Below, piece after piece: positions 1 to 61,543 of a stretch of 61,543 bases of DNA. The position numbers and the translations under genes were made by a program. The notes under the pieces are model-generated. The model was not told the DNA's origin, made no database searches, and worked only from the letters and a program-made list of their open reading frames with translations. The stretch comes from an uncultured Prevotella sp. (lineage in GTDB: Bacteria > Bacteroidota > Bacteroidia > Bacteroidales > Bacteroidaceae), in the NCBI GenBank assembly GCA_905233825.1, contig CAJOFE010000013.1:1-61543 (forward strand), written 5' to 3'. Numbering within the stretch: position 1 is the stretch's first letter; every line of letters starts with the position of its first letter.

Positions 1-2
1 AG

Positions 3-3000
3 GAAACGATAGCTAAGGGTATGGAGGAGATGGCTGATGATGAGAAATATCAGTTCCTACAATACCTTCCTGATGATTTGGGTATTGAATTAGTATATAC
101 CAAATTTAAGTCAGAGCCTGTATATAAAAAATATATTGGTGAAAAATGGGATATATGTAAAGCAGAAGTACCTTATGTTGTATTCGACATAGAAACTGAC
201 GGCACTAATATTACAGAGTTTGCATATCTCAAAGAAGACAATCTCCGTAAGTTTGAGGGAGAAGAACAGCTAAACTCATTGGCTAGAACAATTAAGAATA
301 CACCTATTGTTGTTGGACACAACATAAAACAATGGGATTTGCCTAATCTTGCTCAAAAGGGCGTTTCTACAGACTCCTTCATTTGGGACACACTGGAAAT
401 CGAAATACTTCTCAACCCATGCCGTTATGCTTATTCACTTCGGACGAAACATAAATCAGAAGATGACACGCTACTGGAAAATAAACTTTTTTGGAACCAG
501 TTGTATCGTCTGTCCCTGCACCCAGATGTTTGTGATAAGCTAAAGGACTTTTTGCCTACGCAAATTATGAGTATTCTGTCTGAAATACAGAAACCATATT
601 TTGCTGAATACTTTAAGGAGACGGCTAATGAGAATATTAAATTTTTCCAGGAGCTTCGTCCTCTGTATGTCTCTCTCCAAAAGAAGCTTACAGATATTGG
701 GGAAATCCCTATTGATGAACCTACATTGATAGTTGCCCCTCAGGCTTTATGGCCACGCATAGCTCAGTATGTGCCGATGAAGTTTCCATGTAACTCACAA
801 AATAGTAGATTCAAAGTTATTAACAAGCAGAAACTTATAGAAACGCCGTTGGCTAATCCACTATGGAATGCTGTGTTAAAAAGATTTTGTGAGGTATCTA
901 CAACCCCAATAGTGGCCAATATCGCACAATATCTACGAGTCAATTCTGAAAACAAAGACAAAATAACATTCACAGATGAACTGCTTGAAAAGTATTTGTC
1001 AGATGCAGCGAGTCATATAGACTGCATAGACATCGACGCTTTTGAGGACAGTAGCTTATGGCAAAACAATTACAAGCACATCTACATCATAGGTTCAGAG
1101 CGTCAAGACAGAGTGCATAGATGCAAATATGATAAAGAATGGACTATTTCTGAACTTCTTGGACGAGGAAGCAGGCTACCATTGGCGATGGCTTCAACCA
1201 ACATTGCACTACTTACAAAAGAAGAGATTTCTGGATTAGGTCTGCAAAAATCAGACTTGACGGCCAATATATGGGCTGAACGTCAATGGTCAGGAACCAT
1301 TGCTATATATCAAAACTATCAATATCAAAAGTTTAGGAAGAAGTTTTTATCTCACTTCTCTGCTAAGCCAGAGGTGATAGAATGGATATTGAAAGGAGAA
1401 AAGGAGAATGAGCATGAATTAATTCAGGTCAGAACAAGCCAAAGTGAGGAATACAACCCGACACAAGTTCGAGTGAATTCATCTACAACATCGAGACACA
1501 AGTATTGGGTCTATCAAATGTCGTTATTGCAAAAAGTTCACTTGGAGAACCCTAATCTTCCTGTCGTCTATATTATCAACGATACGGAAGAGTATAATGA
1601 ACTATGCGCTTACGCACGACAGTGCGGGTATTTTATTCCAGACGAAGGTACAGGCTTCCGCAAATTGGAATATATAGGCGAGCACCCCAATGGCATGATA
1701 ATTATCAGTAAAGAGAGGTTTATCAATGACATTGGCTCATATCGTACCGACAGGCCATTCTGTTATGTGTGGGACAATATGGACATCGACCGTTATAAAA
1801 TCATGTGGGACACTTTACCGTTCGAAGGTGATTATGATGATAGTAAGGAAGATGAATCTGACGAGAAACACAAATTGACTTCGGCTCGCCAATGTATCAT
1901 AGCTGCATGGCCAATATTTGAACATTATCACTCAATGGTAATGGCAAATAGTGAGAAGACGAAGTTCTACATCTTTGACCCATACTTCGATGATTATACT
2001 GGACTAGAGAATATTTGCCAGTCACAAGTAAGGAATTATGTTCTGTGGGCTAATGAAGAGGAATATAAGGCTGCTCTATCAGAAGCAGAAGAATATTTCC
2101 AAAGTTTCAGAACTGTGAATGATATTCCTGACGCACATACTGCAATGGAATTTGTGCGTCCTCATTTTATTGGCAACAATAACTGGTACGATTATCAAAT
2201 TCCCTTACTGGAGCATATGATGGAACGGAAAAGTGATTGTGTTATTTCTTTGCCGACTGGCGGAGGAAAATCTGTCGTATTCCAAGCTCCAGCTATATAC
2301 AGGGCAATGTTCACCCATCGTTTGACTATTGTCATATCGCCTCTGCGTGCACTGATGCAGGATCAAGTGGAAGATTTGCATGCTAAAGGGTTTGTGACAA
2401 ATGTTGATTATCTGAGTGGGGACAGACTACCTGTTGAGACTCAATCCATATATCGTAGGATTAAGAGCGGTGATATTGCTCTTCTCTACATTACTCCGGA
2501 AAGATTCCGTGTTCGTTCGTTTATAGACGTACTCTATCAACGACTTCACATGGATGGAGGTTTGGAGTATGTGGTATTTGATGAAGCTCACTGTATATCA
2601 CAGTGGGGACAAGATTTCAGACCAGATTATCGCAATGCCATCATTACCTGTGTTGAACTTAAAAAGAAATTCGACATACGTATTGCTCTTTTATCAGCTA
2701 CTGTTACTGCACAAGTTGAAAGAGACTTACGGCAATTCATACCTGATTTGGTCAAGCTTGGAGATACTCCCAATCCAGTAAGAGAACATATATCAATATC
2801 CTTTGCGATTAACGGAAGTAGTAAGAAAAAACAGGGGCATGATGCTACTGCCAGAGTTAAGGCTATTGCAGAGTATATTCTTACCAACAAGATTAGTTTT
2901 GAAAAAAGTTGCATGTTAGTTTTCTGTCGGACTCACAATGACTGTGTAGATACGGCAGATGCGTTAAACGAATTATGTTCTGCAGAAGAACATCAAAACG

Positions 3001-6000
3001 ATGTGTTAGGAGAATGTGCTGATCACATAGATTTCTATCATGCGGGACTAGATGCCACTCAACGTAATGACAAGTATAAGCAATTTAAGAATGACCCAGA
3101 TGATCATATACCTGAAGACGAACGAATAAAAGTGCTTTGTACTACAAAAGCATTTGGAATGGGTATGGACATTCCTAATGTTCATTATGTGGTTCACTAT
3201 AACCCACCATCTGTTCTGGAAGATTATTTGCAGGAGGTTGGTCGTGCAGGGCGTGACCATAAGAAATATGAAGAAGCATTCCCAAATGGCGGAAAGATAC
3301 CCGCTCTTTGTATAACTTCTCCTGATGATTTCAGACATTTGAAAGACCTTCTTGTTAGAAGCCAGATGAGTTGGGCAGATTTGACCGACTGTAAGGATGC
3401 TATTGTTGACTTTATCCATCGCTTCAAAACCATTGATGAGGTGATGGTTAACCCAATTGTTATCCCATATAGTGTGTGGGTCAAAAATCAAGATAGAGAT
3501 AATTTTACCGACATTACTGCTTCAAGACTTGCTTTCCATTGGTTAGAGCATATTGGCTATCTAAAACTCAAATATCTTAGCCAAGCATATTTCTCAATTA
3601 CTGTACCAGAAGGGGCTGAACCCAAAAGAGCTGATGGAGAACAAAATAAGATGGTTTTGGACTATTTGAAGCGTAATGCAGAAAGAAATGATGAACCATC
3701 ACTCTTCTCTATAGTAGACATGAGAAAGTCTTTGCGATTGTCAATCGCAAAAATAATCAATGCAATGCTGTATTATCAGAAACAGCATACATTATCCCTT
3801 AATGAAACTATGCGCTGTGAAATTCTCACACGGCGCTATTGGGAAACAAAATATATGGTAGACCGAAATAAAAACGAATTTACCCTTCATATAATTTTTG
3901 ATGGTTTACACAATTTGTTAGGTTCATGCAAAAAAGGTGAAGAGCGTATCATTGATATGAAAGAACGAACCGAAATCTGCAACAGCCTACTGAACGATTT
4001 CTCATGTGACACTATAACAGAAGAGAAGAAACGGAGAAATGGACATATTGATAAAACTGTCTATATGCCTTGGAAGCCTATTTCTGATAAAGAGCCCAAA
4101 GGTGCTGTTTTAATAGCAGAAACTTTCAAAAAGGACATTAAGGGTAGGACTGGTAACAATATGTTTAGGATCTTACGATATGTGCCTGGTGTCGATTTTA
4201 AGATAAAACAAACCAATGAGGAGGTTACCTACAGAATAAAGGTAAAAGACAATTCCTGGAAGTCTTTCTTGACTAAACTTGAAAAAGACTGTTTTGAATG
4301 GATTAAATATGTTTGGAAAAATAACGACTATTTCAAATGGTCTGAGCAGATTATTGAATTTGATTTTAGATACGAAAACAATCCTATAGGGTATTTTGAA
4401 AAAATCCTTGCTGTTCTGAGGCTACTATCCTATATTGACCATACTCCGTTAATTAATTCTGGTATAGAGGTCAAGGCCAATGAGAATACCCCTACACCTA
4501 TTGACGAGGGAAAAGATCCCGATTCCCCGATGTCTAAATATAGACAAGAATTTGATGACCAAGAGAAGATTAAGGCAGTACGATTGACTTGTATGAACAT
4601 CTTCTCTCTTATCACAGAGTCAGACCGACAAAGTCAATTTATTCGTCGCTATTTTGAATGTGAAAAATATAAAGACTTTATAAAACTGGCTGAAGACTAT
4701 GCTCCAGCAGGGTCGTCTATCATGGAAGAATTAACAGACAAAGCGTTGGAGGAAGAGGAGAAGAAAATGGAGGGAAATGCAGAACAATTTGCCATCTATA
4801 ATCAACCTCGTTCTAATCACGTCAATGTTCTTGCAGGACCAGGTTCTGGCAAAACTCATGTTCTTACGCTTAGATGTGCAAAATTGATTTATAGGGAGCA
4901 CATTCTTCCTGAACATATTCTTGTCCTTGCTTACAACCGTGCTGTTGTAATAGAACTTCAGAATCGTATAGATAAGCTATTTACAAAGCTTGGCATGAGC
5001 CGTGTTGCCCATCGTCTGCATGTTTATACATTCCATGAGTTTGCCAGAAGAAGTATGGGTAAGTGTCTGGATGATATTCCTACCAAGTGTTGGGAATATG
5101 CTTTCTGGCAATATTTGAGTAATCCAAATAGTATCAGAGATTTTAGGGGCAAATATCCACAAATTGAGTTTATTCTTATTGATGAATTCCAAGATATTAC
5201 ACAAAATAGATTGGCAATTATCGATAGACTCCAAAACATATATCCTGCTGCAACGTATTTTACTATTGGCGATATCAATCAGAGCATATATGGTTTCGAC
5301 CGCCGTCCTAAGGATTGTAATAGGTGTGGATGTTGGAGAACAAATATTAGACTAACAAGAGAACCACAATGTCTTTATACTCCTGTTACGGCAGAACAAT
5401 ATGCCGACTCATTAAATCCGCAACCATATTATGACAGATTAAATGCCATGCTCCACCCAGAGCAGTTGGGGATGTTTACAAACTACCGCTCATATCAGAA
5501 AATACTAGATTGCTCTGCTAAATATGTACCAAAGGGTTATCAATTACCTGTATCTGCTGATTCGTTAATGAAGCATGAACCGCAAGTTGATTATACTTTT
5601 ATTTCGGATTGTAACGATGAGAACCTTGAAAAGTGGAAGGACGATCTCAATCTATACATATCAAAAGTGCAAGAGTCGAATAGCCGTATTCTTTCTGAAG
5701 AGGATAGCTACCAGCGCATCAGGGACATTGCGGTGTTTTTTAGAACAAACAATGAGGTTTATCGCGGCTACTCCCTTATTAAACCTTTTGTTCCTAAAGA
5801 CGTGAGAATACGAATCCAAGGAGCAAGTAATTGCGAACTTTGGCGTGAACGAGAAATCTTTTTCCTTATTCATACACTTTTGTCTCATCCTGACACAGAA
5901 ATAGAATTACGCAACGTAGAAAAGAATACCGTACAGGGGATTAAAAAATTCATTCAACAAAAAATGGATGATTCGCCTAATTGGGATCGATTCTATCTTG

Positions 6001-6749
6001 ACCTTGCCTATACTCTGGTTTTAAATTATATCGACTCAATAAGAAGTGATGATGTACAACATACGTGGTCGGAGCTAGCTGAATATATCAAAGATATTGC
6101 AGGAAACGATGACGGTGGACAAGTATATAAAATTTACGAGCACTATAAAAACGAGAGAATTATTCAAAAAGACCCGCTTACAATCATCCTGACTACGATG
6201 CACAAAGTTAAGGGCTTGGAATTTGATGCTGTATTCATTACGCCTTCCTCTGCAAATTTGCCTTTAAAGCCTCATAGAGTTTACAATCCTGGTGATCCTT
6301 TGGCTGAAGACGATTTAGCAGATATTGCAGAGGAGCGTCGTCTGTTATTTGTTGCTTATACTCGCGCAAAAAAATATCTCCATGTATACAAGGGAGATAG
6401 AGAAAGAGCTGTAGACGAGTGGAAGATATACATTCAACCAAATCAGGCGGCTATATATACAGAGAAAGACCCTTCTATGGATAAGTATTTTCTTTCATAT
6501 AATGCTATGGAAAGATGCTTCCAGTTCAATGATTATATAACTAAGAACGTCCGTAAAGATGATGAGATACAACTAATTGAATATCGGAATTATTATTATA
6601 TCTTGCACGGCACGCAGTATATCGGACGATTGTCAAATAATAGTGATATAGTTAGAAATGCAAGAAATAATCATATCCAAAGACTTCGTCGTTTTCATGT
6701 TAGTGACATCTGTGCACTTTTGGAACATTATGGTGTGAAAATGCCATAA
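3..6749 (+). CDS. Giant DEDD exonuclease - RecQ helicase - UvrD/PcrA helicase fusion (5' end probably outside the window)
   Basis: At least 2242 residues. Counting from the ATG at 21: a DEDD-type 3'-5' exonuclease domain (DIETDG at 56-61, VVGHNIKQWDL with D106, HKSEDD near 144-149); a RecQ-like SF2 helicase (TGGGKS near 746, DEAH near 854, then FGMGMDIPNVHYVVHYNPP and GRAGRD near 1050-1075); and a C-terminal SF1 helicase (AGPGSGKT near 1605, LIDEFQDI near 1717, MHKVKGLEFD near 2058, FVAYTRAK near 2110). All three nucleotide or metal sites look intact. The frame stays open from base 3 to the ATG without a stop, so the true start probably lies beyond the left edge. It is AT-rich, unlike the region right of 11.8 kb. 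Sixty-four bases separate it from a second helicase gene on the same strand, with no clear promoter between, so they are probably one operon. Function is inferred: DNA unwinding and degradation, perhaps anti-phage or plasmid defence. Confidence 0.85.
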   Translation, partial: ETIAKGMEEMADDEKYQFLQYLPDDLGIELVYTKFKSEPVYKKYIGEKWDICKAEVPYVVFDIETDGTNITEFAYLKEDNLRKFEGEEQLNSLARTIKNTPIVVGHNIKQWDLPNLAQKGVSTDSFIWDTLEIEILLNPCRYAYSLRTKHKSEDDTLLENKLFWNQLYRLSLHPDVCDKLKDFLPTQIMSILSEIQKPYFAEYFKETANENIKFFQELRPLYVSLQKKLTDIGEIPIDEPTLIVAPQALWPRIAQYVPMKFPCNSQNSRFKVINKQKLIETPLANPLWNAVLKRFCEVSTTPIVANIAQYLRVNSENKDKITFTDELLEKYLSDAASHIDCIDIDAFEDSSLWQNNYKHIYIIGSERQDRVHRCKYDKEWTISELLGRGSRLPLAMASTNIALLTKEEISGLGLQKSDLTANIWAERQWSGTIAIYQNYQYQKFRKKFLSHFSAKPEVIEWILKGEKENEHELIQVRTSQSEEYNPTQVRVNSSTTSRHKYWVYQMSLLQKVHLENPNLPVVYIINDTEEYNELCAYARQCGYFIPDEGTGFRKLEYIGEHPNGMIIISKERFINDIGSYRTDRPFCYVWDNMDIDRYKIMWDTLPFEGDYDDSKEDESDEKHKLTSARQCIIAAWPIFEHYHSMVMANSEKTKFYIFDPYFDDYTGLENICQSQVRNYVLWANEEEYKAALSEAEEYFQSFRTVNDIPDAHTAMEFVRPHFIGNNNWYDYQIPLLEHMMERKSDCVISLPTGGGKSVVFQAPAIYRAMFTHRLTIVISPLRALMQDQVEDLHAKGFVTNVDYLSGDRLPVETQSIYRRIKSGDIALLYITPERFRVRSFIDVLYQRLHMDGGLEYVVFDEAHCISQWGQDFRPDYRNAIITCVELKKKFDIRIALLSATVTAQVERDLRQFIPDLVKLGDTPNPVREHISISFAINGSSKKKQGHDATARVKAIAEYILTNKISFEKSCMLVFCRTHNDCVDTADALNELCSAEEHQNDVLGECADHIDFYHAGLDATQRNDKYKQFKNDPDDHIPEDERIKVLCTTKAFGMGMDIPNVHYVVHYNPPSVLEDYLQEVGRAGRDHKKYEEAFPNGGKIPALCITSPDDFRHLKDLLVRSQMSWADLTDCKDAIVDFIHRFKTIDEVMVNPIVIPYSVWVKNQDRDNFTDITASRLAFHWLEHIGYLKLKYLSQAYFSITVPEGAEPKRADGEQNKMVLDYLKRNAERNDEPSLFSIVDMRKSLRLSIAKIINAMLYYQKQHTLSLNETMRCEILTRRYWETKYMVDRNKNEFTLHIIFDGLHNLLGSCKKGEERIIDMKERTEICNSLLNDFSCDTITEEKKRRNGHIDKTVYMPWKPISDKEPKGAVLIAETFKKDIKGRTGNNMFRILRYVPGVDFKIKQTNEEVTYRIKVKDNSWKSFLTKLEKDCFEWIKYVWKNNDYFKWSEQIIEFDFRYENNPIGYFEKILAVLRLLSYIDHTPLINSGIEVKANENTPTPIDEGKDPDSPMSKYRQEFDDQEKIKAVRLTCMNIFSLITESDRQSQFIRRYFECEKYKDFIKLAEDYAPAGSSIMEELTDKALEEEEKKMEGNAEQFAIYNQPRSNHVNVLAGPGSGKTHVLTLRCAKLIYREHILPEHILVLAYNRAVVIELQNRIDKLFTKLGMSRVAHRLHVYTFHEFARRSMGKCLDDIPTKCWEYAFWQYLSNPNSIRDFRGKYPQIEFILIDEFQDITQNRLAIIDRLQNIYPAATYFTIGDINQSIYGFDRRPKDCNRCGCWRTNIRLTREPQCLYTPVTAEQYADSLNPQPYYDRLNAMLHPEQLGMFTNYRSYQKILDCSAKYVPKGYQLPVSADSLMKHEPQVDYTFISDCNDENLEKWKDDLNLYISKVQESNSRILSEEDSYQRIRDIAVFFRTNNEVYRGYSLIKPFVPKDVRIRIQGASNCELWREREIFFLIHTLLSHPDTEIELRNVEKNTVQGIKKFIQQKMDDSPNWDRFYLDLAYTLVLNYIDSIRSDDVQHTWSELAEYIKDIAGNDDGGQVYKIYEHYKNERIIQKDPLTIILTTMHKVKGLEFDAVFITPSSANLPLKPHRVYNPGDPLAEDDLADIAEERRLLFVAYTRAKKYLHVYKGDRERAVDEWKIYIQPNQAAIYTEKDPSMDKYFLSYNAMERCFQFNDYITKNVRKDDEIQLIEYRNYYYILHGTQYIGRLSNNSDIVRNARNNHIQRLRRFHVSDICALLEHYGVKMP

Positions 6750-6813
6750 GGAAAGGTTTTGTTTATCTAGTTCAAATTGCTGGCTTTGGAGAACCATATT
6801 AAAATATACAATT

Positions 6814-8745
6814 ATGGAATCTATTAAAGAATCATTAAAACATGACTACAATCTTGCAGTAGACTGTTTCAACAACAAAGACTATATCTCATTCTTTCGC
6901 AATGTTCGCCCAGCGATAGAATGGATATGTAAGCTGTTTATTAGAGATGTTGTTGGAAAAAAGATAGACTATGATGATATTATGGAGGGGCGTAAAACTA
7001 TATACAAAACGTATGATAGTTTTAAAATTGTTTCATCAGACACAAAGAAAGCTCCAACGGGAAGTGCATTGGCTATTCTTGTGCCAAAAGCATATTATAT
7101 GAAACATCCAGATGTTTTTACATCAAAGATGGATAATACGATGAAGAGAATCCGAACAGGGGTTGATAGCAATAGTAAATCGTTCGAGTATTGGTATAGC
7201 GTGGCTAGTGAAATTGGTAATCACTCGGGGGCGTCCTCAATGGATATTGAAATTCAGGCGAGAAATTGTGCAACAACATTTCCTGGCTTTATTGATTTCC
7301 TTGACGCAAACCATATTCTTTCAGATGAAACGATTTCATTCTTAAAGCAGCTGCAGAATTTTTCTTTTAACTCTGTTCGTGAGAAAGAACTGTCTCAAGC
7401 AAAAAAACAGATCCAGGAACAAGATGAGAAACTGAAGGCTAATAGCCAAATAATACAAGATCAAAGTAATACGATTAAAGAACAAGACTCAACTTTGCTT
7501 GTAATGCAAAAGCAACTGGCTGAAATCGAAAAGTCACATCTTGAATCTTTAGAAAGAAATAACGATATTGAAAAGCAACTTGAAGAAAAAATATCTGAAA
7601 TTGAGCGTTTAAAAGTTCAATTGGAAGAACGAGGAATTAATGATGAACAGGAAGAAACAGAACAAGAATCTTCTGCTTCTTCAAATAGGACTAGTAACAC
7701 GAATAGACTAACAGAAAGGCTTACTATCTCTGAATGGGACGTGGATGAGAGTTCTATGGATGATGACCAATTGGATTTGATAGAACGTACTTTAGACAAG
7801 TCAATGTTGGTTGCAGGATGCGCAGGTAGCGGAAAATCTGTAATTGCCATGCATAAGGCAGAGCAGATAGCGCAAGCTGGATATAGTGTTATTCTAATTG
7901 CATACACAAAATCCCTCAACGGATTTATGCAATTAGGAAGTAACATTGCTACTCATTATCAGTTCTTCTACCATTATCAGTGGAAAAACATTCATAAAAT
8001 GCCTTCTGCTGATTACATCATAGTTGATGAAATACAAGATTTTGAACGGGATGAAATTTACGAATTTATCAATGCAGCAAAGAAGCACTATCTTTTCTTT
8101 GGTGATACGGCACAGTCTATCTATAGGCATTTCGGAAAGAAGACTCTAAGCATTGAGCAAATATCCGAGATGACTGGCCTCACAACTCTTCACCTCTATA
8201 ATAACTATAGGCTTCCAAGACCAGTTGCAAAAATTACGCAAGGATATGTTGGCGTTGATGTAATGCCTTATGCAGATAAAGTATATCGTAATAAGGAAAA
8301 GACATTACCTCATTTCGTTCATTTCCCTGATTTTAATGCACAGATGAATGCAATTGCTGATATAATTAGGAAAAACCCGGATTCAACAATAGGGATTTTA
8401 CTTCATAGCAATTCTCTTGTCGAGCAAACATGCAGACAATTATATACTGCAAAAATCAATTTTGAGTACAAATTCCAAATAGAAAGTTCAGCGGAAAGAA
8501 AAGTCTATGGAAACCTGGACTTCCGTACGGACTTACCAAAAGTGATGACCTATCATAGTGCAAAAGGATTACAGTTTGATATTGTAATATTGCCTGTATA
8601 TGAAGGAGCCAGTTCTGATGATTCTAGGAAATCGTTATATGTCGCAATGACTCGTACCATTCATACACTTTATGTATTGTACTCAACTCCGTTGCTATTG
8701 CCCCCATTAAACAACGTTCCCTCTCATCTCTATTTAAAAGAGTGA
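6814..8745 (+). CDS. HEPN/DUF4145-like N-terminal domain fused to SF1 (UvrD-like) helicase
   Basis: 643 residues. Residues 1-180 are helical, and the sequence SEIGNHSGA resembles the GNxxxH signature of DUF4145 (a HEPN relative); I do not see a canonical HEPN R-x4-6-H motif. Residues about 190-280 are a highly charged coiled coil rich in Q, E and K. From 300 on is a compact SF1 helicase core: Walker A GCAGSGKS near 335, Walker B VDEIQDF near 404, GDTAQSIY, MTYHSAKGLQFD near 577 and YVAMTRT near 609. It resembles DUF2075/UvrD_C_2 proteins. It follows the giant helicase in the same AT-rich block and is probably co-transcribed with it. Inferred role: partner helicase or sensor in the same DNA-processing or defence module. 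The helicase call is firm; the N-terminal domain call is tentative. Confidence 0.8.
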   Translation: MESIKESLKHDYNLAVDCFNNKDYISFFRNVRPAIEWICKLFIRDVVGKKIDYDDIMEGRKTIYKTYDSFKIVSSDTKKAPTGSALAILVPKAYYMKHPDVFTSKMDNTMKRIRTGVDSNSKSFEYWYSVASEIGNHSGASSMDIEIQARNCATTFPGFIDFLDANHILSDETISFLKQLQNFSFNSVREKELSQAKKQIQEQDEKLKANSQIIQDQSNTIKEQDSTLLVMQKQLAEIEKSHLESLERNNDIEKQLEEKISEIERLKVQLEERGINDEQEETEQESSASSNRTSNTNRLTERLTISEWDVDESSMDDDQLDLIERTLDKSMLVAGCAGSGKSVIAMHKAEQIAQAGYSVILIAYTKSLNGFMQLGSNIATHYQFFYHYQWKNIHKMPSADYIIVDEIQDFERDEIYEFINAAKKHYLFFGDTAQSIYRHFGKKTLSIEQISEMTGLTTLHLYNNYRLPRPVAKITQGYVGVDVMPYADKVYRNKEKTLPHFVHFPDFNAQMNAIADIIRKNPDSTIGILLHSNSLVEQTCRQLYTAKINFEYKFQIESSAERKVYGNLDFRTDLPKVMTYHSAKGLQFDIVILPVYEGASSDDSRKSLYVAMTRTIHTLYVLYSTPLLLPPLNNVPSHLYLKE

Positions 8746-8959
8746 TACTGGTTCTACATTTGAAGATAAAAAAGATGGCATAACTAATAACGATACTAGG
8801 CGGAACAGGTCAAGGAAAACTTTCCAGTGATAAAATCAACCCCAAGTTACAAATTCAGAACCAACTGGATTGCGTTCTACAAGTAATATAAAGGCGGAAA
8901 ATGCTATTACAACGTGACAATATCGAATTAAATCATTAATTTTGCAAGCGAGATAGATT
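8746..8959. other. Intergenic gap in the island with one promoter
   Basis: About 210 bases, AT-rich, with stops in all frames that I followed. No RNA gene or hairpin stands out. The only supported element is the -7 box at 8937-8944, which suggests the downstream pair of genes is transcribed separately from the helicases. Confidence 0.5.
8937..8944 (+). promoter_or_regulatory. Bacteroidota -7 box (TAATTTTG) for the AlbA_2 gene
   Basis: Matches TAnnTTTG exactly and lies 15 bases before the ATG at 8960. I see no convincing -33 element. Confidence 0.5.
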
Positions 8960-10552
8960 ATGGCACTGGCAATAAACATAGAAGATCTGCTGAATAAGCA
9001 GAAAATAGAGTCCAACAGGATTGAGTTCAAGAAAGGTTGGAATCCAGCAAGCATATACCATAGCATATGTGCTTTCGCTAATGATTTCGACGATCTTGGA
9101 GGTGGATATATATTGGTTGGCGTGGATAGCGATGATGATACAGGAATGGCTATCCGTCCCGTTGAAGGCGTACCAATCGAGAAGATTGACGGCATTCTTC
9201 AGGATATGGTGAGCTATAACAACAAGATGTCACCGTATTATTTGCCCAGAACAAGCGTTGAAGAGGTGGACGGAAAGCAGGTGTTGGTGATATGGTGTCC
9301 TGCAGGCATCAACAGGCCATATTCTGTACCTGAGAATGTGACCGCAAAGAATGGTAGTAAGGAATACTTCTATATCCGGAGCGGTACGAGTAGCATCATT
9401 GCCAAAGGGGAGGTGCTGGACGAACTACGTGAATTGGCAAGTCGTGTACCGTTTGATGAAAGGGGGAATCCTGACATTAAAGTAGAGGATATATCTACGT
9501 TGTTGCTTCGTGAGTATCTGGTTAAAGTAGGCAGTAAGCTGGCTAATGAGTTATACGAAAGGCCACTGAGCGAGATTCTGGAGCAGATGGACTTGTATGT
9601 TGGTCCATCAGAAAACCGTATGCTGAGGAATGTTGCTGCAATGATGTTTTGCGAGAATCCAAGTAAGTTTTTCAAGCGGACACAGGTAGAAGTGGTTTTC
9701 TTCCCTGAAGGACGACTGGTAAATCCCAACAATCTCTATGAGGCTCCTGTCATCACAGGTTCCGTGACACAGATCATTGAGCGGACGTTGGAGTATCTGA
9801 ATCGCATGGTGGTGATGCAATCCATCATTAAACCCAAGAATGACAACCACAGTATCAAGTTCTATACCTATCCTTACCAAGCATTGGAGGAAAGTATTAC
9901 GAACTCGTTATATCATCGCGACTATCGGGAATGGGAGCCAGTGGTGATTACTGTCGAGCCGAAGGGTATTACCATTCAGAACGTTGGTGGGCCAGACCGC
10001 AGCATCCCAGTTGCTGACATCAATCGTGGAGAATTGCTTATCTCCAAACGTTATCGCAACCGTCGTTTGGGTGAATATCTGAAGGAATTGGAGTTGACCG
10101 AAGGACGAAGCACAGGTATTCCTACCATCCAGAATGTATTGAAGGCAAATGGCTCGCCTCGCGCTGTCGTCGTTACGGATGAAGAGCGCACCTTCTTCCG
10201 CATCACTATTCCCTGTCATGAAGCAGCGGGCAATGTTATTGCTGACATAGCGACAAGAGAGAAGATAAAGGATAGTTCACAGGAAATGGTCAAGAACATC
10301 CCTGATGTCCTGAAGGATGTCCTAAAAGATGTCCAGAAAGATGTCCTAAAAGAACTATCTGAAAGACAGATAGTTATACTTGAATTGATATGCACATCAC
10401 CAGAGGCAACTCTAATAGAAATGTCCAGAAAGCTTAAGGTGTCCGACAAGACTATTCAACGAGAGTTTACAGCTATTAGGAAACTTGGTATCAATATTGA
10501 GCGCCAAAATGGACGCAAGGAAGGTAAATGGGTTATCAAAATTGGGAAATAG
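8960..10552 (+). CDS. AlbA_2 (Schlafen-like) domain ATP-binding protein with C-terminal winged helix
   Basis: 530 residues. The N-terminus is an AlbA_2 domain (NRIEFKKGWNP, then GGGYILVGVDSDDDTG), as found in bacterial Schlafen-related proteins and many 'ATP-binding' putative regulators. The middle has a GHKL/HATPase_c_4-like part (EESITNSLYHRDY near 314, then a segment ending GRSTGIPTIQNVL). The end is a helix-turn-helix (LIEMSRKLKVSDKTIQREF). Between the ATPase and HTH lies DVLK repeated four times (residues 449-464), encoded by 12-base units. Such proteins are common in Bacteroidota accessory regions and their biochemistry is mostly unproven; transcription regulator or nucleic-acid toxin are both possible. 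It is followed after 3 bases by the next gene, so the two are translationally linked. Confidence 0.75.
   Translation: MALAINIEDLLNKQKIESNRIEFKKGWNPASIYHSICAFANDFDDLGGGYILVGVDSDDDTGMAIRPVEGVPIEKIDGILQDMVSYNNKMSPYYLPRTSVEEVDGKQVLVIWCPAGINRPYSVPENVTAKNGSKEYFYIRSGTSSIIAKGEVLDELRELASRVPFDERGNPDIKVEDISTLLLREYLVKVGSKLANELYERPLSEILEQMDLYVGPSENRMLRNVAAMMFCENPSKFFKRTQVEVVFFPEGRLVNPNNLYEAPVITGSVTQIIERTLEYLNRMVVMQSIIKPKNDNHSIKFYTYPYQALEESITNSLYHRDYREWEPVVITVEPKGITIQNVGGPDRSIPVADINRGELLISKRYRNRRLGEYLKELELTEGRSTGIPTIQNVLKANGSPRAVVVTDEERTFFRITIPCHEAAGNVIADIATREKIKDSSQEMVKNIPDVLKDVLKDVQKDVLKELSERQIVILELICTSPEATLIEMSRKLKVSDKTIQREFTAIRKLGINIERQNGRKEGKWVIKIGK
10304..10351 (+). repeat. Four in-frame 12-base tandem repeats (GATGTCCTRAAR)
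   Basis: Units start at 10304, 10316, 10328 and 10340; the third has CAG in place of the CTG/CTA codon. Each unit encodes DVLK or DVQK, so copy-number change by slippage would lengthen the linker before the HTH without breaking the frame. Confidence 0.85.
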
Positions 10553-10555
10553 GAA

Positions 10556-11539
10556 ATGGAGTTTAGTGAGGAACAGCTTAAAAAACTGTCAGTTCTATTT
10601 GAGGAAAAAGTTGAAAAAGAGCTAACAATCGAAGAGGTTCGAAAGTTTGTTCAGTTGGATACAATTGACGATTGCAAACAGTATTTACGGGTGATGCTTG
10701 ATTTCTTCTTCGAAGTCTTCAAATCACCAGAAGGGCGCAAAGCCATGTCATCTCTCGAAAATGAAAGAAACATTTGGCTTCAAACAATCTTTAGTAAGAG
10801 TTGCCATTTCCTATATTTGTTAGATGGTGTGGGGTATAATAATGGTTCCAACCATCTCAATCCTATTATAGACCCATCTGTATTGTTTACTATTGCAAGA
10901 AGGATATATGAGTCAGTAATTGCTTTTGAGCTATTATTTGTCATCCCAAGCACAGAAGACGAACAAACAATTCTTTATAATCTTTTCATGGCTCAAGGAC
11001 TAACAGAGAGATTAAATGATCTTGACGAAGAAATGCGTAGCCACAATCCCCAAAGAGTTGCAGAAGAACAGCAGAACATTGATAACTGCATGAATGAGAT
11101 AGAAAAAACGGAACTCTATTCGAACCTCAGTCAACAGACAAAGAATCAAATAAAAAATGCTTTTGGTATAAGATACCGATATGTGTTTGAGGAAGACAAC
11201 ACTATGAAACGAGTCAGTTTCGAAGATGCATATAAATATCTTCGAATCAAAAAGGATCTTCTCAAAAACACTTATTCATTCTTCAGTCTTCATGGACATC
11301 CATCATATCTGGCACTTATTCAATTTCATGATGCTTTCAAAAGAGAAAGTCGGGCAGATTTAACAATTATGGCTCCACATGCGACTCAATGTGTCCTGGC
11401 ATTTATGAGCATTTTCATAGTAGATTATATGAAACTGGTTCCTGAGATTAAAGCCATGTATGATAAACTTGAAGAGCCAAGACGATTTGCAATTGGCATG
11501 TACGAGGATGCAATGAGAGGTGAGAAGAAGTTTCAATAA
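10556..11539 (+). CDS. Unknown helical protein coupled to the AlbA_2 gene
   Basis: 327 residues, not recognised with confidence. It is predicted mostly helical and soluble, with no signal peptide or membrane span. The pattern IARRIYESVIAFELLF near residue 120 and LHGHPSYLALIQFHDAF near 250 faintly recalls DUF5677-type (HEPN-like) proteins, but I would not assign it. The start codon lies 3 bases after the stop of the AlbA_2 gene, and base composition matches the rest of the island. Inference: cargo of the same element, acting with the AlbA_2 protein. It is the last gene before the tRNA-His junction. Confidence 0.6.
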   Translation: MEFSEEQLKKLSVLFEEKVEKELTIEEVRKFVQLDTIDDCKQYLRVMLDFFFEVFKSPEGRKAMSSLENERNIWLQTIFSKSCHFLYLLDGVGYNNGSNHLNPIIDPSVLFTIARRIYESVIAFELLFVIPSTEDEQTILYNLFMAQGLTERLNDLDEEMRSHNPQRVAEEQQNIDNCMNEIEKTELYSNLSQQTKNQIKNAFGIRYRYVFEEDNTMKRVSFEDAYKYLRIKKDLLKNTYSFFSLHGHPSYLALIQFHDAFKRESRADLTIMAPHATQCVLAFMSIFIVDYMKLVPEIKAMYDKLEEPRRFAIGMYEDAMRGEKKFQ

Positions 11540-11634
11540 AGAAATGATTCTCTGTGCAAGTATGCGAATATTTTTGGAAGTATCCATATTATAGTTTGAT
11601 TGTTAGCTAATCTTGGTGGTATCTAATCTCCAAA

Positions 11635-11678
11635 TTTGATGGAACAACTTAAAAATGTTCCATCAATGTTCCATCAAA
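11635..11678. repeat. Three copies of TGTTCCATCAA at the island/tRNA junction
   Basis: Two direct copies abut (11656-11666 and 11667-11677). A third lies inverted at 11636-11646, so 11635-11646 and 11667-11678 form a perfect 12-base inverted pair. The set sits between the last island gene and the tRNA-His 3' end, where integrase arm-type sites would be expected, but it could also be a terminator hairpin. Confidence 0.75.
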
Positions 11679-11698
11679 ATTGGAAGGTGTGGGAATTG

Positions 11699-11733
11699 AA
11701 AATCCCTGCAAGTGCTTGACTTACAGGGGTTTT
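11699..11733. terminator. Bidirectional hairpin downstream of tRNA-His
   Basis: CCCTGCAAGT (11704-11713) pairs with ACTTACAGGG (11719-11728) with one mismatch, flanked by AAAAT and GTTTTC. It lies 8 bases past the tRNA 3' end on the minus strand. It could terminate the tRNA transcript and the island transcripts, or form part of an attachment site. Confidence 0.6.
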
Positions 11734-11741
11734 CTTTGAAG

Positions 11742-11816
11742 GGTGCCCGGACGGACTCGAACCGTCGACATTCAGAACCACAATCTGACGCTCTAACCAA
11801 CTGAACTACGGGCACC
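11742..11816 (-). tRNA. tRNA-His (GTG)
   Basis: The minus strand folds as a full cloverleaf. The acceptor GGTGCCCG/CGGGCACC includes the extra 5' G paired to C73 that is typical of tRNA-His. The anticodon GTG sits in AGATTGTGGTTCT, and the T-arm is GGTTCGAGTCC. Its 3' end points at the AT-rich island, the orientation expected for integration into a tRNA 3' end. Confidence 0.95.
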
Positions 11817-11858
11817 ATGTACGGGGCATTAAAAGCCCCGTTTTGCTTTTTGCGGGTG

Positions 11859-11866
11859 CAAAGGTA
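11859..11866 (-). promoter_or_regulatory. -7 box TACCTTTG for tRNA-His
   Basis: Matches TAnnTTTG on the minus strand, about 42 bases upstream of the mature tRNA. A GGGGC/GCCCC hairpin (11822-11841) lies in the 5' precursor. Confidence 0.6.
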
Positions 11867-11878
11867 GCGCTTTTATTT

Positions 11879-11907
11879 CAAACGGCCAAATAATTTGGTC
11901 GTTTTTT
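11879..11907. terminator. Hairpin terminator after secG
   Basis: AACGGCCAAAT pairs with ATTTGGTCGTT and is followed on the plus strand by six T; on the minus strand it directly follows the secG stop. Confidence 0.55.
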
Positions 11908-11917
11908 GAAAAAAAAC

Positions 11918-12283
11918 TTATTCCTCTGTAGCAGGAGCCTCTGCAGCAGGAGCTTCCTCAGTAGCGGGAGCCTGCATGGGGACAGCCTCGATGCCCTGTG
12001 CGTTGTTAGGATTGACGGCAGGAGCCTGAATGTCGTTGACGATGGCGCCACGCTGACCGCTCTTAGGAGCAACGTATGCGCAGGCGATGCTGATGATGAC
12101 CATTGCAGCTGCAAGTCCCCACGTCATCTTCTCGATGAAGTCTGTGGTCTTGCGCACGCCTCCAATCTGGTTGTAGGAAGCGAAACTCGATGCAAGGCCG
12201 CCGCCTTTAGACTCTTGAATCAACACGATGCCGACCATGAGGATGGCGGCGATGATAATGAAAATCAGTAACAGTGTGTACAT
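11918..12283 (-). CDS. secG: Preprotein translocase subunit SecG
   Basis: 121 residues. SecG is the small two-span membrane subunit of SecYEG that assists protein export. The N-terminal span (LLLIFIIIAAILMVGIVLIQ) is followed by the family hallmark ESKGGGLASSF, a short loop, and a second span near 55-72. The C-terminal 45 residues are a low-complexity Ala/Pro/Glu tail (APATEEAPAAEAPATEE), which is longer than in E. coli SecG but common in Bacteroidota. The start lies 12 bases after the stop of the TPR gene, so it is the last gene of the LptE operon. Confidence 0.93.
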   Translation of the reverse strand: MYTLLLIFIIIAAILMVGIVLIQESKGGGLASSFASYNQIGGVRKTTDFIEKMTWGLAAAMVIISIACAYVAPKSGQRGAIVNDIQAPAVNPNNAQGIEAVPMQAPATEEAPAAEAPATEE

Positions 12284-12295
12284 TTTTTTTACTTA

Positions 12296-13060
12296 TTATT
12301 TTTTGTTGTTATTAATGATCAATTTCTCAAGGAAACGAATTTGGTCTGCAAAGTAAGCATTTTTTTTCGGATAATCCAAACTTAATTGCTGAATAATTTG
12401 CTTTGCCCTCGAATAATTGCCCTGTTTTATGTAAATTCGGGCTAAAGTTTCGGTATATAACACCTCTTCGTCGCTATCTTGGTCGTTTTTGGGTGTAATG
12501 TCGAGTTCGGGCTTGAGGGTAGGATTTTCGTTGAGGACGAGTCGTCCTTTGTCATGTTCTATGAATGAATCGATGAGTTCCTGTCCGATGAGCTGGGGCA
12601 CCTCTGCTGCCTGCTCGCGGTCTTGCTCGGTCTCGTTTTCAAGAAGGTAGGCCACGTAGTCGATGGCAGCATCGGCAGGTGTGGGCTTACGGCCTTTCTT
12701 TGTTCCAGTACCGTCGTTTTCGTCTTTGGGTATGGAGTCGAGGAAGTCGTCGATGAGTGAGAGGGTGCGGCTGTCCTGTTCGGCTTTCGAGAGCTGTGGA
12801 GCTCCGTCTTTTTCTTTTTGCGTCTTCAGCGTGTAGTGTGCAGCTTCAATCATCTGGAAGAGCACTCTCCGGTCGGTGATGTAGATGGCGGCTCGGCGCA
12901 GCTCATCGTCGAACGAGGGGTCGTGGAGCAGGAACAGGTTTTGCAACAGCAAAAGGCGTGCACTTTGGAAGTAGGGGTAGAGTGCTAGCATGGAACGCAG
13001 CTCATAGAGTGAGTCGCGGTCGAGATGTTCGGGATGTTTGATGTACTCTGCTATATCCAT
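12296..13060 (-). CDS. TPR-containing protein of the lptE-secG locus
   Basis: 254 residues without a signal peptide. The N-terminus (LYELRSMLALYPYFQSARLL) is characteristic of the conserved Bacteroidota protein found beside secG. The C-terminus carries a tetratricopeptide unit (TLARIYIKQGNYSRAKQIIQ). The middle is acidic and variable. Function is unknown; its position between LptE and SecG suggests an envelope-biogenesis role. Neighbour spacing (60 bases upstream, 12 downstream) supports one operon. Confidence 0.7.
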   Translation of the reverse strand: MDIAEYIKHPEHLDRDSLYELRSMLALYPYFQSARLLLLQNLFLLHDPSFDDELRRAAIYITDRRVLFQMIEAAHYTLKTQKEKDGAPQLSKAEQDSRTLSLIDDFLDSIPKDENDGTGTKKGRKPTPADAAIDYVAYLLENETEQDREQAAEVPQLIGQELIDSFIEHDKGRLVLNENPTLKPELDITPKNDQDSDEEVLYTETLARIYIKQGNYSRAKQIIQQLSLDYPKKNAYFADQIRFLEKLIINNNKK

Positions 13061-13090
13061 TGTTATTTGTCCTCTCTATCAATTGTTCAG

Positions 13091-13120
13091 GCTCCCATCC
13101 CCAATCTTAGGGGGCTAAGG
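13091..13120. repeat. Small GC palindrome between the LptE and TPR genes
   Basis: CCCCAATCTTAGGGG sits directly against the LptE stop. It belongs to the same CCCC...TTAGGGG family seen near 43.1 kb and inside purL. Confidence 0.6.
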
Positions 13121-13612
13121 TTACCATATTGCCACGGTGGCGTTGAAGATCTGGTCGGTGATGTCCTTGACCATCTGCGTGACAAGTTCTTCCTGCACAG
13201 CGTTTAGGCTGAGCTTGGAATCGTAGCTCTGCGAGGCGGTGAACTGCTTCTCGAAGTCTTGGGAGTGCTTGGCGTTGTTGGTGAAGCGCACATTGACGGT
13301 CATCGACAGCTCCACCTGTGCCGAGCTGCCTTCCGCCGATACCGACTTGTTGCGTTGCTCATAACGGGTAATCTCGCCTTCTATTTTCATGTCGCCATTG
13401 CGTTTTACCTGCGTGAGCTTGGTGTGGTTGGCGTATTGGTCTTTCAACTGGTTGTTGAAGATGCTGGCCATAGGACCCCACACATAGGTAGAACGAATGG
13501 GGAAATCGGCTATCTGTATGGTCTTCGTCTTGGAGTAGTCGATGCTGGCTCCGTTGAAAGAATAGCTCACTTTACAGCCCTGTAGGGTAAGGGCCAGCAG
13601 CATGAAGACCAT
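13121..13612 (-). other. lptE: LptE-like LPS-assembly lipoprotein segment of the fused frame
   Basis: From the internal ATG at 13612, 163 residues. LptE plugs the LptD outer-membrane LPS translocon. The visible LptE features are the lipobox LQGC, CKVSYSFNGASI at the mature N-terminus, and the C-terminal SQSYDSKLSLNAVQEELV and IFNATVAIW typical of Bacteroidota LptE. The segment starting at this ATG lacks basic residues before its hydrophobic core. The preceding RRLKQFG of the Fis HTH would serve as the positive n-region, so the effective start is unresolved. Confidence 0.65.
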
Positions 13613-14821
13613 GAGCCCGAACTGCTTCAGACGACGATAGAGCGTGCGGTCGCTGATGCCCAGTTCTTGTGCAGCCTTTTTGCGGTTGCCGTTGTTGCGC
13701 TCCAGGGCTTTCTCCAGCATCTGGCGTCCTATCTCGTTCAGGTTTAGGTTCTCCTGAGTGGGGGTAGGCTCGATGTATTCTTCGGCCTCGGCATCTTCTA
13801 ACTGTGGGGTGATAGACGTCACGGGCGAGATGGTGGTGATAGGCGAGTGGCGGGTGGCGAGTGGCGAGTTCTGTACGTCGTCGAGTTGCTTTTTCAGCTG
13901 TCCCATCTCACGTCGCATGTCGTTCACGTTGCCACGTAGTTCGAAGAGTATCTTATAGAGTATCTCGCGCTCGTTCTCGAACGAGTGGTCGCCGTTGTTA
14001 TGGGGCAGCACGGCGAGTTGGGTGGTCTCGCGGTCTTGTGGGATGAACTTCGACAGGATTTCAGGTGTGATGATCCTTTCCTTGCTGAGCACGGAAATCT
14101 GCTCGGTGATATTTTTCAGTTGGCGCACGTTGCCTGGCCATTTGTAGCGGGTCAGCATGTGCTTGGCCTCTTCTGTCAGTTGCACGCGCTCCATCCTGTA
14201 TTTCTCGGCCGTCTGCATGGCGAAAAGGCGGAACAGCAGCACGATGTCCTCGCCACGCTCACGCAGTGGCGGCATCTGAATGGGAATGGAGTTGAGACGG
14301 TAATAAAGGTCTTCGCGGAAGCGTCCTTCGCTGATGGCGAGGCGGATGTTTACGTTGGTGGCGGCGACAATGCGCACGTTGGTCTTGCGGATCTCCGTTC
14401 CTCCCACGGGGATGTATTCGCCCGTTTCCAGCACACGCAGCAGTCGGGCCTGGGTGGCCAGCGGCAGTTCACCTACCTCGTCGAGGAAGAGCGTGCCTTT
14501 GTCAGCCACGCCGAAATAGCCAGGCGAATCGTTGATGGCACCGGTATATGAGCCTTTGACGTGTCCGAAAAGCTCGGAGTCGATGGTGCCCTCGGGGATG
14601 GAGCCGCAGTTGATGGCGAAATACTTCTCGCGGCGACGGGGCGAGTTGTCGTGGATGATGCGGGGTATGATTTCCTTTCCAACGCCGCTTTCGCCGATGA
14701 TGAGCACACTCAAGTCAGTGGGCGCCACCTGAAGTGCGACGTCCAGCACATGGTTCAACGCTTCGCAGTTGCCTACGATGTTATACCTTTGTTTAATGCC
14801 TTGCAGCTCTTTTTTGTCCAT
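13121..14821 (-). CDS. Sigma-54 activator (AAA+ / Fis-HTH) fused in frame to LptE lipoprotein
   Basis: 566 residues from the ATG at 14821. That start is chosen because a -7 box at 14831-14838 rules out the longer form. There is no receiver domain: the AAA+ domain starts at once (Walker A GESGVGKE, LFLDEVGELP, GTEIRKTNVRIVAATN), and the sigma-54 contact loop reads GSYTGA rather than GAFTGA. A variable linker near 318-327 contains a repeat insertion (NSPLATRHSP). A Fis-type HTH (KKAAQELGISDRTLYRRLK) follows. Without any stop, the frame continues into an LptE-like protein (lipobox LQGC at C416, then a beta-rich domain ending FNATVAIW). In Bacteroidota these are normally two adjacent genes. Either a true fusion exists or LptE is made from an internal start. 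Confidence 0.8.
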   Translation of the reverse strand: MDKKELQGIKQRYNIVGNCEALNHVLDVALQVAPTDLSVLIIGESGVGKEIIPRIIHDNSPRRREKYFAINCGSIPEGTIDSELFGHVKGSYTGAINDSPGYFGVADKGTLFLDEVGELPLATQARLLRVLETGEYIPVGGTEIRKTNVRIVAATNVNIRLAISEGRFREDLYYRLNSIPIQMPPLRERGEDIVLLFRLFAMQTAEKYRMERVQLTEEAKHMLTRYKWPGNVRQLKNITEQISVLSKERIITPEILSKFIPQDRETTQLAVLPHNNGDHSFENEREILYKILFELRGNVNDMRREMGQLKKQLDDVQNSPLATRHSPITTISPVTSITPQLEDAEAEEYIEPTPTQENLNLNEIGRQMLEKALERNNGNRKKAAQELGISDRTLYRRLKQFGLMVFMLLALTLQGCKVSYSFNGASIDYSKTKTIQIADFPIRSTYVWGPMASIFNNQLKDQYANHTKLTQVKRNGDMKIEGEITRYEQRNKSVSAEGSSAQVELSMTVNVRFTNNAKHSQDFEKQFTASQSYDSKLSLNAVQEELVTQMVKDITDQIFNATVAIW

Positions 14822-14830
14822 AACAGCTGA

Positions 14831-14838
14831 CAAAATTA
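14831..14838 (-). promoter_or_regulatory. -7 box TAATTTTG for the sigma-54 activator
   Basis: Ends 10 bases before the ATG at 14821, implying a very short leader and excluding the upstream ATG at 14863. Confidence 0.55.
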
Positions 14839-14886
14839 CGCATTTTTTTTCAAACAGCTGCAATTTTGGCAGAAAATTAACTGAAT

Positions 14887-15636
14887 TTAGTTGTTTTCAG
14901 CCTTCCTGTAATAGCTTTGTTCTTTGTCGGGGAAGCGCAGCACCAATGAGTCGGCACTGAGCATTACGAGCTCAGCGGTGTCAGTGGAAAGCGGGACGTT
15001 GTTACCCAGCGAGTCGAGCGTGGTCTCGGTGAGCAGTAGTAGTCCGTTGTGTATCAGCCACTGGCGGTAGCGCTTGGCTTTGGGATACTCGACAGGGCTC
15101 TCCTCGCTGTCAGCAGTAGTATTGGGCCTGGTGCCAGCAGGGAGGACCACGCTGTCAATCTTCAGCACAAAGCCGTATTCGCGTTCTTCTTCCAACAGCT
15201 TACGCAGGGAGTCGGCTTCAATATCCATGCTCCCTTCACCCAGGGGGTTGTATTCTCCAGCCCTGCGCTTCAATGTCGGCTTCACCTTGTAGCACCACTG
15301 TCCCAGCAGGTCTTGGGTGACGATGATACGGGCGGCCTTCTTGGTATCGAAGCTGTCGCGGATGATGGCTATGCGGTCGCCGATTCTCAGCGAGCCGAAC
15401 ACCTGTTGTGCCTTCGATGCCTCGAGAATGTCGAGCGTGTCGGGGTTAGAGCCGTCATAGGGCTCTTGCAGGAAGATGACGATGGTGTCGTTGCTGCCTT
15501 CGCACACCAGCCCGTAGAAAGTGTCCTCGTCGGTCGTGGCAGCGGCTTGTCTTTTGCTGATGGTGCTCTTCTGCTGTTGTGAGCAGGCAACCACCAGCAT
15601 CCCTATTAATATTATAATGAGTGAAAACCGTTTCAT
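14887..15636 (-). CDS. Lipoprotein of unknown function
   Basis: 249 residues from the ATG at 15636; the longer frame (to 15774) runs through the promoter at 15659. The signal peptide is MKRFSLIIILIGMLVVAC with lipidated Cys18. The mature part alternates acidic and hydrophobic stretches (GLVCEGSNDTIVIFL, RIAIIRDSFDTKKA), suggesting a beta-rich domain for which I recognise no family. It is transcribed away from pycB with divergent promoters. A Bacteroidota-restricted envelope protein is the most that can be said. Confidence 0.65.
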   Translation of the reverse strand: MKRFSLIIILIGMLVVACSQQQKSTISKRQAAATTDEDTFYGLVCEGSNDTIVIFLQEPYDGSNPDTLDILEASKAQQVFGSLRIGDRIAIIRDSFDTKKAARIIVTQDLLGQWCYKVKPTLKRRAGEYNPLGEGSMDIEADSLRKLLEEEREYGFVLKIDSVVLPAGTRPNTTADSEESPVEYPKAKRYRQWLIHNGLLLLTETTLDSLGNNVPLSTDTAELVMLSADSLVLRFPDKEQSYYRKAENN

Positions 15637-15658
15637 GTGTTGCAGTGTATTTAGGGTA

Positions 15659-15666
15659 CAAAGGTA
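15659..15666 (-). promoter_or_regulatory. -7 box TACCTTTG for the lipoprotein gene
   Basis: Exact TAnnTTTG on the minus strand, 22 bases upstream of the ATG at 15636. Confidence 0.6.
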
Positions 15667-15728
15667 CGAAAAAACGGGCGGCTGGCAAAATAATTCGCGA
15701 TTTATTTTGTATTTCGCGCAATTTACAT

Positions 15729-15820
15729 TATCTTTGCAGCCTAAAGGCTGCGAGAACGGGCTGCACTTCGGCAAAGAGCGAGCTCTCTGCGCTCAGTTTG
15801 CACCGTCCTTGCACGCAAAA
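15729..15820 (+). promoter_or_regulatory. Promoter plus structured leader repeat, copy 1 (upstream of pycB)
   Basis: Starts with the -7 box TATCTTTG (15729-15736). Then come hairpin 1, GCAGCC-taaa-GGCTGC (15736-15751); a conserved CTGCACTTCGGCAAAGAGC segment that folds with GCTCTCTGC; and a conserved TTTGCACCGTCCTTGC. A copy with the same layout and about four-fifths identity precedes purL (17798-17889), and its first hairpin differs by paired changes. Probably a 5' leader RNA element or a promoter-carrying repeat; no Rfam family was recognised. Confidence 0.65.
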
Positions 15821-15860
15821 GCGTATGAGTCAATTATCTAAAACCACTAAATATAACACT

Positions 15861-17636
15861 ATGGGAAAGAAAAAGATTAAGTTCAGCCTGGTCTATCGCG
15901 ACATGTGGCAGTCGAGTGGAAAGTTCCAGCCCCGCAAGGACCAGTTAGAGCGCATTGCGCCCGTCATCATAGACATGGGTTGTTTTGCCCGCGTAGAAAC
16001 CAATGGTGGTGCCTTTGAGCAGGTGAACCTGATGGCAGGCGAGAATCCTAATGCTGCCGTGCGTGCCTTCTGCAAACCCTTCAACGAGGTGGGCATACAG
16101 ACCCACATGCTCGACCGCGGTCTGAATGCGCTGCGTATGTATCCCGTGCCCGACGATGTGCGCGAGCTGATGTACAAGGTGAAGCATGCCCAAGGCGTGG
16201 ATATTCCCCGCATCTTCTGTGGCCTGAACGATACGCGCAATATCATCCCCTCCATCAAGTGGGCCAAGGCAGCCGGCATGATTCCGCAGGCCACGCTCTG
16301 CATCACTACCTCGCCCGTGCACACGGTGGAGTATTATTCAGCCATTGCCGACGAGGTGATTGCCGCTGGTGCCGAGGAGATATGCCTGAAGGATATGGCA
16401 GGCATCGGACAGCCCGCCATGCTGGGTGCGCTGACGAAGAGCATCAAGACGAAGCATCCCGACATTATCATCCAGTATCACGGTCACTCAGGCCCCGGCC
16501 TCTCGATGGCCAGCATACTCGAGGTGTGTAACAATGGTGCCGACATTATCGATACCGCCATCGAGCCGCTGTCGTGGGGTAAGGTGCATCCCGATATCAT
16601 CTCCGTGCAGTCGATGCTGAAGAACGAAGGCTTCGAGGTGGCAGAAATTAATATGAATGCATATATGCAGGCGCGTACGCTCACGCAGGAATTTATTGAT
16701 GACTGGCTGGGCTACTTCATCAATCCTGCCAACAAGCACATGTCGTCGTTGTTGCTCGGCAGCGGTCTGCCTGGTGGCATGATGGGTTCGATGATGGCCG
16801 ATTTGGGCCCCATCCAGAAGATGATCAACAAGCTGCGCACACAGAAGGGTGAGTCCGAACTGACGATGGACGACATGCTGGTGAAGCTCTTCAACGAGGT
16901 GGAGTACGTTTGGCCGCGCGTAGGCTATCCTCCACTGGTCACCCCGTTCTCGCAATATACTAAGAATATCGCACTGATGAACCTCCTCACGATGGAGCAG
17001 GGCAAGGGGCGCTATGTGATGATGGACGATGCCATCTGGGGCATGATTCTCGGCAAGAGTGGTAAGGTGCCTGGCACCATCGCTCCTGAGCTCGTCGAGC
17101 TGGCTGAGAAGCAGGGGCGTCAGTTCACCGATGTCGATCCGCACACGCTGTTGCCTAACGCGCTCGACGGTTTCAAGAAGGAGATGAATGAGAATGGCTG
17201 GGACTATGGTCAGGACAACGAGGAGCTCTTCGAGCTGGCCATGCATCCTGAGCAGTATCGTCCCTTCAAGAGCGGACAGGCCAAGAAACAGCTGTTGGCT
17301 GACATCCAGAAGGCCAAGGATGCCCGTCTGGGTGGATCGAAGATCAGTCCTGAGGAACTGGCAGCCTTCAAGCATGCCAAGGCCGACGCCGTGAAGTCGC
17401 CTCTGGCCGGACAGCTCATCTGGAGCTTCGGTGGCGAAGGCGTTCCCGCTTCCTGCATCGAGCCTTTCATCGGCCAGCAGTACAAGGAGGGCGACATCTT
17501 CTGCTACCTGCAGACCAAGTGGGGCGAGATTGTCGAAATTCCTGCCGCCCTCGGTGGCAAGCTCGTCGATGTCACTGTCAAGCCGGGCCAGCAGATTCGC
17601 CAGGGCGACACCATTGCCTGGATAGAGCGCGGATAA
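15861..17636 (+). CDS. Carboxyltransferase, pyruvate carboxylase subunit B / oxaloacetate decarboxylase alpha type
   Basis: 591 residues from the ATG at 15861; the longer frame reads through the leader repeat. The TIM-barrel HMGL-like carboxyltransferase domain is clear (YRDMWQSSGKF, ICLKDMAGIG, YHGHSGPGL, ADIIDTAIEPLS), followed by the PYC_OADA helical region and a C-terminal biotinyl-like domain. Two oddities: the usual RDAHQS reads RDMWQS, and the biotin site EAMKM reads LQTKW, so a lysine is kept but its context is lost. The family moves carboxyl groups between biotin and pyruvate/oxaloacetate, often linked to succinate/propionate metabolism in Bacteroidales. It stands alone here: no carrier or membrane subunit adjoins it. 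The exact substrate is uncertain. Confidence 0.75.
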   Translation: MGKKKIKFSLVYRDMWQSSGKFQPRKDQLERIAPVIIDMGCFARVETNGGAFEQVNLMAGENPNAAVRAFCKPFNEVGIQTHMLDRGLNALRMYPVPDDVRELMYKVKHAQGVDIPRIFCGLNDTRNIIPSIKWAKAAGMIPQATLCITTSPVHTVEYYSAIADEVIAAGAEEICLKDMAGIGQPAMLGALTKSIKTKHPDIIIQYHGHSGPGLSMASILEVCNNGADIIDTAIEPLSWGKVHPDIISVQSMLKNEGFEVAEINMNAYMQARTLTQEFIDDWLGYFINPANKHMSSLLLGSGLPGGMMGSMMADLGPIQKMINKLRTQKGESELTMDDMLVKLFNEVEYVWPRVGYPPLVTPFSQYTKNIALMNLLTMEQGKGRYVMMDDAIWGMILGKSGKVPGTIAPELVELAEKQGRQFTDVDPHTLLPNALDGFKKEMNENGWDYGQDNEELFELAMHPEQYRPFKSGQAKKQLLADIQKAKDARLGGSKISPEELAAFKHAKADAVKSPLAGQLIWSFGGEGVPASCIEPFIGQQYKEGDIFCYLQTKWGEIVEIPAALGGKLVDVTVKPGQQIRQGDTIAWIERG

Positions 17637-17714
17637 GAAAAAGGAAACAGAGTGATAATGCAAAGGGCAAGAGAAAAAGTCGGATTTTTCTTTTGCTCTT
17701 TGCTCACTTTTTTG

Positions 17715-17739
17715 TACCTTTGACCTGCGGTCGAAGGTA
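17715..17739 (+). promoter_or_regulatory. Palindrome overlapping a -7 box (upstream of purL)
   Basis: TACCTT at 17715 pairs with AAGGTA at 17734-17739, and GACC pairs with GGTC around a TGC loop, so the -7 box itself is one arm of the hairpin. The same layout with different stem bases occurs at 35086-35108 and 38099-38123. Confidence 0.6.
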
Positions 17740-17797
17740 CTTTCGCTCGAAAATGAAATAAAAACGTTTTTTTCTTTGCATTTTGCTCGTTTATTCG

Positions 17798-17889
17798 TAC
17801 CTTTGCACGCTGTAAGCGTGCGAGGAGGGGCAGCACCTCGGCAAAGAGCAAGCTCTCTGCACTCGGTTTGCACCGTCCTTGCGCCAAAA
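17798..17889 (+). promoter_or_regulatory. Promoter plus structured leader repeat, copy 2 (upstream of purL)
   Basis: The -7 box TACCTTTG (17798-17805) has TTTG 19 bases upstream. Hairpin 1 is GCACGCT-gta-AGCGTGC, versus GCAGCC/GGCTGC in copy 1. Then come CAGCACCTCGGCAAAGAGC, GCTCTCTGC and TTTGCACCGTCCTTGC. The stem changes are compensatory, which favours a functional RNA structure in the purL leader. Confidence 0.65.
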
Positions 17890-17908
17890 TTCAACAAAGG
17901 CATTTATC

Positions 17909-20900
17909 ATGATGATTTATTTCTTCAAGACTCCTACCCAGAGCGTGATTGCCACGCAGGCCGATCACCAGCTCACACAAGACGAAGTACAGAAACTATG
18001 CTGGCTCTATGGCGGAGCCGAGCTGCTGAACGGCGAGACGCTGCAGGGCTTCTTCGTAGGCCCGCGCCGTGAGATGGTGACCCCGTGGAGCACCAACGCC
18101 GTAGAGATAACCCAGAACATGGCCATGCAGGGCATCAGCCGCATTGAGGAGTACTTCCCTGTGAGCAGTGAGGATGCTGACCACGATCCCATGCTGCAGC
18201 GCATGTATAAGGGGCTCGATCAGGACATCTTTACGATTAACATCAAGCCAGAGCCTATCAGGCACGTGGAGAATCTGGAGGAATATAACGAGCAGGAGGG
18301 ACTGGCTCTCTCGCCCGAGGAAATTGTTTACCTGCACGGCATAGAGAAGCAGAATGGCCGACGGCTGACCGACTCTGAGATTTTCGGCTTCGCCCAGATC
18401 AACTCTGAGCACTGCCGTCACAAGATTTTCGGTGGCACCTTCATCATCGACGGCAAGGAGATGGAAAGCTCGCTCTTCGCCATGATTAAGAAGACCACGC
18501 AGGAGAATCCTAACAAGATTCTCTCGGCCTATAAGGATAATGTGGCATTTGCACAGGGTCCCGTCGTGGAGCAGTTTGCCCCTGCCGACCAGAGCACCAG
18601 CGACTGGTTCCGTGTGAAGGACATCGAGAGCGTGATATCGTTGAAGGCCGAGACTCACAACTTCCCCACTACCGTGGAGCCTTTCAACGGTGCTGCCACT
18701 GGAACGGGCGGTGAGATTCGCGACCGTATGGGTGGCGGTACTGGCTCGTGGCCCATCGCAGGAACGGCTGTGTATATGACGGCCTATCCGAGACTGAAGG
18801 AAGACCAGACCCCCTCTGGCTCCCCCTGCTTAGGGGGAGGAGCTCCTCGTGATTGGGAAAATATCTTGCCTGTTCGAGAGTGGCTATATCAGACGCCTGA
18901 ACAGATTCTTATCAAGGCTTCGAACGGTGCCTCCGACTTTGGTAACAAATTTGGTCAGCCGCTCATCTGTGGTTCTGTGCTGACCTTCGAGCATCAGGAA
19001 GCCCCCTCCAACCTCCCCCCGATGGGGGAGGCTACCAAGTATGCCTATGACAAGGTGATTATGCTGGCTGGTGGTGTGGGCTACGGCACCAAGCGCGACT
19101 GTCTGAAGAAAGAGCCTCAGAAGGGCAACAAGGTTGTCGTGGTGGGTGGTGATAACTATCGCATCGGACTGGGTGGCGGCTCTGTCTCCAGCGTGGATAC
19201 AGGCCGTTATAGCAGTGGTATCGAGCTGAATGCCGTGCAGCGTGCCAACCCCGAGATGCAGAAGCGTGCCTACAACCTGGTGCGTGCCCTTTGCGAAGAG
19301 GATGTGAACCCCGTTGTCTCCATCCACGACCACGGTTCGGCAGGTCATTTGAATTGTCTTTCTGAGCTTGTTGAGGAATGCGGTGGCGAGATCGATATGA
19401 CCAAACTGCCCATTGGCGACCAGACGCTCTCTTCAAAGGAGATCATTGCCAATGAGAGCCAGGAGCGCATGGGATTGCTTATCGACGAGAAGCACATCGA
19501 GCATGTGCGTCAGATTGCCGAGCGCGAGCGTGCCCCGTTGTATGTGGTCGGCGAGACTACGGGCGATGCTCACTTCTCGTTCAAGCAGGGCGACGGTGTG
19601 AAGCCTTTCGACCTGGATGTTGCTCAGATGTTCGGCCACTCGCCGAAGACCATTATGAAGGACAATACCGTAGAGCGTCACTATACTGACGTGACCTACT
19701 CTCAGGATAAGATCGACGAATATCTCGACCGCGTACTCCAGTTAGAGGCTGTAGCCTGTAAGGACTGGCTGACAAACAAGGTTGATCGCTCCGTGACGGG
19801 AAAGATTGCCCGTCAGCAGTGTCAGGGTGAGATTCAGCTGCCGCTGAGTGACTGTGGCGTTGTGGCCCTCGACTATCGTGGTCGCAAGGGTATTGCTACT
19901 GCCTTAGGTCATGCTCCGCAGGCCGGTCTGGCCAATCCCGCTGCAGGCTCCGTCCTGTCGGTGGCTGAGGCTCTGACCAATATTGTGTGGGCTCCGCTCA
20001 GCGAGGGGCTCGACTCTGTCAGCCTGAGTGCCAACTGGATGTGGCCCTGTCGTTCGCAGGAGGGCGAGGATGCTCGTCTTTACGAAGGTGTGAAGGCGCT
20101 GAGTGATTTCTGCTGCAACCTGCATATCAACGTGCCGACGGGTAAGGACTCGCTGAGTCTGAGCCAGCAGTATCCCAATGGCGAGAAGATCATCTCTCCG
20201 GGTACTGTCATAGTTTCGGCAGGTGGCGAAGTGAGCGACATCCGCAAGGTGGTGTCACCCGTGTTGGTGAACGACAAGCGCGCCTCCATCTATCACGTTG
20301 ATTTCAGCTTCGACGAGCAGCATCTTGGCGGTTCGGCCTTCGCACAGAGCCTGGGTAAGGTGGGCGACGATGTGCCTACGGTGAAGAATCCCGAATACTT
20401 TGCCGATGCCTTCAACGCCATTCAGGAGCTTATTGGCAAGGGTTGGATCATGGCTGGTCACGACATCTCGGCCGGTGGTCTCATTACTACATTATTAGAA
20501 ATGTGTTTCGCCAACACGAAAGGCGGCATGCATATTAACCTGCACGACATTTGCGCCGACGGCGACATGGTGAAGACCCTCTTCGCCGAGAATCCGGGCG
20601 TGGTCATTGAGGTGAGCGACGAGCATAAGTTTGAGTTCAGGGAGTTCATGGAGGATCGTGGCATTGGTTTTGCCAAGATAGGCTATCCTGTGGAAGACAA
20701 CCGTGAGATTGAAATCGTCTCACCTTCTACCCCCTCGCCTCTGAAGTTCGACATTGACCATCTGCGTGACGTGTGGTACAAGACGTCGTACCTCCTCGAC
20801 CGCAAGCAGAGTTTCAACGGCAAGGCCAAGGAGCGTTATGAGAACTACAAGCAGCAGCCCATCGAGATGAAGTTCCCCAAGGGCTTCACAGGAAAGCTGG

Positions 20901-21691
20901 CGCAGTATGGACTCAACCCCGACCGCTGGAAAACTGCCAATGGCAAAAGTCCCAAGGCTGCCATCATCCGTGAGAAAGGTACCAATGGCGAGCGCGAGAT
21001 GGCCTACTGTCTCTACCTGGCAGGCTTCGACGTGAAGGATGTGATGATGACCGACCTCATCACAGGTCGTGAGACGCTTGAAGAAGTGAACATGATTGTC
21101 TTCTGCGGTGGCTTCTCCAACAGTGATGTTCTCGGTTCGGCCAAGGGATGGGCAGGTGCCTTCCTCTATAACCCGAAAGCCAAGGAGGCCCTTGATAAGT
21201 TCTATGCCCGTAAGGACACCCTCTCGTTGGGCATCTGCAACGGCTGTCAGCTGATGGTGGAACTCGGACTTACCGGTGCTAAGGGTGCCAAGATGCTGCA
21301 TAACGACTCGCACAAGTTCGAGAGTGGCTTCCTCAGCCTGAGTATTCCGCAGAACAATAGTGTGATGTTTGGCTCGCTCAGCGGTTCGAAGCTTGGTCTG
21401 TGGGTGGCTCACGGCGAAGGAAAGTTCTCATTGCCCGAAGGTGAGAAAGCCTTCAATGTCATTGCGAAGTATAACTATCACGGCTATCCCGCCAACCCCA
21501 ACGGCTCCGACTATGACGTAGCAGGCATCTGCTCTGAGGACGGTCGCCATCTGTGTATGATGCCTCACTTGGAGCGTGCCATCTTCCCATGGCAGAACGC
21601 CTGGTATCCGCTGAACCGTCGCATGGACGAGGTAACCCCGTGGATAGAGGCCTTTGTGAACGCACGTAAATGGGTGGAGGCTCATGTATAA
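17909..21691 (+). CDS. purL: Phosphoribosylformylglycinamidine synthase
   Basis: 1260 residues from the ATG at 17909. Large single-chain PurL converts FGAR to FGAM using glutamine and ATP in purine synthesis. In order: an N-terminal PurS-like domain, a linker with GFAQINSEHCRHKIF, two AIRS halves (LKAETHNFPTTVEPFNGAAT; GKDSLSLSQQYPNG and GHDISAGGLI), and a C-terminal glutaminase with nucleophile motif LGICNGCQ. Length fits the family. Two palindromic repeats are inserted in frame at residues about 302-313 (PSGSPCLGGGAP) and 365-376 (APSNLPPMGEAT). The leader carries two promoter-hairpin repeats. It overlaps the first chromate-transporter gene by 8 bases. Confidence 0.96.
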   Translation: MMIYFFKTPTQSVIATQADHQLTQDEVQKLCWLYGGAELLNGETLQGFFVGPRREMVTPWSTNAVEITQNMAMQGISRIEEYFPVSSEDADHDPMLQRMYKGLDQDIFTINIKPEPIRHVENLEEYNEQEGLALSPEEIVYLHGIEKQNGRRLTDSEIFGFAQINSEHCRHKIFGGTFIIDGKEMESSLFAMIKKTTQENPNKILSAYKDNVAFAQGPVVEQFAPADQSTSDWFRVKDIESVISLKAETHNFPTTVEPFNGAATGTGGEIRDRMGGGTGSWPIAGTAVYMTAYPRLKEDQTPSGSPCLGGGAPRDWENILPVREWLYQTPEQILIKASNGASDFGNKFGQPLICGSVLTFEHQEAPSNLPPMGEATKYAYDKVIMLAGGVGYGTKRDCLKKEPQKGNKVVVVGGDNYRIGLGGGSVSSVDTGRYSSGIELNAVQRANPEMQKRAYNLVRALCEEDVNPVVSIHDHGSAGHLNCLSELVEECGGEIDMTKLPIGDQTLSSKEIIANESQERMGLLIDEKHIEHVRQIAERERAPLYVVGETTGDAHFSFKQGDGVKPFDLDVAQMFGHSPKTIMKDNTVERHYTDVTYSQDKIDEYLDRVLQLEAVACKDWLTNKVDRSVTGKIARQQCQGEIQLPLSDCGVVALDYRGRKGIATALGHAPQAGLANPAAGSVLSVAEALTNIVWAPLSEGLDSVSLSANWMWPCRSQEGEDARLYEGVKALSDFCCNLHINVPTGKDSLSLSQQYPNGEKIISPGTVIVSAGGEVSDIRKVVSPVLVNDKRASIYHVDFSFDEQHLGGSAFAQSLGKVGDDVPTVKNPEYFADAFNAIQELIGKGWIMAGHDISAGGLITTLLEMCFANTKGGMHINLHDICADGDMVKTLFAENPGVVIEVSDEHKFEFREFMEDRGIGFAKIGYPVEDNREIEIVSPSTPSPLKFDIDHLRDVWYKTSYLLDRKQSFNGKAKERYENYKQQPIEMKFPKGFTGKLAQYGLNPDRWKTANGKSPKAAIIREKGTNGEREMAYCLYLAGFDVKDVMMTDLITGRETLEEVNMIVFCGGFSNSDVLGSAKGWAGAFLYNPKAKEALDKFYARKDTLSLGICNGCQLMVELGLTGAKGAKMLHNDSHKFESGFLSLSIPQNNSVMFGSLSGSKLGLWVAHGEGKFSLPEGEKAFNVIAKYNYHGYPANPNGSDYDVAGICSEDGRHLCMMPHLERAIFPWQNAWYPLNRRMDEVTPWIEAFVNARKWVEAHV
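18811..18846. repeat. In-frame palindromic insert 1 in purL
   Basis: CTCCCCC (18820-18826) pairs with GGGGGAG (18833-18839), flanked by CCCCTCTGG. It is read as TPSGSPCLGGGAP between well-conserved PurL segments. Confidence 0.7.
19002..19035. repeat. In-frame palindromic insert 2 in purL
   Basis: CCTCCCCC (19012-19019) pairs with GGGGGAGG (19024-19031). The whole unit is nearly the reverse complement of the insert at 23465-23500 in a GH43 gene, so both belong to one repeat family. Confidence 0.75.
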
Positions 21692-22220
21692 GAGCCTTTT
21701 CACCACCTTCTTTCAAATTGGCATGTTCACCCTTGGTGGTGGATATGCCATGATTCCTATCATTGAGGCTGAGGTGGTGGATAAGCATAAGTGGGTCAGC
21801 AAAGAAGAGTTCCTCGACCTTATTGCCATTGCGCAGAGCTGTCCCGGTGTCTTTGCTGCCAACATCAGCATCTTCATTGGCTATAAGCTGCGCAAGGTGT
21901 GGGGAGCCATCATCACTTGTCTTGGCACTTGTCTGCCCTCGTTCCTCATCATCCTGCTCATCGCCATGTTCTTCCGTCAGTTCCAGGATAATCCTGTCGT
22001 GGCCAGCATATTCCGTGGCATACGTCCTGCCGTCGTTGCCCTGATTGCTGTGCCTACGTTTAATCTGGCCAAGAGTGCGAAGATTACCTGGGCCACCTGT
22101 TGGATTCCCATTGCGGGTGCGCTGGCCATCTGGCTGTTAGGCGTTTCGCCCATCCTCATCATCCTGCTGGCTGCCGTTGGCGGTTATATCTACGGAGCAT
22201 TAATCAAACCAACTGAATAG
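21684..22220 (+). CDS. Chromate transporter family protein (first half)
   Basis: 178 residues, about five to six membrane spans. The CHR motif FFQIGMFTLGGGYAMIPIIE is followed by AIAQSCPGVFAANISIFIGY. CHR proteins of this short type work as pairs; the natural substrate is often unknown (chromate/sulfate antiport in characterised relatives). The start overlaps the purL stop by 8 bases and the second half follows after 3 bases, so all three are probably co-transcribed. Confidence 0.88.
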   Translation: MYKSLFTTFFQIGMFTLGGGYAMIPIIEAEVVDKHKWVSKEEFLDLIAIAQSCPGVFAANISIFIGYKLRKVWGAIITCLGTCLPSFLIILLIAMFFRQFQDNPVVASIFRGIRPAVVALIAVPTFNLAKSAKITWATCWIPIAGALAIWLLGVSPILIILLAAVGGYIYGALIKPTE

Positions 22221-22223
22221 GCC

Positions 22224-22799
22224 ATGATATTCCTCCAGTTGTTCATCACCTTCTTCCAGATAGGCCTCTTCGGCTTCGGCGGTGGCTATGGCATGCTCTC
22301 GCTCATACAGGGCGAGGTGGTGCACCATTGGCATTGGATGAACACTTCGGAGTTTACCGACATCGTTGCTATCAGTCAGATGACACCAGGTCCCATCGGC
22401 ATCAACTCAGCCACCTACTGCGGCTATACTGCTGTGCATAATGCAGGTATGGGCGACGGTATGGCCGTCCTCGGCTCCTGCGTGGCTACCTTCGCCCTCG
22501 TGCTGCCGTCGCTCATCCTGATGATGCTCATTGCCAAGCTTTTCCTGAAATACATGCGCACTCCCATTGTACAGAACGTCTTTGCAGCCTTGCGGCCTGC
22601 TGTGGTGGGATTGCTGGCAGCCGCCACGCTGTTGCTCTGTACGCCTGAGAACTTCTCCACCCCGAAAGAGAATCCCTGGCAGTTCTGGATCAGCGTGTTC
22701 CTCTTCGTGGCCACCTTTGTCGGCACGAAGTTCTTCAAGGTGAACCCCATCAGGATGATTCTGATGACGGGTTTCGCCGGTTTGCTGCTACTCTATTGA
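22224..22799 (+). CDS. Chromate transporter family protein (second half)
   Basis: 191 residues. It repeats the CHR signature (FFQIGLFGFGGGYGMLSLIQ, then ISQMTPGPIGINSATYCGY) and has about six hydrophobic spans, the last being MILMTGFAGLLLLY. It pairs with the preceding gene to form a full-size transporter. Downstream there is only a tag-rich stretch (TTTAGACTTTAGAC-like) before the next gene. Confidence 0.88.
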   Translation: MIFLQLFITFFQIGLFGFGGGYGMLSLIQGEVVHHWHWMNTSEFTDIVAISQMTPGPIGINSATYCGYTAVHNAGMGDGMAVLGSCVATFALVLPSLILMMLIAKLFLKYMRTPIVQNVFAALRPAVVGLLAAATLLLCTPENFSTPKENPWQFWISVFLFVATFVGTKFFKVNPIRMILMTGFAGLLLLY

Positions 22800-22912
22800 C
22801 TGTAGAAGAAGACTACAGACTTCAGGCTTTAGACTTTAGACAATAGACTTTAGATAATAGAAGAGACTACTGATAATCAAAACTACAAAACAACCCACAA
22901 AACACTACGACT

Positions 22913-23935
22913 ATGAATCGATTCGCCCTTCTTCTCCTTTTCTGTACGTTAGCACTTTGTACCGTTCATGCTCAGCCAAACCGACGTGCATACCGCCGTC
23001 CGATGGCCTTTGTGACGGATACCGTGATGGTTCACGACCCCGTGATGGCATGGGAGCGCGGCACCTATTACCTGCTCTCCACGGGCATGGGCATCAGTTG
23101 GGCTACATCGACTGACCGTAAGACGTGGGTGGTGCAGTCCTCGCCCTTCATCGAGCAGATTCCCGCCTGGACGCGCGATTCCGTGCCTGGCTTCCAGAGC
23201 CATGTGTGGGCACCCGACATCATCCGCTGGCACGATCGTTGGTGGCTGGCCTATAGCTGTTCCACCTTCGGCAAGAACACCTCCGCCATCGGTCTGATGA
23301 GTGCCGACCGTCTCAACGGGCAATGGAAGGACGAGGGATGCCTGGTGGCCTCGAAGGAAGGTCGCGATAACTGGAATGCCATCGACCCAGCCTTCGTCGT
23401 CGATGACAATGACCAGCTATGGATGACCTGGGGCTCCTTCTGGGATGGCATTCAAATTGCAAAAGCCTCCCCCGTCGGGGGGAGGATGAAGGGGGCTACC
23501 ATTGCTCGTCGCATCGCCCTGCGCGACACGACGAAGGCCGAGCCCAATCCCACCTCGCGCTATGCAGGCCGTAACGCCATTGAAGCCCCGTTCATCCTGA
23601 AGCACGGCGGTTGGTACTATCTCTTTGTCTCATGGGACTATTGCTGTCGGGGTGCACAAAGCAACTACCGTGTGGCTGTTGGGCGCTCGAAGCAGGTCGA
23701 TGGTCCCTATGTCGATCGTAAGGGCAAACTGATGACTGAGGGTGGGGGAGAGCTATTCCTCGAAGGTGACAAGCAGAAGTATGAGGCTGCCGGCCATTGT
23801 GCTGCCTATGACCTGCCCACTGGCGAGACCATTTTCATTTGTCATGGCTACAGCACCAAGATGAACGGTACCAGTGTCCTCATCCAGCGTCCCATCACCT
23901 GGACTGCCGACGGTTGGCCAACGTTGAGCAAATAG
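22913..23935 (+). CDS. Secreted GH43 family glycosidase, arabinanase-like
   Basis: 340 residues with signal peptide MNRFALLLLFCTLALCTVHA. The five-bladed beta-propeller GH43 pattern is clear: VHDPVM with Asp42 as general base, NAIDPAFVVDD with Asp158, and NAIEAPFILK with Glu224 as general acid. It most resembles endo-arabinanase/arabinosidase subfamilies; exact specificity cannot be read. An in-frame palindromic repeat adds ASPVGGRMKGAT (about 185-196) in a loop. First gene of a carbohydrate-active cluster; no clear promoter is visible in the 110 bases upstream. Confidence 0.85.
   Translation: MNRFALLLLFCTLALCTVHAQPNRRAYRRPMAFVTDTVMVHDPVMAWERGTYYLLSTGMGISWATSTDRKTWVVQSSPFIEQIPAWTRDSVPGFQSHVWAPDIIRWHDRWWLAYSCSTFGKNTSAIGLMSADRLNGQWKDEGCLVASKEGRDNWNAIDPAFVVDDNDQLWMTWGSFWDGIQIAKASPVGGRMKGATIARRIALRDTTKAEPNPTSRYAGRNAIEAPFILKHGGWYYLFVSWDYCCRGAQSNYRVAVGRSKQVDGPYVDRKGKLMTEGGGELFLEGDKQKYEAAGHCAAYDLPTGETIFICHGYSTKMNGTSVLIQRPITWTADGWPTLSK
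23465..23500. repeat. In-frame palindromic insert in GH43 gene
   Basis: CCTCCCCC-gtc-GGGGGGAGG followed by ATGAAGGGGGCTACC. It is close to the reverse complement of the purL insert at 19002-19035. Confidence 0.75.
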
Positions 23936-24020
23936 TTTTGCACGTTTCCTATTTATTCTACAAGCGCTTCTAATACTGATAAGATGTGCCCTTATCGTTA
24001 TATAGTGGCTTTAAGTCACT

Positions 24021-24103
24021 AAATTCTCTCGAGAATTTGGCGGAAAGATGCCTTCTTCTTTCAACTTAGAACGCTGCTCGGCGCTGAATTCTCTCGAGAA
24101 TTT
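24021..24103. repeat. Twin 18-base inverted repeats AAATTCTC-TC-GAGAATTT
   Basis: The copies at 24021-24038 and 24086-24103 differ only in the first base. Spacing is about six helical turns. They could be paired operators or RNA hairpins. Confidence 0.8.
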
Positions 24104-24289
24104 AACCGCTAAAAAGCACCCTCTGGACTCGATAACGCATCCTGTTGGCACGAGAAGTGCGCTTTATAGTCGATACAAAGCACCTCATAAAGGTCAAAAA
24201 GCGCCGTGTGCACGAAAACAGCGTACACTCTTTGTACACCCTGAGTTGTGGCTTGATGTCGTAAAAGACAGATAATGTATAGAGACATA

Positions 24290-24312
24290 AGGTGCCCCAC
24301 GTTGAGGCACCT
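24290..24312. terminator. Hairpin AGGTGCC/GGCACCT between convergent genes
   Basis: Seven-base perfect stem with a nine-base loop, followed by AAATTT; it may serve the GH43 gene and the ROK gene from either side. Confidence 0.55.
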
Positions 24313-24340
24313 AAATTTACATTTCGTACTTTCAAAAGGT

Positions 24341-25339
24341 TTACTTGAATAGCGAGTATTCCTTGACGTCCCAGGCCAGGGCACTGGCGCCAAGCACATC
24401 GCGTTCGCCTTCTTTGAGGATGGAAACGAGGATGCGGGTTTCGTTCTTGATGTTGAGGAAGACATGCTCGTCGAACGACTTGCGCATGGGCTTCAGTAGC
24501 CATTTGCCGGCCATCGTCATGTCGCCCGTTAGGATGATGGCCTCAGGGTTGAGCACCGAAGCATAGTTGGCAAGTCCGAGGCCCAACATGGCACCTGTGC
24601 GACGGAAAGCTTCGATAGCCAGCTCGTCGCCCTTATCGCAACATTTGGCGATGGACATGACATCGAGCTCTTGCAATTCGCTTAGCATGGTGGGTCGCTT
24701 GCTTTCTTTCATGAGCTCCTTGATGGTGGTTTTCAGACCGTTCTCCGTGCAGTAAGTTTCCAAGCAACCTTTGTTGCCACAACCACACTGACGTCCGTTT
24801 ATATCGACGCAAGTGTGTCCCACTTCGCCTGCAAAGCCCTGCGCACCTAAGTGGGGCATGCCGTTGGAGAAGAAGCAGCTGCCCAGTCCTCCGTGGCTCA
24901 TGGATACCACGACGAAGTCTTTCATACCGTGGGCACTACCATAGGCTTTCTCGCCCAGGGCGGTAATATGGGCATCGTTGGCCAGTGCTACGGCCAAACC
25001 CACCCTGTCGCGCAGCATGGCGGCCAGGGGGATGACACCTTTCCATGGCAGGTTGGCAGCATTCTCGATGCATCCTGTAATGGAGCTGGCACTGGGTGCG
25101 CTGATACCTATGGAGCGGATAGAATCGTAGCCTCCGTTCTCCTCCATGAGCACGAGCAGCTTCTCGGCCAATGCTGTCACATAATCATTCACGTCAGGAT
25201 AGTCGAAGGTCTCGAAATAGTCCTGAGCCACAATCTCACCACGTATATCTACCACGCCATAGGTCGTCCTGTCCAGTCGGATGTCGATGCCGATAACACG
25301 AGTTTTAATCTGATCAACTGATTCTTCGTTAGTTTCCAT
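24341..25339 (-). CDS. ROK family protein with altered phosphate loop
   Basis: 332 residues. The ROK family covers sugar kinases and XylR/NagC-type repressors. Conserved features: NDAHITALGE with catalytic-type Asp122, GAQGFAGEVGH with His175, and zinc site CGCGNKGCLE (C185, C187, C192). However, the kinase DxGGT loop reads DIRLDRTT and the glycine-rich GTGxGGG reads SHGGLGS. There is also no N-terminal HTH, since only 14 residues precede the fold and a promoter lies at 25388. It thus fits neither class neatly and may be a sugar-sensing pseudokinase or a divergent kinase. It lies inside the GH43 cluster and is transcribed opposite to it. Confidence 0.8.
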   Translation of the reverse strand: METNEESVDQIKTRVIGIDIRLDRTTYGVVDIRGEIVAQDYFETFDYPDVNDYVTALAEKLLVLMEENGGYDSIRSIGISAPSASSITGCIENAANLPWKGVIPLAAMLRDRVGLAVALANDAHITALGEKAYGSAHGMKDFVVVSMSHGGLGSCFFSNGMPHLGAQGFAGEVGHTCVDINGRQCGCGNKGCLETYCTENGLKTTIKELMKESKRPTMLSELQELDVMSIAKCCDKGDELAIEAFRRTGAMLGLGLANYASVLNPEAIILTGDMTMAGKWLLKPMRKSFDEHVFLNIKNETRILVSILKEGERDVLGASALAWDVKEYSLFK

Positions 25340-25387
25340 AGGGCTAAAGTCTTAATAGGTTTTCAAATTGTTAGGAATTGTTCGCTG

Positions 25388-25395
25388 CAAAGATA
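25388..25395 (-). promoter_or_regulatory. -7 box TATCTTTG for the ROK gene
   Basis: Exact TAnnTTTG on the minus strand, 48 bases before the ATG at 25339. Confidence 0.6.
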
Positions 25396-25509
25396 CGAAA
25401 TATTCATTAAACTACCAAGTAACTTGCAAATATTTTTTATTTAGTGGGCATGGCTGGTTAAATTATTCTAATATTGGCAGTCGTTTTTCGCTTTTTCGCG
25501 TCAGATGAT

Positions 25510-25517
25510 TAATTTTG
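25510..25517 (+). promoter_or_regulatory. -7 box TAATTTTG for the OmpA-like gene
   Basis: Lies 33 bases before the ATG at 25551, divergent from the ROK promoter. Confidence 0.6.
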
Positions 25518-25550
25518 CATCCGAATAACCATTCATTAAATTAGAAACGT

Positions 25551-26408
25551 ATGAAAAAGAACATTTTATTTATTGCATTGACCGCAGGCCTGCTGCTGAG
25601 CAGTTGCGCCTCGAAGAAAGAGCTCGTGGGTTGCCGCGAGGAGAACAAGAGTCTGACCAGCAACCTTCAGACTACAAAGGAAGATCTGGCCGCTAAGAAC
25701 GTCCGTATCTCTGCACTGGAAGAGCAGCAGAGGGGACTGCAGCAGGCACTAAAGGCCGCCGAGCAGAAGTATGACAAGCTGCAGGAGAGCCTGAACCAGA
25801 GTCTGAGCAATGCCAACCAGAACAACGTCTCGATTGAGAAGCTGGTGGATCAGATTAATGAGTCGAACCAGTACATCCGCCACCTCGTTGAGGTGAAGTC
25901 GAAGAGCGACTCGCTGAACATGGTACTGACCAACAACCTGACGCGCTCACTGTCACGCGAGGAGCTGAAGGAGGTCGATGTGCAGGTATTGAAGGGCGTG
26001 GTCTATATCTCGTTGGCCGACAACATGCTGTTCCGCAGCGGTGGCTATGAGATCAATCCGCGTGCTGCCGAGACGCTGAGTAAGATTGCCAAGATTATCA
26101 CTGACTACAAGGACTATGATGTGCTTGTTGAGGGCAATACCGATAACGTGCCCATCTCCCGTGAGAACATCCGCAACAATTGGGATCTCTCGTGTCTGCG
26201 TGCCTCTAGCGTAGTGCAGGAACTGCAGAACAAGTACAATGTCGATCCAAAACGCCTCACCGCTGGTGGACGTGGCGAGTATAACCCCCTGCAGCCCAAT
26301 GATACTGAGGTGGGTAAGCAGCGCAACCGTCGCACCCAGATCATCATCACGCCAAAGCTTGACGAGTTCATGGAGCTCATCGGCGAGGCTCCCGAGACTG
26401 AAAAGTAA
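25551..26408 (+). CDS. OmpA family peptidoglycan-binding lipoprotein
   Basis: 285 residues. Signal peptide with lipobox LLSSC (Cys19), a long coiled coil (about 25-115, rich in E, Q, K and L), and a C-terminal OmpA domain (MLFRSGGYEINP, VLVEGNTDNVPI, NWDLSCLRASSV, LTAGGRGEYNPL, NRRTQIIITP). The DN and R residues that bind diaminopimelate in this family are present. It should anchor the outer membrane to peptidoglycan. It has its own promoter and a strong terminator downstream, so it is probably monocistronic. Confidence 0.9.
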   Translation: MKKNILFIALTAGLLLSSCASKKELVGCREENKSLTSNLQTTKEDLAAKNVRISALEEQQRGLQQALKAAEQKYDKLQESLNQSLSNANQNNVSIEKLVDQINESNQYIRHLVEVKSKSDSLNMVLTNNLTRSLSREELKEVDVQVLKGVVYISLADNMLFRSGGYEINPRAAETLSKIAKIITDYKDYDVLVEGNTDNVPISRENIRNNWDLSCLRASSVVQELQNKYNVDPKRLTAGGRGEYNPLQPNDTEVGKQRNRRTQIIITPKLDEFMELIGEAPETEK

Positions 26409-26420
26409 AGACCCTTCTGA

Positions 26421-26447
26421 CCTCCCCCAATTGGGGGAGGCTTTTTT
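26421..26447 (+). terminator. Perfect 20-base palindrome with T-run
   Basis: CCTCCCCCAATTGGGGGAGG followed by CTTTTTT, 12 bases after the OmpA stop. The palindrome is the same family as the in-frame coding inserts, so a mobile-type repeat appears to serve as terminator here. Confidence 0.8.
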
Positions 26448-26475
26448 GATTTACTAACTAAAAACGCTAAAAGAT

Positions 26476-27516
26476 ATGAAGAAACTATTCCTGACTATTA
26501 TTGTTATTCTTAGTGCCTTCTCGGCCACAGCGCAGAACAAAGTAAAAGGTGATTATGGTTACCTGTACTGCCACATGAGTGACCGTGGCGAATATACCGC
26601 ATATGCCTTGAGTCGTGACGGCTATCACTACGAGGATATCATCGGTGGCGATGCCGTCATCGATCCGAAAGTGCATGCCCGCATTGAGGGAGGACAGCGC
26701 GATGCCTTCATTACCCGTTCGTACGACGGCAAGGGCTTCGTAATGGTGACTACCGACATGTGCGTGGCGAAGAGCCATAAGTGGGACAACTACGGCATCG
26801 ACCTGATGACGAGTAAGGACCTCATCAATTGGACCAGTGTCACTTTCGACTATCGCAAGGGCACCAGCATTTTCTGCAATCCTCAGGCCGAGAGTGTCTA
26901 TAAGGATTGGAGCACCATCAATCGCGTGTGGGCTCCGCAGATATTCTGGGATCCTGACTATGCATGGGAGAACGGCGACAAGGGCGGCTATATGATTTAC
27001 TACTCTATGCTGAACCGCCCCGAGGAGCAGTACGACCGCATGTACTATTCGTATGCCGACAAGACCTTCACCAAGCTGACTCAGCCGAAGCTGCTCTTCG
27101 ACTGGGGCTATGCCACCATCGATGCCGACATCAATCTGCTCGACGACGGCCTTTACCATATGCTTATCAAGAAAGAGGGTGGCAAGCCTGGCATCTATAC
27201 TGCTACCAGCGAGCATCTGACCAGCGGCTGGGGAGAGCCTGTGGAGAACGACTACGTGAGCTTCGAGGGTCGCAAGAACTGCGAGGGCAGTAGCGCTTTC
27301 CAGCTCATGGGCGACAAGACGTGGCGCGTGGCCTATATCCAGTACTCTGACAATCCCAAGCACTATCGCATCTGCAAGGCCGACGAGCATCTGCGTAATT
27401 TCCACGATCCCGTAGATATCGAGGGCGTGACCGGTCCGCAGCATGGCTCCTTCATGCGCCTGACGAAGAAAGAGTACAAGCGTCTGCAGAAGTGGTCGGC
27501 ACAGCAGCAGAAGTAG
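26476..27516 (+). CDS. Secreted GH43-like five-bladed propeller glycosidase
   Basis: 346 residues with signal peptide MKKLFLTIIVILSAFSATAQ. Motifs fit GH43 or a close relative: EGGQRDAFITRSYDGKG, VWAPQIFWDPDYAW, TIDADINLLDDGLYHML, and FEGRKNCEGSSAFQL, which may supply the acid Glu. Arabinofuranosidase or galactofuranosidase activity is plausible but the subfamily is not certain. It is convergent with the next GH43 gene, with stops 9 bases apart. Confidence 0.75.
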   Translation: MKKLFLTIIVILSAFSATAQNKVKGDYGYLYCHMSDRGEYTAYALSRDGYHYEDIIGGDAVIDPKVHARIEGGQRDAFITRSYDGKGFVMVTTDMCVAKSHKWDNYGIDLMTSKDLINWTSVTFDYRKGTSIFCNPQAESVYKDWSTINRVWAPQIFWDPDYAWENGDKGGYMIYYSMLNRPEEQYDRMYYSYADKTFTKLTQPKLLFDWGYATIDADINLLDDGLYHMLIKKEGGKPGIYTATSEHLTSGWGEPVENDYVSFEGRKNCEGSSAFQLMGDKTWRVAYIQYSDNPKHYRICKADEHLRNFHDPVDIEGVTGPQHGSFMRLTKKEYKRLQKWSAQQQK

Positions 27517-27525
27517 AAAAGAAAG

Positions 27526-29634
27526 CTATTCCTCCCATTGGAGCACAGCACCATTGCGACGTGCAGGGTCTGGACCAGCGAAGTCCATAGAGTAAGGGCT
27601 GCCGGTGGTAGGACTCTTTCCTAAGTAACGGTGGTTCTTAAGTGAGAGAAGCATGAAATCGTGGTCGAGATAGTCCTGCCAAAGGAAGATCTCGGCTTCT
27701 TTTGCGTCAGTGGTAAAGCGTACGTCGCCAGGCAGGCCGTTGCCATAGACCTTCACATAGCGGCCGTCGGCGCACTGCAAGGTCACGCATCCCTGTCCTC
27801 GGTCGATGACCTGGAACTGTGTTAGCTCGCTCTTGTCGCCGGCATGGGTGTCGTAGAGCACACCATGTTTCAGCGCGATAGCAGGACGGCCCGTAGATTT
27901 ATTGATGATGCGGATGGTCTTGCCATAGGGTATGTTGCTGCTACGGTTTGCCATCGGCTCTTCGACGGTGAAATTGTCGAACTCGGCATAGCCACCGTTC
28001 TTTCCCTTTGTATTATAGGTGAACAGCGCGTGGCGCGAACCCTGGAAGGTGATGAGCTGATAGGGAAGGGGCATCATGCGGCCCAGCGTCTGGAAGTTCA
28101 CGCCGTCAAGGCTATAGGCATATTGTGCCTGATTGTCATCGTATTCACCAATGCAGCGAAGCCAGATTTTGTCCTGTGGTAAAGTAACATCCACCTCGAT
28201 GGTGTCGTTAGTCATCTGCTCGAAGCATTGGAGTGTGAGGCTATTACCCTCTTTCCTGATGCCAATCCACGAGCAGGGCACGTTGATATTGCCGAGACCA
28301 GCGACGTCGCCGTCTTTCATCCCTTTTGTGTAGAGTTCGACGGTGGTGATACTCTTCGGACCGATGACACGCTGCGTCAGTGTGTTACGTGCCCACATCA
28401 GCTGCTCGGCAGGCTGAGACTGGATGCGCAGGCGGCTACCCTTCAGGCTCCACATCTTGTCATCGGGGTTATGGTTCCACTGCCAGATGGGCTTCAATGT
28501 CTTTCCACTGAAATCATCGCTGCGTTCGTAGGGGGCAGAAGGTGGGGCCGTCCCCGGCTTGAACCATGTGCGGGGTGCACGGCCGAGATTTCCTTTCAGG
28601 CCTATCATTGGCCAACCGTCTTCCCACGTCATCGGCATCAGACAGACGGTACGGCCTACGGAGTGGAAGTCCTGCATGAGCAGAGCCCACCATGAACCGT
28701 CGGTAGCCTGTACGATGCCGCCCTGATGGGCGTTGTCGCAACCCGTAGCATCAGGACTGGCAGGCGAGATGCCGAACCTCGCACCATCGCTGCCTATGCG
28801 GTATTGCTCGCCACGTGGCACCGTGGTGCGTCCTACACCGTGATAGCCGTAGGTCTCGTCAGCCTGAATGACACGCGTCTCGTAGGGACCCCAGATGCTT
28901 TTTGATCGGGAACAAAGCGTGCGGCCGTTGGGCGAATAGTCGGTGGAGATGAGGTAGTACATGCCGTTAATCTTGTACATGTGATGTCCCTCGCCCACAC
29001 CATTACCCTCAGGGATGATGACACGGTCGGTACCCTCCACGGGGCCGCTCATGTCGGACTTCAGTTCCGTACAATGCACTTCGCCGTACTTGTGGATAGC
29101 ATATATCTTACCGTCATCATCGAACAGCACGCCTAGGTCGTAGATATTTCCCTGCATGTTATGATGCTCCCACGGGCCGTGAATGTCCTTCGCCGTGTAA
29201 CACTGCAGACCCTTGCCGTTGATATTAGAAAAAACGTAGAACTGGTCGTTGGCGTATCGGATGCACGGTGCCCAGATGCCTTGACCGTATATCTCCTCGT
29301 GGTTCTTCAGTGCAAACTTGTCGTCGGTGAAGTCGAAACGGTCGAAGCAGTAAGAGGCAAATTCCCAGTTCACCAAGTCTTTTGAGTGCAGGATGACGAG
29401 GCCGGGCACCGCGTGCATCGTCGTGCCGGCGAGATAGTAGTCATCACCCACGCGGATGACGTCGGGGTCGGAGAACTCGTCGTAGAACAGGGGATTGGTA
29501 AACGTGCCGTTGCCGTTGTCAGCCGTCCACGACGTTGGCTGTGCTTGCGCTACGCCAATTGAAAATTGAAGATTGAAGACTGAGAATTGAGCGCAAGCCA
29601 GAAGGACGCTGCACCATAGTCTTACGTTGCTCAT
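27526..29634 (-). CDS. Secreted multidomain GH43 (beta-xylosidase/arabinofuranosidase type)
   Basis: 702 residues. The GH43 propeller (about 40-355) has FSDPDVIRVGDDYYLAG (Asp57/59), NIYDLGVLFDDDGK (Asp166) and GVGEGHHMYKING (Glu215), close to the GH43_12 pattern. A C2-type beta-sandwich (about 370-560) follows, then a beta-trefoil/lectin-like end (ALKHGVLYDTHAGDKS, ADGRYVKVYGN, LSLKNHRYLGKS). The signal peptide is odd: after MSNVRLWCSVLLACAQ an A/T-rich tag encodes FSVFNLQFSIG, a duplication-flanked insert (29555-29600). It lies 26 bases downstream of the GH13 gene, so both are probably one transcript. Confidence 0.85.
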   Translation of the reverse strand: MSNVRLWCSVLLACAQFSVFNLQFSIGVAQAQPTSWTADNGNGTFTNPLFYDEFSDPDVIRVGDDYYLAGTTMHAVPGLVILHSKDLVNWEFASYCFDRFDFTDDKFALKNHEEIYGQGIWAPCIRYANDQFYVFSNINGKGLQCYTAKDIHGPWEHHNMQGNIYDLGVLFDDDGKIYAIHKYGEVHCTELKSDMSGPVEGTDRVIIPEGNGVGEGHHMYKINGMYYLISTDYSPNGRTLCSRSKSIWGPYETRVIQADETYGYHGVGRTTVPRGEQYRIGSDGARFGISPASPDATGCDNAHQGGIVQATDGSWWALLMQDFHSVGRTVCLMPMTWEDGWPMIGLKGNLGRAPRTWFKPGTAPPSAPYERSDDFSGKTLKPIWQWNHNPDDKMWSLKGSRLRIQSQPAEQLMWARNTLTQRVIGPKSITTVELYTKGMKDGDVAGLGNINVPCSWIGIRKEGNSLTLQCFEQMTNDTIEVDVTLPQDKIWLRCIGEYDDNQAQYAYSLDGVNFQTLGRMMPLPYQLITFQGSRHALFTYNTKGKNGGYAEFDNFTVEEPMANRSSNIPYGKTIRIINKSTGRPAIALKHGVLYDTHAGDKSELTQFQVIDRGQGCVTLQCADGRYVKVYGNGLPGDVRFTTDAKEAEIFLWQDYLDHDFMLLSLKNHRYLGKSPTTGSPYSMDFAGPDPARRNGAVLQWEE
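29555..29600. repeat. A/T-rich tag inserted in a signal peptide coding region
   Basis: CAATTGAAAATTGAAGATTG followed by AAGACTGAGAATTGAG, bracketed by CTTGCGC and GCGCAAG. The same type of tag fills intergenic gaps elsewhere in the window (36828-36850, 54890-54915). Confidence 0.65.
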
Positions 29635-29660
29635 TGTGGTAAGGTGTTAGGGGTGAGTGG

Positions 29661-31628
29661 TTAGAAATCCAAGATGAGGCTTTGACGGGGTTTCAGCTCG
29701 AGGTCTTTCGTCAGGTCGTAGAAGCGGCCTGTGAGGATGTCCTTAGCACGTGTGGTTTGGCCGATGGCTTCTGCATAGCGTTGCACGGGCATAATGGCAG
29801 TCTCCGTGGTTCCGTTAAGAATGGTGAGCACCGTGCGGCTCACCACATGGTTGGGCTGGTCCAGGGCACGGTCTTCCAACTGACGGGCGATGACATACAC
29901 GCCGTTATAGGGAATGAATTGCTTCATGGTGCCACGGCTGATTACCTCGTTGCCCTGTCGCCAGTGGAGTAGGCGAGAGAGCCAGCCGAACATTTGCTGC
30001 TGGGTCTTTGTCCTTCCTTCACGGGTGAAGGCATTCTGCGTGTCGCCAGGGAATCCGCCAGGGAAGTCCTGACGCACATTGCCGTCGGTCACCTCCTTCG
30101 TACCATTCATCATGATTTCCGTGCCATAGTAGAGCTGGGGGATGCGGTTCACGGTGAGCAGCAAGGCCAGTGCCTGCTTCATCATCAGCGAGTCACGCCC
30201 TGTGCCGAGGAAACGATCAGTGTCGTGGTTGTCGATAAAGGCCATCACGCTCGATGGGTTAGGATAGAGGTAATCATATACAAACGAGTTGTACAGACGG
30301 TTCAGTCCTTTCCACCAGCCGTCGGTCTCCTCGTTCTTGGCCTGCGACAGCTTATCGAAGAAGGAGAAGTCCATGACAGTCTTTAGTTGAGAGTTGTTGT
30401 TTGAGAGTTGAGAGTTGGCCTGCCAGGCGGCGGTATAGGCCGGCTCTGTTACCCAGGTCTCGCCTACGGTGTTGAAGTTGGGATATTCCTCCTGCAGCTC
30501 GCGCATCCAGTCGGCCATCGGTTCGCGGAAGGCATAGGGGTAGGTATCCATGCGGATGCCATCGATGCCGGCGAATTCAATCCACCACTTTGAGTTCTGG
30601 ATGAGGTAGCGCATCAGGTGAGGATTATGCTGGTTCAGGTCGGGCATAGAAGGCACGAACCAGCCCTCGGTGGTTTCCTTGAGGTCGATGTTGGTGGCAT
30701 AAGGATCGAGGACGGGGGTAAGTTTGTAGCTGGTCTGCAGATATTTGCTGTCCTTCTTGTTATCACCGTAGCCGGTAGTACGGTCATGGCCGCTGTCGTC
30801 TCCCTCGCTCAGCCACTCGGGAACGTTGAACCAGTCCTTGCTGGGCATGTCTTTCACCCACGGATGCTCAAAGCCGCAGTGGTTGAAGATCATGTCCATC
30901 ACCACTTTCAGACCGCGACGGTGGCAGTCATCGATGAGCTGGCGGTACTGCTCGTTGGTGCCGAAGCGCGGATCAACGCGGTAGTAGTCGGTAGTGGCGT
31001 AGCCGTGATAGGTGGAGAAGCCGTTGTTGGTGTCTGGTGAGTTATTCTCCAGAACGGGCGTGAACCACAGGGCGGTGACGCCCAGCTCGGTGAAATAGTC
31101 TAAGTGCTGGCGGATGCCCTCTATGTCGCCGCCATGTCGCAGCGAAGGTTGCGTGCGGTCTTCTTGATATGCGTTCATGCCGGGGATGGGCTGCGAGTGG
31201 TCCATGCCCTGTGCAAAGCGGTCGGGCATGAGCAGGTAGAGCACATCGCTTATGTCGAAGCCGCGGCGCTCCTCGCCCTTCTTCTCGCGGGCCTTCAGCT
31301 GATAGTTGGCCGTAAGCTTTTGTTTTTGGGCTGTTAGCTTGAGGGTCATGGTGCCAGGCTGTGCGTTGCGTACATTTAAATAGATAAAGAGATAGTTCGG
31401 CGAGTCGAGCCGCACGATGCTGTCGATGCTCACGCCTGGATAGTCGGTAGTGACGTCAGTGACGCTGGCGATGTTCTGGCCGCAGACCATCAGCTGCAGG
31501 CTGGGATTCTTCATGCCTGTAAACCAGCAGGCAGGGTCGATGCGCAGGATGGTCGGCTTTACGGTTTTTGCTGCACTCATAGTCATGGCACTCAGTAGGA
31601 ATGAGAAAAGAAAATACTTTGCTTTCAT
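29661..31628 (-). CDS. Secreted GH13 alpha-amylase family enzyme (SusA/neopullulanase-like)
   Basis: 655 residues from the ATG at 31628; the longer frame crosses the promoter at 31652. Signal peptide KAKYFLFSFLLSAMTMSAA, an N-terminal immunoglobulin-like starch-binding domain (about 25-130), then the GH13 barrel: YLLMPDRFAQG, MDMIFNHCG, GIRMDTYPYAF (nucleophile Asp), TVGETWV (acid Glu), FIDNHDTDRF. A C-terminal beta domain ends LKPRQSLILDF. An A/T tag adds SQLSNNNSQLK at about 404-415. It hydrolyses alpha-1,4-glucans or cyclodextrins. It is the first gene of a two-gene unit with the downstream GH43, an odd pairing of starch and hemicellulose activities. Confidence 0.88.
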   Translation of the reverse strand: MKAKYFLFSFLLSAMTMSAAKTVKPTILRIDPACWFTGMKNPSLQLMVCGQNIASVTDVTTDYPGVSIDSIVRLDSPNYLFIYLNVRNAQPGTMTLKLTAQKQKLTANYQLKAREKKGEERRGFDISDVLYLLMPDRFAQGMDHSQPIPGMNAYQEDRTQPSLRHGGDIEGIRQHLDYFTELGVTALWFTPVLENNSPDTNNGFSTYHGYATTDYYRVDPRFGTNEQYRQLIDDCHRRGLKVVMDMIFNHCGFEHPWVKDMPSKDWFNVPEWLSEGDDSGHDRTTGYGDNKKDSKYLQTSYKLTPVLDPYATNIDLKETTEGWFVPSMPDLNQHNPHLMRYLIQNSKWWIEFAGIDGIRMDTYPYAFREPMADWMRELQEEYPNFNTVGETWVTEPAYTAAWQANSQLSNNNSQLKTVMDFSFFDKLSQAKNEETDGWWKGLNRLYNSFVYDYLYPNPSSVMAFIDNHDTDRFLGTGRDSLMMKQALALLLTVNRIPQLYYGTEIMMNGTKEVTDGNVRQDFPGGFPGDTQNAFTREGRTKTQQQMFGWLSRLLHWRQGNEVISRGTMKQFIPYNGVYVIARQLEDRALDQPNHVVSRTVLTILNGTTETAIMPVQRYAEAIGQTTRAKDILTGRFYDLTKDLELKPRQSLILDF

Positions 31629-31651
31629 AATGCTTTTAGTTATATTGAGCG

Positions 31652-31659
31652 CAAAGTTA
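31652..31659 (-). promoter_or_regulatory. -7 box TAACTTTG for the GH13-GH43 unit
   Basis: Exact TAnnTTTG on the minus strand, 23 bases before the ATG at 31628. Confidence 0.6.
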
Positions 31660-31744
31660 CGAAAATAAGTTGAGAATAGCCTCGCTTTTGTAGGCTTTTT
31701 CTCAGTTTGTTGCAAAAACGATTGCACATTCCAGGAAAAATATG

Positions 31745-31752
31745 TACTTTTG
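31745..31752 (+). promoter_or_regulatory. -7 box TACTTTTG for the UDG-metY unit
   Basis: Only 9 bases separate it from the ATG at 31762, so the mRNA would have almost no leader. Confidence 0.6.
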
Positions 31753-31761
31753 CAAACTGTT

Positions 31762-32343
31762 ATGACAATTCTGGAGATAGAACGTCACCCATTAGAGCCT
31801 TTCCTGCCCGCTGATGCACGCGTGCTGATGCTGGGCAGCTTCCCACCGTCGAGGAAACGGTGGTGCATGGATTTCTTCTATCCCAACTTTACGAATGACA
31901 TGTGGAGGATATGGGGACTGCTGTGCTTTGGCGACAAAAACCACTTCGTTGATCTTGATGCCAAGCGTTTCCGTAAGGAGGCCATCATGCAGTTCCTGAC
32001 GGAGCGCGGCATTGCCCTCTACGACACCGCCTGTGCTGTCGTCCGCACGAAGAATACTGCCAGTGACAAGGACTTGGAGATTGTGGAGCAGACCGACCTC
32101 GATGCCCTCTTGCAGCGCATGCCTCGCTGTACCGTCCTCGTCACTACGGGTCAGAAAGCCACCGACGTTGTCTGCGCCCGCTTCGGCATCAAACAGCCTC
32201 CTGTGGGTGGCTATGTCGCCTTCCGCTGGAACGACAGGATCGTGCGCCTCTATCGCATGCCCAGCAGCTCGCGTGCCTATCCCCTCCGCTTGGAGGCGAA
32301 GGCCGAGCAATACCGTCAGCTATGTAATGAACTAAACAAATAA
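31762..32343 (+). CDS. Uracil-DNA glycosylase superfamily protein
   Basis: 193 residues from the ATG at 31762; a TTG at 31750 lies inside the promoter and is rejected. The UDG-fold motif VLMLGSFPPSRKRWCMDFFY is followed by NFTNDMWRIWG and a C-terminal MPSSSRAYPL in the place of the usual HPS-type loop. It resembles the Mug/'DNA glycosylase' group that removes U or mismatched T from DNA. The metY start lies 6 bases downstream, so they share a transcript despite unrelated jobs. Confidence 0.8.
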   Translation: MTILEIERHPLEPFLPADARVLMLGSFPPSRKRWCMDFFYPNFTNDMWRIWGLLCFGDKNHFVDLDAKRFRKEAIMQFLTERGIALYDTACAVVRTKNTASDKDLEIVEQTDLDALLQRMPRCTVLVTTGQKATDVVCARFGIKQPPVGGYVAFRWNDRIVRLYRMPSSSRAYPLRLEAKAEQYRQLCNELNK

Positions 32344-32349
32344 TCATCA

Positions 32350-33678
32350 ATGGAAAAGAAACTAAGACAGGGTACGCTTTGCGTACAGGCAGGCTACAAG
32401 GCCAAGAACGGGGAACCCATCGAGGTGCCCATCATCCAGAGTACCACGTTCAAGTATGACGACTCTGACGAGATGGCAAAGTTGTTCGACTTGGAGAAGG
32501 ATGGCTACTTCTACACCCGCCTGCAGAATCCCACTAACGATGCTGTAGCAGCGAAGATAGCCACCTTAGAGGGTGGCGTGGGTGCCGTGCTGACCAGCAG
32601 CGGGCAGGCTGCCAACTTCTACGCCATTTTCAACATCTGCCAGAGTGGCGACCACTTCGTCACCTCGAACGAGATCTATGGTGGTACCTACAATCTCTTC
32701 GGCGTGACGCTGAAGAAGCTCGGCATCGAGTGCACCTTCATCTCGCAGGAGGCTAGCGAAGAGGAGATACAGGCCGCTTTCCGTCCGAACACGAAGGCGC
32801 TCTTCGGCGAGACCATCTCCAACCCTGGCTGTGCCGTCTTAGACATTGAGAAGTTCGCCCGTATCGCCCACAAGAACGGCGTGCCCCTCATCGTCGATAA
32901 CACCTTCGCCACGCCCGTGAACTGCCGTCCCTTCGAGTGGGGTGCCGACATCGTGACTCACTCTACTACGAAGTACATGGATGGTATGGCCACGCAGGTA
33001 GGCGGCGTCGTGGTGGATAGCGGCAACTTCGACTGGATGACGTGCACGCACGAGGGATGTACTCCCCCTCTAGTTGGAGGGGGACGGGGGGAGGCCAAGT
33101 TCCCTGGCCTCTGCACCCCCGACGATTCGTATCACGGCCTGACCTATGTGAAGGCTTTCGGTAAGATGGGTTTCACCACGAAGCTCGTGGCACAGCTCAT
33201 GCGCGACCTCGGCTCTATTCCCGCCCCGCAGAACAGCTTCCTGCTGAACCTCGGCTTGCAGACGCTCCATCTGCGCATGGCCCAGCACTGCAAGAACGCG
33301 CAGAAGGTGGCTGAGTTCCTGCACGACAACGAGAAGGTGGCATGGGTGCACTACTGCGGTCTGCCTACCGATGCCCACTACGCCCTCGGACAGAAATACC
33401 TGCCTAACGGCTCGTGCGGTGTCATCGCTTTCGGACTGAAGGGCGACCGTGCGACGGCCATCAAGTGGATGGATTCCCTGCAGATGATCAACATCGTGAC
33501 CCACGTGGCCGATGCCCGTACCTGCGTGCTCCATCCTGCCTCGCATACCCACCGTCAGCTCAGCGACGAGCAGCTGCGCCAGGCAGGTGTGGCACCCGAC
33601 CTCATCCGCCTCAGCGTAGGCATCGAGGACGTGGAAGACATCCTCGACGACATCCGTCAGGCCTTAGACAAGATTTAG
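32350..33678 (+). CDS. metY: O-acetylhomoserine sulfhydrylase (MetY-like PLP enzyme)
   Basis: 442 residues. A Cys/Met-metabolism PLP enzyme: PIIQSTTFKY, YTRLQNPT, LTSSGQAAN, VDNTFATP, and HSTTKYMDG with the PLP lysine Lys208. It should make homocysteine from O-acetylhomoserine and sulfide. Residues about 233-249 (HEGCTPPLVGGGRGEA) are an in-frame palindromic repeat breaking the conserved GNFDW...KFPG segment. The rest of the chain, including the C-terminal SVGIEDVEDI, is intact, so it is probably active. Last gene of the UDG-metY unit, convergent with the MFS gene. Confidence 0.9.
   Translation: MEKKLRQGTLCVQAGYKAKNGEPIEVPIIQSTTFKYDDSDEMAKLFDLEKDGYFYTRLQNPTNDAVAAKIATLEGGVGAVLTSSGQAANFYAIFNICQSGDHFVTSNEIYGGTYNLFGVTLKKLGIECTFISQEASEEEIQAAFRPNTKALFGETISNPGCAVLDIEKFARIAHKNGVPLIVDNTFATPVNCRPFEWGADIVTHSTTKYMDGMATQVGGVVVDSGNFDWMTCTHEGCTPPLVGGGRGEAKFPGLCTPDDSYHGLTYVKAFGKMGFTTKLVAQLMRDLGSIPAPQNSFLLNLGLQTLHLRMAQHCKNAQKVAEFLHDNEKVAWVHYCGLPTDAHYALGQKYLPNGSCGVIAFGLKGDRATAIKWMDSLQMINIVTHVADARTCVLHPASHTHRQLSDEQLRQAGVAPDLIRLSVGIEDVEDILDDIRQALDKI
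33061..33095. repeat. In-frame palindromic insert in metY
   Basis: CCCCCTC (33064-33070) pairs with GAGGGGG (33077-33083), followed by ACGGGGGGAGG. It encodes TPPLVGGGRGEA. Confidence 0.75.
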
Positions 33679-33680
33679 GC

Positions 33681-35015
33681 CTAATAAACCGTTTCGTTCA
33701 GGTTTCGGCGTAGGAAGAAACTTTTTGTCTTGCAAAAGAAGGTGGCAACGCCCATTGCGTTCACCAGCGCCACCATCCAGAAGGCGGCAGCGTAGCCCAT
33801 GTGTTCGGCTATGATGCCGCCTACGAGTATGCCCAGCCCCATGCCAGCGTCCCACGAGACGAGGATGGTCGAGTTGGCCGTTCCCCGCTGGCTGTTAGGC
33901 GCCACGCAGATGGTCATGTTCTGGAAGGCGGGCCACATGTGGCCGTTGCCTAAGCCGATGAGGATGGCCGAGCCGTAGTAGGCGAAGAGAATGGAGCATT
34001 CAGAATTGAGGATGGAGAATTGCTGCGCCAGGGTGGGCACTAATATAAATAATGTGTAGCCGATGAGGGAGATGCACATGCCCGTAGCGGCGTTGTGCGT
34101 CACACGGCCTTGTCTCAGTGCGCGGCTGCCCTGCAGTCGGCTCAGCATCAATCCGACGGAGCAGAGCATGAAGTAAGTGCCCGTGCCACCCGTGATGCCC
34201 AGCGTCTCCTTGCTGTAGATGGCCAGATAGTTGCTCAGCACGCCGAAGCAGAATCCGAACGCCACCATGTTGAGTCCCAACAGCCAGCCACGGAGAAGGA
34301 AGAAACGGTCGAGGGAGACACATAGCCTCTCCCCCCGCCCTCTCCCGCTCGACCTCAGGTCGCTTGCTACCAACGGGACGCAAGAAAGGGAGAGGGAGCC
34401 GGAGAGATTGGAGGGAGTATCTTCTCCCCTCCCTAAAGGGAGGGGTTGGGGGTGGGTCTTTACAGTCTTATCCACCATCCATCCTCCTACAGCCACCGCC
34501 AGTGCCAGCCAGAAGAGGAGGTCGAAGCTGCCCGTAAGCTGATAGAGCCAGATGCCGACGGTGGGGCCGATGGCCATAGCCAGGTTGTTGCTCAGTCCGT
34601 AGAAACCGATGCCCTCAGTACGTCGCGAAGAAGGAAGCACGTCGATGGCCACCGTTGCGTTAGCCACCGTCAGCGTGCCGAAAGGAGCACCGTGCAGCGT
34701 ACGTACGATGGTGAACAGGAGTAGGGTAGAGGCGGCTAGATAGCCAGCGAAGAAGATGGCGAAGACGGCGAAGCTGATCATCAGCACCGTCTTGCGGGGA
34801 AACGTATCGACCAGATAGCCGCTGAATGGTCGGCTGATGAGTGCCGTGATAGTGTAGCCCGACAGCACCAGACCGATGACATCCTTCGTCGCACCGAAAT
34901 GCTCGCTCAGGTAGAGCGGCAGCAGCGGCGTCAGCACGTAGAAGGCGAAGAACAGCGCGAAGTTCGCCGCCATCACCTTGCAGTAGTTCCTATTCCAAAG
35001 GCGTTCGCTTTGCAT
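33681..35015 (-). CDS. MFS transporter with large repeat insertion
   Basis: 444 residues from the ATG at 35015, just after a -7 box at 35024-35031. Twelve-span major facilitator: LLPLYLSEHFG, SGYTITALISRPFSGYLVD and RTLHGAPFGTL (MFS_1, YfcJ/YhhS-like drug or metabolite efflux). Between spans 6 and 7 a roughly 48-residue segment rich in Pro, Ser, Gly and Arg (THPQPLPLGRGED... to RGERLCVS) is encoded by composite GC-rich repeats (34322-34462). A second short tag adds QQFSILNSECSI near 331-341. Both lie in loops or span ends, so function may survive. Substrate unknown. Confidence 0.85.
   Translation of the reverse strand: MQSERLWNRNYCKVMAANFALFFAFYVLTPLLPLYLSEHFGATKDVIGLVLSGYTITALISRPFSGYLVDTFPRKTVLMISFAVFAIFFAGYLAASTLLLFTIVRTLHGAPFGTLTVANATVAIDVLPSSRRTEGIGFYGLSNNLAMAIGPTVGIWLYQLTGSFDLLFWLALAVAVGGWMVDKTVKTHPQPLPLGRGEDTPSNLSGSLSLSCVPLVASDLRSSGRGRGERLCVSLDRFFLLRGWLLGLNMVAFGFCFGVLSNYLAIYSKETLGITGGTGTYFMLCSVGLMLSRLQGSRALRQGRVTHNAATGMCISLIGYTLFILVPTLAQQFSILNSECSILFAYYGSAILIGLGNGHMWPAFQNMTICVAPNSQRGTANSTILVSWDAGMGLGILVGGIIAEHMGYAAAFWMVALVNAMGVATFFCKTKSFFLRRNLNETVY
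33991..34024. repeat. A/T-type tag inserted in MFS gene
   Basis: ATTCAGAATTGAGGATGGAG followed by AATTG; the same kind of tag as in the GH43 signal peptide and in intergenic gaps. Confidence 0.6.
34322..34462. repeat. Composite in-frame GC repeat in MFS gene
   Basis: Contains CCCCTCCC-taaa-GGGAGGGG and CTCTCCC/GGGAGAG blocks. It also has a CGCTTGCTAC...GGGACGCAAG unit (34346-34384) whose reverse complement matches the leader segment at 38132-38167 (TTGCGTCC...GTAGCAAGCG...CGAGCG). Total length is about 141 bases, a multiple of three. Confidence 0.75.
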
Positions 35016-35590
35016 TTTGCGTGCAAAGGTAGTGCAAACCGAACGAAAAACCAAATTTTCATTTGAGTTTTTCTGAGGTGCAGCCTACCTTCGACGAAGT
35101 CAAAGGTACGAATAAGCGAACGAAAAACCAAAGAAAAAGTCATTTTTCGAATTTGCATGTTTTTGTGTCGTTTTTTCAAATTTTGAGCCAACTTTGTTCG
35201 ATCTAGTGGCAAATTTGAGCAAATTAGAGTGGTTTTTCCCTGTTTTTGCATGCTTATTTCCTAATTTTTGAACTTTTTCTATCGTTTTGCAGGTTATTTT
35301 TCAAAAAAACACGGTTTTAAATGTTAAATTCTCAAATATCTGTCACTATTGTTACTATATCTGCACCTGTCTATCTTATTGTCTGGCAGTAGCTTACAAA
35401 GAAACGTGGCAGAAGTGCAGATATTTTTGAAAAATTTGTAGTGTGCGCGTGCTCACGCATGCGCGCGCGTGAAAACCATCATACAAATACCATTTCCAAG
35501 CCCTGAAGATGCCGTTTCTAAGCCATATAGAAGGCACCTTTTGGCCATAAAGAAGGCACCTTTTTGGTTTTTGGACGCAGCTACCTTTCG
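35016..35590. other. Repeat-rich intergenic region upstream of the MFS gene
   Basis: On the minus strand it holds a -7 box (35024-35031), a promoter-palindrome (35086-35108), and a diverged copy of the purL-type leader between them (GGCTGCACCTC, then GGTTTGCAC). It also has an alternating purine-pyrimidine run (35441-35471) and three degenerate 22-base units ending AGAAGGCACCTTTTTGG (35498-35567). No gene is supported. Confidence 0.6.
35024..35108 (-). promoter_or_regulatory. Diverged promoter-leader repeat upstream of the MFS gene (copy 3)
   Basis: On the minus strand: TACCTTTGAC-ttc-GTCGAAGGTA (35108-35086), then GGCTGCACCTC, an A/T-rich filler in place of hairpin 2, GGTTTGCACTACCTTTGCAC and GCAAAATG. 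Here the conserved 3' block has itself become a second -7 box, TACCTTTG at 35031-35024. Confidence 0.55.
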
Positions 35591-36817
35591 TTAATCGATG
35601 GGCTCGTATTGTCTGGTTAGGGTGGTGCGATGGTTAGAGGTGTTGCTCCTTGCCTCCATAGGCGTCATGTTCTTCATTCGTTTCTTGTCATAGACCACCT
35701 TGCCATTCTTCCAGCTCTTCACGATGAGCCATTCCATGGGCACCATCATGTCGCCTGTGCCCTCGAGGACGATGACGTTGAACTCCTGGTCGCCGATGGA
35801 GTGAAGATAGATGTGGTAGAAGCCCATAAGTCTGCGGTAGTCGAGATTCTCGAACAGTTCGTTCATGGTCTTGAATCCGTAGTAGGTGTAGGGTTCGAAA
35901 TGAAAGCTGATACCCGGATTGTCCTCTAAGAACGTCCATGTTTTCTGTATCATCTGGCTCAGCACCGAGTCTGCCAGTTCCTTTGAGTAGATGGTATAGA
36001 TGGTGCCCCTCGTTTCGCTCTTTGGCTGAATGGGTGTGAGTGTGTTCTCGCGCAAGACGAAATCGTCGTTGTTATTCCATTTTACCTCCTTAAAAGTGTA
36101 GGTGGTGTCGCAATAGACAGAGAACTGGCGGGTGGCGATGCCCTTTTGTTTCAGGATGGGCTGGAGCAAGGCTGAGTATGCCTGTTTGTTGAAAGGCACA
36201 TATTCTTTCATTTGCTTGCCCACGCTGTCGGGCGTATATTCATAGCGGAAATAGCCAAACCCCTTAGAAATCCATGGGTTCCCGTCATTTCCGGGCATAG
36301 GCTCGTAGCGGAAGGCAATGATCTCGGGTGCACCATAATATTGCACCTCTCTTTGACGCTGCCAGGTTCTGAGGGTGTCGCCGCTCTGATATTCTCCTAA
36401 TGCGAGGGTATAGCGAACGCTGTCCACCCCGTTGCGGTGGTATTCCCAGGTGTAGCTCTCCGTGGCGTCATCGGTGAGCGCCTTGCAGGTGTTGCGAATG
36501 GCATTGTATATCTGGCTTGCCTGTTCGCACCGCTCCTTTCGGATACTGTCTGTCTTATGGTTCCGAGCGTCAATTTGAGGGTCACCAGTAGGCGGAGTGG
36601 GGTGGAAGTCATTCATCAGATGGCAGGTGATGCTGACCGTCTTGTGGAGCTTCCCGTCGTAGTAGTAGCTGACGGTTCCGTTGCCTCCCAGCGCCGCCAC
36701 TTCACTCACGAGGCTGTCAATCTTCGGATTGCTTTGTAGGCGCTTTTGGAGTGTTCCCTGAGCCATCGTGCCGACGGAAATAAATGTGGCACATAGTGCG
36801 AATGCGATTCTTTTCAT
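35591..36817 (-). CDS. Secreted protein of unknown function in the ECF sigma operon
   Basis: 408 residues from the ATG at 36817, chosen because MKRIAFALCATFISVGTMAQ is a good signal peptide. The mature part has no family I recognise; it is rich in Tyr, Thr and Asp and near the end has YHIYLHSIGDQEFNVIVLEG and EWLIVKSWKNGKVVYDKKR. It lies 33 bases downstream of the anti-sigma gene and is probably its co-expressed effector or target, acting outside the inner membrane. Confidence that it is a gene is high; function is open. Confidence 0.75.
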   Translation of the reverse strand: MKRIAFALCATFISVGTMAQGTLQKRLQSNPKIDSLVSEVAALGGNGTVSYYYDGKLHKTVSITCHLMNDFHPTPPTGDPQIDARNHKTDSIRKERCEQASQIYNAIRNTCKALTDDATESYTWEYHRNGVDSVRYTLALGEYQSGDTLRTWQRQREVQYYGAPEIIAFRYEPMPGNDGNPWISKGFGYFRYEYTPDSVGKQMKEYVPFNKQAYSALLQPILKQKGIATRQFSVYCDTTYTFKEVKWNNNDDFVLRENTLTPIQPKSETRGTIYTIYSKELADSVLSQMIQKTWTFLEDNPGISFHFEPYTYYGFKTMNELFENLDYRRLMGFYHIYLHSIGDQEFNVIVLEGTGDMMVPMEWLIVKSWKNGKVVYDKKRMKNMTPMEARSNTSNHRTTLTRQYEPID

Positions 36818-36850
36818 ATCTTGTTCGTTTTTCAATCTTCAATTTTCAAT

Positions 36851-37441
36851 CTAGTAAGTGTCGTCACTGATGGCAATTTCCACTTGCTGGGTCATGCGTT
36901 CGCCCCGTTGGCGGATTTCTCTTGTCATCTCTTGGAAGTCGGCTTGGATGCTACTGTTCATCTGGTTCATCATTTCCATAGCAATGCGCTGCTCTTCCTC
37001 GGCGATGGCTCTTTCCGCAAGCTCGTATGCATCCATGAGGTCGGGCTCAGGGACGTTTTCTTCCTGCGTTTCCAGTTTTGCCATGTAGTGCCTGGGTGGT
37101 TTTGACATCTGCAGTATCTCCTTCACCATGTTTACTGTGTCGGCTACCTCGGTGTCTTTTTCTTTCTGCACAGGGCGTTCCTTCACTTTCATAGTGTCTG
37201 TTTTTGCCACGAGGTCGGGCTTTTCAATATCTTGGTTGCTGGGAATGGTGCCCACGGAGAATAACAAGACAATGGCTGCAGCCACGCCAATGGCTGGGTA
37301 AAGCCACACGTGGCGACGTTTGGGCTGCTCAATCTGCTGCATCACTTTGTCACAGAAGTCGGCCGACGGCTGGGGTTTCGGTCTTCGTTCTTCCCGTCGG
37401 CGCAGGGCTTCACGGATATTCTTATCATTCTGTTCGTTCAT
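36851..37441 (-). CDS. Membrane-anchored anti-sigma-like protein
   Basis: 196 residues. A charged cytoplasmic N-terminus (NIREALRRREERRPKPQPSA) is followed by one membrane span near 50-66 (AIGVAAAIVLLFSVGTI). The C-terminal part is acidic and coiled, with repeated EMM/EEQR-type helices. Its start overlaps the sigma-factor stop (ATGA), the usual arrangement of an ECF sigma factor with its anti-sigma. It lacks an obvious zinc-binding ZAS motif, so the call rests on topology and context. Confidence 0.7.
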   Translation of the reverse strand: MNEQNDKNIREALRRREERRPKPQPSADFCDKVMQQIEQPKRRHVWLYPAIGVAAAIVLLFSVGTIPSNQDIEKPDLVAKTDTMKVKERPVQKEKDTEVADTVNMVKEILQMSKPPRHYMAKLETQEENVPEPDLMDAYELAERAIAEEEQRIAMEMMNQMNSSIQADFQEMTREIRQRGERMTQQVEIAISDDTY

Positions 37442-37986
37442 TGCTCGTTTTCTTTCATGATGAGTAATAGTTTCTTGCGTATGCGATGGAGCCTTGTGGC
37501 CAGCACGCCAGGCTCTGCATCCATGATATAGGCGATGTCCTTTAGTGGACGGTCGTCGTAGTAGTAGAGGTGGAGTAGCATCTGCTCGTTGGGCGGCAGC
37601 GTGTCGATGGCTGTTTCCATCAGCTGTATGCGCTCCTCGCTGTCCGTGTTCAGGTCGTCGTCGATAGTGTCGCTCAGTGGCAGGTCGTCGATGTTAAGCC
37701 ATCGCAGTTGCCGTCGCTTCAGGTAGTTCATTGTGGTATGATAGGCAATGCGTAACGCCCATGTAATCCACGACGAGCGCCCATCGAACTGACTAAGCGA
37801 GCGGTAGGCACGGACGAAGGCATCTTGTGCCAGCTCCTCGGCATCGCCAGCATCATTGATAAGCCGGCTGACGAAGTCGAGCACCTGTCTTAAGTAGGTT
37901 CTGACGAAGTAGGCATACTCCTCGCTCCTGCCGTCGAGAATCCGCCCGATGCGCTGCTGTTCCTCCGTGTCGATGTTTTTGCTCAT
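37438..37986 (-). CDS. ECF-type RNA polymerase sigma factor
   Basis: 182 residues. The sigma-70 region 2 (AEELAQDAFVRAYRSLSQF, then WITWALRIAYHTTMNYLKRR) and region 4 (IDTLPPNEQMLLHLYYYDDR, PLKDIAYIMD, VLATRLHRIRKKL) are clear. It directs transcription in response to its membrane anti-sigma partner. Upstream on its strand I see no TAnnTTTG box, which fits autoregulated or unusual promoters. First gene of a three-gene operon. Confidence 0.9.
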   Translation of the reverse strand: MSKNIDTEEQQRIGRILDGRSEEYAYFVRTYLRQVLDFVSRLINDAGDAEELAQDAFVRAYRSLSQFDGRSSWITWALRIAYHTTMNYLKRRQLRWLNIDDLPLSDTIDDDLNTDSEERIQLMETAIDTLPPNEQMLLHLYYYDDRPLKDIAYIMDAEPGVLATRLHRIRKKLLLIMKENEQ

Positions 37987-38308
37987 TCTACTATAATAGA
38001 CAGCACACTCGTAGAAATATTACATGGATGGACGTTAAATTTTGTAAAGAGCTCGGCTTTCTTGTGTCCTTTTTGTTTTCACTTAATCGAAATTTTCGTA
38101 ACTTTGAGCTACGCTCGAAGGTACTCTCGTTCTTGCGTCCTTTTAGTAGCAAGCGGTAAACCGAGCGCGGATAATTGCAAATTTATTTGCATTTTCGCTC
38201 ACTTATTGAATAAATTTCTCACGCTCAACAAAAGAAATTCATTCCTTTCGTTTTCACTTAATCGAAATTTTCGTAACTTTGCGCTCTATAAACTAACAAC
38301 AGAACAAT
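37987..38308. other. Intergenic region with duplicated promoters
   Basis: About 320 bases between divergent genes. It holds two identical 32-base promoter copies (38075-38106 and 38250-38281). Between them are a hairpin leader (38099-38123) and a TTGCGTCC/GTAGCAAGCG unit (38132-38167) shared with the MFS coding insert. No ORF is supported. Confidence 0.65.
38075..38281 (+). promoter_or_regulatory. Tandem duplicated promoter of the esterase gene
   Basis: The 32-base block ending in -7 box TAACTTTG is repeated without mismatch 175 bases apart. The distal copy continues into a hairpin leader (GAGC-tac-GCTC closed by AAGGTA); the proximal copy leads to the ATG at 38309 after 27 bases. Confidence 0.75.
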
Positions 38309-39121
38309 ATGAGACGAATGAAAGCTACAATCCTGCTGGCGGCTCTGGCCATGACAGCATCGGCCCAGACGGCCAGAAAGTTTACCGTGAACATCACGCC
38401 CGACGGGGAGTCGCAGATGACGGGCTACCTGCCTGAGCACCCGATGGGGCGTGCCGTGGTGATTCTGCCTGGTGGCGGCTACAGCCATCTGGCTATGGAT
38501 CATGAGGGGCACGACTGGGCGCCTTTCTTCAACGAGCGGGGCACGGCCTGCTTCGTACTGAAATACCGCATGCCGAAGGGTGACCGCAACATTCCGTTGA
38601 GCGATGCCCAGCAGGCCATCCGCACCGTGCGTGACTCGGCACAGGCGTGGAATGTAAGCCCTCAGAATGTGGGCATCATGGGCTCATCGGCAGGTGGACA
38701 CTTGGCATCGAGCGTCTCTACGCATAGCGAGGCCGACTGCCGTCCCGACTTCTCAATCCTGTTCTATCCTGTCATCTCTATGGATCAGAGCGTGACGCAC
38801 AAGGGCTCGTGCGTGAACTTCTTAGGAGAGGAGGGAGCGAAGGACGAGGCGCTGGTCAGGGAATGGAGCAACCAGAATGCCGTGCGCAGTGAGGAAACGC
38901 CGCCTGCCATCATCCTGACTGCTAACGACGACCGTGTGGTGCCACCCGTCACGAATGGTATTGCCTACTATTCTGCTATGCAACTGGCTGGCAATAGCTG
39001 CACGCTGCACGTCTATGCGTCGGGTGGTCACGGCTTCGGTTTCCGTCCGTCGTTCAAGTATCATGAGCAGTTGCTCAGCGATTTGGACTGGTGGCTGAAG
39101 ACATTGCCTGTGCGGCAATAA
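38309..39121 (+). CDS. Secreted alpha/beta hydrolase (acetyl-esterase-like)
   Basis: 270 residues with signal peptide MRRMKATILLAALAMTASA. An alpha/beta hydrolase_3-like lipase/esterase: oxyanion region ILPGGGYSH, nucleophile elbow GSSAGG (Ser127), acid in TANDDRVVPP, and His in GGHGFGF. Related Bacteroidota enzymes remove acetyl groups from xylan or other glycans, which fits the nearby glycosidases; the substrate is inferred. Its last 47 bases overlap the 3' end of the opposite-strand sialidase gene. Confidence 0.85.
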   Translation: MRRMKATILLAALAMTASAQTARKFTVNITPDGESQMTGYLPEHPMGRAVVILPGGGYSHLAMDHEGHDWAPFFNERGTACFVLKYRMPKGDRNIPLSDAQQAIRTVRDSAQAWNVSPQNVGIMGSSAGGHLASSVSTHSEADCRPDFSILFYPVISMDQSVTHKGSCVNFLGEEGAKDEALVREWSNQNAVRSEETPPAIILTANDDRVVPPVTNGIAYYSAMQLAGNSCTLHVYASGGHGFGFRPSFKYHEQLLSDLDWWLKTLPVRQ

Positions 39122-40628
39122 GAATCTGCTGGCGGGTGATGGTAACGAAGGTCAAGGCGTAGCCATTGCCTGCGGAATATGACTCATCTTCATAGAGGAT
39201 GCCCACGTCGCCGTTGGGCATAAGCACCATCGTGGAGTAGGCTGCACCGCCGGGCTGGATGGTCATTGCGTCGTGCCACGAGTGCCCGTTGTCGGTGCTC
39301 ATGGCCAGTACTAGATTGGCACGGTGGGTGGGATGCTTCAAGTAGGTGTGGAGCAGGGTATGGTCGTCGTAGCGCAGCATGTCGGCATTACAGGCATTGC
39401 CGTTTGTGATGTCGGCATTGTTCCATTGCTGCTGCCACTGGCTGCCGTCCTTGCTGCCGATGTTAAACCCTCGGGCTCCACGACGGCGCACGGAGATGAG
39501 CAGGCTGTCGTTGCTGAGCTGTTCCAACTTCGATTCGTCGCCAGCGGCAAAGGCCAGCGTGGGGCCTAACTGCCAATGCTCGCCCTCGTCGGTGGAGCTG
39601 ATGATATAGCAGTCGGACTGATAGTTGTTCGGCTCTCTGAGCGTGTTTGCAGCAAAAAGGATGGTGCCGTCGCGAGTTGTCAGACCCTTGCCGGAAGTGG
39701 TGAAGATGCTCCAGAAACCCAGACTGTCTGTCGTGCCGTGGGTGGCGTCGCGGAAGCTGGAGGCCATCAGGTCGCGCACGGGTGTCCACGTTGCTCCGTT
39801 GTCGTCGCTCATGGTCAGCCCCATGTTTCGCATACCTTGGAAATAGCCTTTGCGTCCTGCTGCCATCAGGCAGACGATGCGCCCGCTGGGAGCTACTGCC
39901 AGTGCTGGGTCGCCATAGCCGAAACAGACTTCTGAGGCTCCGTCGCCTTGTGCGATGATCTGCTGGGATGACCATGTGTGGCCTCCATTGCGACTCCTTC
40001 TGACGGCCACGTCGATGCGGTGATTGCCTAAGTCGGCATTGCTGTCGTAGCGTCGGTCGGCAGCTACAAGCAGATGACCTTCGCTGTCAACCACCATAGC
40101 TGGTATGCGGTAGAAGCGGCAGTTGTCGGTAGTGGGGACGAAAGCCAGACTTTGCGTGGCGAAGATACGTGCCTCGCCATCGGGGTCGCCAATGGAGTCG
40201 GGTACTTCCATAGAGGTACCGTCCTGATAGTCGATGCGTGTCAGGGCTGCATCGATGTGCTGTCCCAACGTGGCGTTATCTTTCACCTGGGCTGTCAGCC
40301 ACAGGCGCTGTCCGTTCCATTGGTTCAGGGTGAAATGGACTGACTCTGCCGCGAATGTCTGTCCTTTGAATGTAGGAGTGCTGTCCGCAAAGAATTCTTC
40401 TGCATCGCTGGCATACAGCTGTAAGCTGATGAGGTGCTGGGGGGTGTCGCCTTTCAGGTGGAACGTCAGTCGGGCGATGGGCTTGTCACCAGCGAAGTCC
40501 ATTCTCAGCAACAGGGCGCGCTGGTTTCCCTGCCCTGTGGTCTGATAGCCCTGTATGACCGTCACCCCATCGGCCCATGCCGACAGGGCTGTGATGACTG
40601 ATAGAAGAAGGATGAGGAGCTTATGCAT
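39075..40628 (-). CDS. Secreted exo-alpha-sialidase (GH33)
   Basis: 517 residues from the ATG at 40628 (signal peptide [19 protein letters not shown]). An N-terminal beta-sandwich (about 18-160), then the six-bladed sialidase propeller: FYRIPAMVV arginine motif and four Asp boxes ([32 protein letters not shown]). Late arginine [10 protein letters not shown] and YEDESYSAG supply the other catalytic positions. It releases terminal sialic acid from host glycans. The start overlaps the cmk stop by 8 bases; the 3' end overlaps the convergent esterase gene. Confidence 0.92.
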
Positions 40629-41316
40629 CGGAAGTGGAACGGATGAACTGCTGCATGAGCCACTCATTCTGTTCGGGGATGGTCATGTGGCTGTTGTCGA
40701 GCAGCAGGGCATCTTCGGCCTGGCGTAGGGGCGACACCTTGCGATGGGAGTCGATATAGTCGCGTTCCACCACGTTTTTCAGAATGTCGGCAAAGTCGGC
40801 TGGCATGCCTTTCTGCTGCAGCTCGTCGTAGCGACGCTGGGCACGCACTTCGGCGCTGGCTGTAACGAAGACCTTCAGCTCGGCATCGGGGAAGACCACG
40901 GTGCCTATGTCGCGACCGTCCATGACCACGCCTCCGCCTCGTCCCATGGCCTGTTGCTGAGCCACCATGGCCGAGCGCACGAAGGGCAGGGCAGCAATGG
41001 GGCTGACGTGGTTGCTCACTTCCAAAGAACGGATTTCCTGCTCCACGCACTCGCCGTTCAGATAGGTGTCTGGGCGACCCGTCTCTTCGTTCAGCTGGAA
41101 GGTGATGTGGATGAGAGGCATCTGAGCCCGCAGTTCTTCGGTGAGGATGGAGCCGTCTTGACGAAAGAGGTTGTTGCGCAGGGCGTAGAGGGTGACGCTG
41201 CGATACATGGCGCCGGTATCTACATAGATATAGCCCACGCGCCGGGCCAGTTCCTTGGCCATGGTGCTCTTTCCGCACGAGGAGTGGCCATCGATAGCGA
41301 TAGTGATCTTTTTCAT
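40621..41316 (-). CDS. cmk: Cytidylate kinase
   Basis: 231 residues. Phosphorylates CMP and dCMP with ATP. The P-loop [49 protein letters not shown] and a lid near QRRYDEL are all present. Its start overlaps the porQ stop (ATGA), an order known from other Bacteroidales. It leads directly into the sialidase gene. Confidence 0.95.
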
Positions 41317-42257
41317 AGTGTATAGGAAAAGTTAATAATGAGCGATGGACTGCTGACGTGCAGCTTGGCGTAGGCCACATGCAGCTTGAGGCGTTCTAGT
41401 TGCATGCCTGCACCCAGTGAGAAGGCGGCGCCGTGAGAGCTTTCCTCGTCGCCAGCGGTGATTTTCATTTCTGTGGCGCGCATGGCGTTGTAGCCGGCTG
41501 CTATGTAGAACTGTTCCGACAGCAGCAGGTCGGCACCTACCACGAGGTGACGTCCGATGCCGTGCTCCCAGTCATTCAGCCGTACCAGCGTAGCCGAGAA
41601 ACGCAACGGCGAGCCGATGAGGCGTTTGCTGATGCCTACCTGCAGGTCTAAGGGCATGCGCTCGAAGTCGTCTTCATAGGCCGTGAGCTGTCCGCCCAGG
41701 TTGCGTGCAACGGCTGAGAGGCTCCATCCGCGATCGGCATCATGGTAGTTCAATCCCAAATCGACAGCCGCAGCCAGCGAGTTGTATTGTCCAATGTAGG
41801 AGGTGACTAGACGGGCTGTGATGCCACCGTTCCAATGGTTGCTCAATGCGTATGCGAAGCTGCCTCCCACGGCAATGTCCTTGGCACGGAAAGTGCCCGT
41901 CTGCTGGCCCGTGTAGGTGGTCTCTTTCATCTCACCGTAGTTGATGAAGCGCCCCTGTACGCCCCATGTGCCGCGTTCGCCCACGTATTGCTGATAGGCA
42001 GCGCTGGCCGTGAGCGAGCCTTGCATGTAGGTCATCATGCCCAATGAGAGGCTGCGGTCGCTTACATTGTTGATAAGGGCAGGGTTGTGAAAAGCCAGCG
42101 TACCGTCGTTGTCGCTGATGGTGATGTTGTCACCGCCCAGGGCTGCCACATGCGCACTCACCGGCAGACGCAGGAAGTTGAAGACAGTCTGACTGTCCTG
42201 TGCCCGTGAAAAGAGCACAGAAAAGATGAGCAGGGCGGTAAAAACAACTTTTTTCAT
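41313..42257 (-). CDS. porQ: Type IX secretion system protein PorQ
   Basis: 314 residues with signal peptide [19 protein letters not shown]. An outer-membrane beta-barrel of the PorQ family: [51 protein letters not shown], and a C-terminal barrel strand LIINFSYTL. PorQ is needed for T9SS export and attachment of cargo in Porphyromonas. The porQ-cmk pairing supports the call. It has its own promoter at 42280. Confidence 0.88.
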
Positions 42258-42279
42258 CTAAATAATCATAAATCTGCTG

Positions 42280-42287
42280 CAAAGTTA
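42280..42287 (-). promoter_or_regulatory. -7 box TAACTTTG for porQ
   Basis: Exact match on the minus strand, 22 bases before the ATG at 42257. Confidence 0.6.
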
Positions 42288-42292
42288 GAAAA

Positions 42293-42326
42293 TTATTATG
42301 AATTATGAATTATGAATTATGAATTA
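42293..42326. repeat. Heptamer tandem repeat (AATTATG)n between porQ and tonB
   Basis: More than four consecutive AATTATG units immediately upstream of the tonB -7 box. Copy-number change would move anything upstream relative to that promoter. Confidence 0.75.
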
Positions 42327-42331
42327 ATTTG

Positions 42332-42339
42332 TACTTTTG
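42332..42339 (+). promoter_or_regulatory. -7 box TACTTTTG for tonB
   Basis: It covers the TTG that a naive frame would use as start, which is why the GTG at 42388 is preferred. Confidence 0.6.
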
Positions 42340-42387
42340 CAGTCGGATTTCGTTATAATAACGATTTTCTTTGCAGATTATTGTCAC

Positions 42388-43086
42388 GTGGAAATAAAGA
42401 AAAGTAAGTCTGCCGATCTTGAGGGCCGTCGCACGCAGCGCCTGTTGTTGGGTTTCGTGGTGGCGCTGGCGTGTGTCTTCGGGGCTTTGGAGTATTCGGT
42501 GGAACCCGACGACCCCCTCGATGATCCCGAGCTGCTGGCACGTCTCGACAGCGAGATGGAGTTGCCTCCCATGCTGCAGGAAGAAAGCGAGCTGATGCTG
42601 GCTCCCCAAGCTGAGCCGAAGCCGGCCACGAAATTAGTGGTGGTGGAAGAGGAGGCCGAGAGCGAGCCTGAGCAGGACGATGAGCCTGTGGAAACAGACT
42701 TGGACGATGACATGAACGTGACCGATGAGGAGATTACCGAGATTGAGCCGCCGGCACCTGTCGATGACGATGTGGTGAGCTTCCGTGTGGTGGAAGAGCT
42801 GCCTCAGTTCCCTGGAGGGCCCATGGAACTGATGAAATGGCTCACGCGCAACCTGAAATATCCCAAGGCGTTGGAGTCGCAGAAGATTCAGGGTAAGGTG
42901 GTGGCTGAGTTCATCGTGAACAAAGACGGCTCGGTAACTGATGTCAAGGTGGTGGGCTCGCTGCATCCGCTGTGCGACAACGAGGTGCTGCGGGTACTTC
43001 GTATGATGCCCCGCTGGACGGCTGGCCTGGAGAACGACGAGCCATGCCGCACGAAGGTGTGCATCCCCGTAGTGTTTAAGATATAG
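42388..43086 (+). CDS. tonB: Energy transducer TonB
   Basis: 232 residues from the GTG at 42388, which gives the standard Bacteroidota N-terminus EIKKSKSADLEGRR. One membrane span (LLLGFVVALACVFGALEYS), a long acidic/proline periplasmic linker (EEEAESEPEQDDEPVE), and a C-terminal TonB domain (FPGGPMELMKWLTRNLKYPK, KVVAEFIVNKDGSVTDVKVV). It couples inner-membrane ExbBD energy to outer-membrane receptors. An ExbB/ExbD set lies 4 kb away and a TonB-dependent receptor 12 kb away. Confidence 0.9.
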   Translation: MEIKKSKSADLEGRRTQRLLLGFVVALACVFGALEYSVEPDDPLDDPELLARLDSEMELPPMLQEESELMLAPQAEPKPATKLVVVEEEAESEPEQDDEPVETDLDDDMNVTDEEITEIEPPAPVDDDVVSFRVVEELPQFPGGPMELMKWLTRNLKYPKALESQKIQGKVVAEFIVNKDGSVTDVKVVGSLHPLCDNEVLRVLRMMPRWTAGLENDEPCRTKVCIPVVFKI

Positions 43087-43093
43087 TATAAGT

Positions 43094-43210
43094 CCCCTAA
43101 GTTAGGGGGGTGGGGGTCTGAACAAGACTGATAACAATAATGCAATAATATAATGGAGAAGATAAATGTACAGGTGGGTCGTTCAGACCCCCAGCCCCCT
43201 AACTTAGGGG
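43094..43210. repeat. Near-perfect 30-base inverted repeats around the polyprenyl synthase start
   Basis: Arm 1 (43094-43123) and arm 2 (43181-43210) match in 29 of 30 positions as reverse complements, 57 bases apart. Each arm carries its own small palindrome CCCCTAAGTTAGGGG. Arm 2 encodes part of the predicted N-terminus (SDPQPPNLGG). It looks like a small MITE-like unit or two opposed copies of one repeat. Confidence 0.85.
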
Positions 43211-44184
43211 GCATGAGTGCAGAAGAGATTCTGGAGAAAGTAAACCAGGCACTTGCTGAGTTGCATTACGACCGCAAGCCCGCATCGCTCTACAACCCCG
43301 TGAAGTACGTGCTTTCCATGGGAGGCAAGCGCATCCGTCCTGTGCTCATGCTACTGGCCTACAATATGTATAAGGAGCATCCCGAGGACATCATGATGCA
43401 GGCATTGGCGTTAGAGACTTATCACAACTTCACCCTGCTGCACGATGACCTGATGGATCATGCCGACATGCGCCGAGGACATCAGACCGTGCATAAGCGC
43501 TGGGATGCCAATACGGCCATCCTCTCGGGTGACACCATGTATATGCTCGCCTTCCAGCTCATGCAGCGATGTGACAGCCACCATCTTGTTGAGGTCATCC
43601 GCCTGTTCACCGAGACGGCCATCGAGATTGGTGAGGGACAGCAGTTCGACATGGAGTTTGAGAACCGCAACGATGTCACCGAGGAAGAGTATATCGAGAT
43701 GATACGTCTGAAGACCAGCGTGCTGCTTGCCTGTGCCTTGAAGATAGGGGCTATCATGGGCGACGCCTCAAAGGAAGACTCTGAACTGCTCTATCGTTTT
43801 GGCGAGCAGATAGGTCTGGCTTTCCAGCTGCAGGATGACCTGCTTGATGTCTATGGCAACGAAAAGGTTTTTGGCAAGGCTATCGGTGGCGACATCACCA
43901 GCAACAAGAAGACCTACATGCTCATCAACGCCCTCAACCGTGCCAATGCCACGCAGCGTGCCGAGCTGATGCGCTGGATAGAAGCTAAGGAGTTCGACCG
44001 CCAGGAGAAGGTGGCCGCCGTCACCCGTCTCTATGACGAGATAGGCATCCGCCAGCTCTGCGAGGAAAAGATACACTACTATTTTGAGTGTGGTATGCAG
44101 CTGCTCGAGCAGGTCAGTGTGCCCTCGGCAGTCAAGGACGAACTGCGCCGCTATACGGCTGACATGATGAACCGCGAGAAGTGA
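43153..44184 (+). CDS. Polyprenyl (farnesyl/geranylgeranyl-type) diphosphate synthase
   Basis: 343 residues as written from the ATG at 43153. An alternative ATG at 43213 (MSAEEILEKVNQ) matches the expected family start, and residues 7-20 come from the inverted repeat, so the shorter form may be the ancestral protein. Trans-isoprenyl synthase motifs: GGKRIRPVLMLLAYN, first Asp-rich LLHDDLMDHAD, second FQLQDDLLDVYG. It makes isoprenoid diphosphates for quinones or undecaprenyl carriers. It is coupled to the TatD gene by a TGATG overlap. Confidence 0.88.
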   Translation: MEKINVQVGRSDPQPPNLGGMSAEEILEKVNQALAELHYDRKPASLYNPVKYVLSMGGKRIRPVLMLLAYNMYKEHPEDIMMQALALETYHNFTLLHDDLMDHADMRRGHQTVHKRWDANTAILSGDTMYMLAFQLMQRCDSHHLVEVIRLFTETAIEIGEGQQFDMEFENRNDVTEEEYIEMIRLKTSVLLACALKIGAIMGDASKEDSELLYRFGEQIGLAFQLQDDLLDVYGNEKVFGKAIGGDITSNKKTYMLINALNRANATQRAELMRWIEAKEFDRQEKVAAVTRLYDEIGIRQLCEEKIHYYFECGMQLLEQVSVPSAVKDELRRYTADMMNREK

Positions 44185-45041
44185 TGACGTTTATTGACAC
44201 ACATTGCCACTTAGACGGCGAGGAGTTCGATCAGGACAGGATAGAGGTTATCCAGCGGGCTCGTGAGGCTGGCTGCAAGGCTATCTTCCTGCCAGCCATT
44301 GACCAGTTTTCTTCCAAGCGCATCCTTGACCTCTGCCGGCAGCATCCTGGCTTCCTCTTCCCCATGGTGGGACTGCACCCCGAGGAGGTTCGTTCAGACT
44401 GGCAGCAAGAACTTTTGGCCATTGACTCTTGGCTAACAGCTCGCTCGGCTCTGCCGCTTCGCTCGTCGAAGAACAGCCCGCTCGGCTCTGCCGCTTCGCT
44501 CGTCGAAGAAAGACCAATTGCTATTGGCGAAGTTGGCCTTGACTACTACTGGAGTCGTGAGTTCGAGCATGAGCAGTTAGAGGCCTTCGAACAGCAGGTG
44601 CAGTGGTCGGTAGAGACACGTCTGCCCCTGATGATTCACTGTCGAAAAGCACAGAACGAGATGGTGCATCTGCTGCGCCGTTACGAGCGTGAGTTGCCGG
44701 GTGGTGTGTTCCATTGCTTTACGGGCAACGAGAAGGAAGCTGCTGAGCTGTTGCAGTTCGACCGCTTCGTGCTGGGCATCGGTGGCGTGTTCACTTTCAA
44801 GAAATCCCATCTGCCAGAGGTGCTGCCAGCCGCAGTGCCACTCGACCGTATCGTCCTCGAGACCGACGCTCCCTACATGGCTCCCGTGCCCCATCGCGGT
44901 CAGCGCAATGAGAGTGCCTACGTGTGTCATATCATCACCCGTATGGCCGAGGCCTATCATGTCAATGAGGAGGAAATATGCCGGCAGACCAACCAGAACG
45001 TCGTCCGCATTTTCGGAGAATTAAATGATAAAGAATATTAA
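44184..45041 (+). CDS. TatD family metal-dependent hydrolase
   Basis: 285 residues from the ATG at 44184 (stop and start overlap as TGATG). TatD-type TIM barrel: FIDTHCHLD metal motif, MVGLHPEEV, AIGEVGLDYYW, MIHCRKAQNE, GVFHCFTGNE, and LETDAPYMAPVPHRG. Family members are 3'-5' DNases/RNases. Between VGLHPEEV and AIGEVG about 23 residues (SALPLRSSKNSPLGSAASL) come from two 32-base direct repeats, an insertion not expected in the family. Otherwise complete. Confidence 0.88.
   Translation: MTFIDTHCHLDGEEFDQDRIEVIQRAREAGCKAIFLPAIDQFSSKRILDLCRQHPGFLFPMVGLHPEEVRSDWQQELLAIDSWLTARSALPLRSSKNSPLGSAASLVEERPIAIGEVGLDYYWSREFEHEQLEAFEQQVQWSVETRLPLMIHCRKAQNEMVHLLRRYERELPGGVFHCFTGNEKEAAELLQFDRFVLGIGGVFTFKKSHLPEVLPAAVPLDRIVLETDAPYMAPVPHRGQRNESAYVCHIITRMAEAYHVNEEEICRQTNQNVVRIFGELNDKEY
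44442..44510. repeat. Two 32-base direct repeats inside the TatD gene
   Basis: CGCTCGGCTCTGCCGCTTCG... at 44442-44473 and 44479-44510 are identical, period 37. Because the period is not a multiple of three, the two copies are read in different frames (ALPLRSSK and LGSAASLVEE). Confidence 0.85.
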
Positions 45042-45080
45042 TTTTTTGCTTTTCACTTTTCACTTTTCACTTAAAAGTAT

Positions 45081-45088
45081 TACCTTTG
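45081..45088 (+). promoter_or_regulatory. -7 box TACCTTTG for tRNA-Ser
   Basis: Lies 17 bases before the mature 5' end of the tRNA; preceded by (TTTTCAC)n tags. Confidence 0.6.
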
Positions 45089-45105
45089 CACCCGCTTAAA
45101 GAAAA

Positions 45106-45193
45106 GGAGAGATGCTCGAGTGGCTGAAGAGGCACGCCTGGAAAGCGTGTAAACGTCAAAAGCGTTTCCCGGGTTCGAATCCCGGTCTCTCCG
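45106..45193 (+). tRNA. tRNA-Ser (GGA)
   Basis: 88 bases, class II with a long variable arm (GTGTAAACGTCAAAAGCG region). Acceptor GGAGAGA/TCTCTCC, anticodon GGA in GCCTGGAAAGC, T-arm GGGTTCGAATCCC. Confidence 0.95.
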
Positions 45194-45202
45194 CAGGAAG
45201 AA

Positions 45203-45249
45203 GGGATTCAAAAGCCTATAGGGCGAATCCCGATCTCTCCGCTTTTTTT
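45203..45249. terminator. Terminator containing a duplicated tRNA-Ser 3' end
   Basis: GGGATTC (45203-45209) pairs with GAATCCC (45225-45231), followed by a run of seven T (45243-45249). The segment 45225-45242 repeats the last 18 bases of tRNA-Ser (45177-45194) with one mismatch. Confidence 0.7.
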
Positions 45250-45751
45250 ATTTCCCCTTCACTGCTTTGGGCGTCCAGTTCTTGAAGAAACGCAGCACTT
45301 TCTCTTGGTTGTAACCCTGGCCTTCTTCTAAGAAACTAGAGTCCTGAATATGGATGACCTTGCCTTTTTCATCGAGCACCACGAATACTGGGAAACCGAA
45401 GCGCTCGGGATTGTTCAGTCGCTGCAGCATAGACTTGGCCAATGCTTCCTTTGCGGCTCCCTCTGACTTCTTGGGATTATAGTTCACATGGATATAGACG
45501 AAGTTGTCGACAATGACACGGCTGATGGTTGTGTCGTTGGTGATGAAGTCAGCAAAGCGCAGACACCAACGGCACCAGTTGCCACCTACCTGACAGATGA
45601 CAAACTTCCCTTCTGACTGTGCTTGCACTATGGCCTCGTCAATCTGCATGATGGGATTTCTCTCCTCGTTATACACCTTTTTTGTCGTCTGGGCATCCAT
45701 TGTCAGGGCAACGAAAATGGCCAGCAATAATGTGACAAATGCCTTTTTCAT
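45248..45751 (-). CDS. Periplasmic thioredoxin-like protein
   Basis: 167 residues with signal peptide MKKAFVTLLLAIFVALTMDA. A thioredoxin fold with GNWCRWC (active-site CxxC), then NFVYIHVNYNP and GFPVFVVLDEKGKVI with the cis-proline. It resembles DUF255/thioredoxin_7 reductases that act on periplasmic disulfides. Convergent with tRNA-Ser and divergent from the esterase gene. Confidence 0.85.
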   Translation of the reverse strand: MKKAFVTLLLAIFVALTMDAQTTKKVYNEERNPIMQIDEAIVQAQSEGKFVICQVGGNWCRWCLRFADFITNDTTISRVIVDNFVYIHVNYNPKKSEGAAKEALAKSMLQRLNNPERFGFPVFVVLDEKGKVIHIQDSSFLEEGQGYNQEKVLRFFKNWTPKAVKGK

Positions 45752-45775
45752 GATAAATTGCTATTTTTTCTGATG

Positions 45776-45783
45776 CAAAAGTA
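45776..45783 (-). promoter_or_regulatory. -7 box TACTTTTG for the thioredoxin gene
   Basis: Exact TAnnTTTG on the minus strand, 24 bases before the ATG at 45751. Confidence 0.6.
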
Positions 45784-45804
45784 CGAAAATTCATTCATTT
45801 TGAG

Positions 45805-45812
45805 TAATTTTG
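45805..45812 (+). promoter_or_regulatory. -7 box TAATTTTG for the CE1-like esterase gene
   Basis: It overlaps the TTG at 45810, ruling that out as a start. Confidence 0.6.
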
Positions 45813-45827
45813 CAGATAAATTTTAAT

Positions 45828-47012
45828 ATGTTTTGTGATATGAGAGCAAAGAGCATGATGCTGGCCGTGGTGATGACGGCTGTTTGCTGCACGGAACTTG
45901 CAGCCCAGGGACCCCGTAGAGAGAACTTCCCCGAGGGGTCGTATTCCCCAGTGACTAACATTAACCGCAACGGGTATCCGCGTGTGCTGACGGATGGCAG
46001 CGTGATGTTCCGCGTTCAGGCGCCGCAGGCGCAACTCGTGCAGATTGACCTGTGCGGCACCAAGTACGATATGCAGAAAGGGGAGGGTGGCGCTTGGACG
46101 GTGACCACCAAGCCGCAGGTGCCTGGGTACCATTACTATTCGCTCGTGGTCGATGGCGTATCGGTGGCCGATCCTGCCAGCCAGACGTTCTACGGATGTA
46201 GCCGATGGTCGAGTGCCATTGAGATCAAGGAGTCGGGGATGGATGTTTTCGAAGTGCAGAATGTGCCTCACGGTGAGGTGCGCACCATCTATTATTACTC
46301 CAATGTCGATGAGTCGTGGCGCCCGCTGATGGTCTATACCCCTGCCGGCTACAACGAGAACCAGCAGACCTATCCTGTGGTCTATATCCAGCATGGCGGC
46401 GGTGAGGATCATCGCGGATGGATGGAGCAGGGCCGCACAGCTCAGATTATGGACAACCTGATAGCTGCCGGCAAAGCGGTGCCGATGATCGTGGTCAGCT
46501 CGAACAGTAATGTGCGTTTAAGAAACGGCGGTATGGGTGGCGGCTACAGCTGGCAGGGCATGCAGACGTTCCGTTCGGAGATGATTGACAATATCATTCC
46601 CTTTGTGGAAAAGACCTACCGTGTGAAAAAAGACCGCAAGAGCCGTGCTATGTGCGGCCTCTCGATGGGTGGCGGTCAGTCGTTCTACATCGGCCTGCGC
46701 GACCCCGAGGTGTTTGCCAATGTGGGTGTCTTCTCCACGGGCATGTTCGGCGGCATACAGGGAGCCTCGAACTTCGACTTAGAGAAAGAGGTTCCGGGCA
46801 TCCTGACCGATACCAAGACGTTCAACAAGCAGTTCGATGTGTTCTTCATGAGCTGTGGCGAGCAGGATCCGCGCATTGAGTTCACCCGTAACATCGTGAG
46901 GAAGATGCGCGACGGTGGCGTTGAGGTGCGCTTCAACTCTTATCCTGGTGACCACGAGTGGCAGGTGTGGCGCAAGTCGCTGCACGAGTTCGCGCAGTAT
47001 CTGTTTAAGTAA
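45828..47012 (+). CDS. Secreted CE1-like esterase with N-terminal E-set domain
   Basis: 394 residues from the ATG at 45828 (45840 also possible; it begins the signal peptide MRAKSMMLAVVMTAVCCTEL). A glycogen-debranching-type E-set domain (about 35-130; FRVQAPQAQLVQIDLCG, YYSLVVDGVSVADP) precedes an alpha/beta esterase with nucleophile elbow GLSMGGG, acid region GEQDPR and His in GDHEWQVW. Bacteroidota relatives are feruloyl or acetyl xylan esterases, which fits a plant-fibre degrader; the substrate is inferred. Confidence 0.85.
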   Translation: MFCDMRAKSMMLAVVMTAVCCTELAAQGPRRENFPEGSYSPVTNINRNGYPRVLTDGSVMFRVQAPQAQLVQIDLCGTKYDMQKGEGGAWTVTTKPQVPGYHYYSLVVDGVSVADPASQTFYGCSRWSSAIEIKESGMDVFEVQNVPHGEVRTIYYYSNVDESWRPLMVYTPAGYNENQQTYPVVYIQHGGGEDHRGWMEQGRTAQIMDNLIAAGKAVPMIVVSSNSNVRLRNGGMGGGYSWQGMQTFRSEMIDNIIPFVEKTYRVKKDRKSRAMCGLSMGGGQSFYIGLRDPEVFANVGVFSTGMFGGIQGASNFDLEKEVPGILTDTKTFNKQFDVFFMSCGEQDPRIEFTRNIVRKMRDGGVEVRFNSYPGDHEWQVWRKSLHEFAQYLFK

Positions 47013-47077
47013 GGAGGTAAAGGACAAAGAAAAGTATAAACTTTGTTATTTATTTTGTGGGGTTTTCGTTTTATTCG

Positions 47078-47085
47078 TACCTTTG
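47078..47085 (+). promoter_or_regulatory. Promoter of the exbB operon (TTTG-N20-TACCTTTG)
   Basis: Both the -33-like TTTG and the -7 TACCTTTG are present with 20 bases between, one of the best matches in the window. Confidence 0.7.
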
Positions 47086-47109
47086 CAGCCAAAAGAACTA
47101 TAAAATAAG

Positions 47110-47946
47110 ATGAAAAGACTATTCATAACCATAGCAGCAGCGCTGCTGGTGCTGGCTGTGCTGCCCGTTATGGCGCAGCAGGGCGACACGGAGATGATGC
47201 TGGCTGCTGACTCGCTGGCTGTTGATAGCGGTTTGGCGGCAGGTATGCCTACAGTAGAGGAGCTGATAGGTGAGGAAGACATAAATGCCCTGCAGATGAT
47301 GGCAGAGGCCGAGGGGCTGGGGCTGCACGAGCAGCTGAAGTCGAAGTTCGTCGAGGGCTCGGCGGAATTCATGTCGTTGGTGGCGCTGGCGCTGGTCATC
47401 GGCCTGGCGCTGTGCATTGAGCGCATTATCTACCTCACACTCTCGGAAATCAACGCCAAGAAACTGCTTCGTGACATTGAGCAGAAGATGGAAGTGGGCG
47501 ATGTGGCAGGTGCGAAGGCCATCTGTCGCGACACCCGTGGCCCCGTGGCCAGCATCTGCTATCAGGGTCTGATGTATGCCGACCAGGACATGGCCACCGT
47601 AGAGCGCAGCATCGTGAGCTACGGCACCGTGCAGTCGGGCCATCTGGAGAAAGGCTGTTCGTGGATTCGTCTGATGATAGCCATTGCCCCGTCGTTGGGA
47701 TTCTTGGGAACGGTCATCGGTATGGTAATGGCCTTCGACCGTATTCAGGAGCTGGGCGACATCAGCCCCACCATCGTGGCTGAGGGCATGAAGGTGGCAC
47801 TCATCACCACCATCTTCGGTATCATCGTGGCTCTGGTGCTGCAGATATTTTACAATTACATCCTCTCGAAGATAGAGCGCCTCACTTCGCAGATGGAGGA
47901 GAGTGCCATCACGCTGCTTGACATCATTATGAGATTTAAAAAGTAA
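47110..47946 (+). CDS. ExbB/TolQ/MotA family proton channel protein
   Basis: 278 residues. An N-terminal signal or span (FITIAAALLVLAVLPVMA), then the MotA/TolQ/ExbB domain: SLVALALVIGLALCIERIIYL, IAIAPSLGFLGTVIGMVMAF and LITTIFGIIVALVLQIFYNY. With ExbD it converts proton-motive force into movement of TonB, or of a Tol-like partner. First gene of a set with a small membrane protein and two ExbD proteins. Confidence 0.9.
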   Translation: MKRLFITIAAALLVLAVLPVMAQQGDTEMMLAADSLAVDSGLAAGMPTVEELIGEEDINALQMMAEAEGLGLHEQLKSKFVEGSAEFMSLVALALVIGLALCIERIIYLTLSEINAKKLLRDIEQKMEVGDVAGAKAICRDTRGPVASICYQGLMYADQDMATVERSIVSYGTVQSGHLEKGCSWIRLMIAIAPSLGFLGTVIGMVMAFDRIQELGDISPTIVAEGMKVALITTIFGIIVALVLQIFYNYILSKIERLTSQMEESAITLLDIIMRFKK

Positions 47947-48109
47947 GAATTATCAATTAAGAATTAAGAGGTAAGAATTAAGAGGTGTCGGCTTCGCCGA
48001 GGAGAAAGTAAGAAGTAGGAAGTAAGAATAAAGTATATCTAAAGTCTAAAGTCCATAGTCTAAAATCTGTAGTCTATAGTCTAAGTCTAAAGTCAAAACT
48101 AAAGTCATA
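47947..48109. repeat. Intergenic tag array between exbB and the small membrane gene
   Basis: A patchwork of near-repeats (AAGAATTA, AAGTAGGAAGTAAG, AGTCTAAAGTC, AGTCTATAGTCTA). It also contains GTCGGCTTCGCCGAGGAG, related to the TatD insert. No gene. Confidence 0.7.
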
Positions 48110-48466
48110 ATGATTGATTACGAGAGTCCTGTTTTCGTCAGTATCGTGCTCTATACCATCTACACACTACTGCTACTGGCCGTCGGACTGACGGTATGGT
48201 CGGTGGTGCGCAGCCTCCGTATGAGGGGAAAGGAACATGCTTCCCGCAAGGTCATCTGGAGCACACTGGCGCTGCTGGTGGTTACGCTGGGTGCTACTTG
48301 GCTGATGGCTGGCACGAAGCCCCTGAACGTCAATGGACGGCTCTACGATAATAGCACTTGGCTGCGCATCAGCGACATGCTCATCCTGACACCCATCATC
48401 TTGATGGTAGTCATTGTCGTGCTGATGATTGTTGCTGAGGTGATAAGGAGGAGGAACCATGTTTAG
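48110..48466 (+). CDS. Small three-span membrane protein in the exbB-exbD operon
   Basis: 118 residues with spans near 9-33 (FVSIVLYTIYTLLLLAVGLTVW), 49-66 (WSTLALLVVTLGATWLMA) and 90-111 (MLILTPIILMVVIVVLMIV). Not recognised as a named family. Its last 8 bases overlap the first exbD start, and position suggests an accessory of the proton-channel complex. It is reported in similar Bacteroidales operons only as a hypothetical protein. Confidence 0.7.
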   Translation: MIDYESPVFVSIVLYTIYTLLLLAVGLTVWSVVRSLRMRGKEHASRKVIWSTLALLVVTLGATWLMAGTKPLNVNGRLYDNSTWLRISDMLILTPIILMVVIVVLMIVAEVIRRRNHV

Positions 48467-49049
48467 GAGGAGAAGGAAAGAAGTGCCCGGACTCAACACC
48501 ACATCAACGGCCGACATCTCGTTCATGCTGTTGATATTCTTCTTGGTTACCTCGTCTATGAACACCGACAAGGGGCTGCCCCGACAGCTGCCGCCTCCTG
48601 AAGACACCAACGAGGAGCAGGAGGTGGAGATCAAAAAGCGCAACGTGCTCGAGCTGGAACTGGATGCCGATGACCGTCTGACGCTCAACGGCGAGCCTGC
48701 CGACTACCAGGAACTGACGCAGCGCGTGGCAGACTTCGTGGCTAACAAGGGCAACGATCCCTCGTTGCCCGAGAAGAGCGAGCGCGAGGTACATCTCTTC
48801 GGGCGTGTCAAGGTGAGCGACCGCCACGTCATCAAGATACAGGCCGACCGCAATACCACCTATAACGCCTATTTCGAGATGCAGAACGCCATCGTGCGTG
48901 GCTACTATCGTTTGCGCAACGAACTAGCCCACAGCCGCTTCGGTTGCAGCTATGCTGCCTGCTCGCAGGAGCAGCGCGACGCCATCGCACTCGTCTATCC
49001 GCAGCGAATCAGTGAAATGAAGCTATCAGAGGTGAGTGGTGAGAGATGA
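48459..49049 (+). CDS. ExbD/TolR family biopolymer transporter (1)
   Basis: 196 residues. The short cytoplasmic N-terminus is followed by a single span with the conserved Asp (GLNTTSTADISFMLLIFFLV), then a periplasmic domain ending in an extra segment (RFGCSYAACSQEQRDAI) with two Cys. AAGGAGGAGGAACC before the start is a rare Shine-Dalgarno-like sequence. It works with ExbB; the second ExbD follows. Confidence 0.88.
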   Translation: MFRRRRKEVPGLNTTSTADISFMLLIFFLVTSSMNTDKGLPRQLPPPEDTNEEQEVEIKKRNVLELELDADDRLTLNGEPADYQELTQRVADFVANKGNDPSLPEKSEREVHLFGRVKVSDRHVIKIQADRNTTYNAYFEMQNAIVRGYYRLRNELAHSRFGCSYAACSQEQRDAIALVYPQRISEMKLSEVSGER

Positions 49050-49089
49050 AAAGCTAAAAGCTAAAGGCTAACAGCAAATAGCTAAAAGA

Positions 49090-49572
49090 ATGAGGAACCG
49101 CTATTTTGAACGCAACACCGACAATCGTGAGGTGACGGGGCTGAACATGGCCTCGCTGCCCGACCTCATCTTTACCGTCCTCTTCTTCTTCATGATCGTC
49201 ACCCACATGCGCGAGGTGAACCTGCGGGTGCACTACGAGCTGCCGCAGGGCACGGAACTGCAGAAGTTGGAGCACAAGGGCAGCATCGTCTCCATCTACG
49301 TGGGGCGTCTGCCATCGGCTACTGGCGACGGCGACTTCGCCATCCAGCTCAACAATCAGGTGGCCACCGTCGATGATATCAAGGCATTCCTCGAAGAAGA
49401 GCGCCTCCGCATGTCCTCCGAAGACCAGGCTCGCATGACCGTGAGCATCAAGGCCGACCGCGACGTACCTATGGGCATCATCGCCGACATCAAGCAGGCG
49501 CTGCAACAGGAGTATGCCCTGAAAATTAGCTATTCAGCAACAGAAAAAGGAAAAACCAAAACTAATAAATGA
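49090..49572 (+). CDS. ExbD/TolR family biopolymer transporter (2)
   Basis: 160 residues. Span with conserved Asp (GLNMASLPDLIFTVLFFFMIV) and a periplasmic ExbD domain (VSIKADRDVPMGIIADIKQA). Two different ExbD subunits next to one ExbB is common in Bacteroidota. Followed after 4 bases by the Lrp-type regulator. Confidence 0.88.
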   Translation: MRNRYFERNTDNREVTGLNMASLPDLIFTVLFFFMIVTHMREVNLRVHYELPQGTELQKLEHKGSIVSIYVGRLPSATGDGDFAIQLNNQVATVDDIKAFLEEERLRMSSEDQARMTVSIKADRDVPMGIIADIKQALQQEYALKISYSATEKGKTKTNK

Positions 49573-49576
49573 AGCT

Positions 49577-50053
49577 ATGGCAAATGTAAAACTTGACCGG
49601 TTAGACAAACAAATCCTAACCATGATTTCCGACGACGCCCGTGTCCCCTTCTTGGAGGTGGCTCGAGTATGTGATGTTAGTGGAGCTGCTATCCACCAGC
49701 GCATTCAGAAGCTCACGAATGCAGGTGTGCTCAAAGGCTCGCAGTTTATTATCGACCCCGAGAAGATAGGTTTTGAGACCTGCGCCTTCATCGGCCTGAA
49801 CCTGAAGAACCCCGAGTCGTTCGACGTCGTGGTGGAAAAACTCAAGGAGATGCCCGAGGTCGTAGAGTGTCACTACACCACGGGCAACTATGACCTGTTC
49901 ATTAAGATTTACGCCCGCAACAACCACGACCTGCTGAACATCATCCACGACAAGCTGCAGCCCCTGGGGCTCTCGCGGAGCGAGACCATCATCTCATTCC
50001 ACTCCGCCATCGAGCGCCAGATGCCTGTGGCCGACTTCCTCGCAGCGGAGTAA
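49577..50053 (+). CDS. Lrp/AsnC family transcriptional regulator
   Basis: 158 residues. N-terminal HTH (KLDRLDKQILTMISDDARVP, VCDVSGAAIHQRIQKL) and C-terminal ligand-binding RAM domain (VVECHYTTGNYDLFIKIYARN). It senses amino acids or related ligands and binds DNA as an oligomer. Tight spacing to exbD suggests co-transcription. Convergent with folA. Confidence 0.92.
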   Translation: MANVKLDRLDKQILTMISDDARVPFLEVARVCDVSGAAIHQRIQKLTNAGVLKGSQFIIDPEKIGFETCAFIGLNLKNPESFDVVVEKLKEMPEVVECHYTTGNYDLFIKIYARNNHDLLNIIHDKLQPLGLSRSETIISFHSAIERQMPVADFLAAE

Positions 50054-50076
50054 ATTTTAGGCACGGATTATTCGGT

Positions 50077-50565
50077 TCAGAGGGCGATATGTTCGTAATC
50101 GACGAAGGCATAGCGGAAGCTGTGTCTTTCGTCGATTCCATGTTCTTCGCGGGCCACTTCTTTCCAGCCCTTGCTGTAGTCGGGGAAGAAAGTGTCGGCC
50201 TGCAGCGGCTCGTCGTCAATCTCCGTGAGGCAGAGGCGGTCAGCCTTGTCAATAAGGTTCTTGTAGAGGCTAGCTCCGCCGATGATGAAAATATCCTCGT
50301 CGGGCATGCAGGTGGCGAGGAACTGGTCCCACGTCTGAAAGCATTCGCAACCAGGAAGCTCTTTCTGACTGCGGGTAAGCACGCAGTTGCGGCGATTGGG
50401 CAGGGCTCCCTTGGGCAGGCTCTCAAAGGTCTTGCGCCCCATGAGAATGGTGTGGCCGGTGGTGAGCTGCTTGAAACGCTTCAGGTCGTTGGGCAGCCAG
50501 TAGATGAGTTTGTTCTTATAGCCGATGGCGCGATTGCGGGATACGGCAGCGATGATGCTAATCAT
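50077..50565 (-). CDS. folA: Dihydrofolate reductase
   Basis: 162 residues. IIAAVSRNRAIGYKNKLIYWLPNDLKRF substrate loop, TILMGRKTFESLPKGALPNR, and IFIIGGASLYKNLID. It regenerates tetrahydrofolate after the thymidylate synthase reaction; thyA lies 30 bases upstream in the same direction, separated by a CTTAATTCTTAA-type tag. Confidence 0.95.
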   Translation of the reverse strand: MISIIAAVSRNRAIGYKNKLIYWLPNDLKRFKQLTTGHTILMGRKTFESLPKGALPNRRNCVLTRSQKELPGCECFQTWDQFLATCMPDEDIFIIGGASLYKNLIDKADRLCLTEIDDEPLQADTFFPDYSKGWKEVAREEHGIDERHSFRYAFVDYEHIAL

Positions 50566-50595
50566 ACATCTTAATTCTTAACTCTCAATTCTTAA

Positions 50596-51390
50596 TTATA
50601 CAGAGACCTCTGCCTTGATATGCGGCCAGGGGGCGTAGTTCTCTAATTGGAAGTCCTCGTAGTGGAAGGAGAAGAGGTCCTTCACGTCGGGGTTGATCTT
50701 CATGGTGGGCAGGGGACGCGGCGTGCGGGTGAGCTGCAGGCGGGCCTGCTCCAGGTGGTTGAGGTAGAGGTGGGTGTCGCCGGTGGTGTGGATGAACTCG
50801 CCAGGCTGTAGGCCTGTGACCTGTGCCATCATCATGCAGAGCAGGGCGTAGGAGGCGATGTTGAAGGGCACGCCGAGGAAGGTGTCGGCACTTCTTTGGT
50901 AGAGCTGCAACGAGAGGCGCCCGTCGGCGACGTAGAACTGGAAGATGGTGTGACAGGGTGGCAGCGCCATCTGGTTCACCTCGGCCACGTTCCATGCTGA
51001 GACGATCATGCGGCGGGAGTTAGGGTTGTTTCTGATTTGGTCGAGCACGTATTGTATCTGGTCGATGGTGCCTCCCTGGTAGTCGGGCCACGAGCGCCAC
51101 TGGTGGCCATAGACGGGTCCCAGCTCGCCGTTCTCGTCGGCCCACTCGTTCCAGATGCGCACACCGTGCTCCTGTAGGTAACGCACGTTGGTGTCACCCT
51201 GTAGGAACCACAGCAGTTCGTAGATGATGCTTTTCAGGTGGAGCTTCTTCGTGGTGAGCAGGGGGAAGCCCTGGCTCAGGTCATAGCGGCTCTGGGTGCC
51301 GAAGACGGAGAGGGTGCCGGTGCCCGTGCGGTCGCCTTTTTGCATGCCTTCGCGCAAGATGCGGTCGAGAATGTCTAAGTATTGTTTCAT
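50596..51390 (-). CDS. thyA: Thymidylate synthase
   Basis: 264 residues, the standard length of the E. coli form. [28 protein letters not shown], catalytic Cys in [32 protein letters not shown], and folate-binding C-terminus. It methylates dUMP to dTMP using methylene-tetrahydrofolate. Forms the thyA-folA pair. Confidence 0.97.
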
Positions 51391-51419
51391 ACGTTGTGTC
51401 TGTTCATGCGGTTAGTCTC

Positions 51420-53258
51420 CTACTCTTCTACTACTAGGGGGCAGTCCTCGACGACGTTGGCGCGGTCCTGTGCCTGACTCCTGATGTAGTTCGTGTTGGG
51501 TTCCTCGCCGGCATAGACGGGTGTGTAGTAGAGGCTGACGGCTTTGCCGTTGGTGTCTTTCCTCAGTTCGATGAGCACTTTGTTTGTGAAGATGCAGAGG
51601 TAGCCGTTACTTTCTGCCAGCACCCGTCCGAAGGGTCTTATTTTCTTGTCGAGCGCCGTGTAGAGGCGCTGCAGGTGTCCCTTGGCCTTTCCTCGGTTGG
51701 GGATGTAGCACTCGATGTTGTCTATGGGCTTGTTGATGAACTCATAATCGTCGCCGACTTCCTTGACCATTCCTTTCCGGAAATAGGGGGTGATGTAGCA
51801 GACGAGGCCGTCGATGTTCTTTTCGAGGTTGATGTCCTTTTCGCTGTCGGTGGCATCATAATGGTTATAGTAATCGGGCGAGGTGATGGGAGTTATCTCC
51901 AGGAGTTCCTCCACCATCTTGCCCTCTTCGTCTTGTTCCCTTGCTTTCTCATAGATCCAGTCGGTGAGGGGTTCCTGCTTGGCATTGACAAACTGCTGGG
52001 GCGTCATATACACCGTGAGGCCATCCACGCCCTCGGCGGTGATGTTCAGCTCGTCGGCAATATGGTCGGGCTCTACGTGGCAGTTCTGCACATAGTCCTC
52101 CACACGTGTCCACGTTGAGGTGTTCACCATGTCGGGCAGGTCTTTGACCAAGGAGCCGTCCCGGTTGGCCAGCACCCAGTTGCCGTCGGCCAGCTGCACC
52201 AAGGCATGCTTGTTGCCCAGGCGTGGGAAGTCGATAGCGTGATCCATCAGGAACTCCTCGTTGCCAGCCGGCTTGCCTTCCTTGTCGATGAGGGTGCCTA
52301 TGATCTCGTCGTCGTCCTCTTCTCCGGCTAGCATGAGGTCGTCGCCCCAGAACCACAGCTTGTCGTATTCCGGTGCGAGGATAATGTCGCCGCTGGTGTT
52401 CATCAGTCCGTAGGAGTCGCCTTTCTGGAAGATGAACTCTTCGTTGCGTGAGAGGGTGATGTTATTGATTTTCTTGCTAGGCTTGATGACTGTCTTGCCC
52501 TCGAGGTCGAAGAGGCCGAACGACTTCTTCACGTCTTGGTTGGCGAGGTAGCAGGCGAGGTACTGGCCGCCCGTCAAAATTTTGGTGGTGATGTGCTTGT
52601 GCCCCTTAATGGTGCCTGTTTCCTCGCCCTGGGTGTTCATAATATGGTCGGTCATGTTCTCGGGAATGTGGCGATAATAGAACTGCCGTTCCTCCATGGG
52701 GTTGGTGAGCAACGTGCCGTCCTGGTACCACATCACGCCGTATTCGGGCTCCAGCAGCAGGTCGCCGTCGGCATCGAGCAGTCCCCAGTAGTGGTCGGTG
52801 GTCTCAAAGCGCAGCATGCCGTCGTCTTCCACATAGACGCGGTCAATCTCCTTGCCTCTTACCTCGTCGAGAACCCTGATGACCTTGCCCTCTGTGTCGA
52901 TTATCTGGATGTATTCGCCAGGCTTCGACACGACAGCCTTGCCGTTGATGAAATGATGGCAATACGAAAAGCCGTCGGCCAGCTTCTCGGGCGAATCCTC
53001 GGCGGTGTAAAGGGCGTACAGACCGTTGTCCTCTTCTGCGAAGAAACGGTCTTCGTAGGCCAGCATAGGCTGTTTCTCGAATTCTTCTTCAAAGATGATC
53101 TCGCCCGTGGGCGACAGCATGCTCCATCGTCCGTCCTCCTCGGTCTGGAAAGGTATGCCTGTTACTTGAGGTTCCGTCAGTTCCTCTTTTGACTCACTAC
53201 AGCCGGCCAGCACTACTGCTGTCAGGACCGTGAATAGCCACTTTATCGTTTTCATCAT
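51420..53258 (-). CDS. WG-repeat lipoprotein
   Basis: 612 residues. Lipoprotein signal MMKTIKWLFTVLTAVVLAGC. At least six WG-type beta-hairpin repeats are visible (GRWSMLSPTGEII, HYWGLLDADGDLL, SFGLFDLEGKTVI, SYGLMNTSGDII, GNWVLANRDGSLV). The last third is a separate domain without repeats (LYTALDKKIRPFGRVLAESN). WG repeats are thought to mediate binding; function is unknown. Promoter at 53285. Terminal gene ahead of thyA. Confidence 0.8.
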   Translation of the reverse strand: MMKTIKWLFTVLTAVVLAGCSESKEELTEPQVTGIPFQTEEDGRWSMLSPTGEIIFEEEFEKQPMLAYEDRFFAEEDNGLYALYTAEDSPEKLADGFSYCHHFINGKAVVSKPGEYIQIIDTEGKVIRVLDEVRGKEIDRVYVEDDGMLRFETTDHYWGLLDADGDLLLEPEYGVMWYQDGTLLTNPMEERQFYYRHIPENMTDHIMNTQGEETGTIKGHKHITTKILTGGQYLACYLANQDVKKSFGLFDLEGKTVIKPSKKINNITLSRNEEFIFQKGDSYGLMNTSGDIILAPEYDKLWFWGDDLMLAGEEDDDEIIGTLIDKEGKPAGNEEFLMDHAIDFPRLGNKHALVQLADGNWVLANRDGSLVKDLPDMVNTSTWTRVEDYVQNCHVEPDHIADELNITAEGVDGLTVYMTPQQFVNAKQEPLTDWIYEKAREQDEEGKMVEELLEITPITSPDYYNHYDATDSEKDINLEKNIDGLVCYITPYFRKGMVKEVGDDYEFINKPIDNIECYIPNRGKAKGHLQRLYTALDKKIRPFGRVLAESNGYLCIFTNKVLIELRKDTNGKAVSLYYTPVYAGEEPNTNYIRSQAQDRANVVEDCPLVVEE

Positions 53259-53284
53259 TTCCTTGTTTGATTGGTTAGCTCATG

Positions 53285-53292
53285 CAAAGGTA
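53285..53292 (-). promoter_or_regulatory. -7 box TACCTTTG for the WG lipoprotein gene
   Basis: Exact match on the minus strand, 26 bases before the ATG at 53258. Confidence 0.6.
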
Positions 53293-53377
53293 GTCATTTC
53301 TTTGCAATCTTGGCTGGTTATTCTGGTTTTTATCTTTGTTTAACAGTTATGGAAGGTTCGTATTCGGAATTATTGTC

Positions 53378-53385
53378 TAAATTTG
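53378..53385 (+). promoter_or_regulatory. -7 box TAAATTTG for the SDR gene
   Basis: Five bases before the ATG at 53391; rules out the upstream start at 53271 and implies a nearly leaderless mRNA. Confidence 0.55.
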
Positions 53386-53390
53386 CAGCC

Positions 53391-54095
53391 ATGATGAAGA
53401 AAGCGATTGTTGTGGGAGCTTCCTCGGGATTGGGCCGCGAGGTGGCGCTGCTGCTCAGGGAGCAGGGGTGGACGGTAGGCGTGGCAGCACGGCGTGTGGA
53501 CAGGCTGGCCGATTTCGAACTGCGGGCACAGATTGACGTGACGGCCGACGATGCTGGACGTCAGCTGCTGCAGCTGGTGGAAAGGGTAGGGGGGATGAAC
53601 CTTTATTTTCATGCCTCGGGCATTGGCCGTCAGAACCGTGAGCTGAAAGAGAACATCGAGATGCAGACCACGGAAACCAACGCCGTGGGCTTCACCCGCA
53701 TGGTGGGCACGGCCTATCGCTATATGAGTGAGCATGGCGGAGGACATATCGCCGTCATCAGCAGCATCGCTGGTACGAAAGGTCTTGGCCCTGCTCCCAG
53801 CTATTCGGCCACGAAAGCCTTGCAGAATGCCTATGTCGAGGCACTGGAACAGCTGGCAAACGCCCGCAAGCTGAACATCAGCTTCACCGATATCCGTCCG
53901 GGCTTTGTCGATACCGACCTGCTCAATGACGGCAATCGCTATCCCCTATTATTAAATAAGGAACGCGTAGCGCGCGACATTGTACGTTCCATCGTAAAGC
54001 GTCGCCACGTGCGCGTCATCGACTGGCGCTGGCGGGCCATCACGTGGCTGTGGCGTCGCATCCCCCGCTGCATCTGGCGGAGACTCAGGCTGTAA
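53391..54095 (+). CDS. Short-chain dehydrogenase/reductase
   Basis: 234 residues from the ATG at 53391. Classical SDR: nucleotide-binding KAIVVGASSGLGREVALLL with following RR (NADPH preference), YFHASGIG in place of NNAG, ISSIAGTKG, and active site Tyr/Lys in YSATKALQN. The C-terminus is basic and Trp-rich (RVIDWRWRAITWLWRRIPR), perhaps membrane-associating. Substrate unknown. Convergent with the flavoprotein gene, stops 4 bases apart. Confidence 0.88.
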   Translation: MMKKAIVVGASSGLGREVALLLREQGWTVGVAARRVDRLADFELRAQIDVTADDAGRQLLQLVERVGGMNLYFHASGIGRQNRELKENIEMQTTETNAVGFTRMVGTAYRYMSEHGGGHIAVISSIAGTKGLGPAPSYSATKALQNAYVEALEQLANARKLNISFTDIRPGFVDTDLLNDGNRYPLLLNKERVARDIVRSIVKRRHVRVIDWRWRAITWLWRRIPRCIWRRLRL

Positions 54096-54099
54096 GGTT

Positions 54100-54720
54100 T
54101 TATCTGATGAAGTTCATCCTGACGGGACGCTCTAACTCGGGATGTCCCTCTTCGCTGACGTTCAGCTTGCGAATCATCCAGGCCATGTTGCGTCCCAGCG
54201 TGCGCATGGTCTGCATGCCCTCCTCGTCCTGGGCGGCTTGTCCCGGTGTCTGTCCATAGACCATATTCCAGTACTGCGAGCTGACGATGGGCATGTTGAG
54301 AATAGTGAAGTATTTGTTCAGACGGTCGAAGGCTGCCGAGGCTCCTCCCCTGCGGCATACCACCACGCTGGCACCCGGTTTGAAGCGTAGCTCGCTGCCT
54401 AAGGAATAGAACACACGGTCGAGCAGGGCGCAGAGCGAACCGTTAGGGCCACCATAGTACACGGGAGAACCGACGATGAGACCGTCGATACCGTCCTTCA
54501 CCACCCGCATCACTTTGTAATACAGGTCATCGTGGAACGTACAGCGGCCGCCGTTTCTGCCACACATGCCACAGGCAATGCAACCTTGCACGGCCTGCTT
54601 GCCGATGTTGATGATTTCTGTCTCAATACCCTCTTCGTTCAGGGTTTTCGCTACCTCGCTCAGCGCTGTGAACGTGTTGCCCTTCTCACGGGGGCTACCG
54701 TTAATCAATAGTACCTTCAT
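54100..54720 (-). CDS. Flavodoxin-fold NAD(P)H:FMN reductase-like flavoprotein
   Basis: 206 residues. Begins KVLLINGSPREKGNTFTAL (FMN phosphate loop), has CIACGMCGRNGGRC, a Cys cluster as in iron-sulfur flavoproteins, and GLIVGSPVYYGGPNGSL around the isoalloxazine. Members reduce quinones or other small acceptors; the specific role is unknown. Promoter at 54752. Confidence 0.87.
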   Translation of the reverse strand: MKVLLINGSPREKGNTFTALSEVAKTLNEEGIETEIINIGKQAVQGCIACGMCGRNGGRCTFHDDLYYKVMRVVKDGIDGLIVGSPVYYGGPNGSLCALLDRVFYSLGSELRFKPGASVVVCRRGGASAAFDRLNKYFTILNMPIVSSQYWNMVYGQTPGQAAQDEEGMQTMRTLGRNMAWMIRKLNVSEEGHPELERPVRMNFIR

Positions 54721-54751
54721 AACTCTTCATAAACAATCTTGTTTTGGGGTA

Positions 54752-54759
54752 CAAATATA
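54752..54759 (-). promoter_or_regulatory. -7 box TATATTTG for the flavoprotein gene
   Basis: Matches TAnnTTTG on the minus strand, 31 bases before the ATG at 54720. Confidence 0.5.
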
Positions 54760-54919
54760 GTGATAATTCTGGAAATAGTGCTCATATTCCATCGATTATT
54801 ACGAAACTTTTGTCTATATGTTCGTTTTTTTTGAGAGATGGAGGGCGTAAAGGAGGCAAAAAATGGGGGCGAATGCCTTTTTTGTCAATTTCTTATTCTC
54901 AATTCTCAATTATATTTCG

Positions 54920-54927
54920 TACCTTTG
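54920..54927 (+). promoter_or_regulatory. -7 box TACCTTTG for the His-rich protein and receptor
   Basis: Five bases before the GTG at 54933, again a nearly leaderless arrangement; preceded by an AATTCTCAATT tag. Confidence 0.6.
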
Positions 54928-54932
54928 CAGCC

Positions 54933-55280
54933 GTGAAATCAGACTTTAGACGTTATTTCGCTTCGTGGCTGCTGTTGGCAACATTTGTGCCCATGCTGCT
55001 GTTCTCGTCGCTTCATGTGCACGAGGATAGCTCATTGATGGCTGAGGCAGAGAGCGTCGGTTGTGTTCACCTTCATTGTCACGGACACCTGACGACGACC
55101 GTATCGTGGGTGAACGATTGTTTGTTCTGTCAGTTCCTGACGCTGACCATGCTGACGGCAGCTGTGTTTGGTGTCATTGTATATGTTCATGTATGTAGGA
55201 AGTTTCTAGCTCAGCCTTTGTGTGGCTATCGTGTAGCCTGCTGTGGCATTAATATTACCCGAGGGCCTCCGTCAGTCTGA
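54933..55280 (+). CDS. Small His/Cys-rich membrane protein (DUF2946-like) ahead of a TonB receptor
   Basis: 115 residues from the GTG at 54933; the longer frame runs through the promoter. N-terminal span (FASWLLLATFVPMLLFSSLHV) followed by periplasmic metal-ligand-like sequence (HVHEDS, CVHLHCHGH) and CLFCQ before a second span (LTMLTAAVFGVIVYVHVC). The layout recalls DUF2946-type proteins that accompany metal-related TonB receptors. Inference: metal sensing or handling with the receptor 53 bases downstream. Confidence 0.65.
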   Translation: MKSDFRRYFASWLLLATFVPMLLFSSLHVHEDSSLMAEAESVGCVHLHCHGHLTTTVSWVNDCLFCQFLTLTMLTAAVFGVIVYVHVCRKFLAQPLCGYRVACCGINITRGPPSV

Positions 55281-55333
55281 TTCTCATAGGCTTTTACATA
55301 CAATTTATATATACATTTTTTTTTAATCATAGA

Positions 55334-57544
55334 ATGAAAGCAAAATGCATCATTTTGCCTCTGCTGTGTATATGTACGGCAGTGGCAGCACAAGATAGTT
55401 TAAGGACACATCATCATGTGGAGGATACGACCGATGTCTTTTTCCGTCATCTGCAGCTGAACGAGCTGACGGTCACCGGCGTGACGGGCGATACCAAGCT
55501 GAAGCACGCCACAGCCCCCGTGAGCATCGTAACGCCACAGGTGCTAAGGGCTACGGCAGCCACCAACATCATCGACGCCATCAGCCACCAGCCGGGCGTC
55601 AGCCAGCTGACGACGGGTGGCAGCATCTCGAAGCCCATCATTCGCGGTCTGGGTTATAATCGCGTGGTGGTGATGAGCGAGGGCGTGCGCCAGGAAGGTC
55701 AGCAGTGGGGCGACGAGCATGGTGTGGAGGTAGATGGCAGCAGCGTGAACTCGGTGGAGATCCTGAAGGGGCCTGCCTCGCTGATGTACGGCTCCGACGC
55801 GATGGCAGGCGTGGTCATCCTTCACTCGCAGCCAACTCTTGGCGAGGGCGAGATGCGGGCTAACGTCAGCACGGAATATCAGACCAACAACGGTCTCTTC
55901 AACTATAACCTGTCGATGGCCGGCAACCAGCAGGGCTTCGTCTGGGATGTGCGTTTCAGCGACAAGATGGCGCATGCCTATAAGAACAAGTACGACGGCT
56001 ATGTGCCTGGCTCGCAGTTCCACGAGCGGGCAGAACGCCTCATGCTGGGACTGAACAAAGGGTGGGGGCACTCGCGGCTTACGTGGACGGCCTATCACCT
56101 CACGCCTGGCATCATCGAGGGCGAGCGTGACGAGGTGACGGGAGAACTCATATCTCAAATTTCAAATCTCAAATCATACAGCAATGCCCTGCCTTTCCAA
56201 CAGGTAAAACACTACAAGGCTGTGTGGGACAACTCGCTCAATCTCTCGTCGGGCTATCTGAAAGCCATCATCGGCTACCAGCAGAACCGTCGCCAAGAGT
56301 TTGAGGAGAGTGCTGACGAGTACGAGCTCTTCTTCAAACTGCACACGCTGACCTACGACCTACGCTATATCACGAACGAGTGGGACGGCTGGAAGCTCTC
56401 TACCGGCATCGGTGGCATGTATCAGCAATCGAGCAACGAGGGCGAGGAGTACCTGATTCCTGACTACCATCTCTTCGACTTCGGCATCTATACCACTGCC
56501 ACGAAGGCTTTGGGCAACCGCTGGACATTGAACGGAGGTGTGCGCTATGACCATCGCGAGCTGCATGCCTCCCCCTACCCCTCCAAAGGGAGGGGGAAAC
56601 TCCGATACGCAGTAGCCCCCTCTCTTCTTGGAGAGGGCGGGGAGAGAGGCTTCAACGGCCTGACGGGCAGCTTGGGTGCCGTCTGCAACATCAACGAGCA
56701 TTTCAACCTGCGTCTGAACGTGGCTCGCGGCTTCCGCACTCCCAACATGAGCGAACTGGCCTCGAACGGCGTTCACGAAGGAAGCATCCGCTATGAGGTG
56801 GGCAACCAGCAGCTCAAGGCAGAATACAGCATGCAGGCCGACTTCGGACTCGACTTCACGTCGCAATACGTCTCGGCACAGCTGGCCCTCTTTGCCAACC
56901 GCATTGATAACTATATCTTCACCCATCGCGTGCCGGAGGAGATAGAAGAAGGTTACCTCACCTATGCCTATACTCAGGGTGATGCTCGTCTGCTGGGCTT
57001 CGAGGCTGGTGTCGATGTCCACCCCATCCACTCTGTCCATTTCTCCAATACTTTCTCTTATGTTGATGCCCAGTTACTTCATCAGGCTGCTGACACTAAG
57101 TATCTGCCTTTTACGCCGGCTCCCCGTTGGACGTCGGAGCTGAAATGGGAGCTTGCCCACCATTCGCACTCAACCGTCAGTACGCACGCTGTTCATGAGT
57201 ACCGTCATACCCATCCCTTGCACGGCTTCTCTTTCAATAATGTCTTCATCGCTGCCGGCGTGGACTGTTACTTTAAGCAGACGCACATCTATGGTGCCGA
57301 CGACACTGAGACCGTGACGCCCAGCTATACGCTGCTCAGCCTCTCGGCAGGCTCCGACGTCCAGCTGAAGGGGAAGAAGATAGTTGAGCTATACATCACT
57401 GCCGACAACCTCTTGAACCGTGCCTACCAGAATCACCTGAGCCGGCTGAAATATGCCGACGAGAACATCGTCACTGGTCGTCGTGGTGTCTTCAATATGG
57501 GGCGCAACATCACCTTCAAGGTCGTGGTGCCGATAGCATTGTGA
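55334..57544 (+). CDS. TonB-dependent outer-membrane receptor, putative metal (zinc-type) uptake
   Basis: 736 residues. Signal peptide KAKCIILPLLCICTAVAA, a His motif HHHVED, plug domain (LNELTVTGV TonB-box region, ISKPIIRGLGYNRVVVMSEG, QQWGDEHGVEVD, VEILKGPASLMYGSDAMAG), and a 22-strand barrel ending FKVVVPIAL. No SusC-type N-terminal CNA-like domain. A late loop is strikingly His-rich (AHHSHSTVSTHAVHEYRHTH, near 611-632), like zinc receptors of the ZnuD type. Two repeat inserts: SQISNLKSYS near 273-281 and ASPYPSKGRGK... to GEGGERG near 411-438. Zinc or another transition metal is the likely substrate; not proven. Confidence 0.85.
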   Translation: MKAKCIILPLLCICTAVAAQDSLRTHHHVEDTTDVFFRHLQLNELTVTGVTGDTKLKHATAPVSIVTPQVLRATAATNIIDAISHQPGVSQLTTGGSISKPIIRGLGYNRVVVMSEGVRQEGQQWGDEHGVEVDGSSVNSVEILKGPASLMYGSDAMAGVVILHSQPTLGEGEMRANVSTEYQTNNGLFNYNLSMAGNQQGFVWDVRFSDKMAHAYKNKYDGYVPGSQFHERAERLMLGLNKGWGHSRLTWTAYHLTPGIIEGERDEVTGELISQISNLKSYSNALPFQQVKHYKAVWDNSLNLSSGYLKAIIGYQQNRRQEFEESADEYELFFKLHTLTYDLRYITNEWDGWKLSTGIGGMYQQSSNEGEEYLIPDYHLFDFGIYTTATKALGNRWTLNGGVRYDHRELHASPYPSKGRGKLRYAVAPSLLGEGGERGFNGLTGSLGAVCNINEHFNLRLNVARGFRTPNMSELASNGVHEGSIRYEVGNQQLKAEYSMQADFGLDFTSQYVSAQLALFANRIDNYIFTHRVPEEIEEGYLTYAYTQGDARLLGFEAGVDVHPIHSVHFSNTFSYVDAQLLHQAADTKYLPFTPAPRWTSELKWELAHHSHSTVSTHAVHEYRHTHPLHGFSFNNVFIAAGVDCYFKQTHIYGADDTETVTPSYTLLSLSAGSDVQLKGKKIVELYITADNLLNRAYQNHLSRLKYADENIVTGRRGVFNMGRNITFKVVVPIAL
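56151..56180. repeat. A/T tag inserted in the TonB receptor
   Basis: TATCTCAAATTTCAAATCTC followed by AAATC, read as ISNLKS; the tag type is otherwise intergenic. Confidence 0.6.
56566..56650. repeat. In-frame palindromic GC insert in the TonB receptor
   Basis: Two stems: CCCCTACCCCTCC with GGAGGGGG, and CCCCCTCTC-ttcttgg-GAGAGGGCGGG. It adds about 28 residues rich in Gly, Ser, Pro and Arg to an extracellular or turn region. Confidence 0.75.
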
Positions 57545-57596
57545 TTAAAAAAATAGTTTTTCTTTGGCATTTCACTCATTTATTCGTACCTTTGTC

Positions 57597-57604
57597 GCCA
57601 AATT
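57597..57604 (+). promoter_or_regulatory. Promoter of the SGNH hydrolase gene (TTTG-N20-TACCTTTG)
   Basis: Both elements present with 20 bases between; the ATG at 57630 follows after 25 bases. Confidence 0.7.
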
Positions 57605-57629
57605 AGATTAGTTTAACTACATAGGAGTC

Positions 57630-59477
57630 ATGAAAATGAGAAGAATTGCTTTTATGCTTGGCTGCCTGCTCACTGCAGGAGTGGCTATGGCCGACGGCCA
57701 TTGGGTGGGCACTTGGGGCACGGCCCCGCAGCTTGTGGAGAGTCATAATAATCCGCCATCGCCTGGGCTGGGGAACAACTCGCTGCGCCAGATTGTGCAG
57801 GTGTCGATAGGTGGCGAGAAGGTGCGCCTAAAGCTGACCAACGAGTTCAGCACGGGGGCTACCGAGATCAAGGCTGTAGAGCTGGCCATCGCCAAGACGG
57901 CTGGCAGCAGCAGCGAGATTGACGAGACTTCAACCGTGAGCCTGACCTTCGATGGAAAGGCAGGTGTGACCATCCCTGCAGGCAATAAGGTAGTGTCTGA
58001 TCCTGTCGATTTCCATATCGGTCCGCGTGAGAATGTGGCCATCACCATTCATTATGGCTTGGCCTCCTCGACCAGTGTGAGCGGACATCCTGGCTCGCGA
58101 ACCACTTCCTATTTGAAGGCCGGCAACACGACCGATTTCAGCAATGCCGTCAAGACTGACCACTGGTACAGCATCCTGACATTAGAGGTTGAGGCTCCGG
58201 AAGAGGCTGGAGCTGTGGCCATCTTGGGTAACTCGATTACTGACGGACGTGGCTCTACCACCAACCAGCAGAACCGCTGGGCCGATGTGCTCTCGCGTCG
58301 ATTGTTGGCCAATGAGGCAACGCGCCAGGTAGGTATGCTCAATATGGGCATTGGTGGCAACTGTGTGCTGGGTGGAGGACTGGGACCTGCTGCCGTGAAC
58401 CGCTATCAGCGCGACCTGCTGGGACAGGAAGGCGTGAAGTGGATCATCCTCTTCGAGGCCGTCAATGACCTGGGCGGCTCGCGCAACGGTGTGCAGACAG
58501 CCACCCGCATTATCGAAGTGTATAAGCAGATCATCCGAGAGGCTCACCAGAAAGGCATCTATGTCTTCGGCGCCACCATCACCCCGTTCAAGGGCAATAA
58601 TTATTATACGGAAGACCACGAGAAGGGTCGCAGCACGCTGAACAAGTGGATTCGCACCACGAAGATGCTCGACGGCGTGATAGACTTCGACCAGGCCGTG
58701 CGCAATCCGCAGGACACCATCGCCATGCAGCGTGAGTTCCTCTTCGAGAACGACTGGCTGCACCTGAACGCACTGGGCTATGAGACGATGGGCGGCTGCA
58801 TCGACCTGAGCCTGTTTACCAAGACCGACCCTTTGGCAGCCGACGACGAGGAGGATAACTACGGCGAGGCCCTGTGGATAGAGGCTGAGAGCCTGCCCAC
58901 CAAGACCGTAGGCACGGCGTTCAAGTTGGTTGGAGATGCTGCTGCCTCCGGTGGCAAGTGTCTTCAGACGGTGACGCAGGTCGCCAACGCTGCCCCTGCC
59001 GACAGCGCTTATATGCTTACCTCGCCTTTCATGGTATCCTCTGCCGACACCTATTACGTCTATGCCCGAGTACTTTGCCCTACGTGGGACGATGACAGCT
59101 ACTGGGTGAGCGTCGATGGGCCGATGAGCAACTTCGCTAATGGCCTTCAGACGGAATCCTGGGACTGGAAAGAGCTCTTCAGCGGTTACTTGCAGGCAGG
59201 CCAGCATCGGCTGAATCTGGCAGGCCGCGAGGACGGAGCCTTCCTCGACAAGCTCTGCATCACTGCCAATCCCCAGCCGCCTACAGGCATGGGAGGTACT
59301 TCTACGCCTACCTCCATCCGTCTTTATTCTTCCCATACAGGGGGAGTTAGAGGGGGGCTTAAATATTCCATGAGTGGCATGCCGCTGACGGCTCAGACCG
59401 CATCAGGCCCTTATGTTGAAGTCCGGCGCATGGATGACGGCAGCGTCGTTTCGCGCAAGGTCGTAGTACGTCAATAA
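57630..59477 (+). CDS. Secreted SGNH/GDSL hydrolase with carbohydrate-binding and T9SS-like C-terminal domains
   Basis: 615 residues with signal peptide MRRIAFMLGCLLTAGVAMA. A galactose-binding-like region (about 20-190), then an SGNH esterase domain: AILGNSITDGRG (Ser block I), MGIGGNCVLGG, FEAVNDLGG (Asn block III) and NDWLHLNALGY (Asp/His block V). A second beta-sandwich (about 410-545; EDGAFLDKLCITANP) follows. The end (YSMSGMPLTAQTASGPYVEV... VVSRKVVVRQ) resembles a type A T9SS sorting domain. A palindromic tag encodes YSSHTGGVRGGLK just before it. Likely deacetylates plant polysaccharides and is exported through T9SS; both are inferred. Confidence 0.85.
   Translation: MKMRRIAFMLGCLLTAGVAMADGHWVGTWGTAPQLVESHNNPPSPGLGNNSLRQIVQVSIGGEKVRLKLTNEFSTGATEIKAVELAIAKTAGSSSEIDETSTVSLTFDGKAGVTIPAGNKVVSDPVDFHIGPRENVAITIHYGLASSTSVSGHPGSRTTSYLKAGNTTDFSNAVKTDHWYSILTLEVEAPEEAGAVAILGNSITDGRGSTTNQQNRWADVLSRRLLANEATRQVGMLNMGIGGNCVLGGGLGPAAVNRYQRDLLGQEGVKWIILFEAVNDLGGSRNGVQTATRIIEVYKQIIREAHQKGIYVFGATITPFKGNNYYTEDHEKGRSTLNKWIRTTKMLDGVIDFDQAVRNPQDTIAMQREFLFENDWLHLNALGYETMGGCIDLSLFTKTDPLAADDEEDNYGEALWIEAESLPTKTVGTAFKLVGDAAASGGKCLQTVTQVANAAPADSAYMLTSPFMVSSADTYYVYARVLCPTWDDDSYWVSVDGPMSNFANGLQTESWDWKELFSGYLQAGQHRLNLAGREDGAFLDKLCITANPQPPTGMGGTSTPTSIRLYSSHTGGVRGGLKYSMSGMPLTAQTASGPYVEVRRMDDGSVVSRKVVVRQ
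59331..59365. repeat. GC tag inserted before the T9SS-like domain of the SGNH gene
   Basis: CCCATACAGGGGGAGTTAGA followed by GGGGGGCTTAAA; it resembles half-units of the palindromic insert family (GGGGGAGTTAGAGGGGG). Confidence 0.6.
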
Positions 59478-59520
59478 TCAAATTCTAATCAAATCTTTCA
59501 TTTTTCATCTTTCATCTTTC

Positions 59521-60429
59521 ATGGAGCAGAAACGAATCAACGAGGTGCTGCTGCGCAATGTGGCGCTCCTCTCCAAGTTAGACGAGAAGGAAGAGTCGAT
59601 GATGCCCACCGGTTCGGCACCCCTGCCCGATGTGGAGGAGGTGCGCCGCATTGTCAGTCTGGTCAAGAGCATCATCTTCACCGACTATTTCTATAAGCGG
59701 CAGCCCGAGGAGCAGATACGCCAGCACTACATCGGCGTGAACATGGAAGATTTCTACGCCTTGCTGCGGCGGCAGATAGCACGTGGCCTGCAGTTTTGCG
59801 AAGAGTGTAGCGAGGAAGACGCACTGCCCAGGGCCGAGGAGCTGGCCCTGCAGTTTATCGACCAGCTGCCCGAGGTGAAGCGTCTGCTCTATACCGATGT
59901 GGAGGCGATGTTCAACAACGACCCCGCTGCCACCAACTATGGCGAGGTCATCTATTGCTATCCGGTGGTGAACACGATGACGCACTATCGGCTGGCCCAT
60001 GTGCTCCACCAGATGCGAGTGCCCGTCATTCCCCGCATTATCACCGAGCAGGCCCATTCCAAGACAGGCATCGATATCCATCCGGGAGCCACCATCGGCG
60101 AGTACTTCGCCATCGACCACGGCACGGGCGTCGTCATCGGCGAGACCACCATCATCGGCTCGCATGTCACCCTCTATCAGGGCGTCACCTTAGGAGCCAA
60201 GAGCTTCAAGTACGATGCCGATGGCAACATGCTCAACGTGCCTCGCCACCCCATCATCGAAGACAACGTAACCATCTATTCCAACGCCTCCATCCTGGGC
60301 CGCATCACCATCGGCCACGACTCCGTCATCGGCGGTAACATCTGGCTGACACACGACGTACCGCCTCACTCACGCATACTGCAGAGCAAGGCGGTAGATG
60401 TGTCCTTCCAGGGAGGATTGGGAATCTGA
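59521..60429 (+). CDS. Serine O-acetyltransferase (EpsC/CysE type)
   Basis: 302 residues. A helical N-terminal SATase domain followed by a left-handed beta-helix (HSKTGIDIHPGATIGEYFAI, DHGTGVVIGETTIIGSHVTL, YQGVTLGAKSF, ILGRITIGHDSVIGGNIWLT). It acetylates serine for cysteine synthesis, a pathway neighbouring MetY sulfur assimilation. No own promoter seen; it lies 43 bases after the SGNH gene behind a TTTCATCTTTCAT tag. Some Bacteroidota members are annotated EpsC. Confidence 0.93.
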   Translation: MEQKRINEVLLRNVALLSKLDEKEESMMPTGSAPLPDVEEVRRIVSLVKSIIFTDYFYKRQPEEQIRQHYIGVNMEDFYALLRRQIARGLQFCEECSEEDALPRAEELALQFIDQLPEVKRLLYTDVEAMFNNDPAATNYGEVIYCYPVVNTMTHYRLAHVLHQMRVPVIPRIITEQAHSKTGIDIHPGATIGEYFAIDHGTGVVIGETTIIGSHVTLYQGVTLGAKSFKYDADGNMLNVPRHPIIEDNVTIYSNASILGRITIGHDSVIGGNIWLTHDVPPHSRILQSKAVDVSFQGGLGI

Positions 60430-60536
60430 AAGATGATAAATGAAAAGTGAAAGATATGATTACTTCGATTTGCCTGTGTAGGCTGCCCGAAGTCTAATCA
60501 TATCTTTCATCTTTCACTTTTCATTTATTATCTTTC
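60428..60536. repeat. Long inverted repeat after the serine acetyltransferase gene
   Basis: A 35-base arm (60428-60462) reappears inverted at 60495-60536 with an extra ATCTTTC heptamer; a CTTCG/CGAAG inner stem closes a loop. It lies between convergent genes and may act as a bidirectional terminator. Confidence 0.75.
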
Positions 60537-60555
60537 ATCTTTCACCTTTCACCTT

Positions 60556-61215
60556 CTATTTCTCTGAGAAAGCTTTTGCAAACACACCGCTGGCAACGCT
60601 CACCGTGTTGGGCTCGCCGCTATCCTTGCGGGCTTGCTCCGTGCGGTTGAGGAAAGGAACCTCTATGCTGTCGCCCATTGCCGAGCGGGTGCGTGCATAG
60701 TAGCCGTCGTAATAGTAATCATCATAATAGTAGTCGTTGTAGCTGCGATAGGTATCCCAGTAGTCGAAGCGCACGTTCCTCAGCTTGAAGCGGATGTTGC
60801 GGCTCGTACCGTCGTTCATATATCCCGAGAAGTAGTTGCTGTAGAGCGCATAGTCGTTGATATAGACGGGATACCACATGCTGTCGTCATAGATCAGCGT
60901 GATCATTCCATTCACGATAGACCACGAGAACTCGCAGTAGGCATAGTCGTAGAAGGGCGAGCGCGTGTCGTAGTCCACCTCATATCCGCGTCCGCTGGTA
61001 GCGCCGTAGCCGTTGCCGCAGAAGTGAATCACTGTCTCGTAGGTGTTGCCGCTCAGTCCCCAGCGGTCGTAGTAGTAAGCGCCCAAGTAGCCCTGCCAGT
61101 CGCCTGCCATCAGCACTTCAGCTTCATACTGGTCATCAGTCTCACAGCTTGTAAAGCTTATGGTTGCCATGCTGAGCATCAGCACCATCATCATGTAGGT
61201 ATAAATCTTTTTCAT
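60556..61215 (-). CDS. Tyr/Asp-rich lipoprotein
   Basis: 219 residues from the ATG at 61215; the longer frame enters the promoter at 61246. Signal peptide and lipobox MKKIYTYMMMVLMLSMATISFTSC. The mature protein is very rich in Tyr and Asp, with a low-complexity run (SYNDYYYDDYYYDGYYA) near 155-171. It begins GDWQGYLGAYYYDRWG, as in small Prevotella lipocalin-like or DUF5004-type outer-membrane proteins, but I cannot assign a family. Confidence 0.7.
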   Translation of the reverse strand: MKKIYTYMMMVLMLSMATISFTSCETDDQYEAEVLMAGDWQGYLGAYYYDRWGLSGNTYETVIHFCGNGYGATSGRGYEVDYDTRSPFYDYAYCEFSWSIVNGMITLIYDDSMWYPVYINDYALYSNYFSGYMNDGTSRNIRFKLRNVRFDYWDTYRSYNDYYYDDYYYDGYYARTRSAMGDSIEVPFLNRTEQARKDSGEPNTVSVASGVFAKAFSEK

Positions 61216-61245
61216 AATCGTACGGGTTTTAATGGTTTGATGGTG

Positions 61246-61253
61246 CAAAGATA
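61246..61253 (-). promoter_or_regulatory. -7 box TATCTTTG for the Tyr-rich lipoprotein gene
   Basis: Exact TAnnTTTG on the minus strand, 30 bases before the ATG at 61215. Confidence 0.6.
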
Positions 61254-61543
61254 TAGCTTTTTCTGTCGCTCCGCAAGGGTGGAATCCCTAAATCGCAGTA
61301 GGAAAAGCTCTATTGTTGAGAGGGGAACCCGAGCAAAAGGGGTGTAAAATACTTTTTGAAGTTTGAATTTAGATTTTAGAATTTAGAGGTGTTGCCTTTG
61401 GCAATTTAGATTTTAGAGGTTAGATTTTAGAGGTATTGCCCTTTGGGCAAGTAAAATTTTAGATGTTAGAAGTCCTTTCTCCTTACTCCTTCTTCCTTCT
61501 TCCTTTCTACTTGCCGAAGGCAACACATCTTACTTCTTCGCTC
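61254..61543. repeat. Tag-repeat array at the right edge
   Basis: From about 61360: repeated AATTTAGATTTTAGA units interleaved with TTGCC-tttgg-CAA and TTGCCC-ttt-GGGCAA hairpins, then a pyrimidine-rich CTCCTTCTTCCTTCTTCC stretch and a partly inverted GCCGAAGGCAAC. No gene is supported up to the window end. Confidence 0.7.

Follow-up and report, generated by a model that had tools for sequence, protein, structure and literature searches.

What is the function of a gene that joins an exonuclease and several helicases in one polypeptide, and does it act with its neighbours against invading DNA? The stretch of DNA analysed here (the window; 61,543 nucleotides) corresponds to positions 1-61543 of C13, a contig in a Prevotella draft genome (G000), and begins at base 1 of that contig, within such a giant helicase-nuclease gene (MEGA), which is followed by a second helicase gene (HEL2). 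An earlier note on this DNA had read the two genes as a new DNA-targeting module. Judged from the sequences of these genes and their relatives, MEGA, HEL2 and a third gene encoding S1 domains are likely to form a DNA-targeting conflict operon that is TOTE-like in parts.

The giant helicase-nuclease

The features of MEGA in the window are as follows.

3..6749, + strand: MEGA, giant helicase-nuclease gene, an ORF of 2,248 codons with its 5' end missing at the contig start
168..557, + strand: DEDDh exonuclease domain of MEGA (residues 478-607)
654..2054, + strand: DinG/XPD-like SF2 helicase body of MEGA, without Walker A and predicted inactive (residues 640-1106)
2193..3257, + strand: RecQ-type SF2 helicase core of MEGA, from profile matches
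4776..6389, + strand: UvrD-type SF1 helicase core of MEGA, from a profile match (E 3.8e-26)

Because the window starts at base 1 of C13, the MEGA frame has no start codon and the gene is truncated at its 5' end. A complete MEGA of 2,703 amino acids is encoded on a Prevotellaceae MAG contig (locus L007); residue 1 of the window frame corresponds to residue 423 of that protein, whose numbering is used throughout. About 420 N-terminal residues and one upstream gene, both seen in L007, thus fall outside the window. A search of G000 with the first 422 residues gave no match, so the 5' part of the gene is either absent from the assembly or undetected. In L007 the domain order is a cold-shock fold (CSD), a helical region, the DEDDh exonuclease, the DinG-like helicase body, RecQ and UvrD. 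Residues 148-477 are predicted to be all-helical, with no TPR family among the profile matches, and residues 477-1106 align with Staphylococcus aureus DinG over 425-454 residues.

Among 492 matches to MEGA, 120 near-full-length proteins were listed, and 39 of these 120 were aligned with the L007 piece (40 rows; the near-identical P0003 was excluded). The five residues of the exonuclease site, D484, E486, D534, H572 and D577, are invariant in all 40 rows and the site is intact. Together with the profile matches, which for the two halves of the RecQ-type DEAD helicase reach E 2.4e-29 and 1e-16, and with the length of the open frame, this bears out the earlier claim that an exonuclease, a RecQ and a UvrD helicase share one polypeptide. 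In the window, however, the gene is truncated, and a third helicase body, between exonuclease and RecQ, had been missed: MEGA holds three helicase-type modules, one of which lacks its ATP-binding motif, as a Walker A (GK[ST]) sought in residues 607-1120 was absent from 39 of the 40 rows, the remaining row having a GKS tripeptide.

The last approximately 40 residues of MEGA are conserved in the family and lie in a different frame in the window copy. This frame change, in a tail whose motif is kept in 119 of the 120 listed relatives, and the cut at the contig end would fit a decaying or misassembled copy with no present function in G000. We regard that explanation as very improbable, since 2,248 codons are open, the MEGA region is 99.67% identical in DNA to that of L007 across 6,715 bases, and the nuclease and helicase motifs sought are present.

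The second helicase

HEL2 and its parts occupy the following positions.

6814..8745, + strand: HEL2, SF1 helicase of 643 aa, from its ORF and profile matches
6814..7353, + strand: N-terminal head of HEL2, predicted to be helical; HEPN-like but lacking the canonical Rx4-6H pair
7375..7629, + strand: predicted long helices of HEL2 (coiled-coil type), linking head to helicase
7744..8742, + strand: UvrD-like SF1 helicase core of HEL2

The second gene had been described as an SF1 helicase behind a DUF4145/HEPN-like domain and a coiled coil. The helicase, the predicted helical head and the coiled coil stand, but the domain label is weak: the best Pfam match of the head is Cas_Csm6_HEPN, at E 0.039 and below its cut-off, and profile comparison with DUF4145 gave a probability of 2%, using only three DUF4145 sequences (six loci were fetched, and three without the motif by the search pattern were left out). 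The fold-comparison rows listed for HEL2 are of helicase type and thus hardly probe the head. His137 of the head is invariant in 39 aligned rows, made up of 38 of the 120 listed HEL2 proteins and the window's own, with the near-identical P0123 excluded. The arginine expected at -5 to -7 of the motif histidine for a canonical HEPN RNase site was found in 0 of the 119 listed relatives having the motif; canonical HEPN catalysis is thus not predicted for the HEL2 head. The HEL2 frame of G1199 lacks about the first 100 residues, and in one genome, G379, a NERD nuclease replaces the head. One helicase type therefore carries a HEPN-like head in the listed relatives and a NERD nuclease in one genome.

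A unit of three genes with a patchy distribution

In L007, a gene for a 275-aa protein with three S1 stretches lies upstream of MEGA with an 8-base overlap, and is itself preceded by a 72-aa Cro/C1-type HTH gene. The S1 gene stands before MEGA in L007, G285, G1393, G1199 and G1239, and S1 domains are fused into the giant frame in G379 and P0041. The S1 gene belongs to the unit, and the pair of MEGA and HEL2, proposed earlier as the whole module, is not the whole of it.

The adjacency of the pair does extend beyond this strain. Nine genomes in all were found to hold the giant gene, and HEL2 lies immediately 3' of MEGA in six of them (G000, G285, G379, G1393, G1199 and G1239), as judged from the loci read; this amounts to six out of six where identity is at least 35% and the 3' side is assembled. 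The MEGA of G285 is divided between two contigs, which meet at residues 1849/1850, the G036 assembly stops within the gene, and the more distant copies of G629 and G755 (28-30% identity) have no HEL2 next to them. L007 and a further locus, L060, were located via HEL2 and stand outside the six.

The exonuclease part of MEGA matches four of 398 genomes of the genus, three of 393 of the order and one of 395 of the phylum, the window's own genome being included each time and being the single match in the last sample. The whole protein matches 55 of 399 family genomes at E<=1e-40, 51 of them with the ordinary RecQ part only; the other four are G000, G285, G379 and, with the exonuclease part, G036. 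The surroundings of MEGA also vary among the loci read. Both observations speak against a core-genome gene, and neither of the outcomes that the note named as refuting its view (single homologues in core contexts, or a pair confined to this strain) was seen. Distant relatives occur on plasmids, split into two genes in Hymenobacter, and in Rhodobacter into a small gene and two others that encode a CSD-exonuclease and a RecQ-UvrD protein; no near-identical copies were found in plasmids. Viral contigs searched with the MEGA protein alone and with its alignment yielded no relative, and a search with HEL2 yielded one locus, L060. Among phage records, the best 20 of 25 matches to MEGA all fall in the RecQ part, and HEL2 led to a single gut scaffold (L072), which is unverified and differs in its gene set.

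Two genes follow HEL2 in the window.

8960..10552, + strand: Schlafen-type gene with SLFN_AlbA_2, HATPase_c_4 and HTH matches (the HTH under its cut-off), an optional neighbour
10556..11539, + strand: gene whose match to DUF5677, at 26.1 bits, stays below the cut-off of 27.1

A Schlafen-type gene lies 3' of HEL2 in four of the eight loci read (the window, L007, L049 and L060) and was not seen after HEL2 in L048, L057, L058 and L059; by BLASTP at E<=1e-3, the window protein matched neither that of L049 nor that of L060. The DUF5677-like gene is missing from L007 and is thus not a core part. Further neighbours of a conflict type are an AEP-TOTE primase-helicase (E 8e-99) at L049, the G379 cluster, an OLD/GajA-like ATPase in the L060 cluster, and SNF2, AAA and methyltransferase genes beside the Hymenobacter plasmid relative; none were identified at the remaining loci read. 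The MEGA of G285 has an ArdC-type antirestriction gene and a sub-threshold SSB match beside it. A 664-aa gene near a MEGA remnant in L060 was considered as a Mu-type transposase and dropped, having no Pfam match.

An apparently mobile island at tRNA-His

MEGA and HEL2 lie inside a low-GC block, of 36-41% GC up to 12 kb of the window against 50-59% beyond, which ends at tRNA-His in both G000 and L007; the AT-rich, tRNA-adjacent setting noticed earlier is thereby confirmed. Two features mark its right end.

11650..11677, + strand: 28-bp repeat close to the island's right end, with the same words beside the left-end integrase in L071 and in G000 contig C8
11741..11815, - strand: tRNA-His, part of whose 3' end is duplicated at the opposite island edge

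The far edge is seen in L071, the contig of L007, which there carries a 17-bp exact copy from the 3' part of tRNA-His, a 28-bp repeat equal to window positions 11650-11677 and a gene that resembles an integrase (E 5.5e-14 to Phage_int_SAM_5; its PF00589 match, at E 0.017, misses the cut-off). In G000, a copy of the tRNA end, the same 28-bp repeat and an integrase that is 86% identical lie within the final 4.2 kb of contig C8. Hence both marks of a tRNA-integrated element were found, namely an integrase and, at the far edge, a copied tRNA 3' end, and we infer that C8 and C13 bound one element. A 597-aa island gene was considered as a relaxase and dropped, as it had neither Pfam nor NCBIfam support.

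The cargo DNA of the island is 98% identical between G000 and L007. Of seven core genes compared between L007 and the window, five are 67-76% identical and two have no match in the latter; for the left part of the element, identity between the same two genomes is 68-75%. Separate histories of cargo and backbone therefore seem likely. Taken with the marks at its edges, these comparisons make the island look mobile; the cargo appears to have been transferred recently and independently of its carrier.

These findings bear on two other explanations. The set could be an accessory DNA-repair or replication-stress machine, DinG/WRN-like, that clears R-loops or stalled forks and was spread by chance on a mobile element. 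DinG, RecQ and UvrD relatives are repair enzymes; however, the distribution is patchy even within the genus, near-identical cargo occurs in unlike genomes, some of the neighbours are conflict genes, and G000 already holds two RecQ-like genes besides MEGA. We consider a repair role unlikely. Alternatively, the genes could be the element's own competition or maintenance module, which would exclude rival elements or plasmids or process element DNA in transfer rather than act against phages. The integrase, tRNA-end copy and repeats that frame the genes, the ArdC-type gene and SSB match beside the G285 copy and the plasmid location of distant relatives speak for such a module, whereas the apparent separate histories of cargo and left part speak against it, as does the fact that no relaxase was identified in the element. 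On balance, we judge it to be unlikely as well.

Proposed model

A role in defence or inter-element conflict is the best reading, given that the set is rare, that it appears to travel with an integrative element and that some of its neighbours are of a conflict type. Within it, we lean towards the proposal, with a little more confidence than doubt, that the co-oriented S1, MEGA and HEL2 genes, as cargo of an apparent tRNA-His integrative element, protect the host or the element against invading DNA, which they would unwind and degrade. In this scheme, the OB-folds of S1 and CSD would sense RNA or exposed single strands of an invader, such as R-loops or nascent transcripts. Duplex opening would fall to RecQ and UvrD, and 3'-5' digestion of the released strand to the DinG-type exonuclease, while the dead helicase body would act as a clamp. 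HEL2 would contribute a motor together with an effector head, either HEPN-like or NERD, and a backup effector might be provided by the Schlafen-type neighbour. PMC12525004 describes a Bacillus DinG with a DEDD exonuclease that degrades ssDNA 3'-5' as well as the RNA strand of RNA-DNA hybrids; taken with the S1 and CSD folds, this activity on hybrids suggests that R-loops or transcripts of the invader may be the cue. It is possible, although doubtful, that the set represents a new class of mobile immune machine, in which S1 and CSD folds detect RNA or R-loops of foreign origin and bring a one-chain engine (two live helicases, a dead clamp and a 3'-5' exonuclease) onto the invader DNA, aided by a partner motor with a swappable killing head (HEPN-like or NERD).

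If the set is defensive, MEGA would do in one chain, with RNA-binding folds at its N-terminal side, what other nuclease-helicase systems do with several subunits. It would then become testable whether a helicase-nuclease selects invaders by their transcripts or R-loops and not by DNA marks, and catalogues of conflict genes would gain a family for which none of the listed PADLOC matches is full-length.

Comparison with known systems

On MEGA, PADLOC and NCBIfam profiles cover single helicase parts (among the best 25 of 64 and the best 25 of 31 matches, respectively). No description of the domain fusion was found by title or abstract in the open-licence PMC literature. In the animal protein WRN, a single chain likewise has an exonuclease ahead of a RecQ helicase; compared with WRN by description, MEGA has a DEDDh exonuclease, a dead helicase body in between, a UvrD motor and CSD/S1 parts. 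The ExoDinG proteins, i.e. DEDD exonuclease-DinG proteins such as those of S. aureus and B. subtilis (PMC11981726), share with MEGA a DEDDh exonuclease, after which a putative SF2 helicase fold comes in MEGA too; there, however, this body lacks Walker A and is part of a 2,700-aa chain that also holds the CSD, the helical region, RecQ and UvrD. The portion of that review consulted names no such fusion, and the word 'RecQ' is absent from its main text.

Gabija GajB, Nhi and NERD-UvrD helicases (PADLOC) share the SF1 helicase core, and a NERD head is present in G379, but their profiles are confined to the helicase part; PADLOC lists no GajA partner for window genes 2-4, whose lists are complete. 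The RecQ core resembles PsyrT (E 6.6e-54) and DpdF (best E 9.6e-62) in PADLOC, but the matches are limited to the first half of each profile, and a DprA-like or other Dpd partner is not listed for any of the four window genes.

TOTE conflict systems are named for TPR, OB, TBP and Effector components (PMC12458937). The CSD of MEGA supplies an OB-fold component, and the likeness extends to the combination of this fold and a helical region with helicase and nuclease parts, and to the AEP-TOTE gene at G379. No TBP-like component was found among the proteins scanned (some small ORFs lay outside the scan), no TOTE profile is among the matches of the window's four scanned genes, P0001 or P0002, and the AEP-TOTE effector profile matched in the G379 cluster only. 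While not assigned to TOTE, the set is best filed as a nuclease-helicase conflict system that is TOTE-like in its OB-fold part and in the company that it keeps at one locus.

Variation in the giant protein and HEL2

In the copy of the giant protein carried by the Prevotella contig, the reading frame changes at window positions 6690-6802, across some 40 conserved C-terminal residues, and this change may reflect either decay or an assembly error. Of the 120 relatives listed, 119 carry the tail motif of the giant protein, [VI]x[IV](A/S)G; the A/S position is A in 114 of them and S in 5. At the opposite end, several relatives (L049, L050, L051, P0032 and P0034) carry a short extra N-terminal domain, which in the L051 protein gives a weak match to IF2_N (E 0.013).

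On the Hymenobacter plasmid pHsw1 (L038 10507-18664), the giant protein is encoded by two overlapping genes, the break separating one half of the RecQ core from the other. HEL2, the SF1 helicase gene directly downstream, also varies: in genome G1199 (L058 14378-16336) its frame lacks about 100 N-terminal residues and is possibly a broken copy. In a viral-collection contig (L060 9617-9997), the giant protein is reduced to about its C-terminal 100 residues, and this remnant is followed by HEL2, then by a gene of the Schlafen type and one for an OLD-like ATPase. The genes to the left of the remnant appear phage-like by eye, and the locus is possibly a phage inserted into the system.

Further genes in these and other genomes

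In the G379 cluster, a single gene encodes a fusion of an AEP-TOTE primase and an SF2 helicase (L049 3-2483), and shares the cluster with the Schlafen-type and NERD-helicase genes. Elsewhere in the window's own genome, a DUF4145 domain (G000:C16:4802-5032, L066; E 4.3e-5) opens a long frame that, by eye, resembles a restriction-type SF2 helicase. The E. coli plasmid pLAO18 (L042 4858-11002) carries a DprA gene followed by a RecQ-family gene of 1,558 aa, a gene order reminiscent of PsyrTA.
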